Positions 1-64,000 of a stretch of DNA of 64,000 nt are shown piece after piece. This DNA comes from Carboxylicivirga fragile. Its GTDB lineage: Bacteria; Bacteroidota; Bacteroidia; Bacteroidales; Marinilabiliaceae. The translations under genes and the position numbers were made by a program. Location: NCBI GenBank assembly GCA_025499625.1, contig JAFMVD010000005.1, positions 1 to 64,000 on the forward strand. The letters run 5' to 3'. Each line of letters opens with the position of its first letter. Position 1 is the stretch's first letter. The notes under the pieces are model-generated. The model saw only the letters and a program-made list of their open reading frames with translations, ran no database searches and was not told the origin of the DNA.

Positions 1-40
1 TAAAAAAATCAATCTGTGCTTTTGTATCGGCATTAACCAT
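1..40 (-). CDS. possible 5' end of a gene running off the left edge
   Basis: Reading leftwards from an ATG at 40 the frame stays open to the window edge and would begin MVNADTKAQIDFF. A TAnnTTTG-like box with one mismatch (TCATTTTG on the minus strand) lies about 11 bases before the ATG. Thirteen codons are too few to assign a family, so this is only a plausible start downstream of the M16 peptidase gene and its terminator. Confidence 0.3.
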   Translation of the reverse strand, partial: MVNADTKAQIDFF

Positions 41-91
41 TGTAATTAGCAAAATGATTTATCAATCATTTTGGAATACAATTGGTATAAT

Positions 92-138
92 AAGGAGCGG
101 CTCTTTATTGGCAATTTGTAAAAAGAGAGCCACTCCTT
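92..138. terminator. long inverted repeat, possible terminator
   Basis: AAGGAG-c-GGCTCT (92-104) pairs with AGAGCC-a-CTCCTT (126-138), giving 13-base arms with one mismatch and a 21-base loop. On the plus strand it is followed by TT. It may end a gene arriving from the left or act as a second terminator for the leftward M16 gene. The large loop makes the assignment uncertain. Confidence 0.4.
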
Positions 139-160
139 TTACAATTCCTCCTTAAATATC

Positions 161-188
161 AAAAAAGGGACTGCCCAATGACAGTCCC
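161..188 (-). terminator. rho-independent terminator of the M16 peptidase gene
   Basis: On the minus strand GGGACTG, an 8-base loop and CAGTCCC are followed by six T residues. The hairpin begins about 31 bases after the peptidase stop codon, so its position, GC-rich stem and T-run all fit. Confidence 0.85.
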
Positions 189-219
189 CAATAATTATCT
201 AATTAATAGATAATCGCTG

Positions 220-3147
220 TTAGTATCCAAAAATATCTTCTAATGCTACTTCGTGAACTTTACCCAGTTTATTTAGGGCATTCTTGTCTAAATCAGCTTT
301 ACGACCAAGCACCATGTAAGTATAATTTTTTCCTTTGATGTGCTCGTTAAAGAACTGCTCAAATTCATCTAAAGTAATTGAATTTGCCTTCTCATATACA
401 TCCTTACGAATATCGTAATCGAAACCGCGATCCATATTGTTCATATAAGACCAAAACAAACGCTTGTTAGTAATTCGCTCCGTGTTTAATTGCTTCACTA
501 TACCTTCACAAGCCTGATTAAATTGAGTTTCTGCGCGAGGCATCTCATTCATCAATTGCGTAAGAGTTTCAGTGGCAATGCTCAACTTATCTGCCTGAGT
601 TCCCAAATTACCATAGATAAAATTGTCTTTACCAGCGTAACGCGCATTTACATAACCAGCTCCAGCCGAATAAGCAAGGGCTTTTGATTCGCGAATCTCC
701 TGGAAAACAACGGATGATAAGCCTGATCCAAAATAGCTATTAAATACCTCGGCATACGGCATTATCGACGGATCAAACGTTTTATCCTTCGACAATAATA
801 AAATATTTGCCTGGCTAATATCGTAATCAACAACATATACATTCGAAACTTCATCGTTGCGCATCTCATAATCAATGGCTTCTGGCAAAGCAGCTAATTC
901 GTCAGGAGTGGTGTGATATTGATTAAGAATACCTACAACCTTATCGCTTGAAGATGGTCCGTAATAGTAGATCTTATGCTCAAACGATGTCATATTCTTA
1001 AGCTGCTCTGTTAGGGTGCTTGGCTTAATATTTGACATATCATCAGCACTGAGTAAGTACTTTCCTGGAGAAGTTTCGCCATAAATACCAAAATCAACCA
1101 TTGCGCTAAATATACGCCCTTGATTCTTTTTAGCATCTTCGCGTTTCTTTAAGATACCTTTTACAAATTCATCGTACGTTTCGTCATCTGCTTTTGCATT
1201 ATTTATAATGTGCTCCAATATCTCAACGCCCTTATCCAATTGCTCATCTAATCCAGAAATGGATACATAGCAACGTTCGTTACCGGCATTTACATTGAAT
1301 GTTAATCCATAACGGAACAACTCTTTACGTAAATCTTCAGGGGTAAATTTATCCGTACCTAATAACTTTAAGTAATCAACTGCCAAAGGGAATTGGAGGT
1401 TATTAATTTTTCCCATGTCAATGACATAATTCAACTGAAATAAACCGTTGGTTTCGTTATTTGAGTGATAGAAATCTAAACCAGGTTTCAACTCCTTGGT
1501 ATGTAACTTTGATTTGAAATCAACAAAAACAGGATCGATATCGCTTATTTCTTCCGCCAGGAATGATTTTGCAAAATCAGACTGTAACTCACGATTAATT
1601 GGAACAGCAGTAATTTCAGGTTTCTCAACTTTCACCAAAGCACTATTTTCACCTGTACGCTTATTAACCAACACATAATTGTCGCCATATTTTTCATTGG
1701 CAAAAGCCATTACCTGCTCTTTGGTAATCTTCTTCATTTCGTCCAACGAAGCTAGTACATCAGCATGCGACTGACCACTGGTAAACTCATTCATTAACGA
1801 ATAAGCTGAATAAAATGGATACTCAAGAGCCTGCATAAAGTCAAGACGTGATTTATTAACTATGGCTTCAATTACCCAATCGTCAAACTCACCTTTTTTC
1901 ACTTTATCTAATTCGGCTAATAGTAAGTCTTTTACCTCATCAAGGGTCTGTCCTTCACGTGGCTTGCCACTAAAGAAATGCATACCATAGTCGCGCATAA
2001 ACCATGCACCTGAGGAAGCACTTAATACCTTCTGCTTTTGAACCAGATTCAAATCAATTAAACCAGCTTGTCCGTTCGAAAGAATAGAACTAATTAAATC
2101 TACCATCAATTCATCCTGGCTACCAACGCCGTCAAAACGGAATGCTAATTCCATACTTTCAGCATCAGGGCCAAAAACTTCTTTTACTATTGGAGCAGTT
2201 ATAGGATCTTCTTTGGCCAATTGAGGTTCAGCGAATGGCTTTTTCTCCATCTTACCAAAGTAGTTGTCGACCAACTTAATAGTAGCATCAAACTCCAAAT
2301 CTCCGGCTAAAGTAATAGCCATGTTATTAGGAATGTAGAACTTATCCTTGAACTTATAAATCTCTTCCATCGAAGGACTCTTTAAATGCTCAGGAAAACC
2401 AATAATATCACGTCCGTACGGATGGTTTTCGAATAAACCTGCCATTAAACTTTTGAAAGCACGCTGTCCATCCATGTCCTGATACATATTGAACTCTTCA
2501 TAAACAGTCTCTAGTTCAGTATGGAATAAACGCAATACTAAACTTGTAAAACGTTCCTTCTCCAATTTTGCCCAACGTTCCAACTCATTCTTTGGAACTT
2601 CGCACATATACACAGTCGACTCATATGATGTACCAGCATTAACTTGCGATGCACCCATTGAAGTATTCAATTTATCATACTCATTAGTCGCCACGTAAGT
2701 AGCTGCCAATTGCGATAAACTATCGATACTGGCATACAGCGCTTTTTTCTCAGCAGCATCTTTGGTAACTCTGTGTTTTTCGAACAAATCAGAAATCTGC
2801 TCCAAAAGCACTTTTTCTTTCTCCCAGTCGGTAGTACCTACACTAGAAGTACCTTTAAACATCATGTGCTCCATGTAATGAGCCAATCCTGTTGCATTCG
2901 GATCTTCGTAAGTTGAACCCGCTTTAACACCAATTAGGGCTGCAATACGAGGCTGATCGAGGTTGCGGGTCAAATACACCTTTAATCCATTGTCTAATGT
3001 ATAGATTCTGGCATTGTAAGGATCGTTGCTTACTTCTTCGTAAGAATATCCGTTAGGATCTGTTTTTTGAGAAGTTTTGTAGCTTGGTTGTTGGCACGAG
3101 AATAGTGCCATGATGCCTATTAAGGCAAGTGTGAATGTAAATTTCAT
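220..3147 (-). CDS. M16 (insulinase/pitrilysin) family zinc metalloprotease, lipoprotein
   Basis: The 975-residue protein begins with a hydrophobic signal ending in LFSC, so Cys18 is a probable lipidation site and the enzyme should sit on an envelope membrane. The inverted zinc motif HxxEH of the M16 family is present as HYMEH at residues 90-94. A later TVYEEF supplies the usual third zinc ligand region, and a second M16-like half lacks the zinc site, as is normal for this fold. Length is typical for the two-repeat, roughly 100-kDa members, which degrade peptides in a closed chamber. It stands alone with its own terminator; the substrate cannot be inferred. Confidence 0.92.
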   Translation of the reverse strand: MKFTFTLALIGIMALFSCQQPSYKTSQKTDPNGYSYEEVSNDPYNARIYTLDNGLKVYLTRNLDQPRIAALIGVKAGSTYEDPNATGLAHYMEHMMFKGTSSVGTTDWEKEKVLLEQISDLFEKHRVTKDAAEKKALYASIDSLSQLAATYVATNEYDKLNTSMGASQVNAGTSYESTVYMCEVPKNELERWAKLEKERFTSLVLRLFHTELETVYEEFNMYQDMDGQRAFKSLMAGLFENHPYGRDIIGFPEHLKSPSMEEIYKFKDKFYIPNNMAITLAGDLEFDATIKLVDNYFGKMEKKPFAEPQLAKEDPITAPIVKEVFGPDAESMELAFRFDGVGSQDELMVDLISSILSNGQAGLIDLNLVQKQKVLSASSGAWFMRDYGMHFFSGKPREGQTLDEVKDLLLAELDKVKKGEFDDWVIEAIVNKSRLDFMQALEYPFYSAYSLMNEFTSGQSHADVLASLDEMKKITKEQVMAFANEKYGDNYVLVNKRTGENSALVKVEKPEITAVPINRELQSDFAKSFLAEEISDIDPVFVDFKSKLHTKELKPGLDFYHSNNETNGLFQLNYVIDMGKINNLQFPLAVDYLKLLGTDKFTPEDLRKELFRYGLTFNVNAGNERCYVSISGLDEQLDKGVEILEHIINNAKADDETYDEFVKGILKKREDAKKNQGRIFSAMVDFGIYGETSPGKYLLSADDMSNIKPSTLTEQLKNMTSFEHKIYYYGPSSSDKVVGILNQYHTTPDELAALPEAIDYEMRNDEVSNVYVVDYDISQANILLLSKDKTFDPSIMPYAEVFNSYFGSGLSSVVFQEIRESKALAYSAGAGYVNARYAGKDNFIYGNLGTQADKLSIATETLTQLMNEMPRAETQFNQACEGIVKQLNTERITNKRLFWSYMNNMDRGFDYDIRKDVYEKANSITLDEFEQFFNEHIKGKNYTYMVLGRKADLDKNALNKLGKVHEVALEDIFGY

Positions 3148-3375
3148 GAGTTTAGTTTGTTTGTTTAGACCCTTGAAGATAAATATTTATAATTAATATA
3201 AAACCAATTATAAATGTTTTATTTAAATTAATCAATTGAGATGCCTAAATTTCAACCTGCAAACAAACAGCTAAGTAACTACTATTATCCAATATTAAAA
3301 AGGCATATAGAAATAGATAACAGGAGTTTCATAGGTTAAATAATATTGTCTACTTTACTATTGTAAAGACTTGTA

Positions 3376-3918
3376 TTACTCTTGTATAAGATTTCCAGTA
3401 TAATCAATATAAAACCAACTATCACTTTCCATTTTGGTATGTTCTTCCTCCTTTTTCAAACTACAATCGTATGTCACTTTTGCTAAGCCATTTTTAAAAG
3501 GAGTAGCACATTCATATATTGGTTCTATTACAATTTGACCCTCATCATTGGCGAATCCTACTTTACCGTTTTTTCTGATTCGAAACAATCCGTCACTAAT
3601 AATATCAGGACCATTATCACACCAATATACTTCAAAGAGTTCATTCTCATTTTGATCAATTGCAACGCATCCGCCTCCATGTTTAAGAACTATGGCATAT
3701 TTTTTAAAGGTATCTGTGTAACAGTAATGGTAACTATCGAGCGAAATAATAGTATCACCTTTAAAATTGATATAACCACTCTTAACACCAAGCTCATCAT
3801 ATTCTCCCTCATGAATCTTTACCAACACAGTATTTTTACTACTGCATGCTAAAAATAGCACAAACATAAGTGCTACAATGCAATATATCTTCAACATATT
3901 ACTAATAAATCTATTCAT
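3376..3918 (-). CDS. WG-repeat lipoprotein coupled to marR
   Basis: This 180-residue protein has an N-terminal hydrophobic stretch ending in LACSS, indicating a lipoprotein. It carries one clear WG-type beta repeat (around NGKVGFANDEGQIVIEPIYE) and weaker copies before it (KSGYINFKGDTI). Such repeats form surface beta structure and no enzymatic role is known. Its ATG lies inside the end of marR: the 8 bases ATGAATAG hold both the start codon and the marR stop, so translation is probably coupled. A second Met at residue 8 would give a neater signal peptide. A small hairpin (3353-3368) just after the stop may end the transcript. Confidence 0.75.
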   Translation of the reverse strand: MNRFISNMLKIYCIVALMFVLFLACSSKNTVLVKIHEGEYDELGVKSGYINFKGDTIISLDSYHYCYTDTFKKYAIVLKHGGGCVAIDQNENELFEVYWCDNGPDIISDGLFRIRKNGKVGFANDEGQIVIEPIYECATPFKNGLAKVTYDCSLKKEEEHTKMESDSWFYIDYTGNLIQE

Positions 3919-4342
3919 CTAAATTTGTAATAAAGCGTTTTAAAACATCCAATGCAGCAGTTATTTCTTTCTTTTCAATATCCTTACTCGCTATAAGCAA
4001 TACCTCATCTGCTATTAATGAAAGCTGGGTGTAGCTGTCATTACCAAACTTGGTTAAGTTTAGCACATAATTGCGCTTGTCAGATAGGCTTACCTTACGT
4101 TTTACCATCTTTTTCTGTTCCAAGCTATCAACCAGTCGTTTAACACCAACCTTATCTAAGCCTACAGCATTCTTAATGGCATTTTGGTTCATGCCCTTAT
4201 TATTATAAAGGTAAGAAAGAGCTCCCCATTCCTTTGCCGATATGTCATAACCTTTTTCCGCAAAAGCCTTTACCAGCGCACGACCAATATGCCTCGATAC
4301 CTCCCCTGCTAATCGCCCAATTGAATCCTGAAAAACATACAT
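3911..4342 (-). CDS. MarR family transcriptional regulator
   Basis: This winged-helix repressor of about 143 residues has a central HTH (NQNAIKNAVGLDKVGVKRLVDSLEQKKMV) followed by the MarR wing with DKRN and the dimerising C-terminal helix. I start it at the ATG at 4342; a TTG two codons upstream (4348) is also possible. It is transcribed away from the reductive dehalogenase operon, and an inverted repeat sits 12 bases upstream of its start. MarR proteins usually bind small aromatic or phenolic ligands, and MarR-type regulators beside rdhA genes are known in organohalide respirers. Control of rdhABC is therefore a reasonable inference. Confidence 0.88.
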   Translation of the reverse strand: MYVFQDSIGRLAGEVSRHIGRALVKAFAEKGYDISAKEWGALSYLYNNKGMNQNAIKNAVGLDKVGVKRLVDSLEQKKMVKRKVSLSDKRNYVLNLTKFGNDSYTQLSLIADEVLLIASKDIEKKEITAALDVLKRFITNLDE

Positions 4343-4353
4343 AAACAAGCTAC

Positions 4354-4370
4354 TTTAGAATTAGTCTAAA
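4354..4370. promoter_or_regulatory. candidate MarR operator at the marR promoter
   Basis: TTTAGA-ATTAG-TCTAAA is a perfect dyad with 6-base arms and a 5-base spacer. It lies between the predicted marR -7 box (4380-4387) and the marR start, at roughly the transcription start or just after it, where a bound dimer would block transcription. Confidence 0.5.
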
Positions 4371-4379
4371 AATGAATTG

Positions 4380-4387
4380 CAAATATA
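4380..4387 (-). promoter_or_regulatory. marR -7 promoter box
   Basis: On the minus strand the bases read TATATTTG, a full match to the Bacteroidota -7 consensus TAnnTTTG, about 38 bases before the marR ATG. No convincing -33 TTTG is seen at the usual distance. Confidence 0.45.
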
Positions 4388-4427
4388 AATCAAAATAAAG
4401 GAGAATAAATTATAGAAACAAAAAGCA

Positions 4428-4449
4428 ATTAGTTTCATTTGTAACTAAT
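4428..4449. promoter_or_regulatory. candidate operator and -33 region of rdhABC
   Basis: ATTAGTT (4428-4434) and AACTAAT (4443-4449) form a perfect dyad with an 8-base spacer. A TTTG at 4438-4441 inside it could be the -33 element of the rdhA promoter, with a weak -7 (TATGCTTTA) at 4462-4470. It shares AATTAGT with the dyad next to marR. The size suits a MarR dimer site. Confidence 0.45.
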
Positions 4450-4481
4450 GTAGTTTTCTAATATGCTTTACATTAACAACT

Positions 4482-5969
4482 ATGAAACAAAAGATTTCAC
4501 GCCGTAATTTCATCAAGTGGGGCAGTTTAGCAAGTGGGTCGGTGGCTTTAGCCGGATCAGCAGTTGCTGGGTACGAAGCTGGAAAAGATACATCATCGAA
4601 TACTGGTTGGGAGAGAGAAAAATACGGAGATGGTCAATTCTTTAATCGCAAACCCTTCGAAACCGATGAAGCGGTACACGATATTCAAGGAGCGACACGA
4701 CGTATTAATTATGAAGAAAATATCTTTAACAGAAATAGAGAGTTATTCAAGTTAATCTATAATAAGGAAGAGGAACAACGCTGGGCTTTTAGCGATGGCA
4801 TTGAAAAACTTCCAGAACCTATTAAAAGTTATTACCAAGCACATCCAGAAGCCTTAAGCGAATATGAACTATCGTTGGAAAGAGCCAAACAGCAAAGGGT
4901 TAACTGGAAAGATGTTAAAGAGAAATATATATTGGCTGATGCCTGGTCGGCTGCGCATGCCAGCGCTTTATATGGCAAACATGGCGCACGCTTTCCGGAT
5001 GAACCTACCTCTCCGCCAGAAGAATGGGATTTTAGAGGAATTAAGCACCAACAACTACCCTTTAAAACACCCAAGCATGCATCAGAACTAATCAAGAAAA
5101 TAGCCTACAGCTTTGGAGCAACGTTGGTTGGAATCACCAAGCTTAATCCTGACTGGGTTTATCAAGGTAAGTTACGCGGTGTTGGCAAGACCAAATTTGA
5201 AGTGCCGAAACATTGGAAATATGCCATTGTATTTGCCGTTCCGCACGAATGGGACTCGATGTATGCGAATCCAACTTACGGATCTTCGTACGATGCTTAT
5301 TCAAAACTTAGGTGGATAAGCGGTAAGTTGGATGCATTTATTCGCCACATAGGATATGCTGCCAGACCACATATTCCTCCGACCTCTTACGAAGTTATTA
5401 TTCCTCCTTTGGCTGTAGATGCGGGTTTGGGTGAATTAGGTCGAAATGGTATTGTTATCACGCCCGAATTAGGCGCCAATACACGAATTGCAGCAATTAC
5501 CACCAATATTGAATTGGAACCTGACAAACCAATCAAGGTGGGCATACGCGAGTTTTGCAATAAATGTAAAATATGTGCAGATACATGCCCAAGTGGAGCC
5601 ATATCATTCGATGATGAACCCAATCAAATTATTAGAGGATACAAACGGTGGCGTATTAATCAGGACAAATGCCTGACTGTTTGGAACACTGTTGCCACAA
5701 GCCATTCAAGAGGCTGTCGCGTTTGTTTGGCGGTTTGTCCTTATTCGCGAAAAAACAATTGGATACATACTTTGGCAAGAGAGCTGGATCCGCGCGATCC
5801 CACTGGAGCTGTCTCTACCGCAATGTTAGCTATGCAGAAGAGTTTCTTTGAATATCCCGATGCTCACGAATTCTTGCCCGAACCCGATGGTTCAAATGCC
5901 ACGTATCACAATGGGCCTGAATGGCTGCGATCAGAAGAGTGGTGCGACTTTAATAATAACTGGGAATAA
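4482..5969 (+). CDS. rdhA: reductive dehalogenase catalytic subunit (RdhA), Tat-exported
   Basis: The 495-residue protein starts with a twin-arginine signal (SRRNFIK, Arg7-Arg8, then a hydrophobic stretch), so the folded enzyme should be exported. A corrinoid-binding reductive dehalogenase core follows, with the family-typical stretch DAGLGELGRNGIVITPELGA. The first 4Fe-4S motif is CX2CX2CX3CP (Cys359, 362, 365, 369). The second is CX14CX2CX3CP (Cys397, 412, 415, 419). The C-terminal PYSRKNNWIH is also characteristic. QueG is shorter and lacks a Tat signal, which argues against it. RdhB and RdhC homologues follow within 11 and 7 bases. The family reductively removes halogens from organic compounds using B12 and Fe-S clusters; the actual substrate cannot be read from sequence. 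Confidence 0.92.
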   Translation: MKQKISRRNFIKWGSLASGSVALAGSAVAGYEAGKDTSSNTGWEREKYGDGQFFNRKPFETDEAVHDIQGATRRINYEENIFNRNRELFKLIYNKEEEQRWAFSDGIEKLPEPIKSYYQAHPEALSEYELSLERAKQQRVNWKDVKEKYILADAWSAAHASALYGKHGARFPDEPTSPPEEWDFRGIKHQQLPFKTPKHASELIKKIAYSFGATLVGITKLNPDWVYQGKLRGVGKTKFEVPKHWKYAIVFAVPHEWDSMYANPTYGSSYDAYSKLRWISGKLDAFIRHIGYAARPHIPPTSYEVIIPPLAVDAGLGELGRNGIVITPELGANTRIAAITTNIELEPDKPIKVGIREFCNKCKICADTCPSGAISFDDEPNQIIRGYKRWRINQDKCLTVWNTVATSHSRGCRVCLAVCPYSRKNNWIHTLARELDPRDPTGAVSTAMLAMQKSFFEYPDAHEFLPEPDGSNATYHNGPEWLRSEEWCDFNNNWE

Positions 5970-5980
5970 CACAAAAGACA

Positions 5981-6277
5981 ATGTTACTACAATCAACCAT
6001 ATTTGGTCCTTTATTTTGGATGTTGCAGGGTATACTTCTCTTTACATTCGTAATTGGATTACACTATTATTTTAAAGACAAGAACATAGAACTTACAATT
6101 CCGAAATGGTTATTAATTATTACTTACTGGCTGACAATTAATTTAACCATAGCAGCAGGCTTCACATTAATAGGTGAAGATGAAAGCAGGGCAGGCATCT
6201 ATTTCTTGGGATTTTTCTCTGTTACTTTAATTATTATTGGAGTTGTTCTCAGAAGGTTCATTTTAAAAGTTAAGTAG
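5981..6277 (+). CDS. rdhB: reductive dehalogenase membrane anchor (RdhB)
   Basis: This 98-residue, almost entirely hydrophobic protein has three predicted membrane helices (about residues 7-29, 42-62 and 74-93). Between helices two and three lies GEDESRAG (65-72), matching the conserved acidic-Arg-Ala loop of RdhB anchors, which is thought to face the catalytic subunit. Length, position 11 bases after rdhA and topology all fit the small B subunit that holds RdhA to the outer face of the cytoplasmic membrane. Sequence conservation in this family is low, so the call rests strongly on context. Confidence 0.85.
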   Translation: MLLQSTIFGPLFWMLQGILLFTFVIGLHYYFKDKNIELTIPKWLLIITYWLTINLTIAAGFTLIGEDESRAGIYFLGFFSVTLIIIGVVLRRFILKVK

Positions 6278-6284
6278 TCAAAAA

Positions 6285-7469
6285 ATGAATCAACTTTTCA
6301 AAAATAAGTATGTTAAAGCAATTGCTTATATCAGCTTAATAGCACTTTGGATTATTGGCTATTACATCCAGAAAGAAAACAGTCAAGCTAAGCTGGTTGA
6401 AGCCATTGGTGTTGATGCAAAATATTTGCATGCACATGCCGAAGATACCTATGTGATTAAGGATTCTTTAATTCTAATCACTTCGGAAGCTAAAGGGTAT
6501 GGCGGACCAGTTCAGCTAGCGATTAAAATTAATAAGCAAGGAATAGTAAAGCAACTGTATATTGTAGATGATAACGAAACCTCCTCTTATCTTAAGAAAC
6601 TAAGAAAGGCGAATTACCTGGAACAATACATCAATGCCACGGTACACAACGAAGATTATATATATGGGGTAGACGCTGTAACCGGCGCTACCCTTTCATC
6701 AAATGCAATTAAAGAAGGTGTATTAAAAGCCATGGAGAAATACTATCAAAATATCTTTGGAAAACAAAAAACACTGACAAATTCAGAAAATAATTATGTT
6801 TTTGGTATCGCAGAAATCACCGTGCTAGCTCTTATCATTATCTATTGCTTACCCATATTTTTTAAAAGAGTAAAACGAAAGCACCTACAAATCTTAATAT
6901 CAATTTTAAGTATTCTTATACTTGGTTTCTTGTATAACCAGTCCATTGGATTAAGCCGAATAGTTGCACTGTTTTTCGGCTGGTTACCATCTTTAGGAGT
7001 TAATATTGCCTTTTACCTCATCGTCGTATCAAGCGTAATCATCATCATCAGCCGAAAAGAAAATTTCTTTTGCAATGGGGTATGCCCAATGGGATGCACG
7101 CAAGATGCTTTAAGTAAACTAAGCAAGGCCAATAAAACCTATCATGCAAACCTAGTATGGCTCCCAAAACTATTAACTTGGATTGCTCTTGCTGTCGCTT
7201 TTCTTTTTCGATCGCCAAAGCTAGTAGACTACACCATCTTTAGTGCCCTATTTGATTTCACCGCTAATGATGTTGTTTTTATTCTTTTGGCTTTATCGCT
7301 TGTTGCTTCACTTATTATTCACCGACCATGGTGCCGTTATCTGTGTCCAGTGGGTGAAATCATTAATTCATCCATCACATTAAGAAAGAAACTCAACACG
7401 AAAAATGAAAAATACTCCCAAATCGACACATTACAGGAAGAGGGAATTGGCAAGAAGCACAATTCTTGA
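6285..7469 (+). CDS. rdhC: RdhC-like FMN-binding, 4Fe-4S membrane protein
   Basis: The 394-residue protein has an N-terminal membrane helix (about 11-27) and then a periplasmic FMN-binding domain (about 55-150). That domain carries the flavinylation motif VTGATLSS, with Thr136 the likely covalent FMN site. About five more membrane helices follow. Two cysteine motifs lie near the membrane: CNGVCPMGC (Cys263, 267, 271) and CRYLCP (Cys350, 354). This is the NosR/RdhC architecture, proposed to pass electrons from the quinone pool towards RdhA. It is the last gene of the operon and is followed by a strong terminator. No flavin transferase (ApbE) gene is present nearby, so flavinylation would need one elsewhere. 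Confidence 0.85.
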   Translation: MNQLFKNKYVKAIAYISLIALWIIGYYIQKENSQAKLVEAIGVDAKYLHAHAEDTYVIKDSLILITSEAKGYGGPVQLAIKINKQGIVKQLYIVDDNETSSYLKKLRKANYLEQYINATVHNEDYIYGVDAVTGATLSSNAIKEGVLKAMEKYYQNIFGKQKTLTNSENNYVFGIAEITVLALIIIYCLPIFFKRVKRKHLQILISILSILILGFLYNQSIGLSRIVALFFGWLPSLGVNIAFYLIVVSSVIIIISRKENFFCNGVCPMGCTQDALSKLSKANKTYHANLVWLPKLLTWIALAVAFLFRSPKLVDYTIFSALFDFTANDVVFILLALSLVASLIIHRPWCRYLCPVGEIINSSITLRKKLNTKNEKYSQIDTLQEEGIGKKHNS

Positions 7470-7502
7470 AAGAATAAACACAACTATACCTTATAATACG
7501 CG

Positions 7503-7530
7503 AAAAGATCCTGTGAACACAGGACCTTTT
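7503..7530 (+). terminator. terminator of the rdhABC operon
   Basis: AAAAG-a-TCCTGTG pairs with CACAGGA-c-CTTTT around a two-base AA loop, ending in a T-run 34 bases after the rdhC stop. The A-rich left side could also let it serve the opposite strand. Confidence 0.85.
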
Positions 7531-7869
7531 CTCATTTGGATTTTTATCTGATTTAAGGGAAAGGGTAATTTTTCCAGAGACTAAATATAGAGATAAATTG
7601 CAGTAATGCAAGAGAAATATTACTTAATAGCGCTCATACTTAGATGATTGAAAAAGTACCAAAAGTAAAAATTTACATTTAACCCCTATTGTTAACAGTT
7701 TTTAACAATGTTGTTTATTGAAAAATCAGACTGAACCCCTATTTTTTGAGTGCTTTTAGCAAAAAAATGACTCTTTTTACTCATCCACCCCCTATTAAAG
7801 AAATAAGTGGTGGAAAATTAGAAATGGAGTTATTTGGAATGCATACAAATAAGTTAAAAATACGAGAAT
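7531..7869. other. gene-free convergent spacer between rdhC and recJ
   Basis: No coding frame, tRNA or clear recJ terminator was recognised here. Apart from the evenly spaced CCCCTATT elements described separately, the sequence is AT-rich with poly-T tracts. Confidence 0.6.
7683..7796 (+). repeat. three CCCCTATT elements at exact 53-base spacing
   Basis: CCCCTATT starts at 7683, 7736 and 7789, so both intervals are 53 bases, close to five helical turns. The first two are preceded by AA. Each is followed or overlapped by a small dyad: TTGTTAA/TTAACAA after the first, TGC/GCA flanked by T and A runs after the second, CCACC/GGTGG around the third. The intervening sequence is only weakly alike. 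Confidence 0.5.
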
Positions 7870-9591
7870 TTAGTCCTTAAACTTTAAATCTTTCAACATC
7901 ACTTGCAGAGTAGTAACGCCATTATAGTAGTTCTCCTCAACCGTATAACAAATATCAAAAGGCTTATTCTCTTTTATCTTATCCAAGGCATGCCCCATTG
8001 AGAAAGCAATTCCTTGTTTAATAGCTGCTGAGTGCTCTTCTATTAATTCCAACTTAAGATGATCCTTGTCTTTACCAACCGTTTTACTGGTGCCATAATC
8101 AAACACATTTTCGGTTGTGAAAACAGGTTTCATATTGCCCGGTCCAAAAGGGCGAAACTGCTTAAGAATACGGAAAAACTTTTTATTGATATCTTTTAAG
8201 TGCAAGACCGAATCAATATCAATTTGAGGAATCAATTGATCTGGTAATATGTTATCCTCCACGTATTGTTCAAATCGTCTCTGAAACTCTGGTATATTCT
8301 CAATTTTGAGCGTTAAACCTGCGGCATACATATGGCCTCCAAAATTCTCGAGCAAATCGCTGCATGAATCAATGGCTTTATATAAATCAAAACCCTCAAC
8401 CGAACGTGCACTTCCGGTAGCCAACCCCTTTGATTCAGTTAGGATAACTGTAGGGCGATAGAACGACTCTGTTAAACGAGATGCCACAATTCCTATCACG
8501 CCTTTGTGCCAATCCTTATCATAAAGAACCGTTGATTTCTTTTTCAACATTTCTTCATTATTGGCTATTAAATCGTGTGCTTCAATGGTAATGCTTCTAT
8601 CTAAATCCTTACGTGTTTCATTGCTGGCATCAATGTTTTCGCTCATTCCTTTTACAAGGTGCTCACTTTCTTCATTACAGGCCAATAACTCTACAGCATC
8701 ACTTCCGGCATCAATACGGCCAGCCGCATTAATTCGGGGACCAATCTTGAAAACAATGTCACTTATGGCAATCTCACGACCTTCCATACCGGCAATCTTA
8801 ATGATCGATTTTAAACCTATTCCCGGATCGGAATTTAATTTTAGCAAACCGTAATATGCCAATATTCTATTCTCACCAGTAATGGGTACAATGTCAGATG
8901 CAATGCTCACCGCCACTAAATCAAGAAGGTCGTATAATTTCGACTCCTTATAATCTTTGAAACGACAAAAAGCCTGCATCAGCTTAAAACCAACTCCACA
9001 TCCCGATAAATTTTTCTCTGGATAATTGCAGTCATCACGTTTAGGATCCAAGCAAGCGGTCGCATCGGGCAAGGTATCACCAGGCGTATGGTGATCACAA
9101 ATGATAAACTCAATCCCTTTCTCTTGTGCATAAGCAACTTTATCAACCGCTTTTATGCCACAATCCAAGGCAATAACCAAGGTAATACCCTTTTCAACGG
9201 CATAATCAATGCCTTTGTAGGAAATACCATAGCCTTCCTCGTAACGATTAGGAATGTAATATTCGAGATTTGAATGATGAAAACGTAGGAATGAATAAAC
9301 AAGAGCGACACTTGTGGTTCCGTCCACATCGTAATCGCCATATATTAATATACGTTCATTTTTATCAAAAGCTTTAACAATTCGGTGAACCGCCTTTTCC
9401 ATATCCGTCATCAGAAACGGATTATGAAGATCAGTTAATTTTGGACGAAAAAAGGACTTGGCCTCATCATAAGTTGTTATCCCCCTCTGAACTAACAGGT
9501 TTGCTAACTCATGACTAATATTAAGCACCTCGCATAAATGACCTGCTATTTTCAGATCACCCTCGGGTTTTATGCTCCATCTTTTTTCCAT
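7870..9591 (-). CDS. recJ: single-stranded-DNA-specific exonuclease RecJ
   Basis: The 573-residue length is normal for bacterial RecJ, the 5'-3' single-strand exonuclease of recombination and base-excision repair. The DHH phosphoesterase motifs are intact: GDYDVDG at about residues 85-91, DCGIK, then CDHHTPG, and later GPRINAAGR. The DHHA1 motif appears as GGHMYAAG, and an OB-fold C-terminal domain follows. It lies downstream of lipA-lipB on the same strand after a 129-base gap and probably has its own promoter. The start ATG is preceded immediately by AAAGGGAG. Confidence 0.96.
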   Translation of the reverse strand: MEKRWSIKPEGDLKIAGHLCEVLNISHELANLLVQRGITTYDEAKSFFRPKLTDLHNPFLMTDMEKAVHRIVKAFDKNERILIYGDYDVDGTTSVALVYSFLRFHHSNLEYYIPNRYEEGYGISYKGIDYAVEKGITLVIALDCGIKAVDKVAYAQEKGIEFIICDHHTPGDTLPDATACLDPKRDDCNYPEKNLSGCGVGFKLMQAFCRFKDYKESKLYDLLDLVAVSIASDIVPITGENRILAYYGLLKLNSDPGIGLKSIIKIAGMEGREIAISDIVFKIGPRINAAGRIDAGSDAVELLACNEESEHLVKGMSENIDASNETRKDLDRSITIEAHDLIANNEEMLKKKSTVLYDKDWHKGVIGIVASRLTESFYRPTVILTESKGLATGSARSVEGFDLYKAIDSCSDLLENFGGHMYAAGLTLKIENIPEFQRRFEQYVEDNILPDQLIPQIDIDSVLHLKDINKKFFRILKQFRPFGPGNMKPVFTTENVFDYGTSKTVGKDKDHLKLELIEEHSAAIKQGIAFSMGHALDKIKENKPFDICYTVEENYYNGVTTLQVMLKDLKFKD

Positions 9592-9720
9592 CTCCCTTTG
9601 TTGCCCTCTTTTGTGATCCTAAATGTTTCTAAAAAAAAACTTAAATCAAAAACGCTTAGTGTAATTGTTAATAAAATAAAAAAAGAATACGGGCAAAAAA
9701 TCAACTTATTCGTTTAAGGT

Positions 9721-10428
9721 TCACTTGCTTAATTCCAAATTAAAAATAAGCGATATTTTTTCCAGTAAAATTGTTTTGAGCTCTTCCATATCAACTGCCT
9801 TTCCTAGCTCCTTTTGCAACGAAGTAACTCCTTTATCAACAAAACCACAAGGATTGATATGATTAAAATAATTTAAGTCGGTATTTACATTTAAGGCAAA
9901 ACCATGCATCGAAACATAACGACTGGCTTTAACACCAATGGCACATATTTTTCGAGTTTTACCTGCAACACCTACATCTAACCACACTCCGGTAGAACCA
10001 TCCAGACGTGTACCTGTAATACCATATTCGGCAATGGTTTGAATAATGGCTTCTTCCAGATTATGAATATAGCTTTTTACCTGTAAGTTCATTTCTTCCA
10101 AATCGAAGATTGGATATCCCACCAATTGACCAGGGCCATGATAAGTAATATCGCCACCACGGTTAATCTTATAAAATGTGGCGTTAATCTGCTTTAAAAA
10201 CTGATCGTTGATTAAAAGGTTATTTTGAACACCACTCTTACCCAAGGTATATACATGGGGATGCTCAACATAAAGCAAGTGACTGGTAATTGGTTTCAGA
10301 TCATTTGGATTGTCACGATTGTGTAATTTTACATCAACCACTTCGGCAAATAATTGCTCCTGATAATCCCAAACTTCCTTGTAATCCTTAACTCCAAGAT
10401 CTTCGAACTTAGCGATTGATTTACTCAT
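9721..10428 (-). CDS. lipB: lipoyl(octanoyl) transferase LipB
   Basis: The protein transfers octanoate from acyl carrier protein to lipoyl domains. RGGDITYHGPGQLVGYPI (about 90-107) is the family signature. The catalytic pair is visible as Cys194 in HINPCGF and the lysine near GKTRKICAIGVK. The 235-residue length is ordinary. It follows lipA by only 5 bases, so the two steps of lipoate synthesis are co-transcribed. Confidence 0.96.
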   Translation of the reverse strand: MSKSIAKFEDLGVKDYKEVWDYQEQLFAEVVDVKLHNRDNPNDLKPITSHLLYVEHPHVYTLGKSGVQNNLLINDQFLKQINATFYKINRGGDITYHGPGQLVGYPIFDLEEMNLQVKSYIHNLEEAIIQTIAEYGITGTRLDGSTGVWLDVGVAGKTRKICAIGVKASRYVSMHGFALNVNTDLNYFNHINPCGFVDKGVTSLQKELGKAVDMEELKTILLEKISLIFNLELSK

Positions 10429-10433
10429 GGCTG

Positions 10434-11300
10434 TTATTTTAAAGCGTTAATGTGTTTTTCGGCATGATACGATGAACGAACCAGTGGTCCGCTTTCAACA
10501 TATTTAAATCCTTTTTCTAAACCAACCTGCTCGTACTTTTTAAATTGCTCAGGTGTTACATACTCCGAAACAGGCAAATGATTCTGTGTTGGCTGCAAGT
10601 ATTGACCAATGGTCATAACCGTTACACCAGCTGCTAATAAATCATCCATCACCTCAAATACTTCTTCTTCTTTTTCACCCAAGCCAAGCATAATGCCCGA
10701 CTTGGTAACCATACCACTATCCGAAATATATTTCAATACTTTTAAACTCAAATCGTATTTGGCTTTGGTACGAATAACTGGTGTTAAACGACGAACCGTC
10801 TCAAGATTATGCGAAATTACCTCCGGCTTGGCATCAATTACCTGCTGAATTAAATGATGTAATCCGTTAAAGTCAGGAATTAAAACCTCCATTGTGGTAT
10901 CCGGATTTAAAGCTTTGGTTTCCGTAATAGTCTGGGCCCAAATACCAGCTCCTCCATCTTCCAAATCATCACGATCAACCGATGTAATAACCGCGTGGCG
11001 CAACTTCATTATTTTAATAGAGCGGGCAATGCGCAAGGGTTCCTTTACATCTGTAGGATTTGGCTTGCCCGTTTTTACATTACAAAACTTACAAGCTCTG
11101 GTACATATATCGCCCAATATCATAAAAGTAGCTGTTCCATTACTCCAACATTCGGCGGCATTCGGACATTTACCACTCGTACAAATAGTATGTAGTTTAT
11201 TATCACGGATGACGTTATTCATCCACTTATAGTCAGTAGTATTCGGCAATTGTATTTTAAGCCAATCAGGTTTTGACACCTTACTTTTTATCTTAACCAT
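10434..11300 (-). CDS. lipA: lipoyl synthase LipA
   Basis: This radical-SAM enzyme inserts two sulfurs into protein-bound octanoyl groups. The auxiliary cluster motif CX4CX5C is at Cys40, 45 and 51, and the radical-SAM CX3CX2C is at Cys66, 70 and 73. The C-terminal RSSYHAE supplies the conserved serine ligand. At 288 residues it is a standard LipA, and it is the first gene of the lipA-lipB pair. Confidence 0.97.
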   Translation of the reverse strand: MVKIKSKVSKPDWLKIQLPNTTDYKWMNNVIRDNKLHTICTSGKCPNAAECWSNGTATFMILGDICTRACKFCNVKTGKPNPTDVKEPLRIARSIKIMKLRHAVITSVDRDDLEDGGAGIWAQTITETKALNPDTTMEVLIPDFNGLHHLIQQVIDAKPEVISHNLETVRRLTPVIRTKAKYDLSLKVLKYISDSGMVTKSGIMLGLGEKEEEVFEVMDDLLAAGVTVMTIGQYLQPTQNHLPVSEYVTPEQFKKYEQVGLEKGFKYVESGPLVRSSYHAEKHINALK

Positions 11301-11355
11301 GTTTTCAGCAATTTATAAGCATTATCACGCAGCAATATTACTTAAAATAAACGTT

Positions 11356-11363
11356 CAAAAATA
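11356..11363 (-). promoter_or_regulatory. lipAB -7 promoter box
   Basis: TATTTTTG on the minus strand matches TAnnTTTG and lies about 55 bases before the lipA ATG. A TTTG is present a little closer than the ideal -33 distance (about 13 bases upstream). Confidence 0.45.
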
Positions 11364-11578
11364 TGAACTTTGTTTGCAAATTCATAAGCGCAAAATGCAA
11401 CCATGAAAGCAGTATGTCGTACAAGAACAGCCATACCCTAACAATGTTCAAGCAAAAGCTAGCTATCTAACGTAAAATTACTAATTGCTTTTTATCATAT
11501 GTGCTAATTTTTAATTGAAGTATATTGCCATTAAAATGAACAACTATTTTATTTATCCACTTATAATCAACAACTAAA

Positions 11579-13696
11579 ATGCGAATAACATCAACATTTG
11601 TATTGCTGGCAGCATTATTATTCAGTGCCTGCCAAGCACCGCAAAAAACCGAAAGTGATTCTAATCCTCTTATGAGTAAGTACGAAACACCTTTTAATGT
11701 GCCTCCTTTTGAGCAAATTAAAGCAGAGCACTATATGCCAGCTATCGACAAAGCCATGGCAGAACATAAACAAGAAGTAGAAGCTATCATCACGAATAAA
11801 GAAGCGGCTACTTTCGAAAACACAATTGTTGCCTTAGATAACGCGGGTAAATCATTGTCGGAAGTATTATCGGTATACTATAGCCTGAAAAGTGCCCACG
11901 GTACAGAAGGTGTTATGGCAATTGCTCAGGAAGTAGGCCAAAAAATGAGTGCACATGGCGACGACATTAGTCTAAACCCTGAACTATTCGCACGTGTAAA
12001 AGTAGTTTACGATCAAAAAGATGAGTTAGAGCTTAATGGCGAACAACAAATGCTATTGAAAGATACCTACAAGGGATTTGTGCGCAGCGGTGTTAGCTTA
12101 GACGAAGCTAAAAAGACAGAATTACGAAAAATTAATTCTCGCTTATCAGAACTTTTCAATTCATTCTCGACTAACGTATTGAAGGAAACAAACAACTTTA
12201 AATTAGTTATCGAAAATGAAGCTGATTTAGCAGGTCTACCTGAATCATCAGTTATTGGAGCAAGCGAAACAGCTAAGGAAATGGGCTTAGAAGGTAAATG
12301 GGTTTTCACAACACAAAAACCAAGTATGCTACCTTTCCTTTCATATGCCGATAAGCGTGAATTGCGCGAGCAGTTGTACAAAGGTTATTACATGCGTGGT
12401 AATAACAACAATGAATTTGATAATAAAGAATTAATCGAAGAAATTGTAAACCTGCGTGTTCAAAAAGCTAATTTACTAGGGTATAACAACTATGCCGACT
12501 ATGTACTTGAAGAGCGCATGGCTAATACTACCGATAAGGTGTATGGCTTGTTGGAGGAGCTTTGGGAAAGAGCAATTCCGGTTGCAAAAAAGGAACGTGA
12601 AGACATGCAAAAGATCATTGATCGTGAAAAAGGCGGATTTAAATTGGCCTCATGGGATTGGTGGTATTATGCTGAGAAAGTACGTCAGGAAAGATATGAT
12701 CTTGATGAAAATGAAGTGCGTCCTTATTTTGAATTAAACAATGTTCGTGATGGTGCATTTAATGTAGCTACCAAATTATGGGGACTACAATTTGAAGAAA
12801 TCAAAAGCGATTTTCCGAAACCTCATCCTGATGCGCAAGTTTTTAAAGTAACCGAAGCAGACGGCTCGCACAAAGGTATTCTTTATATGGATTGGCATCC
12901 GCGAGCTACCAAAAAACAAGGTGCCTGGTGTGGTGTTTTCCGTAAGCAAAGCAGGGTCAATGGAGAAAATGTTCCTCCGGTTGTTACCATCGTTTGTAAC
13001 TTTTCGAAACCAGTAGGTGATAAACCAGCTTTATTAAGCTTCGATGAGGCCTCTACCCTTTTCCATGAGTTTGGCCATGGTTTGCACCAATTGTTGAGCG
13101 ATTGTACTTACAAAGGTTTATCGGGTACTTCAGTTCCACGCGATTTTGTTGAACTACCATCGCAAGTGATGGAAAACTGGGCGGGCGATCCTGCTGTTAT
13201 GAAAGAATATGCTCGCCACTACGAAACTGGCGAAGTTATTCCTGATGCATTAATCGAGAAGTTAAAGAACAGTGGTCACTTTAACCAAGGATTTGCAACA
13301 ACTGAATATTTAGCGGCTGCTTTATTGGATATGAACTACCATACGCAAACAGAAGTTAAAGACATTGATGTGAATAAGTTTGAGGAAGACTATTTAGCAG
13401 GTATTGGTTTAATGCCAGAGATTATCTCGCGCTATAAGTCAACTTACTTCATGCACATATTTGCAAGTAGTGGTTACACTGCCGGTTACTATAGCTACAT
13501 TTGGTCGGGTGTGTTAGATGCTGATGCTTTTGAGGCATTTAAGGAAACAAGTCTTTACGATCAAGCAACGGCTAAAGCTTTCCGCGAAAACATACTTGAA
13601 AGAGGTGGAACCGTTGAAGCCATGGAAATGTATAAAAACTTCCGTGGTCGTGAGCCAAAAATTGAAGCCTTGTTAAGACAAAGAGGTTTAGAGTAA
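11579..13696 (+). CDS. dcp: M3 family dipeptidyl carboxypeptidase (Dcp-like), lipoprotein
   Basis: The 705-residue zinc peptidase has a signal ending in FSAC, predicting a lipid-anchored envelope enzyme. The zinc site HEFGH is at 496-500 within LFHEFGHGLHQLL, and a third ligand lies further on near ENWAGDP. The length and the C-terminal YAGYYSY-like segment (GYTAGYYSYIWS) fit the Dcp/oligopeptidase A group, which trims dipeptides from oligopeptides. It is monocistronic, with its own strong terminator. Confidence 0.93.
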   Translation: MRITSTFVLLAALLFSACQAPQKTESDSNPLMSKYETPFNVPPFEQIKAEHYMPAIDKAMAEHKQEVEAIITNKEAATFENTIVALDNAGKSLSEVLSVYYSLKSAHGTEGVMAIAQEVGQKMSAHGDDISLNPELFARVKVVYDQKDELELNGEQQMLLKDTYKGFVRSGVSLDEAKKTELRKINSRLSELFNSFSTNVLKETNNFKLVIENEADLAGLPESSVIGASETAKEMGLEGKWVFTTQKPSMLPFLSYADKRELREQLYKGYYMRGNNNNEFDNKELIEEIVNLRVQKANLLGYNNYADYVLEERMANTTDKVYGLLEELWERAIPVAKKEREDMQKIIDREKGGFKLASWDWWYYAEKVRQERYDLDENEVRPYFELNNVRDGAFNVATKLWGLQFEEIKSDFPKPHPDAQVFKVTEADGSHKGILYMDWHPRATKKQGAWCGVFRKQSRVNGENVPPVVTIVCNFSKPVGDKPALLSFDEASTLFHEFGHGLHQLLSDCTYKGLSGTSVPRDFVELPSQVMENWAGDPAVMKEYARHYETGEVIPDALIEKLKNSGHFNQGFATTEYLAAALLDMNYHTQTEVKDIDVNKFEEDYLAGIGLMPEIISRYKSTYFMHIFASSGYTAGYYSYIWSGVLDADAFEAFKETSLYDQATAKAFRENILERGGTVEAMEMYKNFRGREPKIEALLRQRGLE

Positions 13697-13724
13697 ACTT
13701 TTTTAAAAATACTATCAAATTTAA

Positions 13725-13751
13725 GGGCTGCCACACGGCAGCCCTTTTTTT
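13725..13751 (+). terminator. terminator of the M3 peptidase gene
   Basis: GGGCTGCC, loop ACAC and GGCAGCCC are followed by seven T residues, starting 28 bases past the stop codon. Confidence 0.93.
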
Positions 13752-13922
13752 GTCATATTAAACCCACCTAGCACACTTTTTTAAAAAAACCAATTAATTT
13801 TCCGCCTCTAATTCAGCGCCTTAAAGAATATCTTAAAATTTATTTCATTTTTTTGGTAGGGTAAAACTCTTTTCAAACGGTATGCTTATGAATTGACAAT
13901 ACAAACTTAAAATTAAGATACC

Positions 13923-14858
13923 ATGAAAAATGTATTAGTAACAATAGGAATAGCGGTTTTAGTAGCCCTTACAGCCTGTAACAAAAACGACAACTTATTG
14001 CCGGAAGACCAACTAAATGAAGTTGACCTGAAAACAACTACCGAATCGGTAATTGTAACTGAAGCTAGTTTAGATGATGTAACCGAAGCCGCCGATTACG
14101 AAGTTGATTTATTTACAGGATCGGATATTGAAGTAGCTTCTGCAGCATTCGAAGCAAGCGACCTTGAACTAAAAGCAGGCGATCAGCACAAATACAGAAA
14201 CCGTTACCGTTGGGGAAAATGCCCGGATATACACATTGTTAAAGAAGAAGGTGGCTACCCAAGAACCATTACTTTAAATTATGGTGAAGGAACCGAATTG
14301 ACCAATGGTCGTGTAATAGCAGGTATTATTGAGATAGTGATGTCAGGCCCGCGCAGAGAAAATGGCGCAACTCGCACAGTTACATTTATTGATTTTAGTG
14401 TTGATGATGTTGCCATTGCCGGAACAAGCATTAAAACATTCCTGAAAGACGAATATAAGGTAAACATCGTTCGTGATATGAGCTTTACTTTACCTGAAGA
14501 CGGAACCGTTATTGAACGTACAGCTGAAAAAACCAGAACCTGGGTTGCAGGTATGGACACTCCTTTTGATCATTCCGACGATGTTATCAACATTACCGGA
14601 TACACCAATTGCGAAGATTCAGATGGTAACTCATACAACCGCGAAATAACAACAGCTTTGGTTAAGAATGGCGAATGCAGATATATCGTTGCCGGAGAAA
14701 TAACTTTAACTAAGAATGGTGTTGAGTTTGGCGTAATAAACTATGGAGATGGAAAGTGTGACAATATAGCAACATTGACAACAGCCGAAGGAACCAAAGA
14801 ATTTGAAATTGGAAAACGCCACAGACAAAGGAAACAAGATCAGAATAAAGATTCTTAA
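13923..14858 (+). CDS. hypothetical lipoprotein upstream of an ECF sigma gene
   Basis: The 311-residue protein has a lipoprotein signal ending in LTAC. An acidic, Glu/Asp-rich region spans roughly residues 20-85. A basic patch, HKYRNRYRWGK, then precedes a beta-rich domain, and the tail is Arg/Lys-rich (KRHRQRKQDQNKDS). I do not recognise the family. It has its own terminator, so it need not be co-transcribed with the sigma factor that follows, though the order suggests a possible link. Confidence 0.7.
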   Translation: MKNVLVTIGIAVLVALTACNKNDNLLPEDQLNEVDLKTTTESVIVTEASLDDVTEAADYEVDLFTGSDIEVASAAFEASDLELKAGDQHKYRNRYRWGKCPDIHIVKEEGGYPRTITLNYGEGTELTNGRVIAGIIEIVMSGPRRENGATRTVTFIDFSVDDVAIAGTSIKTFLKDEYKVNIVRDMSFTLPEDGTVIERTAEKTRTWVAGMDTPFDHSDDVINITGYTNCEDSDGNSYNREITTALVKNGECRYIVAGEITLTKNGVEFGVINYGDGKCDNIATLTTAEGTKEFEIGKRHRQRKQDQNKDS

Positions 14859-14886
14859 ACAAATTCCCGTTCAGCTCATGAACAAG

Positions 14887-14924
14887 AAAAGCCCGGAGAA
14901 AAAAAAGTTTTTCTTCGGGTTTTA
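14887..14924 (+). terminator. terminator after the hypothetical lipoprotein gene
   Basis: CCCG-g-AGAAAAA and TTTTTCT-t-CGGG form a stem flanked by A and T runs, about 30 bases after the stop codon. Confidence 0.75.
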
Positions 14925-15029
14925 ATCCAAAAATAATCAATAACAAAAGAGCTTGATGATAATAGCACATCAATATTTCAATCCATCAATTTCTTTTTTA
15001 TCTTAGCCATATCATCAATATTCAACATC

Positions 15030-15518
15030 TTGACGCGGGAAGAATTTAAAAGTTTGTTCGACGAGCATTTTGAGCCACTACGTAATTTCATTTATTACAA
15101 ATGTGGTGATGCTGAACTGGCAACCGACATTGCTCAGGATACCTTTATGAAGCTCTGGGAAAAACAACCGGACAAGCGGCCCAAAGAGTTAATTGGCTTA
15201 CTCTATAAAATGGCCAAGGACGCTTTCGTAAGTAAATATAGGCGCAGCAAAATTGAGCAAGAGTACGTAATGAAACCGCCGGACAATACAAATGAACAAA
15301 GCCCTGAAGAGGAGCTGGCTTACAAAGAACTGAAAGGCACATACGAAAAGGCACTAAAGAAAATGCCCGACAAACAAAGAGAGGTATTCCTGCTAAGCCG
15401 AATGGATGAGCTTAAATATCACGAAATAGCCGACCGACTGGAGTTAAGCGTTAAAGCAGTCGAAAAAAGAATGAAAAACGCATTACAATTTTTAAGAACA
15501 GCACTAACAGTACAATGA
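15030..15518 (+). CDS. ECF RNA polymerase sigma factor
   Basis: The 162-residue protein has sigma region 2 (about 10-70, with ATDIAQDTFMKLWEK) and region 4 (about 105-160, with PDKQREVFLLSRMDELKYHEIADRLELSVKAVEKRM). The only suitable start is TTG at 15030. It overlaps the anti-sigma gene by four bases (ATGA), implying coupled translation. In Bacteroidota such sigma factors are held by FecR-type anti-sigma factors and released when a TonB receptor binds its substrate, which fits the next two genes. Confidence 0.93.
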   Translation: MTREEFKSLFDEHFEPLRNFIYYKCGDAELATDIAQDTFMKLWEKQPDKRPKELIGLLYKMAKDAFVSKYRRSKIEQEYVMKPPDNTNEQSPEEELAYKELKGTYEKALKKMPDKQREVFLLSRMDELKYHEIADRLELSVKAVEKRMKNALQFLRTALTVQ

Positions 15519-16402
15519 AAAACTTTAAACAACATAACGATCAATTATCTGATGAAGACTTCATGAAGTCCTTACCAGAGATTGAGCTTCCTTTCTCGAA
15601 ATCGAAGGAGGATGTTTGGAGTGAGTTGTCTGCTGCTATTAAAGATGAACAGAAAGATCCTTCAAACACAATCACTCTTAAACCTGAAAACAAGGTTCGC
15701 AAATTATCAACTGTTTTTATGGCAGTTGCGGCTGTATTAGTTGTAACATTAAGCACTACAGCATTTTTCTCTTTATATACCAAAACCATTGAAGCGCAAT
15801 CAGGACAGCATTTAACAGCCTTCTTGCCCGATGGATCAAGTGTTGAGCTTAATGCCAGTTCGGCCATAAAATACAAACCATACTGGTGGCGTTTTAACCG
15901 TCAGGTTCAATTCGAGGGTGAAGCTTTTTTTAAAGTACAAAAAGGTGAATCGTTCGAAGTCAATTCCGCTCAAGGCCGAACCATAGTATTGGGCACAAGT
16001 TTTAATATTTACTCGCGCCGAAACGAATATAAGGTAACCTGCTTTACGGGTAAAGTTAGAGTAGTTAGCGTTGAAAGCGGGAAATCTGCTGATATATTGC
16101 CCAACCAAGAAGCTGAGGTTAAAAGCGATGGTAATGTTATCAGTCGTGAAGACATTGATACCAGCGAAACTATTTCATGGCAGGATGGAAAGTTTACATT
16201 TACCGGCCACCCACTGGCATTGGTGTTTGAAGAGATCGAACGTCAATATGGCATCAATATCAAGTACAAGGATGATTCCAATAATTTGTATACTGGCAAT
16301 TTCACGCGAGATTTACCCCACGAAGATGTTTTGAACCTCGTATGCCGTTCATTTGGAATGAAATATACAAAGCAAAATGGCGTTTATATAGTGAACCAAT
16401 AA
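15515..16402 (+). CDS. FecR-type anti-sigma factor
   Basis: The 295-residue protein has a cytoplasmic N-terminus of about 65 residues that should bind the sigma factor, then one membrane helix (about 67-90). A FecR periplasmic domain follows (FLPDGSSVELNASSAI ... VQFEGEAFFKV), then a DUF4974 domain at the C-terminus (from about residue 228). It lies between the sigma gene (four-base overlap) and the TonB receptor (7-base gap). Confidence 0.93.
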   Translation: MKNFKQHNDQLSDEDFMKSLPEIELPFSKSKEDVWSELSAAIKDEQKDPSNTITLKPENKVRKLSTVFMAVAAVLVVTLSTTAFFSLYTKTIEAQSGQHLTAFLPDGSSVELNASSAIKYKPYWWRFNRQVQFEGEAFFKVQKGESFEVNSAQGRTIVLGTSFNIYSRRNEYKVTCFTGKVRVVSVESGKSADILPNQEAEVKSDGNVISREDIDTSETISWQDGKFTFTGHPLALVFEEIERQYGINIKYKDDSNNLYTGNFTRDLPHEDVLNLVCRSFGMKYTKQNGVYIVNQ

Positions 16403-16409
16403 ATAATGA

Positions 16410-18905
16410 GTGAATAGGGTATTCGTTACATTTGTATTATTTCTTTTTTTCTCCACCTCAGTTACTTACGCGCAAAAACTGAAGGTGGATTGTAATAATA
16501 AACCCCTAAACGAATTACTGCTTGATTGGCGTAGCGAATATAATCTGCAATTTTCGTACAACGATCAGCTTTTATCGAAGCACCTTATTAGTATAACTCA
16601 GGAGTTTGCTTCTCCAAGGGATGCACTAAGCAGTATACTAAAAGATCTACCTTTTGAATTTGAAGTAAACAACAACGTTTATCTTATTTTTCCACGCGAG
16701 GTAATTGTACAAGTAAAAAACTATCAACTGATTGGAAAGATAGTTGAAGCAGGCACAAAAGAACCTCTGCCCTTTTCACATATCGCAGCCAACGATTTTC
16801 AAGCCGTAAGCGATGTAAAAGGGGTATTCAGTTTTACATCGCAGAGCGATAGCGTGTTTCATGTGAGAGCGTCTCATCTGGGCTGTTATATAATCGATAC
16901 CATTTTGGTGGCTGGTAAAAATCACCTCATCGAACTTACACCTTCGCTGGTTGGTTTGCCCGAAGTGACAGTCACTAATAACATTGTTGCAACAGCAACA
17001 CAACTTGGCGAATCATCAGGACTAACCAAATTAAATCATAACATAGCCAATTACTTACCAGGTAATGGCGATAATTCGGTATTTAACCTTTTACGCTTGC
17101 AACCAGGTATTTTAGCTGCTGGAGAACAGCCAAACGATCTTATTATTTGGGGGAGTCCCGAAGGTACAAGTCGCGTACTTTTTGATGGTTTTACCATTTG
17201 GGGATTAAAAAACTTTAACGATAACATCAGTGCCGTCAATCCTTATCTGGCAAAAAATGTAGAAGTTTTAAAAGGTGGTTACGATGCTAGTAACGAAGAC
17301 ATGATTGGTGGTATCGTTAACATTAGTGGAAAGAATGGCAACAAGCATCACCCTCATTTTAACTTCTTCATTAATAACCAAACGCTCAACACCATGCTTG
17401 AGTTTCCCATCAAGCAAAAATCCTCGGTGATGCTGGCTTATCGCCAAACCTATTACGACTTATTTAAGGCAAGCGATTTAGGGTCGTTTAATAACAATAG
17501 TCCGAATCAACAATATCCTATTGAAGTGCAAACACCGGATTACGATTTTCGCGATGCTAACTTTAAGTATACTTTTCAGGGCGATAATAAAGATTTGTTC
17601 TTTGTCAGTTTATTTGCTGCCGGCGACGATTTTTCGTTTGATGCGAAACAAACAAGACCAAACACCGATATAATACAAAGTACTCAAGAAGAATCAACAC
17701 AAATCGGGGGATCCATTTACTATGGCAAAACCTGGGAAAAGGGGCACTCATCTGACCTAAAACTCAGTTTCTCACAACTTAACTCGCAATACAAACAAAA
17801 AGTTATTGCTGAGTTTAAACGTTTTGATGCAAGTAGCACTCGTAAGGATTTATACGCTAAAAATGATGTAAATGAGCTCAATGCTGAATGGAACAACAAA
17901 TTTTTATTAAATGAAAAACATACTTTAAATAGTGGAATTGGCCTGGTCCAAAACACTGTGGTTCTTAATGAAGATACTTTTGATATAAAATACATCGACA
18001 TGATAAGTCGAATTAATCGACTTAATTTTTTCATACAAGATGAATTTCAGCTTAATAGAAGCATTAGTTTAAAAGGGGGATTACGTTTTAATTACCCAAC
18101 CCACATGCAAAAAGCATACATCGACCCACGACTAAGCATTTCGGTGCGCGCATCGGGACGAATTAAATTAAATGCATCATGGGGCAGATACCACCAGTTT
18201 TTGGTTAAGAGTTCGGTAGTGGATAACGACAATTACCGCTACACCTGGACGGTTGCCGGCTATAACGACGTACCTGTTATGGAATCGGAACATTGGGTGG
18301 CAGGAGCAGCCTATAACAAAGGTAAATTTCTTTTTAGTATCGATGGGTTCCACAAGAAAAATAATGGCCTCACACGCTTTATTCGTTACAAAAGGGAAGA
18401 TTACATTTTTAATGGCACGAGCCGAAGTTATGGCCTTGACTTTTATGCCAAACAAGATTTTAAAGGGCATTCAATATGGGCAGGATATAGTCTTTCAAAA
18501 ACAGAAGAACTCTTCCCCTACTTCAGAGATCAAGAATACCGCAGATCACCACAGGATCAAAGGCATGAATTTAAAACAGCCGCATTGTTAAATTTAGGCC
18601 CTTTTCATTTATCAGCAAGTTATATCTATGGCAGTGGATTCCCCTTCTATGAGAAACTATCCGATGGGCAAAACTACAATTACATCGAGCCCGATTATAA
18701 TCGAATGGATGCTTCGCTGATTTATAAACTGTCAAGAGAAAAATTTACGGGCGAAATAGGCCTATCTATTCTTAACCTATTTGATTATGACAATGTGAAG
18801 TTTAGTAATTTTGAGCGGGTGCCCTTTTATCAATTAAGTACGGTTTATTTAAATAATGATGCCGTGCCATTTACGCCACTCTTATACCTTAAGATTAAGC
18901 TTTAA
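16410..18905 (+). CDS. TonB-dependent receptor with STN signalling domain
   Basis: The 831-residue protein begins at a GTG, with a signal peptide ending in TYAQ. An STN domain (about 23-95) touches FecR in surface-signalling systems. A carboxypeptidase-like regulatory domain follows (about 107-185), then a plug (around 205-300, with VEVLKGGYDASNEDMIGGIVNI) and a barrel ending LYLKIKL. The sigma, FecR and receptor genes form a complete trans-envelope circuit. No SusD partner follows, so the substrate may be a metal complex or a small organic ligand rather than a glycan. Confidence 0.93.
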   Translation: MNRVFVTFVLFLFFSTSVTYAQKLKVDCNNKPLNELLLDWRSEYNLQFSYNDQLLSKHLISITQEFASPRDALSSILKDLPFEFEVNNNVYLIFPREVIVQVKNYQLIGKIVEAGTKEPLPFSHIAANDFQAVSDVKGVFSFTSQSDSVFHVRASHLGCYIIDTILVAGKNHLIELTPSLVGLPEVTVTNNIVATATQLGESSGLTKLNHNIANYLPGNGDNSVFNLLRLQPGILAAGEQPNDLIIWGSPEGTSRVLFDGFTIWGLKNFNDNISAVNPYLAKNVEVLKGGYDASNEDMIGGIVNISGKNGNKHHPHFNFFINNQTLNTMLEFPIKQKSSVMLAYRQTYYDLFKASDLGSFNNNSPNQQYPIEVQTPDYDFRDANFKYTFQGDNKDLFFVSLFAAGDDFSFDAKQTRPNTDIIQSTQEESTQIGGSIYYGKTWEKGHSSDLKLSFSQLNSQYKQKVIAEFKRFDASSTRKDLYAKNDVNELNAEWNNKFLLNEKHTLNSGIGLVQNTVVLNEDTFDIKYIDMISRINRLNFFIQDEFQLNRSISLKGGLRFNYPTHMQKAYIDPRLSISVRASGRIKLNASWGRYHQFLVKSSVVDNDNYRYTWTVAGYNDVPVMESEHWVAGAAYNKGKFLFSIDGFHKKNNGLTRFIRYKREDYIFNGTSRSYGLDFYAKQDFKGHSIWAGYSLSKTEELFPYFRDQEYRRSPQDQRHEFKTAALLNLGPFHLSASYIYGSGFPFYEKLSDGQNYNYIEPDYNRMDASLIYKLSREKFTGEIGLSILNLFDYDNVKFSNFERVPFYQLSTVYLNNDAVPFTPLLYLKIKL

Positions 18906-18919
18906 TTGTAAATCTAGCT

Positions 18920-19165
18920 TTAAACAACCTGAAGTGATTCCATTTTTGTAATCACAGCATCTGGTTCAACAGTAACCACCTGCATAAATCCAAGTGTATT
19001 AACATAGCGTACTATTAACCTTAAGGGGGAGTGCTCCATATCGAAGCCAGTGAGGTAACCCGATTTGCGTCGCCCTTTGTGAAAGAAACGAACCTGATCG
19101 CCAAGGCAGATATTACGTGCCTTTTGCCACTTTACAATTTGTTGATATGCGCTGCTTGTTTTCAT
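18920..19165 (-). CDS. small hypothetical protein
   Basis: The 81-residue frame is convergent with the TonB receptor gene and ends 14 bases from it. It is basic and rich in beta-type residues, with no signal peptide. GDQVRFFHKGRRKSGYLTGFD resembles a small SH3/KOW-like barrel, but I cannot name a family. The amino-acid composition looks like a real protein; an overlapping plus-strand frame is less convincing. Confidence 0.5.
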   Translation of the reverse strand: MKTSSAYQQIVKWQKARNICLGDQVRFFHKGRRKSGYLTGFDMEHSPLRLIVRYVNTLGFMQVVTVEPDAVITKMESLQVV

Positions 19166-19322
19166 TTATCTCTACTAAGTAACGATTCAAAAGTAAGCAT
19201 TATTTTGAGCTATAATAATTCCAAAGGCATGATAATGACGAAGCTATAAATCTCTTACACAAACGTGAAAAAATGTTGGATAATCACGCTTCATTATTTC
19301 CACATAAAAGAATAGTCCAAAA

Positions 19323-19340
19323 ATTGGATTAAAATCCAAT
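19323..19340. promoter_or_regulatory. dyad upstream of the second ECF operon
   Basis: ATTGGATT-AA-AATCCAAT, with 8-base arms, lies about 34 bases upstream of a TACTTTAG box (19374-19381, seven of eight matches to the -7 consensus) and 60 bases before the sigma start. It could be an activator or repressor site. Confidence 0.35.
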
Positions 19341-19399
19341 ATGTAAACTTTTATAATTCGGCCAATATTTACTTACTTTAGATCGCTTAACCCACATAG

Positions 19400-19981
19400 A
19401 TGGAACTGAAAGAAAACGACCAACAAACGCTACTCTCGCTAAAAAATGGTAACAGAGATGCATTCGACACCTTGTTTCGAAAGTATTACCAAAGTCTCTG
19501 TCGTTTTGCGTTTAACTTCCTAAATGATGAATCTTTGGCGGAAGAAGCGGTTCAGAATACCTTTATGTATTTATGGGAGAAGCGAAAAAACTATCAAATA
19601 CCTAAAAGCTTCAAAGCATACATACACCGAAGTGTTTATAATGAGTGCTTACGAATACGTAAATGGGAAAAGAAAACGTCTGAAGTTGAATCTACCTATG
19701 CCTTACTTCTTCCAGAGGAATGGACAGATAACGAACAAGAACAATGGAATAAAATTAAACCGATCATCAATAAAGCCATTAATCAATTGCCACAAAAATG
19801 CCGCGATATATTTCTGATGCGACGACAAGAAGGATTGAGTAATCAGGAAATAGCAAATTACCTCAACATCTCAATAAAAACAGTTGAAAATCAAATGAGC
19901 ATCGCTCTTAAAAAATTAAGAAACGATCTTGCTCATGTTCTAAAGCAACTGCCAATACTACTTGCATTTTTTAACTTATAA
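19400..19981 (+). CDS. ECF RNA polymerase sigma factor
   Basis: The 193-residue protein has region 2 (LCRFAFNFLNDESLAEEAVQNTFMYLWEKR) and region 4 (LPQKCRDIFLMRRQEGLSNQEIANYLNISIKTVENQM). It is longer than the first ECF protein by a short hydrophobic tail (LPILLAFFNL). A FecR gene follows after 62 bases. Probably the first gene of a six-gene operon reaching 24509. Confidence 0.93.
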   Translation: MELKENDQQTLLSLKNGNRDAFDTLFRKYYQSLCRFAFNFLNDESLAEEAVQNTFMYLWEKRKNYQIPKSFKAYIHRSVYNECLRIRKWEKKTSEVESTYALLLPEEWTDNEQEQWNKIKPIINKAINQLPQKCRDIFLMRRQEGLSNQEIANYLNISIKTVENQMSIALKKLRNDLAHVLKQLPILLAFFNL

Positions 19982-20043
19982 TAAAAATTCCTCAACTCTT
20001 TTAGGGGTATTAACTTTGGCATCTCTCTTAATAATAAAAAGCC

Positions 20044-20985
20044 ATGAGAGACGAAGCGCCTATACATATAATTATTGCCGTTCTTGAAGGAAAAGCAAGT
20101 AAAGCAGAAGGGGAAACGCTTAATCTTTGGCGCGCTGAATCCGCCAATAACGAAGACTATTATAAATCTATCCGTCAAACCTGGCTTAGTTCAAAAATTA
20201 AAAAAGCTAATTTTAAAGCTGATACCGAAAAAGCACTTTTAGCAATTAATAAACGGATGGCGCGTCGTATGTTTATCAAACGAACATCTTATGCCGCTGC
20301 CATACTTATAATCTGCTTTGCATCATTGCTTACCCTTCAACTATTTCAACAGGAAACACGAAATACATTTGTAGCTCATGAAAAAACTGAACTGATACTA
20401 AATGATGGTACCAGAGTTGTTCTTGCTGAAGGTAGCGTGCTTCAATACCCTGATACATTTAAAAACTCTACAAGAAAAGTACAGCTCCAGGGGAAGGCCT
20501 ATTTTGAAGTTGTATCAAATAAAAACAAACCATTTATTGTTGAAACAGCTGAAACCAAAACAAAAGTACTTGGTACAAAATTCACACTTCAAAGCAATAA
20601 ACACTGTGCTGACATATTATTTCTGGATGAAGGAAAAGTTTCCTTTAAAGCACATGGATTATTTGCTTCAAAGGAATTATTACAACCCGGAGAAAAAGCT
20701 ATTTACTCAAATGGCGCGATATCAAAGAAGGTAGCCATCAATGAGAATGTATCTTCATGGGCAAGTGGTATCCTTCGTTTTGATAATGCTACTCTAAAAG
20801 AAATGCTTCCAATTCTTAAACAGCACTATACTACTAATATCGAATTAAAGAATCGTCAACTAGAATCTTTACGATTTAGTGGAACCTTGTCGCAAACCAA
20901 AGCGCAAGATGCACTAAAAGTAATTGCCCTAACCTTACAACTAAATCTTTCTGAGAATAACCAAACCTTATACCTTAGCTTATGA
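20044..20985 (+). CDS. FecR-type anti-sigma factor
   Basis: The 313-residue protein has an N-terminal sigma-binding region, one membrane helix (about 82-102) and a FecR domain (LILNDGTRVVLAEGSVLQYPD ... GKAYFEVV). A C-terminal DUF4974 domain follows (LKEMLPILKQHYTTNIELKN). It overlaps the next gene by four bases (ATGA), which suggests that its partner is that outer-membrane-type protein rather than a TonB receptor. Confidence 0.92.
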   Translation: MRDEAPIHIIIAVLEGKASKAEGETLNLWRAESANNEDYYKSIRQTWLSSKIKKANFKADTEKALLAINKRMARRMFIKRTSYAAAILIICFASLLTLQLFQQETRNTFVAHEKTELILNDGTRVVLAEGSVLQYPDTFKNSTRKVQLQGKAYFEVVSNKNKPFIVETAETKTKVLGTKFTLQSNKHCADILFLDEGKVSFKAHGLFASKELLQPGEKAIYSNGAISKKVAINENVSSWASGILRFDNATLKEMLPILKQHYTTNIELKNRQLESLRFSGTLSQTKAQDALKVIALTLQLNLSENNQTLYLSL

Positions 20986-22544
20986 AATATTTAATCCTTC
21001 TTGTTGTTCTGTTGACTAGTACTTTATATGCACAAACAACAACTGTTGAAGAAACTCTCAATCAAGTAGCATCCAAGTACAAACTAGAGTTATGCTTTAG
21101 TAAAGATAGGGTTGACTTATCAGATAGTATTATCCCACCTGTGGATTCTTTGGAGCTTAGCAACTACCTTAAAGAATTATCGCGCTTAGCACAGCTCGAC
21201 ATACAACAATCGGACAAAAGTCTGATTGTAACAAGCATTACCAACAATACACTATTAATGAGTGGTAAGATGGTAGATGCCAAGAGTGGAGAAACTCTAC
21301 CCTTTGCCCACATCCTGCAAAAAGATTGGGGAACTGGCACCATCACCAACGAAATTGGTCAATTCGAAGTAAACGTCCCTCAGGTATTATCAGGACTGGA
21401 ACTGCAGTTTTCATGCATGGGTTATGCAGATACAACGCTAATAATACCCCAAACGGATACCTTAGGCTTGATAGTAAAACTCCGCCCGAAACCATACAAC
21501 CTAAACGAAGTACTGGTGTTACCAAACGGAAACACAGCCAAAGAACTGGTTCGACAAGCCACTAAAAAAATCAAACGCAACTACCATCGCAAGACCTGCC
21601 AAATGGAAGCCTTTTATCGACAAACAGGTATGCGCGACACTACCTTTGTTAATCTCATTGAAGCAGCCCTTTTGATTGAAGATAAAGGTATTGATGCCAC
21701 CATGGAAAGCACAAAAATTAAAGTGGAGCAAATGCGCCGAAGCACCAACTATCTAATTCCTCGCGATAAAAAGTGGGAACTTGCATCTAAGTACTGGGAA
21801 AAAATTTTTGGACATCGCAATATCTACTACAAATGCTACAATCGTAATTCTGTTCGCAACTACAAAAGTGAATGGTGGTATAGGCCACTTGTTGATCTGG
21901 AAAAGTTCGATTATGAATTTGAAGGTGCCCTATGGTTGGATACAATGAAAGTGTACAAAGTAAAATACACCTATACTTACATTCCTGAAATGATGGGGGG
22001 AGGTAAACGTAAAACTGGTCCAAATAAATCGTGGGATGGCGGTTACATTTATATAAATTCAAATGATTTAGCCATCGTTAAGTTGGATTATATCTGGCAA
22101 CTGAAAGGTAAAATGGCCAAATATTGGAAAGATGGTATCCTTTCTCAAAGCACACGAAGTTATCAGAAAATTGATGGTAAGTATTATTTGAAATACATCA
22201 AAGGGCGAACCTATCCCAACGCAAAATCTTGGGTCACTAAAAACCCGGATAATCACGATGAAGAACAAGAAGTAGAATCTCAACAATGGGCTGAAGAAGT
22301 GCTGGTGGTTACCAATATTATAACAGAAAAAAAACAACAGGAACGCATCCGATTTCGTGAGAAACTGGCTCGAGATGAAAAAACTCTGGAAAAGAAATAC
22401 CCTTACGATCCGCATTTCTGGGCTAATTACAACATGGTAAAACTAAAACCGCTGCCTGGTACTGCCATTATAGACTTAGAGTGGGATAAATCACTTGAAT
22501 TACAATTTGAAGAAAATGGAGAAGATAATGTTGAAAGTAAGTAA
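20982..22544 (+). CDS. STN plus carboxypeptidase-like regulatory domain protein lacking an obvious TonB barrel
   Basis: The 520-residue protein has a signal peptide ending in LYAQ. An STN-like segment (about 25-85) is followed by a carboxypeptidase-D-like beta domain (about 90-170, LMSGKMVDAKSGETLPFAHI). The remaining 340 residues are rich in Tyr, Trp and Lys and contain no plug or recognisable barrel end. This type is common next to Bacteroidota ECF/FecR genes; its biochemical role is unknown. Having an STN domain without a receptor barrel, it may itself relay a signal to FecR. Confidence 0.8.
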   Translation: MKYLILLVVLLTSTLYAQTTTVEETLNQVASKYKLELCFSKDRVDLSDSIIPPVDSLELSNYLKELSRLAQLDIQQSDKSLIVTSITNNTLLMSGKMVDAKSGETLPFAHILQKDWGTGTITNEIGQFEVNVPQVLSGLELQFSCMGYADTTLIIPQTDTLGLIVKLRPKPYNLNEVLVLPNGNTAKELVRQATKKIKRNYHRKTCQMEAFYRQTGMRDTTFVNLIEAALLIEDKGIDATMESTKIKVEQMRRSTNYLIPRDKKWELASKYWEKIFGHRNIYYKCYNRNSVRNYKSEWWYRPLVDLEKFDYEFEGALWLDTMKVYKVKYTYTYIPEMMGGGKRKTGPNKSWDGGYIYINSNDLAIVKLDYIWQLKGKMAKYWKDGILSQSTRSYQKIDGKYYLKYIKGRTYPNAKSWVTKNPDNHDEEQEVESQQWAEEVLVVTNIITEKKQQERIRFREKLARDEKTLEKKYPYDPHFWANYNMVKLKPLPGTAIIDLEWDKSLELQFEENGEDNVESK

Positions 22545-23181
22545 GCTTCATCATCGCTTTGGTGATCAAGTAGCCTTGGCCGATATTAATTTTGAGATTA
22601 CCCAACCCAAACTATTTGTATTTGCCGGAGCCAATGGTTCCGGTAAATCAACCCTCTTCAATTGTATCAATGGTTTATTAATTCCCGATGAAGGTACTGT
22701 GGAAATAAACAGAGATGAAATAGGCCTTGTATGCGAACCATTCAATACCGAGGGCAACTTAACTGTGATGCAAATTTTGCATGTAGCCGCATCCATTAAA
22801 AACACATCTGTGGATGAAATACAACAATGGCTGCATTTTTGGGAAATGGATAAGCAAATCGATAAATGCTTTAAGGCCTTATCAGTTGGAATGCGTAAGC
22901 GTTTGGCAATAATATCATCTCTAATAGGTAATCCAAGTTTATTGCTTTGGGATGAACCATTCAACGGACTTGACCCCTTGGGTATGGATAAACTGCGGCA
23001 GCTAATATCTCAACTATTAAGCGAGGGTAAAACCATTTGTTTATCAACACACATTATTGGTGAATTAGGAGATGATGAGGCACAAATAATCATCCTAAAA
23101 AATGGACAAATAGCAAACGAACTAACTTCCTCTGAACTTAAGGATGATAAAACTGATATACTCGAACTATTAAATGCATAG
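22516..23181 (+). CDS. ABC transporter ATP-binding protein
   Basis: The protein shows Walker A GANGSGKST, signature SVGMRKRLAI and Walker B LLLWDEPFNGLDP, so it should hydrolyse ATP. I start it at ATG 22516 (about 221 residues); ATG 22528 is equally credible, and a more upstream TTG would overlap the previous gene by 50 bases. A membrane partner follows after 9 bases. The ABC-2-type partner suggests export or membrane remodelling rather than binding-protein uptake. Confidence 0.93.
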   Translation: MEKIMLKVSKLHHRFGDQVALADINFEITQPKLFVFAGANGSGKSTLFNCINGLLIPDEGTVEINRDEIGLVCEPFNTEGNLTVMQILHVAASIKNTSVDEIQQWLHFWEMDKQIDKCFKALSVGMRKRLAIISSLIGNPSLLLWDEPFNGLDPLGMDKLRQLISQLLSEGKTICLSTHIIGELGDDEAQIIILKNGQIANELTSSELKDDKTDILELLNA

Positions 23182-23190
23182 CTCCTCTTC

Positions 23191-23916
23191 ATGACAACTA
23201 TATTTAGAAATGAACTCAACTTTATAAAAGGTAAACGTTTTTATTTACCGCTATTCAACTTACTTATTGTACTAGGTATCTTAAGTCTGCTGAATTATTA
23301 TCTAGCCAGTAACGATATGCTCGAAGGTAAAGATTTAGCTCGTCAGGTAAGTACACAAATGTTATCTTCTTCGATAGTAGGACTGTTCTTTATGATATGG
23401 CTTTTACAGCATTACGTACATTTATTTCGTTGTGGGTATTACAGTATGTTACTTAGTTTTGGTATCAATCGCCACCAATTATTTTGCTATCTAATTTTAC
23501 AAATTACTTTATATAGTCTCCTGTTTTCAATGATCAGTTTTACAGCGTGCTCTGTAAGCGGTTTATTCTTTACAGTTTGGCCCTGGCAATTATTTATGGC
23601 TAGCGATTATAACTTGATAATTTCAATGCAACTCATGTTATTTGGCTTAGGTACTTTTGCCGCTTTACTTTCAACCATTCGCTGGAATCATCTGCTTGTT
23701 TTACCTCTACTCTTTTACTGGTTGCTCGAACGTTGGATGCTTAGCTTGTTACGAAAAGAACATGAACAATTAATTAACTATTTTCCTCTAAAATCATTTA
23801 CTAATCTGGTGGGGAGCGAAATATTAGATTTACAACAAATGCTAATTAGTACACTCTATATTTGTATTGCAAGTGTTGTACTATATCGTATTATAAAACT
23901 CAAAGCCCTTATCTAA
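23191..23916 (+). CDS. ABC-2 type permease subunit
   Basis: The 241-residue protein is mostly hydrophobic, with about six predicted membrane helices and no binding-protein-dependent permease loop. It immediately follows the ATPase gene, and a half-size permease of this length would dimerise. Substrate unknown. A thioredoxin-like gene follows by 11 bases, hinting at a thiol-containing cargo or an envelope redox function. Confidence 0.8.
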   Translation: MTTIFRNELNFIKGKRFYLPLFNLLIVLGILSLLNYYLASNDMLEGKDLARQVSTQMLSSSIVGLFFMIWLLQHYVHLFRCGYYSMLLSFGINRHQLFCYLILQITLYSLLFSMISFTACSVSGLFFTVWPWQLFMASDYNLIISMQLMLFGLGTFAALLSTIRWNHLLVLPLLFYWLLERWMLSLLRKEHEQLINYFPLKSFTNLVGSEILDLQQMLISTLYICIASVVLYRIIKLKALI

Positions 23917-23927
23917 AAATATTAAGT

Positions 23928-24509
23928 ATGAAAGCTCTTCTACCCTACCTCATTAGCTTAGGTTTTGCCATTATTATTTTTAGCAATACAGCACTCACCA
24001 AATGGCATAAAAATCAATTTTTTAGAAATTATGAAAGCATTGATGAACCCATTAGAAGCATACTTGAGCAAGATGATTTTTTAAGCGATGAAAAAGATGC
24101 AAAGATTCTCGTTATCAATCTTTGGGCAACATGGTGTCAGCCTTGCCAGCGCGAAATACCACACCTCAACAAACTGCTTGATAAGTATGAGCAGGAAGGG
24201 GTTTTATTTCTCGCTATTAATGGTGAAAAGAAAAATGAAGTGAACGAATGGATAGATCTTCAAAAGCACGAATTCAGCTATTTTCAACTTTACGAACAAA
24301 AGCCATTGATGAAATACCTGTTTGAATTAAATCCAGATGAAAGCTTTAAAAAAGGTCAAAAACCACAAGCCTTACCAACCAACCTCATTATTAAGAATGG
24401 TGAGCTAATTTATTACAAAGCTGGGTTTTCGAAACAATCTATTGAAGCCTTAGAGGCAAAACTTAGTGAAATATTGAAAGGTGAAAACTTCCTTAATAAA
24501 AGATTTTAG
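23928..24509 (+). CDS. TlpA-like thioredoxin-fold protein
   Basis: The protein is 193 residues from the ATG at 23928; a longer upstream frame would overlap the permease and is unlikely. An N-terminal hydrophobic helix anchors or exports it. The active site is intact (NLWATWCQPCQREIP), and the cis-proline loop is ALPTNLII. It should reduce or exchange disulfides on the outer side of the membrane. Last gene of the sigma/FecR/ABC cluster. Confidence 0.9.
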   Translation: MKALLPYLISLGFAIIIFSNTALTKWHKNQFFRNYESIDEPIRSILEQDDFLSDEKDAKILVINLWATWCQPCQREIPHLNKLLDKYEQEGVLFLAINGEKKNEVNEWIDLQKHEFSYFQLYEQKPLMKYLFELNPDESFKKGQKPQALPTNLIIKNGELIYYKAGFSKQSIEALEAKLSEILKGENFLNKRF

Positions 24510-24700
24510 ATAATTAAATTAATCGTTCAACAGCATAATGCTGGCAGTTAATAAGTATGGTCGATCAATTACTTAGCTACAAAATAATAGGATGTACATA
24601 TTATAAGTGTCCAATTGGTCATTTATTTTAGCTTATTGAAACTAATCGATGATCTAACCGTTAACCAAGCATCTTATAGTCAAAATTAATACGTGATACC

Positions 24701-26278
24701 TTGGGAATAGATTATACTTTTAAAGATGTTGTAAATTCCTTTAATACAGTCCGAGAAGATATTATTGACTTTACTTCTCGTGTATTTACAATTTTACTTG
24801 GGCCGCTTTTAATTTATGGGATATATTTTGAGCGCAACCTTTTTTCTATAATGACAATAGTCAATACTTTAGTAATCATTAGCTTGTTGCTTTTAATATT
24901 ACAAAAGTTAAAGCTTGGTATAAATGTTAAGAAAGTACTCTTGCTTTTTATTCTATTATACTGCAACCTCTTTAGTATATATAACCTTGGTTTTTTTGGT
25001 GGTTCTCAATATTTTATGATATTAATATTTGGCTTAACCACATTTTACTTCAGAAAATGGTTTGCCTTGTGCATTAATATTTCAGTAGTGGTTTACTTTT
25101 TTATATTTATGCAATTATATACAGGTGAGCAAATTGATTATTCGTCACCCCCAGCTGTGATGGTTACCAGTAAAGTAATTTGGCTTGCTGACTTTTTATT
25201 GTCACTAATAATAATTACCATAGGTGGATATGCCATATACAAAACCTTCAAATCGTATAGCCAAATAGTTAGGGAGCATGTAGATAGCTTAAAGAAATTC
25301 AACTACACTCTTGATAACCTTCCTATACCTGTAGCTGCTTTGAAGGAAAACAAGCAAATTCCTTATTTTAATGAAATGTTCTACAAATACTTTGGTTATG
25401 AATCGGAGGAAATACCAAGTTTCAATCATTGGTTAAAATGTGCTTACCCAGATCAGAAACATAGAACAAAAGTGGGTGAGTCCACAGAAGAAATCATGAA
25501 AAAGGCATTCAAACTTCAAAAACAATTACCTATAGAATACCATGATTTTAAAACCAAAAATGGCGAAATAAAGAGTGCCGAGGTTCACCATACATTTTTG
25601 GGAGATACAGCCATCTGTGCCTTTGTGGATCTGACTGAACGAAAGCAAAAAAGAAGGTTGATAATTGAAACCATGATGCAGGCCGAAGAAAAAGAGAATC
25701 AACGCATTGCGCAGGAGTTGCACGATGGAGTTGGCCCATTGTTATCAACAGCTAAAATATATGCCCATAGCATGATGGTTGATTGTAATTGCAGTGATAA
25801 AACCCTTTATGGCAATAAACTTAAAGAGCTATTGGATAGTTCAATAAAGGAACTTCGAAATACCATTAACAATGTAAGCCCACAAATACTTCAGCAGTAC
25901 GGCTTAGTCTCTGCAATTGATTCCTTTGTCAAACATATCGAAGCAGTTACAAGCATTAAATTCAAATTTGCTGCAAAACCATTAAATATAAATTCACCTT
26001 TAATTGAACTAACCATCTATCGAGCAATACTTGAACTAATCAATAACTCGGTCAAATATGGAAAACCATCGCAAATAAACATTAATCTCGACAACATTAA
26101 TGACACTTTATGCGTCAAATATAAAGATAATGGTTGCGGCTTTGATTTTGAGAAGAAAAAAAGAACTGGATTTGGTTTATCAAATATTATAAATCGAATT
26201 GAAACTGTTGGTGGAGAATTTGACCTCATATCGAGCCTAGGTGAAGGTGTAGATGTAAATATATGTTTTGACTTATAG
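24701..26278 (+). CDS. sensor histidine kinase (NarL-partner type) with PAS domain
   Basis: The 525-residue protein begins at a TTG. About six membrane helices (roughly 28-190) are followed by a PAS-like domain (about 200-315). A HisKA_3 helix has the phospho-accepting His341 in QELHDGVGPLL, and the HATPase domain carries ELINNSVKYG, DNGCGFD and GFGLSNI. The 7TM-like sensor has no recognised ligand. It precedes a LuxR-type regulator by 9 bases, so the two make a standard pair. Confidence 0.93.
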   Translation: MGIDYTFKDVVNSFNTVREDIIDFTSRVFTILLGPLLIYGIYFERNLFSIMTIVNTLVIISLLLLILQKLKLGINVKKVLLLFILLYCNLFSIYNLGFFGGSQYFMILIFGLTTFYFRKWFALCINISVVVYFFIFMQLYTGEQIDYSSPPAVMVTSKVIWLADFLLSLIIITIGGYAIYKTFKSYSQIVREHVDSLKKFNYTLDNLPIPVAALKENKQIPYFNEMFYKYFGYESEEIPSFNHWLKCAYPDQKHRTKVGESTEEIMKKAFKLQKQLPIEYHDFKTKNGEIKSAEVHHTFLGDTAICAFVDLTERKQKRRLIIETMMQAEEKENQRIAQELHDGVGPLLSTAKIYAHSMMVDCNCSDKTLYGNKLKELLDSSIKELRNTINNVSPQILQQYGLVSAIDSFVKHIEAVTSIKFKFAAKPLNINSPLIELTIYRAILELINNSVKYGKPSQININLDNINDTLCVKYKDNGCGFDFEKKKRTGFGLSNIINRIETVGGEFDLISSLGEGVDVNICFDL

Positions 26279-26287
26279 AGTAGTTAA

Positions 26288-26938
26288 ATGATAAAAATCG
26301 CTATTGTTGAAGACCATAAAATGGTAAGGGAAGGACTAAGAATATTGATTAATCAATATGATGATATGGAAATTGTTGCCGAATTTAGCAATGGAAATGA
26401 TTGGTTACATAGTCTTAATAATCAACAATACGATGTGTCATTGATCGATATTGATATGCCTGTTATTGATGGTATATCAACACTTACGGAAGGTTTGGTT
26501 TTGAATAAGGATATAAAAGCCATCATGCTGACCATGCATGATGATGTTAATTATTTAAAGGAAGCTTTTATTAAAGGCGCAAAGGGTTTTGTTTTAAAAG
26601 ATATGAGCGTGGATGAACTGTCTATAGCGATTCATGAAGTCAACAACGGACATACTTATTTTTCAGATGATTTTTTAAATTCGGTTGCCTTAAGTTTGAA
26701 AAAGGAAAAGGATGCGAACCATCGCAAGACGATAGATAACATCTCACTAAGTGAAACTGAACAACAGCTCTTAACATTAATTTGTAAAGGATACACGAAT
26801 AAAGAGCTTGCCGAAGCCCTCTTTTTAAGTGTCAAGGCCATTGAAAGTCAGAAAACAAAATTAATGCGACGAACTAAGGCTAAGAATAATGCAGGACTTA
26901 TTGTTTGGGCCATTAAAAATCAGCTTGTTAAGATCTAA
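26288..26938 (+). CDS. LuxR/NarL-type response regulator
   Basis: The 216-residue protein has an intact receiver: VEDHK at the start, phospho-acceptor Asp in SLIDIDMP, and the conserved Lys in FVLKD. The C-terminal LuxR HTH is LSETEQQLLTLICKGYTNKELAEALFLSVKAIESQ. It is paired with the upstream kinase. Two dyads just downstream could be sites it binds. Confidence 0.95.
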   Translation: MIKIAIVEDHKMVREGLRILINQYDDMEIVAEFSNGNDWLHSLNNQQYDVSLIDIDMPVIDGISTLTEGLVLNKDIKAIMLTMHDDVNYLKEAFIKGAKGFVLKDMSVDELSIAIHEVNNGHTYFSDDFLNSVALSLKKEKDANHRKTIDNISLSETEQQLLTLICKGYTNKELAEALFLSVKAIESQKTKLMRRTKAKNNAGLIVWAIKNQLVKI

Positions 26939-26952
26939 TGATTTAAGCGGAA

Positions 26953-26998
26953 AATCCCTATTGCATATTTAGGGATTACCCTATTCACTTATAGGGAT
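26953..26998. promoter_or_regulatory. two tandem CCCTA/TAGGG dyads upstream of a receiver gene
   Basis: AATCCCTA (26953-26960), 9 bases, then TAGGGATT (26970-26977) is followed by CCCTA (26979-26983), 8 bases, then TAGGG (26992-26996). The left half-sites are 23 bases apart. There is no T-run, so these look like protein-binding sites rather than terminators. Confidence 0.5.
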
Positions 26999-27039
26999 TT
27001 CACAGAAACCTCACATACACCACGTCCGTTAAATAGCCA

Positions 27040-27462
27040 ATGAATAAATCAAAGGTTTATAAGGTTATTTTGGTTGACGATTGTTCTGAATTTCTTGAGG
27101 GGCTACAACTTTTTTTTAATAGTCTAACAAACTATCAAGTAATCGACACAGTCAATGACGGTAGTGAAATTGTTAATCACCCGCTTTTAATAGAAGCCGA
27201 TGTGATATTAATGGATGTAAATATGCCAAAGTTAAATGGTATTACTGCAGGGCAGAGAGTTAATTTCCAATATCACAACATTAAAATGGTGGCCATCACT
27301 TTGAATAAGGATCGGGTTTACCTCGAAGAGCTTATACGCGCTGGCTTTAAAGGTTTTGTGGACAAAAAATACATCGTTGAAGAATTGGAAAATGTATTGA
27401 GCACAGTTATGAGCAATCAATTGGCATTTCCTAAAAATCTACTATTAAGCCTCGGTCTTTAG
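27040..27462 (+). CDS. single-domain response regulator (receiver only)
   Basis: The 140-residue protein is a complete receiver: VDDCSEF acidic patch, acceptor Asp in VILMDVNMP, Thr in VAIT, and Lys in FVDKKY. No output domain follows, as in CheY-like relays. It follows the kinase and LuxR regulator and precedes an outer-membrane protein and a chemoreceptor. It could therefore be a motility effector or phosphate sink for the same kinase. Confidence 0.88.
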   Translation: MNKSKVYKVILVDDCSEFLEGLQLFFNSLTNYQVIDTVNDGSEIVNHPLLIEADVILMDVNMPKLNGITAGQRVNFQYHNIKMVAITLNKDRVYLEELIRAGFKGFVDKKYIVEELENVLSTVMSNQLAFPKNLLLSLGL

Positions 27463-27516
27463 GCTTGTTTTGTGAATTATTAATTTCATATATAATACCA
27501 AAAATCTTTAGTACAG

Positions 27517-28248
27517 ATGTTTTCAACAAGTAAAAACCACGGCTTTATAGTCGTTGGATTATTTTTATTATTCAACCTAATTCCCATAAACGCGCAACAA
27601 GCCGACGATGATCAACCATGGTCAGTTGGTGCTGATTTAATGACACGTTTTTATTGGCGTGGAGCGAATCAAACAGTTTCACCTGCCTTCCAACCATATA
27701 TTGAGTATGGAGTTGGTGCCTTTACATTTGGAACCTGGAGTTCATATTCATTCTCGAAAGAGCCATTTCAGGAAATTGATGTATATGCATCTTATCAAAT
27801 TAAAAATGTTCGGCTAACTGTATACGATTACTTCAGCCCCATCGACTCGATGGATGTATCGCATCACTATTTTGATTGGGACAAAAAAACAACGGCTCAT
27901 GCAGTTGAATTGATACTCGAAGTTTGGGATGCCTTTGATACTGGTTTCGCTTTGGAAGCAGGTCTATTTATTTATGGTGATGATAAAGATGAAGATGGTA
28001 ACAATCTTTATTCAGCCTATTTCGAGCCGCAATATAATTTTTCTAAAGGAGAGATGGACGTAAAATTGTTTGCCGGATTTAGTCCTGGTAATAGTATGTA
28101 TTCGGATGACTTAGAATTTGTTAATATTGGTTTGTCGGCCACTCGAGAGTTGCATATTTACGATAACATCACTCTGCCTTTTACCGCTATGTTTGCCATT
28201 AATCCAGCCACTGAAAGTGTATTTATGGTAGCCGGAATCTCATTCTAA
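27517..28248 (+). CDS. putative outer-membrane beta-barrel protein
   Basis: The 243-residue protein has a signal peptide ending in NAQQ. It is followed by alternating beta-strand-like segments typical of a small barrel and ends in GISF with a terminal Phe, as expected for the outer-membrane assembly signal. The opening [15 protein letters not shown] resembles the TorF/Gcw_chp group of conserved barrels, but I hold that assignment loosely. It sits between signalling genes. Confidence 0.7.
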
Positions 28249-28294
28249 AAGGCACTATCGTACACAATTGATCAAAAATGAAATCACAATAAAA

Positions 28295-30220
28295 ATGAAA
28301 AAATTAGGATTAAATGCAAAACTGAATTTTTATATAATTTCAGTTTTTCTATTGATATTCAGTATTACAATTGGTGTAATCATCTACAATACATTAACAA
28401 AAGCAAAGGAGGATGCTGCAACCATCTCGAAATTATACGGAGAGGAAGAGGCTGCGCACGTGCAAAATTATTTGGAACAAGCAATGACTACAAGCGAGTC
28501 GGTAGTCGAGTTAATATTAGCGTTAAAGGAAAACGACTACGCCGATAGGCAATTGGTGTTAAATTTGCTAAAGCAGGTTATGCAAAGTAATGAAAACTAC
28601 TTTGCAGTATGGACGATGTGGGAACCCAATGCATTTGATGGTAAAGATGCGCATTATGCTAATATTTATGGCCAGCAGTTGGGTCACTTCTCGGCCTCTT
28701 GTTTTAAAGAAGATGGGGAATTATCATATCAAAGTTATGGGGCTGATGAATCTAATTATGTGAGTGATGATGACTTAAATGAATATTCAGAGTCGTACTA
28801 TGCTGTACCAAAGCAGACTATGAAACAATTTGTTGATGACCCAACTGAATATAGTTTTACAGGTCTTGAGAAAGATATGGAAACCACCATTTCAATTGTA
28901 ACACCTGTTATTGAAGATGGTGTCTTCCTAGGCGTAGTAGGTATCGATATTGATTTTCAAACACTAAAGGATTTAAACAATCAAGTACGAGTATATGAAA
29001 CTGGATTTGCCTCTATCATTACTAATAATCAAATTGTAGCAGCGCATCCCAATAATAACTATGCAGGTGCTAAAATTGACACTTTGTTTAATGCATATAA
29101 CGAGGATCTTTCCTCCAGTATAAAACAAGGTAAGGTATATATTTTAGAAGCTGAATCTGAATATTTAGATAAAACAGTAGCGCGGGTTTTTTCACCCATC
29201 GAACTGGGAAATTCAGAGAAGCCTTGGTCAATAATGATAGAAATACCAGGAGATGAGATCATGGCTGATGCTAAGAGATTATCACTCATTATATTGATAA
29301 TTGGGGTTATAAGCACGCTTGTCATGCTTTCAATCGTTTTTATGATCTCTCGAAGTATTACACGTCCTATTGAGATGATAACGACTAAGATGAGTGAGAT
29401 AGCTAATGGTAATTTAACCATTGAAATTAAACATTCATCACGTAAGGATGAAATTGGTATACTAGAAGATTCCTTACTACGAATGACGCATAAAATAAAG
29501 GAGGTTGTTCGTGTTATACAGGAAGGTTCAGATAATATCACAGCAGCTAGTTCTCAGTTTAGTTCATCAGCGAGTCAAATTTCAAGTGGTGCAAATGAAC
29601 AAGCTGCTTCAGTAGAGGAAATTTCATCTACAACCGAAGAAATTGCAGCCAATGTAGAACAGAATACTAACAACGCCATAGCAACAAAAAAGATATCAAC
29701 TTCAGCCAAACAAGGACTTGAAAATGTGAAATCAAAATCCATCGAGAGTTTAGCTGCGACGCGTGTTATTTCAGAACGTATTTCTGTTATTACTGATATT
29801 GCTTTCCAAACTAATATTCTTGCCCTAAATGCTGCAGTGGAAGCGGCTAGAGCTGGAGAACACGGAAAAGGGTTTGCTGTAGTGGCGGGTGAGGTTCGTA
29901 AGCTGGCAGAAAGTAGTAAGCAGGCTGCCGATGAAATTGTTAACAGGGCAGTCAACAGCCTGAGTCAAGCAGAAGAAGCTGGTAAAGAGCTTGAATTGAT
30001 GTTACCAGATGTGACACAAACCATGCAACTGGTTGATGAAATAGCAGCGGCTAGCAGTGAGCAAAATAGTGCAACTACTCAAGTAAATGCTTCTATTTTG
30101 GAGTTGAGTAATATCACTCAGCAAAATTCAGCTTCAGCAGAAGAATTAGCCTCAAGTGCCGAGGAATTAGCTTCTCAAGCTGAAAGTCTTAATGAAACAA
30201 TTAGCTATTTTAGAATTTAA
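28295..30220 (+). CDS. methyl-accepting chemotaxis protein
   Basis: The protein is about 641 residues from the ATG at 28295 (a TTG 27 bases upstream is possible). A first membrane helix is followed by a large periplasmic double-Cache sensor (about 40-320), a second helix, HAMP ([22 protein letters not shown]) and a long cytoplasmic coiled coil. The conserved tip is [36 protein letters not shown]. No CheA, CheW, CheR or CheB gene is in the window, so its partners must lie elsewhere. Confidence 0.93.
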
Positions 30221-30263
30221 TAATATTATCAATTGGAATAACTGATTTGATAATGTCTTTTGA

Positions 30264-30302
30264 TATGATCTTAATTCTCAAATTATGAGAATTAAGATCA
30301 TA
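30264..30302. terminator. convergent hairpin between the chemoreceptor and DUF1697 genes
   Basis: Arms of 17 bases (30264-30280 and 30286-30302) match perfectly around the 5-base loop AATTA. It lies 43 bases after the chemoreceptor stop and 42 bases past the end of the opposing gene. There is little T-run, but position and strength suggest a bidirectional terminator. Confidence 0.65.
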
Positions 30303-30344
30303 CAAAATGTTAAAAAAAATCAATGATAGAATAGTGCTAATAAA

Positions 30345-30887
30345 TCAGCTTGATAATTCAACTAACTTCAAGATTGTTTTCCAGTTACGAGTAGTAGCTC
30401 CAACTTTTAACTTCTTCTCAAAAAAGTTATTTCCCAGTTTGGTGTCTCTATATTGTTTTGTGCTATATAGAAACACACTACTACCAACAATCTCAAATTC
30501 ATCATCCCCAACATCAACTTGTTTAAGCTTGTTGATAGCCTCCAGGGCTGGTTCCTCTTTTAATAATGTTAAATGAAGTCGATCCACATCAGAAGAAGCA
30601 TTTTTATAATAGGGGTTACTTTCCAATAAGCTCTTAAACTCTTGTGCCGTGCGAACCATTACTGGTACTTCGAAACCAAACTTTTTAAGTATAGCCTTTT
30701 CAATTTTATCAGCCAGATTTACATTACTTTCCTTCTTCGTTGAAGAAAATACAACGTTACCCGACTGAATATAAGTTGAAATATCAGAATAGCCCATGTT
30801 CTTAAATAGCTCTTTCAAGTCAGCCATCAGAATTTTTCGTTTTCCACCAACGTTGATGCCCCTGAGTAATGCGATGTATTTGGTCAT
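30345..30887 (-). CDS. DUF1697 family protein
   Basis: The 180-residue cytosolic protein opens with KYIALLRGINVGG, the hallmark of DUF1697, followed by KELFKNMGYSDISTYIQSGNVVF. The length is usual for the family. Its biochemical role has not been established and nothing in the neighbourhood points to one. Confidence 0.88.
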   Translation of the reverse strand: MTKYIALLRGINVGGKRKILMADLKELFKNMGYSDISTYIQSGNVVFSSTKKESNVNLADKIEKAILKKFGFEVPVMVRTAQEFKSLLESNPYYKNASSDVDRLHLTLLKEEPALEAINKLKQVDVGDDEFEIVGSSVFLYSTKQYRDTKLGNNFFEKKLKVGATTRNWKTILKLVELSS

Positions 30888-30970
30888 TAGATATTTATAA
30901 TGAGTTATTTTATTTTTTCAGAACTATATCCATCCTTCACAAATCCATCTTCTCCAGTCACACGAATATG

Positions 30971-31639
30971 CTAATATATTGTTCCTACCAATCTTTGAAT
31001 AAGCCCATTTTTATTTATTACCCAAAGCACTTGATAATAACCAGCGCCATCACTATTATCTTGATAAATGAAAAATGTTTCGTTCTGCTCATAAATGGTA
31101 AAATCATTATCACACTCGAATAGGTTATTATAGAATGCTTTATGAATTTCTATGTCCAATCCTTTCAAATTAACATTTATCGATTTTATCTCTACAGTAG
31201 GTAATTCTCCATCAGTACCCCAAAAAGACTGGCCATCTATCAACTTAATAGACCTATTACTTATTTTTTCAATTACCCTATTAGTTGAGTTAAATGAACC
31301 TAGCACATACGAGAACTTAAAATCAGAATTAGTGTACTCATCAAGACCTCTTATTGGCAATAACCGAGATTTATGAATGAATCCTTCAATCAAATTATAA
31401 TCTGAACAACCAAGTGAAAAATCATTTTTAGGAATATATACTAGTATCCAATCAGTTGTATCCTTCACACTATGATCATACCAAAATGCTTTATTATCTT
31501 TAATCTTAAAAATAATATCAGATTCTAATGACGCTTTACTACGAACGTTAGTATAACCATCAACATCCTTTATAATAGCAATTTGAGCAACAACAGTGAC
31601 TGAATAGAAAATAAAAAATAAAGAAAATATGTATCTCAT
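30971..31639 (-). CDS. secreted SH3-domain protein, function unknown
   Basis: The 222-residue protein has a signal peptide ending in VVAQ, then a bacterial SH3-like domain (DGYTNVRSKASLESDIIFKI, about 28-60). The C-terminal 130 residues are beta-rich and unrecognised. SH3b domains often bind peptidoglycan or cell-surface ligands. It is transcribed in the same direction as DUF1697 and the acyl-CoA ligase, with small gaps. Confidence 0.7.
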   Translation of the reverse strand: MRYIFSLFFIFYSVTVVAQIAIIKDVDGYTNVRSKASLESDIIFKIKDNKAFWYDHSVKDTTDWILVYIPKNDFSLGCSDYNLIEGFIHKSRLLPIRGLDEYTNSDFKFSYVLGSFNSTNRVIEKISNRSIKLIDGQSFWGTDGELPTVEIKSINVNLKGLDIEIHKAFYNNLFECDNDFTIYEQNETFFIYQDNSDGAGYYQVLWVINKNGLIQRLVGTIY

Positions 31640-31668
31640 CAGATAATCAATTAGGTAAAGATTCCTCC

Positions 31669-33321
31669 CTACTTCACATACTTATAACGCTTAATACTCT
31701 TCTTTGGGGTCTTCTCAAACTCCTCAGGGAAAAGCGTGATCATCTGTATGTTCATGAATGCAGGTAATATCTTATTTACTTCCTTTTTTATGTCATCCAG
31801 TTTTGCTTCAATCTGTTGTTGGTTTAAGCCTTCTCCATCCGTAGCCTCATAATCGGGATATACTAAAGCTTCCAGTTTACCATCATGGTCGCGTACCAAA
31901 CACTCTTGCACATATTCCATCGATGTGATAGTTGCTTCTATCTCCTCAGGATAAATATTCTGCCCCGAAGCTCCCAAGAGCATATTCTTACTTCGTCCCT
32001 TTATGTAGATAAAATTATCGTCATCAATGACACCCAGATCGCCCGTATGCAGCCAACCGTCTTCATCGAATATTTCATCGGTGGCTTCCTGGTTTTTATA
32101 ATATCCTAACAAGGTATTTTCACCCTTCACCATAATTTCACCTACCTTATTATAAGGATCGTCTGAGTCAATCTTTACCTCCATTCGATCAACAAGCTTG
32201 CCAGCAGAGTATGGACGCGATTCGGTCCATGGCGCATAACTAATCAAAGGACCACATTCTGTCATTCCATATCCAATGGTAAACGGAAAGCCAATCTTAC
32301 GCAAGAAAACCTCAACATCCTTATTTAACGCAGCTCCACCAATAATCATTTCACGGAATTCTCCACCAAATACCTCAATAAGCTTTTTCTTGATTTTTGA
32401 GTACACCACCTTGTTAAGTCCTGGTATCATCAACATGGCTTTTACCTTGGTATCTTCCAATTGGGGCTGAACTCGTTTCTTAAATATCTTTTCAAGAATC
32501 AATGGTACCGACAAAATAATATGAGGCTTTACTTCTCTAAATGCCTGAGTAATCACCTGGGGTGAAGGTGTTCGTGTTAAAAATGTTGTATGGCAACCCA
32601 TTACAAAAGGCCATAAAAACTCGAATAAACAACCAAACACATGTGCCAATGGTAAGAAAGAAACAACACGCTCCTGTGGTTTCAGAATCAAATGCTCGCT
32701 CGAATAAGTAATGTTTGACCAAATGCTTCGGTGCGGAATTAATACACCTTTAGAAAAGCCTGAAGTACCCGAAGTATATGAGAGTACAAGTAAATCGTCA
32801 GCAGGAATTTCGGGGAAGCTAAGCTGGTCATCACTAAAGCTTTTTCCGTCACCTTTAAATAAAGCTTGTGCTTTTTCCACAGCCTTTTTTAAAACCCCAT
32901 CCGTATTATCGTAAAGTGTAGTACATTGATTAATGGACACGATCCCTTTAATCTTCGCCATTTTAGTTTCGTCAAGCTTATCGTACAATAAATCGGTACT
33001 GAACAGCAATTTCGATTCAGAGTGATTGACGATGTGATGTATATCCGACGAATTAAAATCGGGAAGAATAGGTACGATAACTGCTCCATAGCTTATAGTT
33101 CCCAAATACACCACTGCCCAACTGGTCATATTTCTACCAATCACAGCAACTTTATCACCTTTGGCAATCCCGAGTTCTTTATATAATTGGTGTATGCCTA
33201 CAATGCGCTCGCCCACTTGAGCATATGTGATAGATTCACCTTGAAAGTCGCTAAATGCAACAAATTCTTTATTGTTTTTTAATGTCTTCTCAACTAAACT
33301 TAAATATCCATTGCCTTCCAT
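31669..33321 (-). CDS. long-chain acyl-CoA synthetase (AMP-forming)
   Basis: The 550-residue ANL-superfamily enzyme activates carboxylic acids to acyl-CoA through an acyl-adenylate. The AMP-binding loop LSYTSGTSGFSKGV, the FTIGYGMTECGPLIS motif, the TGDLG hinge region and the C-terminal KTPKKSIKRYKYVK, holding the catalytic lysine, are all intact. A FadD-type fatty acid substrate is likely from the overall pattern but not proven. Confidence 0.92.
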   Translation of the reverse strand: MEGNGYLSLVEKTLKNNKEFVAFSDFQGESITYAQVGERIVGIHQLYKELGIAKGDKVAVIGRNMTSWAVVYLGTISYGAVIVPILPDFNSSDIHHIVNHSESKLLFSTDLLYDKLDETKMAKIKGIVSINQCTTLYDNTDGVLKKAVEKAQALFKGDGKSFSDDQLSFPEIPADDLLVLSYTSGTSGFSKGVLIPHRSIWSNITYSSEHLILKPQERVVSFLPLAHVFGCLFEFLWPFVMGCHTTFLTRTPSPQVITQAFREVKPHIILSVPLILEKIFKKRVQPQLEDTKVKAMLMIPGLNKVVYSKIKKKLIEVFGGEFREMIIGGAALNKDVEVFLRKIGFPFTIGYGMTECGPLISYAPWTESRPYSAGKLVDRMEVKIDSDDPYNKVGEIMVKGENTLLGYYKNQEATDEIFDEDGWLHTGDLGVIDDDNFIYIKGRSKNMLLGASGQNIYPEEIEATITSMEYVQECLVRDHDGKLEALVYPDYEATDGEGLNQQQIEAKLDDIKKEVNKILPAFMNIQMITLFPEEFEKTPKKSIKRYKYVK

Positions 33322-33506
33322 AACGAAGATTTTATTTTCTAACTAATTGATTTATTGCTTTAAAAGGTAATTTTAAAATGACCAAAAGCATCTTACAAAG
33401 CTATTTTCGTGCCATCTTGTTCAAAAAATGCCAACCTAAGGTAATAAATAATTAACATTTCAGGACTCTTTCGTTTTTAATAAGCTGAACTAAAGCTCTA
33501 ATTTTA

Positions 33507-33514
33507 TATTTTTG
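33507..33514 (+). promoter_or_regulatory. -7 box for the first TlpA-like lipoprotein gene
   Basis: TATTTTTG is a full match to TAnnTTTG, 16 bases before the ATG. No clear -33 element is seen. Confidence 0.5.
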
Positions 33515-33530
33515 TTGAAAACATGTACTC

Positions 33531-34658
33531 ATGAAGAAAGCCCTTATTGCCATTCTTGTTCTCCAAGTTTGGTCGTGTTCAAAACCACAAAAAACACCAT
33601 TTCTTACTTTTAGTTCAGATGCTTTATCCATTACTAAAGTTGAATTATTTCAACTCAAGAATGGTTATACGCTGTCTGATGTGGCAGCATTTGATGAAGA
33701 TCTGCAACTTTGGGCCTTTCGTTCAGATACTGTATTAACCGGCATTTTTGAACTTCGAATCAACGATAACAAAAAAATTCCTCTCATCATAAGTGATGCT
33801 ATGCCTAGCGCTATTGTCGAAAATAAAAAAGAATTAACAATAGATGGCAATCATGAAACACAGACACTTTGGAAAGCTAATCAACTTGTTAATCAATTTG
33901 AAGAGTTCATTAATAAACAAGCATCTAACTTCCCCGATTCACTTTTAAGTACTGATTTTGAATATCATAGAGATTCTGTTTTTCGCTTAATCGAAAATTC
34001 TAAAAATGATTGTCAATCACGTATTCAGCTATTGATTGAAAAGCATAGTAACTCTATTTTACCTCTGCTACTGGTTCAACTTAAAGCAGGTAATCATTTG
34101 CTATTTGATTATAATAAAGATGCCGAAATCTATTATCGCATTGATGAGCTCTTATACCAGAAATATGCCAACTATCAACCCGTAAATAATTTTCATATGC
34201 GTGTTGATTCACTTCGACGTTGGATGACATACACATCTGTTTCGAACCCGGGCAGGCCTTTACCAGATATCAGCGTGCCAAATGCATGGGGCGATCCAAT
34301 TGCACTATCCAGCTTTAAAGATAAAAACACACTTTTCGTTTTATGGAATTCACAAAACGAGTCAAGTCGAATATTCACCAAACAATTACGAAGGTGGAGT
34401 CGTCCTTACCGTTTGAAAGGTCTTGAAATTTGTATGATATCGCTCGATACGGACAAAGAAAAATGGAAAAAAGCCATAAAAGAAGATAACCTGCCCTACT
34501 GGCATTTATCCGACCTAAAAGGAGAAAAATCAGCTGTGTATAGTGATCTAGGATTAAATTCCCTTCCAACCTTTTTATTGGTTGATAAAGACGGCATTAT
34601 CATTGCAAAAAATAAGGATTTAAACAGTTTAACCAATACGTTAAATGAATACTTTTAA
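33531..34658 (+). CDS. thioredoxin-fold (TlpA-like) lipoprotein lacking the CXXC site
   Basis: The 375-residue protein has a lipoprotein signal ending in VWSC and a long helical middle. The C-terminal redoxin domain (about 235-375) keeps the fold's landmarks: LSSFKDKNTLFVLWNS, LEICMISLDTDKEKW and SLPTFLLVDKDG with the cis-proline. The usual WCxxC position reads WNSQNESS, with no cysteine, so disulfide exchange should be lost. A similar protein follows in the same direction. Confidence 0.85.
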   Translation: MKKALIAILVLQVWSCSKPQKTPFLTFSSDALSITKVELFQLKNGYTLSDVAAFDEDLQLWAFRSDTVLTGIFELRINDNKKIPLIISDAMPSAIVENKKELTIDGNHETQTLWKANQLVNQFEEFINKQASNFPDSLLSTDFEYHRDSVFRLIENSKNDCQSRIQLLIEKHSNSILPLLLVQLKAGNHLLFDYNKDAEIYYRIDELLYQKYANYQPVNNFHMRVDSLRRWMTYTSVSNPGRPLPDISVPNAWGDPIALSSFKDKNTLFVLWNSQNESSRIFTKQLRRWSRPYRLKGLEICMISLDTDKEKWKKAIKEDNLPYWHLSDLKGEKSAVYSDLGLNSLPTFLLVDKDGIIIAKNKDLNSLTNTLNEYF

Positions 34659-34728
34659 TTGATCTTTGACGAATAAGTTAATTCAAGACATAAAAAAGTA
34701 TTACGAGAAGTAAAAAAAAGTTAGAAAC

Positions 34729-34755
34729 AGGATTAAAGAATTAATCCTATATTTG
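34729..34755 (+). promoter_or_regulatory. promoter with dyad for the second TlpA-like gene
   Basis: TATATTTG (34748-34755) matches the -7 consensus. AGGATTAA-AGAA-TTAATCCT (34729-34748), a perfect 8-base-arm dyad, fills the space where -33 to -7 lies and overlaps the first base of the -7 box. A repressor bound there would occlude polymerase. A second small hairpin, TGACTG/CAGTCA (34768-34782), lies in the leader. Confidence 0.5.
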
Positions 34756-34803
34756 AGCAAATTACCGTGACTGTATCAGTCATGAAAGAAAAACAAAATT
34801 ATA

Positions 34804-35958
34804 ATGATGAAGCAGAGTCTATTACTAGTATTAATTGTGGTGTTGGTAAGTGCGTGTACTAACAAAAACATGTACAAAATAAGTGGTACTATTGAAAATG
34901 GTGCTGATAAGGTATTGTATATTCAAAAAATGGATCTTAACGAAACCACTACAATCGACTCGGTTAAACTTAATAAGAAAGGTCAGTTCAGTTTTAAGGG
35001 TGATCGCTTAATGGAGCCTACTTTCTTCCTTTTGAAATTTAATGACAGCAATTACCTAACACTATTGGCCGATTCTGTTGAAAACATTGAAGTATCGGCC
35101 GATGCTGCTAATCTTGAAGAAAGTTATCAACTGATGAATTCATATGGATCGGTGTATGTTCAAATATTTAATCGCAAAATGCGCAAGTTAAATATTGAGA
35201 TGGAACGTATTATTGTAGATTACAAAACAAGCGATAAACAAGGCAAAGAAGAATTAGTTAAGGAATATAACCAATTAATTACAGAACATAAAACATATGT
35301 AGGTCAGTTTATTATGGATAACCCACGCTCATATGCTGGCTACTATGCCTTATTTCAGCGCCTGAATGATAATTCACAAGTTATGAATGTGATGGACAAA
35401 CAAGATCAGGTTTATTTTTCAACACTGGCTACTAGTCTAAAAGTATATTACCCACATTCAGAAAGAGCAAAACATCTTGAAAGTTTTGTTTTAAATGTAA
35501 TATCACAGCAAAAGCAGGCTAAAATGAAGGAATACCTTATGAACAATGCAACCGCCGGTTTTCCTGATATTGAAGAAGCTGATGTAAAAGGAAACAAAAT
35601 TAAACTATCATCATTAAAAGGTAAAACTGTGTTGTTATCATTTTGGGCATCATGGGATGAAGCATCACGCAAAGAAAACAATCATCTGAAAAAAATGTAC
35701 AAAAAGTACAATAACAAAGGATTTGAGATTTATCAGGTTTCACTTGATCGTAGTAAGGTATTATGGGAAAGCGCAATTGTTAATGACGAACTTCCCTGGA
35801 TCAATGTAAGCGACCTACGTTATACTGAATCTCACCCGGCAAGGCTTTACAACGTTCAAAATTTACCTGCTAATTATTTGATTAGCGCCGAAGGTGAAAT
35901 AATCGGTAAAAATCTTTTTGGCAACCGCCTTTCCGACAAATTATCTGAACTATATTAA
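34804..35958 (+). CDS. DUF4369/TlpA-like lipoprotein lacking the CXXC site
   Basis: The 384-residue protein has a lipoprotein signal ending in VSAC. An N-terminal DUF4369-like beta domain (YKISGTIENGADKVLYIQKM, about 25-110) is followed by a helical linker and a C-terminal thioredoxin fold (about 250-384). Where WCxxC is expected the sequence is FWASWDEASRKEN, without cysteine; the cis-Pro loop NLPANYLI remains. It shares overall plan and the active-site loss with the gene upstream, pointing to a binding or chaperone role. Confidence 0.87.
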   Translation: MMKQSLLLVLIVVLVSACTNKNMYKISGTIENGADKVLYIQKMDLNETTTIDSVKLNKKGQFSFKGDRLMEPTFFLLKFNDSNYLTLLADSVENIEVSADAANLEESYQLMNSYGSVYVQIFNRKMRKLNIEMERIIVDYKTSDKQGKEELVKEYNQLITEHKTYVGQFIMDNPRSYAGYYALFQRLNDNSQVMNVMDKQDQVYFSTLATSLKVYYPHSERAKHLESFVLNVISQQKQAKMKEYLMNNATAGFPDIEEADVKGNKIKLSSLKGKTVLLSFWASWDEASRKENNHLKKMYKKYNNKGFEIYQVSLDRSKVLWESAIVNDELPWINVSDLRYTESHPARLYNVQNLPANYLISAEGEIIGKNLFGNRLSDKLSELY

Positions 35959-35975
35959 TACAAGTTAAAATATTT

Positions 35976-36012
35976 AAAAAAAGCCGCTTTCGTTTTCGTG
36001 AGCGGCTTTTTA
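35976..36012 (+). terminator. terminator after the second TlpA-like gene
   Basis: AAGCCGCT, a 12-base loop and AGCGGCTT, flanked by A-run and T-run, starting 18 bases beyond the stop codon. Confidence 0.9.
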
Positions 36013-36112
36013 ATTTAAACATCACTAATTCAAATAAGTAAGGCATTAGAAGTTCTGAATTACAGAATATAATCGTCATCTATTCGAAACCAAAACATGA
36101 GCTTTGTATTAA

Positions 36113-36145
36113 TTTGGTAGAAACCTGATTTTTCTGATATCTTTG
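36113..36145 (+). promoter_or_regulatory. lpxH promoter
   Basis: TTTG at 36113-36116 and TATCTTTG at 36138-36145, separated by 21 bases, match the Bacteroidota -33/-7 pattern. The ATG follows 35 bases later. Confidence 0.7.
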
Positions 36146-36180
36146 TGCCTGATTACACCTAATTAGTTAACATAAAACAC

Positions 36181-36954
36181 ATGCCACTTTCAGAGGCTAA
36201 AAAAATATATTTTGCTTCAGATGTCCATCTGGGTGCTGCCGGAATAAAAGATCACCGCAGACATGAGATGCGCTTCGTTCAATGGTTAGATGCCATTAAG
36301 CAGGATGCTGAAGAAATCTATTTAATGGGTGATATATTCGATTTCTGGTTCGAATATAAGAAGGTGATCCCACGTGGTTTTACACGCTTTTTAGGTAAAC
36401 TCTCCGAAATTACAGACAGTGGTATTCCAGTGCATTTTTTCACGGGTAATCACGATATCTGGATATTCGATTATTTAAGTGAGGAATGTGGCGTTCAAGT
36501 ACATCGCGAGCCACAGATTAAAACCATTGAAGGTAAAACGTTTTACCTGGCTCACGGCGATGGACTAGGTGATTACGATAAGCATTATAACTTCCTTAAA
36601 TCAGTATTTACCAATAAATTTGCGCAATGGCTCTTTGCTATGGTTCATCCTAATATTGGTATTGGTGTAGCCGATTTTTGGTCGGGTAAGAGTAGAGAAA
36701 AAAACAATAAAACATACGGAAGCCATTACCTTGGTGATGATAAAGAATGGTCAGTTCTTTATGCTAAGGACGTGGCGAATGAGAATCAAATCGATTACTT
36801 TATTTTTGGTCACAGACATGTGGCTCGAACGGTCAGTGTGGGACCCAAGAGTCAGTTACTGTTTTTAGGCGATTGGATAAAACTGTTTTCCTACGCCGTT
36901 TTTAACGGGCATTCTGTGGAATTAAAGTATTTCGAACAAGAACAAAAAGTTTGA
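36181..36954 (+). CDS. lpxH: UDP-2,3-diacylglucosamine diphosphatase (LpxH-like)
   Basis: The 257-residue calcineurin-type phosphoesterase shows the full metal-site set: DVHLGAA, GDIFDFWFE, GNHDIW, AHGDGLG and FGHRH. This pattern, including FDFWFEY, matches Bacteroidota LpxH, which cleaves UDP-diacylglucosamine in lipid A synthesis at the inner face of the membrane. The KASIII-like gene follows after 18 bases. Confidence 0.9.
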   Translation: MPLSEAKKIYFASDVHLGAAGIKDHRRHEMRFVQWLDAIKQDAEEIYLMGDIFDFWFEYKKVIPRGFTRFLGKLSEITDSGIPVHFFTGNHDIWIFDYLSEECGVQVHREPQIKTIEGKTFYLAHGDGLGDYDKHYNFLKSVFTNKFAQWLFAMVHPNIGIGVADFWSGKSREKNNKTYGSHYLGDDKEWSVLYAKDVANENQIDYFIFGHRHVARTVSVGPKSQLLFLGDWIKLFSYAVFNGHSVELKYFEQEQKV

Positions 36955-36972
36955 TATAGAAAAGAATTAAAC

Positions 36973-38061
36973 ATGGAATCAAAAACAGGGATTTATGCTG
37001 TGGCAACCGGTTCAGGAAGTTACATTCCTCCCATTGTAGTTGAGAATATCGACTTTGCCGATAATCGTTTTTATAATGAAGATGGCACAGTCATTGAAAC
37101 TCCAGGAAAAGAAATTGTTGAGAAGTTTGAGTCGATCACCGACATAGCTCAACGTAGATGTGCCGAAAAAAATCATGTCACTTCAGATTTGGCCATGTTT
37201 GCAGGAAAAAAAGCTTTGGAACAAGCTAATTTTGATCCTGAAAAACTTGACTACATCATTGTAGCACACAATTTAGGAGACATGCGGCATGGTACCATTT
37301 ACCCTGATATTCTGCCAACATTAGCTTCGAGGGTTAAACATAAATTAGGCATTAAAAATCCTAAAACGGTTGCCTACGATATTACCTTCGGTTGCCCTGG
37401 TTGGACTCAAGCTATGATTCAAGCCAACTACTATATTAAATCAGGTGATGCCAAAAGTGCCTTGGTAATTGGGGCCGATACCTTAAGCCGTGCTATGGAG
37501 CCTCATGATCGCGACTCGATGATATTTGCCGATGGTGCAGGAGCTGTGTTGCTCGAAGCGCGTGAAAGTGATGAGCCGGTTGGCATTTTAAAACATGCTA
37601 CACAAACCGACACTGCTGAGCACATCGATTTATTAAGAATGGATGAGCCTTACAATCCTGAATTGAAAGGTGAGAATCTATTTTTAAAGATGTATGGTCG
37701 CCGCTTGTACAACTATGCACTTACTAACGTTCCGCAATTAGCAAAAGAGTGTCTTGACAAGAATGAGCTTCACCTCAGTGATGTTAAAAAAGTATTGATT
37801 CACCAGGCAAATGCCAAGATGGATGAAGCAATTCTGAAACGTTTATTCCGTTTGTATGGCGAGCGTAATGTTGATTATTCAGTTATGCCAATGACAATTG
37901 GAACCTTAGGAAATAGCAGTGTTGCAACGGTTCCAACGCTCTTCGATTTAATTCAACGAAACGAGTTGGAAGGACATGAATTAAACAGCGGTGATTATGT
38001 AATGATGACTTCGGTTGGGGCTGGTATGAATATCAATGCTTTTATGTATAAGATGCCGTAA
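36973..38061 (+). CDS. 3-oxoacyl-ACP synthase III (FabH-like)
   Basis: The 362-residue thiolase-fold enzyme carries the active Cys141 in ITFGCPGW, His in LIHQANAKM and Asn in TLGNSSVA, so the Cys-His-Asn triad is complete. The sequence around Cys differs from the CSGF of housekeeping FabH, placing it in the FabH-like side group common in this phylum. It probably condenses acyl chains for a specialised lipid; the exact product is unknown. Confidence 0.87.
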   Translation: MESKTGIYAVATGSGSYIPPIVVENIDFADNRFYNEDGTVIETPGKEIVEKFESITDIAQRRCAEKNHVTSDLAMFAGKKALEQANFDPEKLDYIIVAHNLGDMRHGTIYPDILPTLASRVKHKLGIKNPKTVAYDITFGCPGWTQAMIQANYYIKSGDAKSALVIGADTLSRAMEPHDRDSMIFADGAGAVLLEARESDEPVGILKHATQTDTAEHIDLLRMDEPYNPELKGENLFLKMYGRRLYNYALTNVPQLAKECLDKNELHLSDVKKVLIHQANAKMDEAILKRLFRLYGERNVDYSVMPMTIGTLGNSSVATVPTLFDLIQRNELEGHELNSGDYVMMTSVGAGMNINAFMYKMP

Positions 38062-38086
38062 CTGAAAAAATACGATACAACTAAGG

Positions 38087-38117
38087 GCAGTTTTCAACAT
38101 TGGGAACTGCTTTTTTT
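38087..38117 (+). terminator. terminator of the lpxH-fabH-like pair
   Basis: GCAGTT, a 12-base loop and AACTGC are followed by seven T residues, 26 bases after the stop codon. Confidence 0.88.
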
Positions 38118-38138
38118 ATACCTTAAAATTTATGAAAA

Positions 38139-39239
38139 TCATACCTTCCTATTTTTCCATTTCAGCGGTTTAAAGATGGGATAAATCAAGACTAACAACA
38201 TATAAAAAGGATAGAGCAATTGCCCAATCAATAATTCTTTAACGCAAATCGGATAGGCAAAATAACCATAAGCACTATTTAATAATCGTACATCAGCTAT
38301 CAGCTTTATTACAATCAATCCGAGCAAAAAAACGCTTATAGTAGGACTAATAAACGATCCAATGATTAAAGCAAATAAGCACAAATTCATAGCGAAAGTT
38401 AATACACCAATCTTTATAATATGCTTATCGGAGTATGACTTTGCTTTAGCCGCCCAGCGTGCTTTTTGTGAAAGCATCTGAGCAAAAGATTTTTGCACAC
38501 TACTATAAACAATGCTTTCTGGCGATTTCAAATAGTTAATTTTCATGTTGTAACGCTTAGCCTCTTCCAGTAAAAACATGTCATCGCCTGATGCAAGCTC
38601 AGTTTTTAGCTTAGCCTTTAAGTAGAATGCCTTTGTACAAGCCATGTTAGCCCCATTCATCATTATAGGCTTACCGCTAATAGCAGCTGCAGCACCACTT
38701 AGTTGTAGAGCTGCCATTTCCATTACTTGAAATTGACCCAACTTATTATTTGAAGAAAACAATTGGACTCCACCAATAATTAAATCAGCTTTTGTTTTCT
38801 GATAAAAATGACTGATAGTTTTAAGCCAATTAGGCTGCAGTATACAATCAGCATCACTCGTTACTAATAACTCATAATTTGCCTTTAAAGCACCCATTTT
38901 TAAGGCTTCTTTTTTACCATGCCTGGTATTATTAAGCAAATGAACAGTTACAGGTATTTTTGATTGATATTGCTTACAAATTAACTCCCCATTATCCTCC
39001 GAATGATCGTTTACCAAGATTAACTCCCAGTTGCCATAAGTTTGTGAAGCCAAAGAATCAAGCAATTGTTTCAGATTTGTTTCTTCATTTCGATAGGGAA
39101 TAATAACTGAAACCCTTACCTCTTCGATCGTAGTTTCAGCCTCAAATATTGGTTCATTCAACCATAATTTACGCCAATACTCCATCTGAAGAAGATAGGC
39201 CAATGACAAACCAATAACTGCGACTGTAGCTAATATCAT
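38139..39239 (-). CDS. family 2 glycosyltransferase with membrane helices
   Basis: The 366-residue GT-A enzyme has a short N-terminal helix. VSVIIPYRNEETNLKQLLDSL is followed by the metal-binding TSDADC (DxD-like) and the QKARW motif typical of processive or membrane GT2 enzymes. Three to four C-terminal membrane helices follow. The catalytic domain faces the cytosol. The acceptor is not predictable. Confidence 0.9.
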   Translation of the reverse strand: MILATVAVIGLSLAYLLQMEYWRKLWLNEPIFEAETTIEEVRVSVIIPYRNEETNLKQLLDSLASQTYGNWELILVNDHSEDNGELICKQYQSKIPVTVHLLNNTRHGKKEALKMGALKANYELLVTSDADCILQPNWLKTISHFYQKTKADLIIGGVQLFSSNNKLGQFQVMEMAALQLSGAAAAISGKPIMMNGANMACTKAFYLKAKLKTELASGDDMFLLEEAKRYNMKINYLKSPESIVYSSVQKSFAQMLSQKARWAAKAKSYSDKHIIKIGVLTFAMNLCLFALIIGSFISPTISVFLLGLIVIKLIADVRLLNSAYGYFAYPICVKELLIGQLLYPFYMLLVLIYPIFKPLKWKNRKV

Positions 39240-39276
39240 TATAAAATTGATGTGAAAAGAAATTCAGTTAAATGAA

Positions 39277-39316
39277 GAACGGTTCTTTATAGTGTTACAC
39301 CAATAAAGAACCGTTC
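39277..39316. terminator. strong 14-base-arm hairpin
   Basis: GAACGGTTCTTTAT (39277-39290) pairs perfectly with 39303-39316; a GTG/CAC pair inside the loop could extend the stem. It lies between the HU-SPOR gene and the glycosyltransferase gene, just upstream of the latter. A terminator or leader structure is possible, but T-runs are weak. Confidence 0.55.
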
Positions 39317-39331
39317 CCTAATCTTATCTAT

Positions 39332-39355
39332 TAAAAACTATCTCATTCTGATAGT
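39332..39355 (-). terminator. terminator of the HU-SPOR gene
   Basis: On the minus strand ACTATC, a 7-base loop and GATAGT run into a T5 tract, starting 10 bases after the stop codon. Confidence 0.75.
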
Positions 39356-39364
39356 ATCATACTT

Positions 39365-40429
39365 TTATTTACGCTTGGTTAAAATCCAACTTTCCATCTT
39401 ATGCTTCTCCAGCAACTCTTCTTGCTTAGTCTGTGCTTCGTATACTTTCGCAAATGATTCAATACTTATCAAAGTCATTGTGTTACTTTGAATAGCCATA
39501 CAATTCGCATATCCCATTCCACGTAACTTCGCCAAATATTTATCCGCATTATTCGTATCCTTGAAACTACCAACTATCAAATGGTGTGGCTTAGCATTAT
39601 TAACCACAGCTTTTGGAACAACCGTTTTTGTCTTTGCCTTTTCTACCTTTTTAGTTTCAGGGCCAGCAACAATACCATCTTCTTGTTTTGGTTTAGTAAC
39701 TACTTTTTTCTCTTTTACCTTAGGTATCACCTTCTCCGTTTTGGCAGGTTTTTTAACTTCCTCCTTCTTTTTGTGGAAAAACACAAAATAAACGGCCATA
39801 ACTGCCAAAGCAATTATGATAATTGCAAAAATGAATATAGATCGGTTTCGTTTGCTATTATCCTCTTCGATGTATGAATGTGAAGAAGAACTAGTACTTG
39901 TAGATTCTACCTTTTTAATAATCGGTTCTTTTGGCTTGTCTTCAACTTTTGTCGTCTCATTTTCAACCTCAACCAAAGGAGTTTCTTTCAGAATATCTAT
40001 CTCTTCAGTTTCCTCTGAAATACCTTCTTCTACCTCCTTAACATCCTCTGTTGAATCAGCATCAATATCCAATAAGGTATTTTCTGTTTTTTCCGATTCT
40101 TCTACACCATTAATATCATCGGCTTGAGAAAAACGCAAAATGCCAGAGGCATCTTTAGTAAACAAACCTAAACCTTGAATCTCATAGCGACCTTCCGAAT
40201 CAAGTTTTTCTTTTAAGGTGTCCACATAATTATCCACTAGTTTGTTGGCCTCTTCTTTCGAAACTTTGTCGTGTTCAACCACATGGTCGATCAACAAGCC
40301 ATCGTTGAAGCTCAAAAAATTATTGAATAAAATAGTAAAACCATTTTCCTTAGCAATAATGAATGCACCAAAGTTAGGAATGATAACCCGGTTATTCTCT
40401 TTAATTAAGGAGAGTATATGTTTTTCCAT
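39365..40429 (-). CDS. HU-like domain plus SPOR domain membrane protein
   Basis: The 354-residue protein begins with a prokaryotic CCDC81/HU-like domain (about 1-100, NNRVIIPNFGAFII). A long acidic, Glu-rich linker, one membrane helix (about 198-220) and a Lys-rich stretch follow. A SPOR domain ends the protein (about 280-354, HLIVGSFKDTNNADKYLAKLRGMGY). SPOR binds denuded peptidoglycan at division sites, so the protein may link an intracellular DNA- or partner-binding domain to the septal wall. Confidence 0.88.
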   Translation of the reverse strand: MEKHILSLIKENNRVIIPNFGAFIIAKENGFTILFNNFLSFNDGLLIDHVVEHDKVSKEEANKLVDNYVDTLKEKLDSEGRYEIQGLGLFTKDASGILRFSQADDINGVEESEKTENTLLDIDADSTEDVKEVEEGISEETEEIDILKETPLVEVENETTKVEDKPKEPIIKKVESTSTSSSSHSYIEEDNSKRNRSIFIFAIIIIALAVMAVYFVFFHKKKEEVKKPAKTEKVIPKVKEKKVVTKPKQEDGIVAGPETKKVEKAKTKTVVPKAVVNNAKPHHLIVGSFKDTNNADKYLAKLRGMGYANCMAIQSNTMTLISIESFAKVYEAQTKQEELLEKHKMESWILTKRK

Positions 40430-40516
40430 GCTCTTTACTAGATCAGGTTAGCAATTAGTATTCAAGGCTTAAAGATAATCAGATTTCTAATAAAGAAGTA
40501 AACCTTGCTTCTATTT

Positions 40517-41494
40517 TTACACTTTTCCATCCGAATATCGTCTTTTACCATATGAATTTGTGGAAAGAATGATGGTGCCAAGAAGTGCAGGAACAACCAC
40601 ATTGATCAACCAAAGGGAAAAAATAGCCAATAAAATTAAGGGCATTTGTGCCTCATAATGATTGAAAACAAAAAGAGATACGCTTCCGCGAATGCCCAAA
40701 TCTGCCAGAAAAAATGATGGTATGAGCGTTATGAACAAAAAGTAGATTGGACTATATAAGATAAAATCAAAGAAATGTATGTCTAACCCAAATAACTTAA
40801 AGCATACAAACAATTGAAAATTATAAATTAAATACCTCAAACTGGTCCAAAAAAAGGCTTTTGACCAAACCAATAATCGAAGCTTTTTTAATTTTAAAAT
40901 CCAATAACGCACTTTTGAGTTTCTAAAAATAAATCGTTTAAAAATTACAAACAATATGACTATAACGCTTATCAACAAAGCAAAGTAAATTCGGTTGTCA
41001 GTAAATAATTTGATATTATCTAAGCGAATCAAATTCGCTTGAAAAAAAATCAGAACCAGAATCCCAAACAAAAAAATGATCATGTTTTGAATCATTCCAC
41101 CAACGGTGGTCATTATAACAGCATTTAAGCGATGTTCCTTTGGAAGTAGCACCATTCTGCCTCCAGGTTCGGCTAATCGTGCAGGTGAACCAATTGCAGA
41201 TAAACAGCCTGCCAAATATTGACGAATAGCTTTAGTAATATCGAGTTTAAGGTAAGGTGCTATAAGTACCTGCCACTGCTTAGATGCAGTAAACACATTA
41301 AACACAAATAGTACGGTTAGCAGACCAAGGTACCAAAAATTAAGATTCTTATACGAAAGTACATTACCCAACGTAGACCAATGCTCGAAATGAAGCAGGC
41401 GTATGGCAATAAAAGCATACGCCAATAGTGCCAAGATAATTATTACTAAACGATTAAATAGTGCTTTGTTCAAGTTTAGTTTCGGCATTACCAT
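40517..41494 (-). CDS. flippase-like integral membrane protein (UPF0104/LPG synthase TM family)
   Basis: The protein is about 326 residues with eight or so membrane helices and a conserved GGRMVLLPKEHR-type cytosolic loop. Its start is uncertain: I chose the Met at 41494; Met at 41488 and an earlier one at 41524 are alternatives. It overlaps the preceding paralogue by about 41 bases, so the pair is surely co-transcribed. Proteins of this family are proposed to move lipid-linked or polar lipids across membranes. Confidence 0.8.
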   Translation of the reverse strand: MVMPKLNLNKALFNRLVIIILALLAYAFIAIRLLHFEHWSTLGNVLSYKNLNFWYLGLLTVLFVFNVFTASKQWQVLIAPYLKLDITKAIRQYLAGCLSAIGSPARLAEPGGRMVLLPKEHRLNAVIMTTVGGMIQNMIIFLFGILVLIFFQANLIRLDNIKLFTDNRIYFALLISVIVILFVIFKRFIFRNSKVRYWILKLKKLRLLVWSKAFFWTSLRYLIYNFQLFVCFKLFGLDIHFFDFILYSPIYFLFITLIPSFFLADLGIRGSVSLFVFNHYEAQMPLILLAIFSLWLINVVVPALLGTIILSTNSYGKRRYSDGKV

Positions 41495-42470
41495 TCGATT
41501 TATTGAGAATAGGCAACATAACAAAAGCTAATAATCCAACCACAATAATCATGGCATTTTGCGCGGCATGAACAACCAAAGCAAAGATACCAGCTTCATG
41601 CGCATCAACGCCATAAAGTTTTAAAGTAGCAATCACCATAAAGTGCCAGGGGCCAATGCCACCTTGAACCGGTGCCAGCATGCCCAAACTTCCGGTAAGC
41701 AATATGGTTATTCCTGCATGTATTGTCAACGAAGCGGTTGATTCCATACTAAAGAAACAAACGTAAATCATTAAAAAGTACATCAGCCATATGAAAATAG
41801 TATGAAAGACAAATGCAGGCTTATTTTTTATTTTGCGTATCGATCCTAAACCATCAGCAAATTTTAACCACAAACTCTTGACTTGTTTAAGCATCTTTAA
41901 TTGATCAGAGAATTTGAAGAAGACAAAAATGACAATACCAATCGATATTAATAAGCCATAAAAAATCGGAGACGAAAGAACTGTTGCAAAGGAATCTATA
42001 TTAAGATATTCACCAAAAAAATAAGTGATCAAATCAAATTGTAAAACCAAAACTGATAATGCGATTAATCCCAGTACAAAAACATCAACCAAGCGTTCAG
42101 CAACAACAGTACCAATAACACGAGTAAATGACATTTTTTCGTACTTGCTCAATACGCCACACCGCGATACTTCACCCATGCGAGGAAAAACCAAATTTGC
42201 GAGATACCCCGTCATTACGACCCAAAATGTATTATTAAACCTCGGCTTTTTCTCAACTGGCTCTAACAACAATTGCCAACGCATTGCCCTACTCACGTGA
42301 CTTAGAATTCCAAGAATAATGGATAAACCTACCCAAAAGAAGTTCATATCATTTCGAAGAACATCAGCTATTTCATCCGCTTTTTGGTCTTTGTATAAAT
42401 GCCAGATTATGAGAATTCCAAAAACGGGGAATAAAACATATTGTATCGTTTTGGAAAGGAGCTTCTTCAA
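41454..42470 (-). CDS. flippase-like integral membrane protein (UPF0104/LPG synthase TM family)
   Basis: The 338-residue multi-helix protein has the family motifs SHVSRAMRWQLLLEP near residue 60, GYLANLVFPRMGEVSRC near 90, and GGIGPWHFMV near 270. It is the first of two tandem members, the second being more divergent. No aminoacyl-transferase domain is attached, so it is not a full MprF. Substrate unknown. Confidence 0.85.
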   Translation of the reverse strand: MKKLLSKTIQYVLFPVFGILIIWHLYKDQKADEIADVLRNDMNFFWVGLSIILGILSHVSRAMRWQLLLEPVEKKPRFNNTFWVVMTGYLANLVFPRMGEVSRCGVLSKYEKMSFTRVIGTVVAERLVDVFVLGLIALSVLVLQFDLITYFFGEYLNIDSFATVLSSPIFYGLLISIGIVIFVFFKFSDQLKMLKQVKSLWLKFADGLGSIRKIKNKPAFVFHTIFIWLMYFLMIYVCFFSMESTASLTIHAGITILLTGSLGMLAPVQGGIGPWHFMVIATLKLYGVDAHEAGIFALVVHAAQNAMIIVVGLLAFVMLPILNKSNGNAETKLEQSTI

Positions 42471-42643
42471 AATTGATCGAATTTAAAAAATTAGGTACCT
42501 TCATAAGCGCGCAATAACTTTTGATTACATACCTTTGCGGCCAATTAAAGCGCCGCAAGATAACAAAATGTTTTGCACAGGCCAAAGGCTTAACACGGCC
42601 TTCATCAGGCTAAATGAGGCAAAATAAAACAGATGACAGAGAC

Positions 42644-43420
42644 ATGGTAAAAGCAAAAAAGCATCTTGGACAACATTTTCTTACAGACCTTAGTATTGCT
42701 GAGCGCATTGCTGAAAGCCTATCTGTATCGCAAAACCAAGTTGTGGAAGTTGGACCAGGAACGGGGGTACTAACACAATACCTCGTCAAGCGACCAAACA
42801 TCGACCTTAAGGTTGTTGAACTAGATATCGAATCAGTTGAATACCTAACTGCGCATTATCCCGAATTGGATCAACGTATACTCTACAAGGATTTTCTGAA
42901 GATGGATATGGGTGATTTGTTTAAAACACCTTTTTCTCTGATTGGTAATTTTCCATATAATATATCTGGCCCTCTGTTTTTCAAAGTTTTCGAAAACCGT
43001 AATCAAATTCCGGAGGTAGTGGGAATGTTACAAAAAGAAGTAGCCGAGCGTATTGCTTCTGGTCCGGGCTCAAAAGTTTATGGTGTATTAAGTGTTTTAT
43101 TGCAGGCCTTTTATGATATTGAATATTTATTTACGGTTGAGCCACATGTATTTAATCCTCCTCCAAAAGTAAGATCAGGAGTTATTCGATTGATACGTAA
43201 GGATAATGAAACCATCGATTGTAATGAGAAACTTTTTGTACAAGTGGTAAAAGCTATTTTTCACCATCGCCGTAAAGCCATTCGTAATTCGATTAAAGTA
43301 ATCGATTTTAATCGCGAAGCCATAGCAGATCATGTGTATTTAACACGTCGACCGGAGCAAATGAGTGTGGATGACTTTATCGAACTCACAAAAATGATTG
43401 AATCCAATCCGAACGTATAA
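42644..43420 (+). CDS. rsmA: 16S rRNA dimethyladenosine transferase (KsgA/RsmA)
   Basis: The protein dimethylates two adenosines near the 3' end of 16S rRNA. It is 258 residues from the ATG at 42644, giving the usual MVKAKKHLGQHFLTD opening; an ATG ten codons upstream is less likely. SAM-binding EVGPGTGVLT and the catalytic NFPYNIS motif are intact. It is separated from the divergent flippase-like gene by a spacer with no clear box, and is followed after 25 bases by mgtE. Confidence 0.95.
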   Translation: MVKAKKHLGQHFLTDLSIAERIAESLSVSQNQVVEVGPGTGVLTQYLVKRPNIDLKVVELDIESVEYLTAHYPELDQRILYKDFLKMDMGDLFKTPFSLIGNFPYNISGPLFFKVFENRNQIPEVVGMLQKEVAERIASGPGSKVYGVLSVLLQAFYDIEYLFTVEPHVFNPPPKVRSGVIRLIRKDNETIDCNEKLFVQVVKAIFHHRRKAIRNSIKVIDFNREAIADHVYLTRRPEQMSVDDFIELTKMIESNPNV

Positions 43421-43445
43421 ATGAACCCATAATAATTTCAGCAAT

Positions 43446-44816
43446 ATGGTAAATTTTGAATTAACCAGAGAGTATCTCGAAAACTTGCACGAACTTATCC
43501 AAGCAAAGGATGAAGAGGCTTTATCTGCCTTATTGCAAGATTTACACCCTGCAGATATTGCTGAAATATATGAAGAATTAACCATTGAAGAAGCCAAGTT
43601 CATCTACTTTCTTATTGACGATGATACGGCTGCCGATGTTCTAACTGAATTAGAAGAAGACGATCGTAAAAAGTTCCTGGAAAGTCTTCCGAGTGAAGTT
43701 ATCGCTAAACGTTTCATCGATAATATGGATTCCGATGATGCGGCAGATGTAATCGGTGAAATGGATGATAAACGTCAACAAGAAATACTTTCACATCTTG
43801 ATGATGTTTCCACTGCTGGAGATATTGCTGACCTTCTTAACTACGACGAAGATACGGCGGGTGGATTGATGGCCAAAGAACTTATCAAGGTTAAAGAAAA
43901 TTGGAACATACCAACCTGTTTGCGAAGCATGCGTCGTCAGGCAGAAGAGATTGATGAGGTATATTACGTATATGTTGTTGATAGTGATGGTTTGTTAAAA
44001 GGGACGCTCTCATTAAAGCGCATGTTGTTAAGCCCGGTTGATTCCATTGTAAAAGACATCTACAATTCAGATGTGATCTCGGTTAAAGTCGATGTTGATG
44101 GTGAAGATGTTAGTAACATCATGGACAAATATGATTTGGTGGCTTTACCGGTTATCGATTCTGTGGGGCGTCTTGTTGGAAGAATTACCATTGATGATGT
44201 GGTCGACGTTATTCGTGAAGAAGCCGAAAAAGATTACCAATTGGCTTCTGGTATTACCAACGATGTTGAAGCTTCTGACGGCGTATTCGTTCATACAAGA
44301 GCACGTATTCCTTGGTTGCTAATTGGATTATTTGGTGGAATATTAGGTTCTCGTGTGGTTGGAGGCTTTGTTGGTATCTTAGATGAACATCCTGAATTAG
44401 CCTTTTTTATGGGTCTGATTGCTGCGATGGGTGGTAATGTGGGAATTCAATCATCTGCAATCGTCGTACAATCTCTTGCTTCGGGTAATCTTGGATTAGA
44501 CACTACTTGGTCTAAACTATTCAAAGAGTTGTTCATTGCTTTACTCAATGCAACCATTCTTTCGGCACTTATATTTATTTATAATATGGCCGTAGGAGCC
44601 GATATGGCCTTAGTAATAACAGTGACTGCAGCCATGTTCTCGGTTGTTATATTTGCCAGCTTATTTGGCACCTTTGTACCACTCTTATTAAACCGCTTAA
44701 AAATTGATCCAGCAGTAGCTACGGGTCCCTTCGTGACTACTCTAAACGACATCATTGGCATGTTTATGTACCTTACCATTGGTAGTATTTTCTTTGCCAT
44801 GTTCAACGGCTTATAA
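43446..44816 (+). CDS. mgtE: MgtE family magnesium transporter
   Basis: The 456-residue protein has the full architecture: an N-terminal acidic helical domain (about 1-130), two CBS domains (about 135-255) that sense Mg, a plug helix and five membrane helices (about 285-455). The pore motif DPAVATGPFVTTLNDIIG is present. Likely co-transcribed with rsmA. Confidence 0.95.
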   Translation: MVNFELTREYLENLHELIQAKDEEALSALLQDLHPADIAEIYEELTIEEAKFIYFLIDDDTAADVLTELEEDDRKKFLESLPSEVIAKRFIDNMDSDDAADVIGEMDDKRQQEILSHLDDVSTAGDIADLLNYDEDTAGGLMAKELIKVKENWNIPTCLRSMRRQAEEIDEVYYVYVVDSDGLLKGTLSLKRMLLSPVDSIVKDIYNSDVISVKVDVDGEDVSNIMDKYDLVALPVIDSVGRLVGRITIDDVVDVIREEAEKDYQLASGITNDVEASDGVFVHTRARIPWLLIGLFGGILGSRVVGGFVGILDEHPELAFFMGLIAAMGGNVGIQSSAIVVQSLASGNLGLDTTWSKLFKELFIALLNATILSALIFIYNMAVGADMALVITVTAAMFSVVIFASLFGTFVPLLLNRLKIDPAVATGPFVTTLNDIIGMFMYLTIGSIFFAMFNGL

Positions 44817-44895
44817 ACAGGTACATAAAAATGGTATTTTAACCATTTGTACGTTGCACTGTTATTATCTAAAGTAATAACCTTATAGAAACAGT

Positions 44896-45495
44896 ATGAA
44901 TGAAATGTGGAATACCCGTTTCAAGGAAGAAACGTTCTTTTATGGTCAGCAAGTTAATGAAGTGCTAAAAGAATTTCTTCTTCGTGAAAAACCTGGCAAA
45001 ATACTATTACCAGGTGAGGGTGAAGGTAGAAATGCTGTATACGCGGCAAAATTAGGATGGCAAGTAACGGCCATTGATTTTAGTGAAGAAGGTAAATTTA
45101 AAGCCGAAAAATTAGCTAAGCAAAACCAAGTTGAAATAAACTATATCGTTCAGGATGTAAGTACTTATGAAGCTCCTAGTAACTTCTACGACTGCATTGC
45201 TTGTGTTTTCCTTCACATGCCACTTGATTCCTTTTTTGAAATGATTAAGCAATTAACAAAGAGTTTAAAACCAAATGGTAAACTATTTATAGTTGGTTTT
45301 CATACAACACAATTAGCTTATAAAAGTGGCGGGCCAAAAAATATAGATTGGCTCTATTCTCAGTCCAGCTTTGAAAATAGTTTGAAGGGTTTTAATATCA
45401 TAAATAATTCAAGTTTCACCACTAAACTAAATGAGGGTGAAGGCCATTTAGGAGAAGCCGCAATTCATATTTTTGAAGGTCAGAAAATAGATTAA
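44896..45495 (+). CDS. class I SAM-dependent methyltransferase
   Basis: The 199-residue protein has the nucleotide motif LLPGEGEGRNAVYAAKLGWQVTAIDFSEEG, typical of TehB/thiopurine methyltransferase-like enzymes, and a second motif, YDCIACVF. No substrate domain helps define the target. Cytosolic, with no signal peptide. Confidence 0.88.
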   Translation: MNEMWNTRFKEETFFYGQQVNEVLKEFLLREKPGKILLPGEGEGRNAVYAAKLGWQVTAIDFSEEGKFKAEKLAKQNQVEINYIVQDVSTYEAPSNFYDCIACVFLHMPLDSFFEMIKQLTKSLKPNGKLFIVGFHTTQLAYKSGGPKNIDWLYSQSSFENSLKGFNIINNSSFTTKLNEGEGHLGEAAIHIFEGQKID

Positions 45496-45558
45496 GAATG
45501 TAAATATTTTTTGCACGATATTTGGTTGTAAGATTACCTAACACTAATTAAATAACTT

Positions 45559-46266
45559 ATGAAACGTATTATTTCAATTGCTTCGCTATTATTGATTTTA
45601 TTACCAATTATTGCTCAAGTTGGTACGAAAAACTTTATCGATCAGCCTTATATTGAGATTAATGGTAAAGCTGAAATGGAAATCGTTCCGGATATGATAT
45701 ATTTGAAAGTTGTCATCAGCGAAAAAGATAATAAAGCCAAAACATCACTTGAAAAACTAGAGCAAGATATGCTTAAGTCATTAAAAAATATTGGTTTAAA
45801 TATGAAGGATGATGTTTCTGTAATTGATTTTACAAGTAATTTTAAATCTTACTGGCATAAAAAATCAGACATCTATTCATCGAAAGAATTTGAACTAATT
45901 GCGCATGATGGGGAGACTGTTGCGAAAATATTCACAGAACTGGAAAAATTGAATATCTCCAATATTACCATTGCCAAACTTGACCATTCTAAAATAGAAG
46001 AATACCGACAGGAAGTAAAAGTAAACGCAGCCAAGGCAGCCAAAAATAAAGCTTCGAAATTACTTGAAGCTGTTGGTCAAAGGGCAGGTAAAGTTATTTA
46101 CATGCAAGAGAATAGAAATTACTATGCTGCTCGAACTAATAACATGGAAGCCAATATGCTAATGAAGGTTAGTAGCGATAGTAATTTTAAAACTAACAAT
46201 GTAATTGTAGAGTTTCAAAAGCTAAAACTGGAATACGAAATAATGGCTCGATTTATTATAGAATAA
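45559..46266 (+). CDS. SIMPL (DUF541) domain exported protein
   Basis: The 235-residue protein has a signal peptide ending in IIAQ. It is followed by the SIMPL opening YIEINGKAEMEIVPDMIYLKVVI and the later AKAAKNKASKLLEAVGQRAGKVI. The family forms periplasmic or outer-membrane-associated oligomers of uncertain role. Monocistronic, convergent with the Na/Pi gene. Confidence 0.88.
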   Translation: MKRIISIASLLLILLPIIAQVGTKNFIDQPYIEINGKAEMEIVPDMIYLKVVISEKDNKAKTSLEKLEQDMLKSLKNIGLNMKDDVSVIDFTSNFKSYWHKKSDIYSSKEFELIAHDGETVAKIFTELEKLNISNITIAKLDHSKIEEYRQEVKVNAAKAAKNKASKLLEAVGQRAGKVIYMQENRNYYAARTNNMEANMLMKVSSDSNFKTNNVIVEFQKLKLEYEIMARFIIE

Positions 46267-46282
46267 GCCACTACATTATAAC

Positions 46283-46318
46283 ACAAAAGCCACACTTCAA
46301 TAGAAGTGTGGCTTTTGT
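46283..46318. terminator. bidirectional terminator
   Basis: Perfect 16-base arms (46283-46298, 46303-46318) around AATA, with A-run on one side and T-run on the other. It serves both the SIMPL gene and the convergent Na/Pi gene. Confidence 0.93.
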
Positions 46319-46338
46319 ATTATAAAAAGTTATATTTT

Positions 46339-48036
46339 TTACTGAGGATTAATCTCTGAAAGCGCTTCGCTAACGTTAATCACATAATCACCCAATTTTT
46401 CACACTCCGAAAATAAATCATTAAAAATAATACCTGCTTCATAGGTATATACCTTATTCTTAATGTTATCTAAATGTTCAATTTTCAATTGATTACGGTA
46501 GTTATTTATCTCCGTTTCAATGAATTTTGCCTTTTCTATATTGGTCTCCTCATTAGCCTCATTAAGGTTTTCGAGCATAACAATTAAGGCTTCATCTACC
46601 AAATTAAACATCAATTCTAACTTGGTTAAAATACCTTCACCAAAATCAACATTTGCATTTCGCATGCGATTTATGGTACGAGCCAGGTTATAATTACTAT
46701 CGCCAATACTTTCTAAATCATCAACCAGCTTAAGCATCGCTCTAACACGTCTGCGACCAATTAAACTAAGTTTACCCTGATTGACCTGTGTTAGATAATT
46801 AGCAATTTCAAGCTCAACATTATCAGAAATGCCTTCGTATTTTTCAATTCGAGCAAACTTCTTCGTGAATTTACTATCCTTTTTGGTACCCATTAATTTG
46901 CGCACCATACCAAACATCTTATAAGTTAAATCACCAAACCAATGTATTTCTTTGCGCGCTTGTAATATCGATAATTCAGAAGTTGACAACATGCCTGTTG
47001 TAATAAACTTCAATCGGAATTCTTCATCACCATCATTTTCTTGTGAAGGAACCATTTTTATAACTGCCTTATTAAATAATGGCACAAACCATATAAAAAT
47101 AAGCACATTAAGAATATTAAACGATGTGTGGAATAATGAGAGTGCAACAGGTATGGAAGATACTGATTCAGATGGTGAAACACCATTTTTATTTGTAACA
47201 AATTGATCTATACCATCAACAAACCAATTGAAAATGCACAACATCCATATCACACCCATAATATTAAACAACAAATGGACTCGTGCTGCACGCTTAGCCG
47301 AAACATTACCAACAGCAGCGGCGATATTAGCCGTTATAGTGGTACCAATATTTTCACCCATTACCATAGCAGCAGCCAATTCGAAGGGTATCCAACCTTG
47401 ATTACACATTACAAAGGTTAATGCCATGGTAGCACTAGAAGATTGAATAACAACCGTAAGAAGCGCACCTATAAACAAGAAAAGAAGTGTAGATCCGAAA
47501 CCTAAATTAGTATAGTGCTGCAAAAAGCTTAGAACTTCAGGATTTTCTTTGATATTTGGCACTGCACCCTTTAAGAAATCCAATCCAAGAAATAATAAGG
47601 CAAATCCAACTATAAATTCACCCCAAGAACGTCGTGTTGAGTTTTTTGAAAAGATTAATGGCAAGCCCAAACCAATCATTGGCAGTGCATAAGCACTAAT
47701 ATTAACCTTAAAGCCAAACAATGTAATGATCCATCCCGTAACGGTGGTTCCGATGTTAGCACCCATAATTACACCTATGGATTCAACTAAAGTCATTAAA
47801 CCAGCATTAACAAAACTAACCACCATAACGGTAGTTGCCGACGATGACTGAATAATAGTTGTCACCAAAAATCCTGTCACAACACCAAGAAAGCGATTTG
47901 AGGTCATGGCTGAAAGTATCTTTCGCATTCGTGAGCCAGCAACCTTCTGAAGAGCCTCACTCATCATCTTCATTCCGAAAAGAAATAATCCTAAGGAACC
48001 AATAAGAGTGAGCAGATCAAAGAATGAATAATTCAT
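46339..48036 (-). CDS. Na/Pi cotransporter family protein with PhoU-like tail
   Basis: The 565-residue protein has two NptA repeats in the membrane part (about 1-320), including GLFLFGMKMMSEALQ and two QSSSAT motifs that form the transport site. A PhoU-like helical domain follows (about 350-560). It probably imports phosphate with sodium. The organism's other phosphate genes are not in this window. Confidence 0.92.
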   Translation of the reverse strand: MNYSFFDLLTLIGSLGLFLFGMKMMSEALQKVAGSRMRKILSAMTSNRFLGVVTGFLVTTIIQSSSATTVMVVSFVNAGLMTLVESIGVIMGANIGTTVTGWIITLFGFKVNISAYALPMIGLGLPLIFSKNSTRRSWGEFIVGFALLFLGLDFLKGAVPNIKENPEVLSFLQHYTNLGFGSTLLFLFIGALLTVVIQSSSATMALTFVMCNQGWIPFELAAAMVMGENIGTTITANIAAAVGNVSAKRAARVHLLFNIMGVIWMLCIFNWFVDGIDQFVTNKNGVSPSESVSSIPVALSLFHTSFNILNVLIFIWFVPLFNKAVIKMVPSQENDGDEEFRLKFITTGMLSTSELSILQARKEIHWFGDLTYKMFGMVRKLMGTKKDSKFTKKFARIEKYEGISDNVELEIANYLTQVNQGKLSLIGRRRVRAMLKLVDDLESIGDSNYNLARTINRMRNANVDFGEGILTKLELMFNLVDEALIVMLENLNEANEETNIEKAKFIETEINNYRNQLKIEHLDNIKNKVYTYEAGIIFNDLFSECEKLGDYVINVSEALSEINPQ

Positions 48037-48196
48037 AACTAAACCTAAGTTTTCGAACTAATTGATTGATTAAAATTGAAAGCTCAAATATCTTAAAATT
48101 TTCAATTTAATAACCTTTAGGTAACCTTGATTTAATATTTTTTGACAATTAGAACCTTAGTTCAGAACCTTTCTACATAAGGCCTATATAAAATTA

Positions 48197-48233
48197 CTTT
48201 AGTATCAGTTCTGAAGATGAAATGATACTAAAG
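48197..48233 (-). terminator. probable terminator of the eight-gene TonB/ABC operon
   Basis: CTTTAGTATCA and TGATACTAAAG form an 11-base stem with a 15-base loop, 70 bases past the last gene of the operon. On the minus strand the following bases are T-rich but not a clean run. Confidence 0.55.
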
Positions 48234-48302
48234 CAAAATGTTCTATTCTGAAACTATTCTAGGCCCAGTTATCAAATTAACTTATCCAACGAAATGGTGC
48301 TA

Positions 48303-48830
48303 TTAACAGAAGAAGAATACACATGTAATTATTAGACCTATAAGTGTAAACCATTTACCACGTTTTGAAAAACTATGTTTTCCTCGACTAAGAAAGAGTC
48401 CCGAAATAGCAAAGAATACAAGTGAAATAGCAAAAAAATCAGCCATGTATTTCCATCCTTTAATAGTGTTATAGTGTAAACGATGCACAAAATCAATCAA
48501 GAGACTTCTGTCGTATGTTTCGTAATTTAACTGTCCGGATGAACTAATATAATGACCTATACCACCTTGCAAGTACAATTGCATCCCTCCTTTTTGAGAC
48601 ATTATATTTTTCAACTGTAAATCAGGATTTTGCTTTTTCCAATAACTTGCCAGTTCGTCCTTATTTAAATTACTGCTAATATAAACTTGCCGTTTATCTG
48701 TTGAGTAAGCGGTTATTTTGTGGTTAAGTAAAATACCTGATATTCCATAAATTAATACAATGCCAACAAAAAAATAGCCCAGGTCACGATGAATGTTCCT
48801 GAGCCATTTACGCATATTTTTAGTGTTCAT
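48303..48830 (-). CDS. PepSY-associated membrane-helix protein
   Basis: The 175-residue protein has an N-terminal helix (about 17-36, IHRDLGYFFVGIVLIYGISGI), an external loop of about 80 residues and two C-terminal helices (about 125-148 and 155-174). The layout and the His-rich helices (LLNHKIT, VHRLHYN) resemble the PepSY_TM group, which includes siderophore or heme reductases. Those histidines could bind heme, though this is inferred. Last gene of the operon, one base after its neighbour. Confidence 0.7.
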   Translation of the reverse strand: MNTKNMRKWLRNIHRDLGYFFVGIVLIYGISGILLNHKITAYSTDKRQVYISSNLNKDELASYWKKQNPDLQLKNIMSQKGGMQLYLQGGIGHYISSSGQLNYETYDRSLLIDFVHRLHYNTIKGWKYMADFFAISLVFFAISGLFLSRGKHSFSKRGKWFTLIGLIITCVFFFC

Positions 48831-48831
48831 A

Positions 48832-49359
48832 TTATTCCCCTAAAACTTCATAGTCGATTCCATTTACATAGTATATTGGATAATAATCTTTGTTGTGCTC
48901 TTTCATCCAATCACGCATCTCATTGATATTATCAAGTTCTGCACTACAATGTTCACCACCATCTTCAATATCATTCTCCTGGGCCTCAAGTTTTGCTTGC
49001 CACTCATCCATATATTGTGTCGATAATTTCTTCACTTTAAGTATTCCCTGAACTTTCATTTGAGTACCTGTAAGTTCTTTATTAAAACCATTGATTTTAC
49101 CACCAGCTTCAACACGTATAGAAACACTTCCATCCTCTGATTTGATAAAGCAACGTCGACCGGAATGCTTGCAAACATGACTCACCCAACCCCTAAAAAC
49201 CACTTCTTTATCAATATTGTCTACTGCATTTTGTAAAACTTGCGTTACATCCAATACCAAAGCTTTTGGCTCAGTTTCCTTTACTGATTTTTTGTTTTGT
49301 TTTTGACCGCATGCAACAATTATTACAAGCGATAACATTATTAATACTACGTTCTTCAT
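48832..49359 (-). CDS. OB-fold lipoprotein with Cys/His cluster
   Basis: The 175-residue protein has a lipoprotein signal ending in IVAC. A beta-rich OB-like domain follows (about 45-115, VVFRGWVSHVCKHSGRRCFIKSED), containing C-K-H-x-x-x-R-C that could hold a metal. An acidic tail contains another Cys. I know no named function. It sits between the DUF4857 and PepSY-like genes. Confidence 0.7.
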   Translation of the reverse strand: MKNVVLIMLSLVIIVACGQKQNKKSVKETEPKALVLDVTQVLQNAVDNIDKEVVFRGWVSHVCKHSGRRCFIKSEDGSVSIRVEAGGKINGFNKELTGTQMKVQGILKVKKLSTQYMDEWQAKLEAQENDIEDGGEHCSAELDNINEMRDWMKEHNKDYYPIYYVNGIDYEVLGE

Positions 49360-49379
49360 AAGACTTTATTTTGGAATTT

Positions 49380-50594
49380 TTAATTTTTAAAAATTATACT
49401 GGGTATTAAACCAAATAGACCTGTTAGAATTATCCATACAGTATTGAACAGTGGCCATTTACCATTTTTGTTACTTGCAAACCAACCATAACTTATAGCC
49501 AATAAAACATTAATTAGTAAAACCCAGATTTTGGCAAACTTTATAAATGGTTTTATGTAATCACTCGATCCTGATTTAAATCTGAGTTCAAATGGTAGAA
49601 CATATGAAAGAATAAAATCTTCCTCAACGGGTCGTAAGATTGATAAACTATCCACTATTTCTTTTGTACTTGCCTTTAGAGCATACGATTCTTTACCTCT
49701 GACCGACAAAATATTAACATTCCAGTATAAGGGATTAGCCATAACCATCATTCGATCCTTGTTTAAATCAAACAAAGGAGTTTTAATTTGTACCACCTTA
49801 TAACCATCAGTTGTTATAATATAAACCTTGTTTTTATCATCGAATACAAAGGCATAAAAACTCTTATCGTTTGGTTCTTGTGTAGCGATAAAAACCGGGT
49901 TGATGCCTTCAGGAAAATTAGTGTTACGAAGAAACGGCTTACCATTAACCATTTTCAGGTGAAATATTTGCCCCTTATTATCTATTATGAAATAACCCTC
50001 GTCGTATGGCTTACGTGTACTTGGATTACCATAGGCAGCACGCGCAGGAAATACAAAACTACTTTGCTCAAAAACGCGCATAAAACGTGCTGACTTTTCT
50101 TGATCAACCTCATTTGTTATTGGATTTATAAACTCAATAGAATTCGTTATACGAAATACGTCGCCTGGCATCTCCAATTTAACACGTCCTGAAAACGATT
50201 CGAATAAAGTATAAATTGGTATCGAAGGTGTATTCTTGTCTTTGGCATTATACCTGTAAAAGAAATTACTTGCATTTATTTCTTTGGTTGATATGGCTTT
50301 ACCATTTATAGAATCAGGGAAGCGTCCATCAGACAATAATTGTCGATAATAGAATAATGGTAAAATACTATCAAAATCTGTTTCGGAATAAACCTTGCCA
50401 TTATTTAGGTTACTCCGTACGAGCTTATTTTCTTTTTCATCAAAATCGATGGAACAAAAAGCCTCTTCGATAGAACTGTAATATGTAAATACATTTTTAC
50501 CAGATGTATCAGATACAATATGATACAAACTAGGTATTTGCCATGCCAAAATTAAGGTGGCTAATATTATTATTGAATATCTTATAAGTTTCAT
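49380..50594 (-). CDS. DUF4857-type membrane protein
   Basis: The 404-residue protein has one N-terminal helix (about 5-24), a large external domain of about 320 residues and two C-terminal helices (about 345-365 and 380-400). The extracytoplasmic part is beta-propeller-like in composition (FIIDNKGQIFHLKMVNGK). I place it in DUF4857 by pattern and by its company with an ABC pair and DUF4876/DUF6850-like genes. Function unknown. Confidence 0.7.
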   Translation of the reverse strand: MKLIRYSIIILATLILAWQIPSLYHIVSDTSGKNVFTYYSSIEEAFCSIDFDEKENKLVRSNLNNGKVYSETDFDSILPLFYYRQLLSDGRFPDSINGKAISTKEINASNFFYRYNAKDKNTPSIPIYTLFESFSGRVKLEMPGDVFRITNSIEFINPITNEVDQEKSARFMRVFEQSSFVFPARAAYGNPSTRKPYDEGYFIIDNKGQIFHLKMVNGKPFLRNTNFPEGINPVFIATQEPNDKSFYAFVFDDKNKVYIITTDGYKVVQIKTPLFDLNKDRMMVMANPLYWNVNILSVRGKESYALKASTKEIVDSLSILRPVEEDFILSYVLPFELRFKSGSSDYIKPFIKFAKIWVLLINVLLAISYGWFASNKNGKWPLFNTVWIILTGLFGLIPSIIFKN

Positions 50595-50618
50595 ATGATT
50601 ATATTTTTTTCTATTGCC

Positions 50619-50636
50619 TCCCGATAGCTATCGGGA
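50619..50636. repeat. 18-base perfect palindrome TCCCGATAGCTATCGGGA
   Basis: The fully self-complementary sequence lies in the 118-base gap between the permease and DUF4857 genes of one operon. From memory, this sequence recurs between genes in several Bacteroidota genomes, so it may be a REP-like element or RNA processing site; I cannot check copy number here. Confidence 0.55.
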
Positions 50637-50712
50637 TGGAACTCGCCTGAAAAATAATCATTCTCCTGTGTGAGAAATTGTAATCATGGCTCGTTTCATA
50701 TTTTCTTATTTA

Positions 50713-51384
50713 TTAGCCTTGTTTACCTTCTTTAAAACGTTTGATAGATAATAGTCCAAACGGAAAAATCCATAGACTTACAATCAAGAATAAACACATT
50801 GTATGTTCATATGCTGCTGGTGTACCCGACAACAAAAACAGATAAATTGTACCGATAGCCAGGAGTGAATTAATTCCGCGCCTATTCCAAACAGGCTCTA
50901 AACAAATCATAGCAACAAACATATAGGTAACAAAACCAGCAAGGTACCATGGAGCAATGGTTTGTAATGAATTAAGCATAAACTCAAATGGGAAATAAAT
51001 ACTCGAGAAAATAGTAAATGCTAACATCTGAATGAAAAATACACATAGCAAAACACCCATTCCATACGTATGCATCAACATCACAACTTTATTTTCATTT
51101 AATGGTAAATGAAGCGACAGCTTAATACGTTTTTGAACTATCTCTGGAAAATACTGAGCAAATCCAATACATAAACCAGCAGCAATCGGGAAATATTTTA
51201 ATTCTTTAAAAATGAATTGTTTTCGATTAACAATAACATCCCACAAATGCTCCATCCCAGCAATACGAAATGAACGTCCTGCTTTCAGCATGATATAAGC
51301 CGATAAAACAATGGCGACCAATGCAATGCTAATGGAGAAGATGCGTGTCTTTTTCCATTCCTTATATAAAAGTGCTTTTTCCAT
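50713..51384 (-). CDS. ABC transporter permease subunit
   Basis: The 223-residue hydrophobic protein has about six membrane helices, spaced 3 bases from its ATPase gene. It resembles ABC-2 type permeases (exporter class) and has no periplasmic-binding-protein docking loop. Half-size, so it would dimerise. Confidence 0.8.
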   Translation of the reverse strand: MEKALLYKEWKKTRIFSISIALVAIVLSAYIMLKAGRSFRIAGMEHLWDVIVNRKQFIFKELKYFPIAAGLCIGFAQYFPEIVQKRIKLSLHLPLNENKVVMLMHTYGMGVLLCVFFIQMLAFTIFSSIYFPFEFMLNSLQTIAPWYLAGFVTYMFVAMICLEPVWNRRGINSLLAIGTIYLFLLSGTPAAYEHTMCLFLIVSLWIFPFGLLSIKRFKEGKQG

Positions 51385-51387
51385 TTT

Positions 51388-52272
51388 TTAGTATTTTCCG
51401 GTTAAGCCAATAAAAGCTTCTTCAAGCGTTAGTTTCTCCTCCTTGATTTCTATATCATTAATTCCACTTTGGCTGAGCAACTTAGCTACTTCTGACTTGC
51501 TTAGCATCGAATAAACCTCAGTTTGTCCTTTTATGGATACCGGATGATATAAATCTTTTAAATGATCAAAAGCACTTATCCCTTTACTTTTAAAACGGTA
51601 ACGACGAAAATTTTCCAACAAGTCTTTAACTGGCATTTGAAGAATAATACGGCCATAATCCATGATCATGCAATCATCTATCAAGCGCTCCATATCTTGA
51701 ATAATATGCGAAGTAACAAATACAGTTTTTTCTTCGGCTCGAGCATACTCACTCAAAAAATCAACAAACAATACACGATAGCCTGGGTCAAGTCCCATTG
51801 AGAAATCGTCCAATATCAAAAGTTCAGCATCTTGTGCCAAAATTAATCCAAGCGCCACTTGAGATTTTTGACCACACGACATCTGCGACAGCTTTTGTTT
51901 GGGGTCAACTTTCAATAATTTCATTAAATCCCAATAAGCTTCTTTTTTCCATTTCGGATAAAAAGCTGAGTAATATTTCTCTATCTCAGCAATATTCATG
52001 AAAGGATACTGTACATGCCCTTCTATCAATAAACCGACTTTTTGTTTGGTCTCAGGCGATAGTTTAGCTGAGTTTTCTCCAAACATCAAACACTCGCCAC
52101 TACGCGGTTTTAAATAGCCATTAAGTATATTTATGGTGGTTGTTTTCCCTGTTCCATTTTTTCCAAGAAGCCCAAGAATACGACCTTTAGGAATTTCAAA
52201 ATTTAAATTCTCATAAATACAGCGCTTACCATAATAATGAGTGAGGTTTTTACATTGTACTATTGCTTGCAT
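51388..52272 (-). CDS. ABC transporter ATP-binding protein
   Basis: The 294-residue protein has Walker A GLLGKNGTGKTT, signature LSQMSCGQKSQ and Walker B LLILDDFSMGLDP. Walker B carries DD where most ABC proteins have DE: the residue after the Walker B aspartate is Asp rather than the usual catalytic Glu. The C-terminal 80 residues form an extra domain seen in ABC-2 exporters. Partner of the next gene. Confidence 0.92.
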   Translation of the reverse strand: MQAIVQCKNLTHYYGKRCIYENLNFEIPKGRILGLLGKNGTGKTTTINILNGYLKPRSGECLMFGENSAKLSPETKQKVGLLIEGHVQYPFMNIAEIEKYYSAFYPKWKKEAYWDLMKLLKVDPKQKLSQMSCGQKSQVALGLILAQDAELLILDDFSMGLDPGYRVLFVDFLSEYARAEEKTVFVTSHIIQDMERLIDDCMIMDYGRIILQMPVKDLLENFRRYRFKSKGISAFDHLKDLYHPVSIKGQTEVYSMLSKSEVAKLLSQSGINDIEIKEEKLTLEEAFIGLTGKY

Positions 52273-52275
52273 AGT

Positions 52276-53799
52276 TTAAAAAATATAAGCTAAATGAATA
52301 GATGTCTGTTGATTATTTATTTGTGTTGAATTGGCATTTTCATATTTAAGTGCCAGGCAAATTGTACTGCTGTTTCTCAACTGATAATTGTATTTGAATT
52401 CGAATTGATATTGAGAATATGCCGCACTGATAAATTGAAAATATGGTAAGATTAAATCGCTGCTCACTTTAGTATCAGGTAAGCCTTTTAAACTGGCATT
52501 TGTTGTATTGTAATTCAGATAACTAGCTACAAATTCAATAAATGAGTCATTTAAATGGTACTGAATATATGATTTAACTTGCCATTTATTAAAATTGTAT
52601 TTTAAAACACTCACATCCAGATAGTCTTCATTATATTGACCCATCTGGTAAAACGCTTTTAAAATGTACTTAACTTTCACTTGTCGTTTGGAAGACAACA
52701 TAGCTTCGAGTGTAAGAACATCTGTTTTTTTACTATAATTATCACTTTCAGTAAGTAATCGTTTGTCAGTTAAATCTGTATTGGGCTCAATAATCACTGT
52801 TTCGTAAACCCGTTCTTTTCCGTTCCCTTTCCGGTGCTCGCCTTTTAGTCCAAGACGAAATTCCGAGTTATCAGTTTTGTTTTGCCAACCAGCTTTAAAA
52901 TGAATATTCTCAAAGCGATAAATGTTAGGAATAATATCACTCATACCCATCTCATTTATACTTTGTTGAAATAATATATTTGCATAAATACCCTTAACTA
53001 TTGGGCGAATTTGCATGTTTGCTGACCATTTTTGCATGGCATAATAAATACCATAGCTCGATGCTGTTTGTGATAGTTTATAGTCATAGTAACCTAATCC
53101 CTCAAGCATATAGAAAAAATCTTTTCTCCCGCTATCATCATAAATACGGGTATCTGAATCTTGCTTGTAACTTTCAAAACCAATACTAAATCCACTAGAA
53201 TATCGACTTGTATTATATTTAATACCAGGTACTATTCTGATTGAATTGGATATATTTTTAACTCTCGGATTAACCGTTTTATAAAGAATTTTTGCCAAAA
53301 AACTCCCTTCAATTGCCAATGTTAATTTCTCAAAACGATGGGCAATACCACCGTTAAAAAAGTAATGTTCAAATTCATTTGTTCCTTTGGTTGTGTCCGC
53401 CACCCAATATGGGCCAATCTCTTCGATTAAATCCACATTATTCCATTGTACATTTTCGGTATTACCCTTTTTGTAATAAACCTTGCTAAATAAGGTTGTA
53501 TTGTTCTTTATATTGTACGATTCGATATTTAGCTGCCATGTATTGGATTTATTTCCATGTATTGGATTATTCAACTTCGAATGCTTCCAACGATTTAATT
53601 TCAACTGCAAATCATAAAAAGAGGAATGGTACAATCCATCCTGCATAGCTGGGTTACTTAACCAAACTGAATCAACTACTTGTTTGGAAAACTGCAAATC
53701 AGCCACTTTCACTACTGATTGTGACAGTAGTGAAAATGGCATGTTTGCTATTATAAATAAAGCTACTATTGCATAATTTTGTAATAGCTTATTTTTCAT
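52276..53799 (-). CDS. DUF6850-like outer-membrane protein
   Basis: The 507-residue protein has a signal peptide ending near LLSQ. The chain is rich in Tyr, Asn and Ser, with alternating strands and a C-terminal SIHLAYIF that ends in Phe as outer-membrane barrels do. I assign DUF6850 mainly on its position after the DUF4876 gene, with which it overlaps by one base. Role unknown. Confidence 0.65.
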   Translation of the reverse strand: MKNKLLQNYAIVALFIIANMPFSLLSQSVVKVADLQFSKQVVDSVWLSNPAMQDGLYHSSFYDLQLKLNRWKHSKLNNPIHGNKSNTWQLNIESYNIKNNTTLFSKVYYKKGNTENVQWNNVDLIEEIGPYWVADTTKGTNEFEHYFFNGGIAHRFEKLTLAIEGSFLAKILYKTVNPRVKNISNSIRIVPGIKYNTSRYSSGFSIGFESYKQDSDTRIYDDSGRKDFFYMLEGLGYYDYKLSQTASSYGIYYAMQKWSANMQIRPIVKGIYANILFQQSINEMGMSDIIPNIYRFENIHFKAGWQNKTDNSEFRLGLKGEHRKGNGKERVYETVIIEPNTDLTDKRLLTESDNYSKKTDVLTLEAMLSSKRQVKVKYILKAFYQMGQYNEDYLDVSVLKYNFNKWQVKSYIQYHLNDSFIEFVASYLNYNTTNASLKGLPDTKVSSDLILPYFQFISAAYSQYQFEFKYNYQLRNSSTICLALKYENANSTQINNQQTSIHLAYIF

Positions 53800-54971
53800 T
53801 ATTTACCTGGCATTGGTGTTACAGTTGCCTCAAAATCATTGGTCGAATTATTTGTATCCTGATACACCTTACGACCATCTACTACTTTTTCAACTTTACG
53901 ACGTACACATTTTCCATAGCGTTCTGTACCTTCATCACCACAATGCGCCCATCCAGCATCTAAAGACGAAGACAATACTTTAGTTGTAAAACTAGTTGGT
54001 GTGCTCATCTCAACGGCATCTAGAATCAAATCATTTGGTACTTTAACTCGAAACTTTGGTATGCCCGATGCAGTTTGACCTTCAATGGTATTATTGGTGA
54101 TAAAGCTTTCCATTGAACCTTCTGCCTTGAAAATTACATAAGACTTGAAACCACGGTTATGAGGTGTCCAAATTGAAGCTGAGTATGAAAAATTCTTTAT
54201 CATGTTTGGCACTTCAGGTACATCACTATCCAATTTATGCTCATCGTACCATTCAAAATCAGCATGGCTTAAATCATACGAATTAGCATTCTCCAAAGTA
54301 TGATTAATCGCTAAATCAGCTAATATGACACTTTCTCCTGGTTGTATAAGGTAATCATCACCATCCCCAGGTATTGTATACACCGTACCAGCAACAAAAG
54401 CATCGTTGAGACTAACTATTGATTCCCATTCATATACATCACTATAAGTTCCCCCATCTGACTCACACAAAGAAATACCATCGGCATATAATGGAACATC
54501 TGAGTTATTAACTAATTCAAAATACTTGTCTTTATAATATGATTTATCTTCTGGCGTTCTTGAACCTGTAAAATAAAGCTCTTTAAGCACCCAGGAGTTA
54601 CTCACAATACTTACCATCAAATCGACAGATTCTTTTTGTGTTGCACCAATAACACTTAAGTTTTCGATGGAACCAACTAAATAGGAAGTAGCATATTCCA
54701 TGTTACTATTAACTTGTAGGTTATAAATGCCCTCATTCACCACAATTTGTACATAGCCATTCAAGTCTGTTACTCCAGTATATGTTTTATTGGTCGATTG
54801 ACTGCTCAATGTTACATTTAAACCTTCTTTTTCTTCCTCTACTAATTCGTCAGGAATAGTAACCTGAATTTCTAAAGTAGTTACTGGTGTTACTTCATCA
54901 TCTTCACACGAATAACATGTGGTCATAATAGCGATAGCAAGTAATAGCTGTAATAAAAATGTTTTTTTCAT
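53799..54971 (-). CDS. DUF4876-type lipoprotein
   Basis: The 390-residue protein has a lipoprotein signal ending in CYSC. A carboxypeptidase-like/CNA-type beta domain (about 28-115, EIQVTIPDELVEEE ... GVTDLNGYVQIVV) is followed by a lamin-tail-like domain (SWVLKELYFTG ... KYFELVNNSDVPLYADGISLCES) characteristic of DUF4876. It follows the TonB receptor by 24 bases and probably works at the cell surface with it. Confidence 0.8.
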   Translation of the reverse strand: MKKTFLLQLLLAIAIMTTCYSCEDDEVTPVTTLEIQVTIPDELVEEEKEGLNVTLSSQSTNKTYTGVTDLNGYVQIVVNEGIYNLQVNSNMEYATSYLVGSIENLSVIGATQKESVDLMVSIVSNSWVLKELYFTGSRTPEDKSYYKDKYFELVNNSDVPLYADGISLCESDGGTYSDVYEWESIVSLNDAFVAGTVYTIPGDGDDYLIQPGESVILADLAINHTLENANSYDLSHADFEWYDEHKLDSDVPEVPNMIKNFSYSASIWTPHNRGFKSYVIFKAEGSMESFITNNTIEGQTASGIPKFRVKVPNDLILDAVEMSTPTSFTTKVLSSSLDAGWAHCGDEGTERYGKCVRRKVEKVVDGRKVYQDTNNSTNDFEATVTPMPGK

Positions 54972-54995
54972 AACTAATAAATATTTGTTTTAATA

Positions 54996-57737
54996 TTATA
55001 TTCTCAATTTAAGTTCTGCTCCAAAATAGAGGCTTGAAGGCCCACCGATTGTATTAGATTTTCGTTCCAATTGACGACCATATTTATCTGTATAGGATTG
55101 ATAATAGCTGAGTAAACGATTAACATAAAAAGCTACTCGTAAATGTTCGCCAATTTCTTTTGTCATTTTTATATGCATGTCCAGTGAAAGGGGTATTGGA
55201 TCATTATCAAAATAATGATCATTGAATGACAGCATTAAATGTCGTAAGCTTGGATCATCAGCATCCGTTACTTTATAATCATGGATAATTTCGTCACTAT
55301 CCATATAATATAAAGGGTATTCCGATTGCCATTCAATTTTTCGATTATAATACCAAACCGCTTGTGTATCAAGCGTAAATATCATTCGTAATAATGGAAT
55401 GTGAGTATCAAATCTGAAGTTGGTATTAAACTGTTCCTTTTTATAATTTGTAGCACCATAATATCCAACATATGGATACTCCTCATTGAATAATACCACA
55501 TTAGGATGATCTGTATCTATAACCTTACTTGAGTAATAGGTTTTAAACCAAGCACCAATCAAGCTTATCTGTGTGTATAAAGTATTAATTTTAGGAAATG
55601 ACATGGAATATTCAATGCCTTTCTTGTCTACAATACTACCATTGGTATAGTTAGTTATACCATCAAATGTTTTTTTCGCATTGTAATCAAATTGATTTAG
55701 GGTCGGTGGAGCTGTTAATCCTTCTGATGATAATGATGATGGATTGTAACGGTTGTAAGTTAGTGAGCGATATACCCTTTCTGAGGTAAAGCCAGTATCC
55801 ATGTATTCATGAAAAAGTGTAGTATTAAGATTAAACCCATTCCAGTTAACTCCCAATGATAGTTCCTTTTTCTCATTTCGAGATGCTTCTAACAAATGGT
55901 TGACAGGCTTATCAATAAAGGTTCTCGTGTAAATTGTTCTTAAATCAGGATTTTGTGAGAAATAATTTAGTTCAATAATATCAGAATAAACATCGTGAGG
56001 ATAGAGGTGATACGTAATAGGTAACTTAGTATGTACACCGTATCCAAAACCTAACCATAATTGTACATTGGATTGTCCGGATTTAATAGCAGGCAGATTT
56101 ATCCGAGCATTAATACGCGGATCGAGATACACTTTATTACTTAAAGTATAAGCAGCATCAATACCTAAAAGCTGTGAACTTCTTAGTCCAATCTTTGTAT
56201 TAAAAGAATAATTTCCAAGCTTAAAACTGATATCATCTTCAATAAAAACGAAGAATTTTGTTAAAGCTGGAATATCATTAAAATTTCTAGGACGACTTGA
56301 TTTAGTGCTACTTGATAAAGGGCGAGTAACATCATATATTTCTCCCTGTCCACTATTTTTAACGGATGAAACATTCGTCCCGATTAATAACTTATGGTGA
56401 GTACTACTTAATTTAAAAGCTTTATCTAAGTTTAGATTTGCATAGATATCTTGCGGTTTGCCATCAATTTTAATGTAAGCCTGATATTGAGAAGGTAGAT
56501 AAACAGCCTTATGAACACCTTCATTAACACTTATTGGTTGTGGCAAAGGTCCATTTACAGAAATGAATTTACTACGTTCAAGAACATCACGTGTTATTGC
56601 ATAAGATACATCAAAACTTAGCTTATCGATCACCTTGCTCTGAATGTAATAATCAGCGTTAAATGATGCATTTATTTTTTGATAATCAGCAGTATAATAA
56701 TCCTCTTTTCCATTATTTAATTCGGGATCAGATTTTTCACTGTCAATAGTTTTTATATACCTTAGATTAAGCTTTGTAATTAAATTTTTACCATAAATTT
56801 TAAATTGTTTTTTATAACGAAGAGATGACGTAATACGTTGATAGTTATTAAGTGGATTGCGTGGATCACTGGTATAATCGAGGTAATCAAGTCCTAGATT
56901 AATATATCCTCCTCTATCTGATATTTGCAATCCTTTATTAAGTGAAAATAACTTGTTTTTGATATCCGTTTTAAAACGTCCTACCCATTGCGTTAAACCC
57001 GATTTGGGTGTAATAATGATGGCTCCAGAAGTTAAATCACCATATTTTGCAGAAGGAATTCCAGTAATTACTTCTACCTTTTCAATATCATCAGTACTAA
57101 TTTGGCGTAAATCATGACCTATGCCAACCGTATTATTATCGCTTATATCATTATCACTGTGGAAGGAGCGTTGAAGGTTTCCGTCATTGTTTTGTGGGAT
57201 TTTATCAATAATAATATTAACACCCATAGAGGTGTTATTGTCTGAACCTACTTGTCGTAAGCTAATTTTATTGGGACTACTCATATTCGGATCTTGTGTT
57301 AATCCTCCGGGTAGTAATTGTAATACTTCAGTTAACGATGAGGGTTGAATATGTTGTAAGGCCGTTTGATCAATTAATGAAGATGAACTAATCTGTGCAT
57401 TGGTTTTAGCGATTACGTTAATATCAGGCAATGCTAAAGTTTGTCGTGGTAATTTTATAATAATTGGGGCAGTAGGAATTTTTATAAGCGTATCCATCGA
57501 TTGGTACGATAAACATCTGATAGTAATACGCACCTCATTAACTTGTGGTATTGCTAAACTAAATTGACCTTTTAAATCAGTGATACACCCTAATGATTCG
57601 TTGTTTAAAACAACACTACAATATGGGATTGCTTGTTTTGTCTGTGCATCTAAGACAATTCCTTCAACTGATAATTGTGCATTAGTATAAAAATGTAACA
57701 TTGCTATAGCAATAATTACATATCCTTTTTTCTTCAT
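54996..57737 (-). CDS. TonB-dependent receptor with carboxypeptidase-like N-domain
   Basis: The 913-residue protein has a signal peptide ending in TNAQ. A carboxypeptidase-D-like regulatory domain (about 22-105) is followed by a plug (LTEVLQLLPGGLTQ ... DDIEKVEVITGIPSAKYGDLTSGAIIITPKSG) and a barrel ending LKLRI. There is no STN domain and no adjacent sigma factor, so it is not a surface-signalling receptor. It heads an eight-gene operon with a recognisable promoter. No SusD partner, hence a small ligand or metal complex is more likely than a glycan. Confidence 0.92.
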   Translation of the reverse strand: MKKKGYVIIAIAMLHFYTNAQLSVEGIVLDAQTKQAIPYCSVVLNNESLGCITDLKGQFSLAIPQVNEVRITIRCLSYQSMDTLIKIPTAPIIIKLPRQTLALPDINVIAKTNAQISSSSLIDQTALQHIQPSSLTEVLQLLPGGLTQDPNMSSPNKISLRQVGSDNNTSMGVNIIIDKIPQNNDGNLQRSFHSDNDISDNNTVGIGHDLRQISTDDIEKVEVITGIPSAKYGDLTSGAIIITPKSGLTQWVGRFKTDIKNKLFSLNKGLQISDRGGYINLGLDYLDYTSDPRNPLNNYQRITSSLRYKKQFKIYGKNLITKLNLRYIKTIDSEKSDPELNNGKEDYYTADYQKINASFNADYYIQSKVIDKLSFDVSYAITRDVLERSKFISVNGPLPQPISVNEGVHKAVYLPSQYQAYIKIDGKPQDIYANLNLDKAFKLSSTHHKLLIGTNVSSVKNSGQGEIYDVTRPLSSSTKSSRPRNFNDIPALTKFFVFIEDDISFKLGNYSFNTKIGLRSSQLLGIDAAYTLSNKVYLDPRINARINLPAIKSGQSNVQLWLGFGYGVHTKLPITYHLYPHDVYSDIIELNYFSQNPDLRTIYTRTFIDKPVNHLLEASRNEKKELSLGVNWNGFNLNTTLFHEYMDTGFTSERVYRSLTYNRYNPSSLSSEGLTAPPTLNQFDYNAKKTFDGITNYTNGSIVDKKGIEYSMSFPKINTLYTQISLIGAWFKTYYSSKVIDTDHPNVVLFNEEYPYVGYYGATNYKKEQFNTNFRFDTHIPLLRMIFTLDTQAVWYYNRKIEWQSEYPLYYMDSDEIIHDYKVTDADDPSLRHLMLSFNDHYFDNDPIPLSLDMHIKMTKEIGEHLRVAFYVNRLLSYYQSYTDKYGRQLERKSNTIGGPSSLYFGAELKLRI

Positions 57738-57759
57738 TCAGATGTCGATTAGTCGAGCA

Positions 57760-57790
57760 CAAATTTACTTTGCGCCAATTGTCCAATCAA
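57760..57790 (-). promoter_or_regulatory. promoter of the eight-gene TonB/ABC operon
   Basis: On the minus strand TTGA (57787-57790), a 19-base spacer and TAAATTTG (57760-57767) match the -33/-7 pattern, with the ATG 22 bases past the -7 box. Confidence 0.7.
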
Positions 57791-58380
57791 TCATCATATT
57801 TAGGTAATTATTATAGGTAGTTATTTGATAAAATCTACCATTATCTTTCGTTTGACCACACAAAAAAATCAATAGTTCCTTCGTGTTTAATTACTTAGTA
57901 TATTATTTAAACAAAAAGATGGGAGTAATTATTTATGGGGATGCGTATTGTTTCAAGCGGGAAAGGGAATAAAACAATTGTACCCCAATTTCAATAAGAA
58001 TTGAGGTACTAAAATTTAAAAAAATCTAATCAGTTTAATAAATTACAAGTAGCGAAATAATCGATAGAAGAAAAATCTGAAGAATTAAAAAACGAACTGG
58101 TATTTCAATATTTCTAATACTACCTTTCAGGGAATTCATTAAAGCAATTCTCATAATACATTAATTTTTAATAGGTGATAAAACCTTAATTATTAATACT
58201 CAAATACTATTCCCGATCAATAAACTTAGACGTAAGTGTTTATTAAAGGTTGCTTTATTTCTTAAAAAAATCTCAATATTTTAAGAAATAGAATATTGGC
58301 AATACATCTTATTAAAAATAACCTACTGAATTTCATACACTTATTTCAAGTGATAAAAAATAATTTAATATTTAATTCCT
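57791..58380. other. AT-rich spacer between divergent operons
   Basis: No coding frame of note. A hairpin at 57980-58009 (GTACC-c-CAATT pairing with AATTG-a-GGTAC) stands out but has no T-run on the plus strand. The rest is very AT-rich, with no repeat or RNA gene I can recognise. Confidence 0.5.
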
Positions 58381-58384
58381 GAAC

Positions 58385-58418
58385 TTTTTTGTTTTAAGAC
58401 TAAATAATCTTTTATTTG
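58385..58418 (+). promoter_or_regulatory. candidate promoter of the met leader and metY
   Basis: TTTTTTG (58385-58391) could be the -33 box and TTTATTTG (58411-58418) a -7 box with TTTG preserved; the spacing is about 19. The leader-peptide ATG is only 10 bases downstream, so the transcript would have a very short 5' end. Confidence 0.35.
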
Positions 58419-58427
58419 TTGTCGTAT

Positions 58428-58532
58428 ATGAAACAAACAGTTACTCATATAATTTCTACCAAAATCGATCGCATTCAGCAATCGAACAGTTCATCGTGGA
58501 ACATGATGATGTGTATGATGATGACAAGATAA
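58428..58532 (+). CDS. methionine-rich leader peptide (34 residues)
   Basis: The open frame starts MKQTVTHIIST, runs through a hydrophilic stretch and ends NMMMCMMMTR before TAA (58530-58532). Six methionine codons and one cysteine codon fall in the last nine sense codons. Its stop lies 112 bases before the methionine gene metY. This is the pattern of attenuation leader peptides such as those for His, Thr or Leu operons, with ribosome stalling at Met codons when charged tRNA-Met is scarce. Confidence 0.8.
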   Translation: MKQTVTHIISTKIDRIQQSNSSSWNMMMCMMMTR

Positions 58533-58602
58533 TTGTCACAACGCATCGTATCTGAAAATCAAACAAATTTCAAAACAAACAGACCGGTGCGTAAGCAACG
58601 GT
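58522..58602 (+). promoter_or_regulatory. putative methionine attenuator with alternative helices
   Basis: Hairpin ACCG-g-TGC-GTAA-GCA-a-CGGT (58583-58602) has a GNRA-type loop and is followed by AGATTTTGATT, a weak T-rich tail. Alternatively, ACGCATCG (58541-58548), starting 8 bases after the leader stop codon, pairs with CGGTGCGT (58585-58592): eight pairs including one G-U. The two cannot coexist. A third hairpin, TGACAA/TTGTCA (58522-58538), spans the leader stop. A ribosome stalled at the Met codons would free 58541-58548 and prevent the terminator-like hairpin. Confidence 0.6.
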
Positions 58603-58632
58603 AGATTTTGATTGTAAGAACATTAACCATAA

Positions 58633-59940
<1,308 letters not shown>

Positions 59941-60014
59941 AAGTTTTATTCTTACAGATAATGGGTTATTATTGAATTATAACATGTTATTAATTAAAAC
60001 TTTATATTAAAATC

Positions 60015-60070
60015 ACCCCTCCAACCTCCCCTAAAGAGGGAGGCTAAGTCCCCTTCAGGGGATTTGGGGT
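60015..60070. repeat. REP-like element forming a three-way junction
   Basis: ACCCC (60015-60019) pairs with GGGGT (60066-60070). It encloses two hairpins: CCTCCC/GGGAGG (60025-60043) and CCCCT/AGGGG (60050-60061). Its GC-rich content contrasts with the surroundings. From memory, similar intergenic palindromes recur in many Bacteroidota genomes, so this is probably one copy of a dispersed family. Confidence 0.7.
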
Positions 60071-60094
60071 ATTTTTAAAACAATTAATTCGCTT

Positions 60095-60102
60095 TACTTT
60101 TG
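60095..60102 (+). promoter_or_regulatory. hom -7 promoter box
   Basis: TACTTTTG matches TAnnTTTG exactly, 33 bases before the hom ATG. The -33 region is T-rich without a clear TTTG. hom may therefore be transcribed separately from metY. Confidence 0.6.
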
Positions 60103-60135
60103 CAGACAGAGCATGAACCACAATAAACTTTAACC

Positions 60136-61332
60136 ATGAAACAAAAATTAAACATCGGATTATTTGGATTCGGCGTAGTTGGACAAGGATTATATGAAGT
60201 ATTACAAACCAGTCCTTCGTTTGATGCTGAAATTTCTAAAATTTGTGTTAAGAACAAGAAAGAAAGAAGTTTAGCAGACCATTTCTTTTGTTACGAAGCC
60301 GATGAAATATTAAACGATGATTCAATTAATACAGTTGTTGAATTAATTGATAATGCAGATGAAGCCTATCACATTGTAAAAAAAGCACTTCAAAAAGGTA
60401 AACATGTTGTTTCGGCTAATAAAAAAATGTTAGCTGAAAACATGCCAGAAATGCTTCAATTACAAAAAGAAAATAAGGTTTCTTTATTGTACGAAGCATC
60501 CGCTTGTGGAAGTATTCCTATCATACGTAACCTTGAAGAATATTACGACAATGATCTGTTATTATCGGTAACAGGTATTTTAAATGGATCATCAAACTAC
60601 ATTCTATCTAAAATATTTGATCATAACCAATCGTACCAAAGTGCGTTAAAAGATGCACAGGATTTAGGTTTTGCCGAAAGTGATCCTTCGTTTGATGTTG
60701 AGGGATACGATTCACTATTTAAGCTTATTATCTTAACCTTACATAGTTTTGGAACTGTAATTGATCCGAAGGATGTATTAACCTATGGTATTTCAAATAT
60801 CTCAGATTTTGATATTCAATACGCTCGAGAAAAAGATTATAAAATAAAGCTTGTGGCCCAAGTTGAACGTCTTCAGGACAAGAATATTTCTTTATTTGTT
60901 CTACCGCGTTTCGTAAGAAAAGACAAATACATTTATAGCGTTGAAGACGAATTTAACGGTGTTGTAATTAAAGGAAAAGCCTACGACAAACAATTTATGT
61001 TTGGTAAAGGGGCAGGAGCGCATCCAACCGGATCAGCTGTATTATCAGATATTACCGCTTTGGCTCACAACTATGCATATGAGTATAAAAAATTGAACTA
61101 TTCAGGTGGTTTTAACTATTCAAAAGAAAAAGCCATTGAATTATATGTGAGGTATAAAAATTCAGATGATTTGAAACATTTCAATTTTGAATCAATTTCA
61201 GAAGAATATACTGGGCCAGATAATTCTTATAAAATAGGACTGATAAAAATTTCAGAATTGCTTAAAATCAATTCAAAACTTCGTGAACTAGATATATTTA
61301 TCGCAATTACAGGAAGAACTTTGAATTACTAG
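60136..61332 (+). CDS. hom: homoserine dehydrogenase
   Basis: The 398-residue NAD(P)-dependent enzyme reduces aspartate semialdehyde to homoserine. The nucleotide motif GLFGFGVVGQGL is followed by catalytic SANKKMLAE, the substrate-site GILNGSSNYIL and DPSFDVEGYD. No aspartokinase domain is fused and no clear ACT domain is present. With metY it covers two steps towards homocysteine; the acyltransferase MetX that should act between them is not in this window. Confidence 0.95.
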   Translation: MKQKLNIGLFGFGVVGQGLYEVLQTSPSFDAEISKICVKNKKERSLADHFFCYEADEILNDDSINTVVELIDNADEAYHIVKKALQKGKHVVSANKKMLAENMPEMLQLQKENKVSLLYEASACGSIPIIRNLEEYYDNDLLLSVTGILNGSSNYILSKIFDHNQSYQSALKDAQDLGFAESDPSFDVEGYDSLFKLIILTLHSFGTVIDPKDVLTYGISNISDFDIQYAREKDYKIKLVAQVERLQDKNISLFVLPRFVRKDKYIYSVEDEFNGVVIKGKAYDKQFMFGKGAGAHPTGSAVLSDITALAHNYAYEYKKLNYSGGFNYSKEKAIELYVRYKNSDDLKHFNFESISEEYTGPDNSYKIGLIKISELLKINSKLRELDIFIAITGRTLNY

Positions 61333-61358
61333 AATATTTGATGATAAATTATTGAATG

Positions 61359-61389
61359 AGCTTGTGGATTTATTTCTGCAAGCTTATTT
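61359..61389 (+). terminator. terminator between hom and the efflux gene
   Basis: AGCTTG (61359-61364) pairs with CAAGCT (61379-61384), followed by TATTTTT. It lies between convergent genes, 26 bases past the hom stop and at the 3' end of the efflux gene. Confidence 0.65.
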
Positions 61390-62241
61390 TTATATGGCAT
61401 CAATATGAACCGTTGCCTCAATATTGCATCGCTCCTTAATAATGTTTTCATACTTGGTAGCAATAATATGGCCTTTATCCAAACTAAAACTTCCGGGTAA
61501 ATTAATATGAAATGTTAGTTCGGTATGATTACCGTATTGATGCACTAAAAAATGATGGGGCTGAATATCTTCGTCACTTACTTCCGCAGAAAATCCAATT
61601 ATTTCTTCCTTTAAATCCTCATCAATAGCCTCGCCTAATAATATACTAATGTTCTCTTTTAGTATAGAATAAGTTGTATAAAACAGCAATAAAGAAACAA
61701 TAATACCTAAGACACCATCTATCCACCAAAAATAATTACCAATAAATATTCCTATCAATATAATAACAGACGAAATAGCATCGGAGCGATGATGCCATCC
61801 ATCAGCAACCATTGATTTTGAGTTCGTTTTCTTACCAATAAATATAGAATACTGAGCCATAATTTCTTTCACAATAGCAGAAATAACTGTAACAACTATA
61901 GCCAAAGTACCAAACTGAACCTCTTCGTGAGCACGAAGTTTAACAATGGACTCAACTAAGAAGTTAAAACCAATTACAGCTAACAAAATACCTACTACTA
62001 AAGAAGATACTAATTCTGCGCGGCCATGTCCATAAGGGTGATTATTATCTGCAGGTTTAGCTGATAATTTTAAACCAATTAAAACAGCTACGGATGAGAT
62101 ACTGTCGCTTAATGTATGCCAGGCATCAGCTATTATAGCGATTGAACCACTAACGATGCCAGCCCATAGTTTTATAGCAAATAAAGCAACATTAAGAATT
62201 ATTGATACATAAGTTGCTAGTATACCAGTTTTGTTACTCAT
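61390..62241 (-). CDS. cation diffusion facilitator family transporter
   Basis: The 283-residue protein has six membrane helices, zinc-site HTLSD (His42, Asp46) and the second HHRSD, then a cytosolic C-terminal domain (about 205-283). It exports divalent metals such as zinc, iron or manganese in exchange for protons. Its start overlaps the hemW stop by one base, so the two are co-transcribed. Confidence 0.93.
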   Translation of the reverse strand: MSNKTGILATYVSIILNVALFAIKLWAGIVSGSIAIIADAWHTLSDSISSVAVLIGLKLSAKPADNNHPYGHGRAELVSSLVVGILLAVIGFNFLVESIVKLRAHEEVQFGTLAIVVTVISAIVKEIMAQYSIFIGKKTNSKSMVADGWHHRSDAISSVIILIGIFIGNYFWWIDGVLGIIVSLLLFYTTYSILKENISILLGEAIDEDLKEEIIGFSAEVSDEDIQPHHFLVHQYGNHTELTFHINLPGSFSLDKGHIIATKYENIIKERCNIEATVHIDAI

Positions 62242-63371
62242 TATTCATCAATATAGAAGAAATCTGATATTATACGATCGGTGATAAACCGTTTCGATTT
62301 TGGAACCCGATAATACACATCATCTTTTTCAATGTTTCCTAGTTTAATTTGTTGAACTAATTCTTGTTCAAAAAAGCTTTTAATATCGTTATTAACACGC
62401 TTAATAAAATCCGAATTAAATCCTTTTAAAGTACGTAAACCAAGCATTATCCGTTCATTGTATATATCTGTGTCGGATAAAAGCTCTTCGTCCCAATACT
62501 TTTGTTTACCTTTTAGCTGTTCGTTATACTTTGATAAATGGCTAATATTCCACTTTCGCTTTTTCCCATCAAATGAATGAGCTGATGGGCCTAATCCTAA
62601 ATACTTTTTACCCGTCCAATAATTACTATTGTGTTGAGATATTAGCTTACCATAGGCAAAATTTGATATCTCGTAATTACTGAATCCAGCTTCTTCAAGT
62701 TTACTAACCAAGTATTCAAACTGTTGTTCACTATCTTCTTCATTAATTTCCGTCAGTTTGCCTTTTTTAAGTAAATCGTAGTAAGGTGTTCCTTTTTCAA
62801 TGGTTAAATGATAAGCAGAAATATGCTCAACTTTTAAGTCTAAGGCCATTTTTACATTTTTTTTCCACTCATCAAATGTCATGTATGGCAAGCCATAAAT
62901 CAGATCTATACTAATATTATTGATACCTGATTTTTTAGCGATTTCAACTGCATTAATGGCTTGTTTGGCATTATGGCGTCGATTCATTTTACGCAAATGC
63001 GCATCAAAAAAACTTTGAATACCCATGCTAAGGCGATTAACACCTAGTTCAATCAAACCTTGAATATATGCTTCAGATACATCATCGGGATTGACTTCCA
63101 TTGTAATCTCATCCAGTTCCGATAAATTTACGAAATCAGATAAACAATTAAATATACTTTGCAGTTCTTGTAAGGAAAGAACAGACGGAGTTCCTCCACC
63201 AAAATACAATGTGGATATTTGATTATCTTTAAAAAATGAAGCATTTAAGATAATTTCATCACAAATTGCTTCTAAAAAATCGCTTTTTAAAGTCTGATCT
63301 GTAGTTTTGTAAAAATCGCAATATGAACAACGCGAATAACAAAATGGAATATGTATGTAAATGCCCGCCAT
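62241..63371 (-). CDS. hemW: radical SAM heme chaperone HemW
   Basis: The 376-residue radical-SAM protein has the cluster motif CYSRCSYC (Cys11, 15, 18), with YFGGGTPS and MGIQSF as in HemW and HemN relatives. It was long called coproporphyrinogen oxidase, but this shorter form, lacking the extra N-terminal part of HemN, is a heme chaperone. The C-terminal HemN domain is complete. Immediately upstream lies a parS site. Confidence 0.93.
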   Translation of the reverse strand: MAGIYIHIPFCYSRCSYCDFYKTTDQTLKSDFLEAICDEIILNASFFKDNQISTLYFGGGTPSVLSLQELQSIFNCLSDFVNLSELDEITMEVNPDDVSEAYIQGLIELGVNRLSMGIQSFFDAHLRKMNRRHNAKQAINAVEIAKKSGINNISIDLIYGLPYMTFDEWKKNVKMALDLKVEHISAYHLTIEKGTPYYDLLKKGKLTEINEEDSEQQFEYLVSKLEEAGFSNYEISNFAYGKLISQHNSNYWTGKKYLGLGPSAHSFDGKKRKWNISHLSKYNEQLKGKQKYWDEELLSDTDIYNERIMLGLRTLKGFNSDFIKRVNNDIKSFFEQELVQQIKLGNIEKDDVYYRVPKSKRFITDRIISDFFYIDE

Positions 63372-63380
63372 TACTGGAAT

Positions 63381-63396
63381 TGTTTCACGTGAAACA
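63381..63396. other. parS: parS chromosome-partitioning site
   Basis: TGTTTCACGTGAAACA is a perfect 16-base palindrome and matches the chromosomal parS consensus TGTTnCACGTGAAACA bound by ParB. It lies 10 bases upstream of hemW. A chance exact match in 64 kb is very unlikely. parS sites cluster near the replication origin. Confidence 0.9.
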
Positions 63397-63423
63397 CTGT
63401 GTAGTAATGCTTTATTAACAGGT

Positions 63424-63464
63424 TTATCAACATTTTTTCAACAGTATTATATAGTTTATCAACA
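63424..63464 (+). other. three phased DnaA-box-like repeats
   Basis: TTATCAACA at 63424-63432, TTTTCAACA at 63435-63443 and TTATCAACA at 63456-63464 are in one orientation with start spacings of 11 and 21 bases, about one and two helical turns. TTATCAACA differs from the DnaA box TTATCCACA at one base. The spacer is AT-rich. Confidence 0.45.
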
Positions 63465-63477
63465 GTAAAAACCAAAA

Positions 63478-63894
63478 ATGGCAAGAATAATTAGATATCA
63501 TAAAACCCTATGCATTTTATTAGCTGTTACTATTTTAAGTTTAATGGATACCAGTAGAATTGAACCCGGTAATATAGTTACTATACCACATTTCGATAAA
63601 ATTGTTCATTTCATAATGTATTTCACCCTCGCTTTTACACTAATGTTTGAATATTATCTACATCACAAGTATAAAATAACTAAAGGAATACAAGTACTTA
63701 TCTTGCCTCTTATTTGGGGTGCAATAATGGAATTAGCTCAGCTATTATTAACAGATTATCGTGGAGCTGAATGGAAAGACATGCTTGCAAATACAGTCGG
63801 TATTATTTTAGCTTACTTCACTGTAAAACAGCTTAAAGACAATAGAATACTTGTTACATTAATACTGTTTCCATTTTTCAAAAAACCACTATAA
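63478..63894 (+). CDS. VanZ-like membrane protein
   Basis: The 138-residue protein has four or so membrane helices. FDKIVHFIMYFTLAF and the C-terminal ELAQLLLTDYRGAEWKDMLANTVG are typical of VanZ-like proteins. These include a teicoplanin-resistance protein, but most members have no known role. The ATG follows the DnaA-box-like repeats by 13 bases. Confidence 0.85.
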   Translation: MARIIRYHKTLCILLAVTILSLMDTSRIEPGNIVTIPHFDKIVHFIMYFTLAFTLMFEYYLHHKYKITKGIQVLILPLIWGAIMELAQLLLTDYRGAEWKDMLANTVGIILAYFTVKQLKDNRILVTLILFPFFKKPL

Positions 63895-64000
63895 TTTTAT
63901 GTAGTGACTCTTATCTTCCATATTGGTCATAATTTTTGAAATTGACTCTGTTTTGAAAAATTCAGTCATTTGTTTTCGTATAGAGCTATACTGATCATGC
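63889..64000 (-). CDS. 3' end of a gene running in from the right edge
   Basis: The minus-strand frame is open from the window edge and ends TNMEDKSHYIKL, with the TAG stop at 63889-63891 overlapping the VanZ-like stop region. It reads as a hydrophilic tail of a cytosolic protein. The family cannot be identified from 36 residues. Confidence 0.5.
   Translation of the reverse strand, partial: HDQYSSIRKQMTEFFKTESISKIMTNMEDKSHYIKL

Follow-up and report, generated by a model that had tools for sequence, protein, structure and literature searches.

The metY gene of Carboxylicivirga fragile is probably controlled by a ribosome-mediated, methionine-specific attenuator with four RNA strands, as judged from sequence comparison with its relatives. 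The leader lies in a 64,000 nt stretch of DNA, hereafter the window. The first-pass annotation of this region had proposed a three-strand switch, of which the mutually exclusive, covarying helices were retained; the number of strands was not, since the Met codons themselves (strand A) also pair with the strand behind the stop codon (strand B). The comparative data point to a real and conserved Met attenuator, for which the four-strand design is better supported than the three-strand proposal. Its elements are the following:

58388–58418, + strand: probable promoter, consisting of TTTG (58388–58391), 19 nt and TTTATTTG (58411–58418)
58428–58532, + strand: leader peptide gene, 34 sense codons, MKQTVTHIISTKIDRIQQSNSSSWNMMMCMMMTR followed by a stop codon; Met-rich end kept in relatives
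58503–58523, + strand: Met-codon run, presumed stalling site, three ATG, TGT, three ATG
58506–58514, + strand: strand A, AUGAUGUGU, inside the Met codons; pairs with B
58522–58538, + strand: small hairpin carrying the stop codon in its loop; stacks on A:B in the predicted fold
58541–58554, + strand: strand B, ACGCAUCGUAUCUG, after the stop codon; pairs with A (via 58541–58549) or with C
58580–58592, + strand: strand C, CAGACCGGUGCGU; partner of B or D
58595–58602, + strand: strand D, closing the C:D hairpin 58583–58602, the presumed OFF hairpin; a weak T-run follows
58645–59940, + strand: metY, O-acetylhomoserine sulfhydrylase, the regulated gene (TIGR01326, E 3e-207)

In the proposed mechanism, A would pair with B and C with D when Met is ample or when the leader is not translated, giving the OFF form. 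If charged elongator Met-tRNA is scarce, a ribosome would stall on the AUG run and mask A; B, thereby freed, would pair with C and dissolve C:D, giving the ON form. Both the stalling on the Met run and the role of B:C as the ON form are inferred. The earlier proposal had a ribosome at the stop codon cover the first strand of the switch. However, with the usual footprint, a ribosome at this position (58530) would reach only the first few bases of B (58541–58554), which makes for a weak explanation. As such covering is geometrically doubtful, the A:B helix takes its place in the present model.

Sensing of Met supply usually relies on SAM riboswitches, T-boxes or repressors. A leader peptide for Met is uncommon, as a shortage of Met should also slow the initiation of leader translation, which counts against Met sensing by a leader. 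We speculate that with six elongator codons in a run the leader may be sensitive enough despite slowed initiation.

Leader frame and its distribution

The 34-codon frame before metY, with six Met codons among its last nine, had been described exactly, with every coordinate correct. The peptide ends MMMCMMMTR, and 112 nt lie between its stop and the start of metY, the product of which makes homocysteine for Met. No other of the 1,038 small ORFs (15–80 aa) in the six frames of the window has five or more Met among its final nine residues, and none of 25,693 ORFs from 20 mononucleotide shuffles of the window has such an end. The leader frame is not expected by chance.

For comparison, metY-like genes were collected from relatives, with a match in 98 of 100 genomes, and 90 upstream regions were examined (30 in a first and 60 in a second set). 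The earlier proposal had been made dependent on relatives sharing a Met-rich frame and covarying helices. Both were found: a Met-rich leader together with strands B and C is present in 36 of the 90 regions (25 of 30 and 11 of 60, respectively), and the helices covary, as detailed below. Each of the 36 leaders comes from a different genome of the window's own family, and the genus Carboxylicivirga has the leader in 14 out of 14 genomes. It is absent upstream of metY in other members of the family, for instance at L023, L024, L028, L031 and L034. Other frames with several Met codons (L054, L065, L075, L076, L079, L085, L096, L098) were left out of the count in the second set because their peptides are unlike this leader, L096 alone having been read.

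In a second collection the leader was found at 18 of 80 metY loci with a cut-off of four Met in ten residues, which misses weaker leaders such as that of Geofilum; a 19th row (L201) was excluded. The records with leader include some named Carboxylicivirga, Marinilabilia, Saccharicrinis, Labilibacter, Thermophagus and Plebeiobacterium. A covariance model, R1, matched in 20 of 40 genomes of the family with one strong copy each. These main matches are all located just upstream of metY by their coordinates; a weak second match occurred in genome G039, and the model missed G021, the leader of which (L043) was recognised by eye. Across the order, 4 of 247 genomes, the own genome included, matched at E ≤0.1 under stricter filters by which weak matches are lost.

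A weak second model match in the own genome, at L038, turned out to be a His-codon run before hisG, matched as its reverse complement. Within the class, 26 of 295 genomes contain the pattern ATGATGATGNNNATGATGATG; translation in the Met frame covered 30 loci, and of seven read in their context none resembled a Met leader.

The probable promoter follows the TTTG / TAnnTTTG consensus given for Bacteroidota in PMC7366714. A strict search for TTTG-N17-21-T[TA]nnTTTG found a promoter-like pattern upstream of 13 of the 36 leaders. Since the promoter adjoins the leader frame, transcription probably begins no more than a few bases away from the ATG of the leader.

Two other sequence elements are located close to metY. 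Upstream of the metY start, the stretch 58619–58644 of the window, ACATTAACCATAAAAACTAAATA, shows strong conservation within the genus and may be only the translation start region. Between metY and hom there is a GC-rich palindromic stretch (60025–60075 of the window, CCTCCCCTAAAGAGGGAGG and beyond), the 19-base pattern of which occurs once in the window with up to three mismatches allowed.

Alternative helices and their covariation

Strand A of the window forms nine pairs with B, AUGAUGUGU (58506–58514) with ACGCAUCGU (58541–58549), and the small stop-codon hairpin comes next. The pairing of 58541–58548 (ACGCATCG) with 58585–58592 (CGGTGCGT), put forward in the first-pass annotation, is borne out by sequence and fold, with eight pairs, one of them G-U; so is its mutual exclusion with the hairpin 58583–58602, with which it shares a strand. 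A:B, B:C and C:D share strands and hence are alternatives, C:D being known from folding only.

The 231-nt leader folds better than all of 200 dinucleotide shuffles (z -3.07). Folded from 58500 onwards, without a ribosome, the window's RNA adopts A:B plus C:D at -26.3 kcal/mol, and in 33 of 36 leaders the OFF combination is predicted to be lower in energy than an ON form in which A is masked. Counting against this, the fold of the whole 231 nt yields B:C instead of A:B, because the Met run then pairs with an upstream TCATCG. In the genus, C:D has an energy of about -7 to -12 kcal/mol and mostly contains one mismatch. Most leaders fold C with D; C:D is weak or replaced by another hairpin in L019, L021, L033, L036, L047, L058, L062 and L064.

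For B:C, 88.5% of cells are paired in alignment A1 (23 sequences), compared with 20–47% when the strands are slid. In the same alignment the covariation score of B:C lies above 500 of 500 shuffles. Two-sided changes are seen at 5 of 13 pairs, as many as in only 7 of 500 shuffles, while for further pair types the alignment does not exceed its shuffles (177 of 500). For 20 representatives, the own B:C duplexes were better than any of 5,000 permutations of the partners.

For A:B, 168 of 198 cells are paired in register over the 18 distinct combinations that the 36 leaders provide, compared with 15–60% in other registers, and 16 of 20,000 permutations of B were as good. The divergent genus g3 alone has 66 of 66 cells paired, which 457 of 20,000 permutations reach, and outside g3 the numbers are 102 of 132 cells and 179 of 20,000 permutations. 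A1 gives a weaker result for A:B: 79.1% of cells are paired versus 12–64% when slid, and none of 500 shuffles has as many. Rows L019, L021 and L033 at least are out of register in this alignment; with them included, the covariation score stands out only modestly (22 of 500 shuffles) and two-sided changes are no more frequent than in shuffles (217 of 500). An energy-based test of A:B gave 45 of 5,000, and 128 of 5,000 within g3. Tests of this kind can be inflated by shared ancestry.

Strong covariation of B:C might also be expected if this helix belonged to a metabolite aptamer, that is a riboswitch, with the frame being incidental, and a riboswitch of the SAM-I class does precede metY in other Bacteroidota. 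Yet the loop between B and C varies in sequence and length, leaving no conserved unpaired core, the Met run is kept in 36 of 36 leaders and pairs with B, and there is no Rfam match, either at gathering score across the window or with E values up to 5 in 58200–58700. We regard the aptamer as very improbable and retain the attenuator.

More can be learned from the codons that interrupt the Met run. Among relatives these are UGU, UGC, UAU, UGUUGU, UGUCAC, UGUCGA, UGUCGC, UGCCGA, UGCAGC, CGUUGU, CGC, CGCCGA, CGA, CACCGA, GGACGA and UGGAAU, and in most variants B is altered to match. A three-way comparison in 35 leaders covered the base of B that immediately precedes CGCAU, its counterpart at the third position of the interrupting codon in A and its partner in C, L051 being omitted because its C strand is unalignable at that position. 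The three bases (A/B/C) agree as T/A/T in 15 leaders, 12 of them from the window's genus, as C/G/C in four and as A/T/A in one. Of the remaining 15, 11 break the A side, which counts against the model (eight of the GGA type, two with C against A, one with G against A), one loses the C partner and three pair with the help of G-U. Within one genus, L062 (TGT/A/T) and L058 (TGC/G/C) differ by a synonymous Cys change that is matched in both RNA partners. This three-way agreement is the best single sign that B may switch between A and C.

The Cys codon had been suggested to add sulfur sensing. In relatives Arg, Gly, Tyr, Trp or His stands in its place, and changes of the codon are tracked by B and C. 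Because Cys is not kept and its codon changes are matched in the RNA, sulfur sensing is unsupported; the interrupting codons (Cys, Arg, His) are best explained as kept for pairing with B and not for sensing another amino acid. The same replacements, the lack of conservation in the N-terminal half and the synonymous change between L062 and L058 all argue against a functional Met/Cys-rich micropeptide, even though a Met-rich C-terminus is kept across the family. We regard such a peptide, too, as very improbable.

Termination or translation as the possible output step

C:D of the window is followed by AGATTTTGATT, a weak T-run that had been named as the main doubt about the attenuator. This doubt was justified, as no + strand terminator is called in 57700–58700 of the window. 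Only six of the 36 leaders, the window's included, have at least five T in 8 bases starting 0–2 nt after the stem. This scarcity of T-runs and the missing terminator call weigh against the idea that, downstream of the same sensor, C:D terminates transcription between 58602 and ~58615, with or without Rho or other help. Nevertheless, we would give termination about an even chance. Between the end of C:D and the metY ATG there are 42 nt, which matches the placement of a U-tract terminator before hisG in the own genome. Marinilabilia-type relatives (L025, L026, L029, L032, L045, L046, L049, L052) have 6–7 T in 8 bases, the T-rich stretches starting 5–9 nt after the stem, and the first leader of genome G074 (see below) has a called terminator. 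Furthermore, the long extra spacers from C:D to metY in L058 and L027 are easier to fit with termination.

With the same sensor, the C:D form might instead hinder ribosome loading on metY or expose the RNA to decay, an output that we consider possible but rather doubtful. It would suit the genus, where 11 of 14 members are without a U-tract (at most three T in any 8 bases starting within 12 nt of the C:D stem). However, the hairpin lies ~42 nt upstream of the metY start, and ~100 nt or more in L027 and L058. Masking of this start was rejected as a candidate, its predicted access being alike in both states: the unpaired fraction is 0.49 in the OFF and 0.53 in the ON form, with no consistent direction among 35 leaders (L058 left out). 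We tentatively place termination ahead of a translational output; C:D would lower expression by premature termination more likely than by masking of the start codon.

Comparison with known regulators

SAM-I (RF00162) is similar to the Met leader in being located upstream of metY-like genes in other Bacteroidota. It differs in that it binds SAM directly, with no translation involved. Among 20 loci scanned with Rfam, ten have SAM-I upstream of metY, ending ~200–300 nt before the metY match; these records come from Pontibacter, Botryobacter, Spirosoma, Splendidivirga, Pedobacter, Pseudopedobacter and other Cytophagales or Flammeovirgaceae. Three others are Met-leader loci without SAM-I, and the remaining seven show neither a SAM-I match nor a flagged Met leader. 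SAM-I occurs in 29 of 100 relatives, in five of them (G065, G066, G069, G083, G090) just upstream of metY. Thus, the window's family has Met codons where some other Bacteroidota have SAM-I at metY.

The SAM-I aptamer model has no match in the window, but one match each in 12 of 14 genomes of the window's genus. The single SAM-I of the own genome (G000:C63:87108-87206, L143) precedes not metY but an amino-acid kinase with ACT domains, which we read as aspartokinase. SAM-II (RF00521) has no match in the window either, and its count of 0 of 100 relatives does not imply absence from them, as the control genomes were also without a match. Bacteroid-trp (RF01692) is likewise a cis-regulatory motif in the RNA of Bacteroidota that is associated with an amino-acid gene, and differs in that the amino acid is Trp. 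It has no match in the window, and two sub-threshold matches in the own genome are both located elsewhere. This RNA appears in a table of PMC2864571.

It is tempting, though we put this forward only tentatively, to see here a Met-codon attenuator of one family, located at metY where other Bacteroidota have SAM-I, with codons, post-stop strand and antiterminator strand co-evolving as a three-way triplet, and in most of the genus without a canonical terminator, the output being Rho-assisted, pausing-based or translational. Because the same gene carries either SAM-I or Met codons, the sensing of SAM and of charged Met-tRNA can be compared at one gene. The leaders also record, across relatives, how sensing codons agree with either of two partners in the RNA, and they offer a case, open to testing, of an attenuator that has no obvious terminator.

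Other codon-run leaders exist within the order. In the own genome, tandem His-codon leaders (L038:1413-1466 and 1552-1605, contig C57; MKNCIHHIHHLFLPQVG and MLNNFHHHTHHHYLSSR) precede hisG at 1712 and apparently are tandem His attenuators. They share with the Met leader a short codon run before an amino-acid gene; in contrast to it, each is followed by a called U-tract terminator. The Met-codon run 58503–58523 is complementary to the second His run (L038:1567-1587) at 20 of 21 bases, ATG reversed being CAT and TGT reversed being ACA. The two leader RNAs could pair with each other, although this possibly is a coincidence of the codons. In genome G074, which belongs to a different family of the order, metY is preceded by two Met leaders in tandem (MKLNKNMMMSMMMSKEIYAKDIII, MRFINNNTNSMMMGMMQMMMHIMLLYYPD; L144:1686-2016). 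Besides the called terminator of the first, the second has a hairpin and T-run by sequence and fold, which is uncalled. Downstream of metY there are a gene for an alpha/beta-hydrolase, which by its position resembles metX, and a frame similar to aspartokinase. G074 would represent a second, possibly independent design of a Met attenuator.

We found no description of a Met attenuator in Bacteroidota among the open-licence papers searched; a comparative study of attenuation by Lopatovskaya and others from 2010 may hold related predictions. A Met leader has been proposed earlier for metL of Streptomyces lividans, before metNIQ, with termination unclear (PMC8079986). According to that source, metL would likewise be a Met-codon leader before a Met gene, leaderless and without a typical intrinsic terminator. 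It differs in that the gene encodes a transporter, the organism belongs to the Actinobacteria and the peptide contains CMC..MC rather than a Met run; covariation or competing strands were not seen in its description. We consider the evidence for metL as a Met leader weak.

The closest parallel in architecture is to the classical ribosome-mediated attenuators of the E. coli trp, his, thr and leu operons. There, too, a leader peptide contains a run of codons for the end product, the codon strand pairs with a protector strand, and an antiterminator competes with a terminator-like hairpin. The leader described here differs in sensing, as proposed, Met and not Trp, His, Thr or Leu, in having B behind the stop codon, and in a C:D hairpin mostly without U-tract. 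In its anatomy it matches a classical four-strand attenuator.
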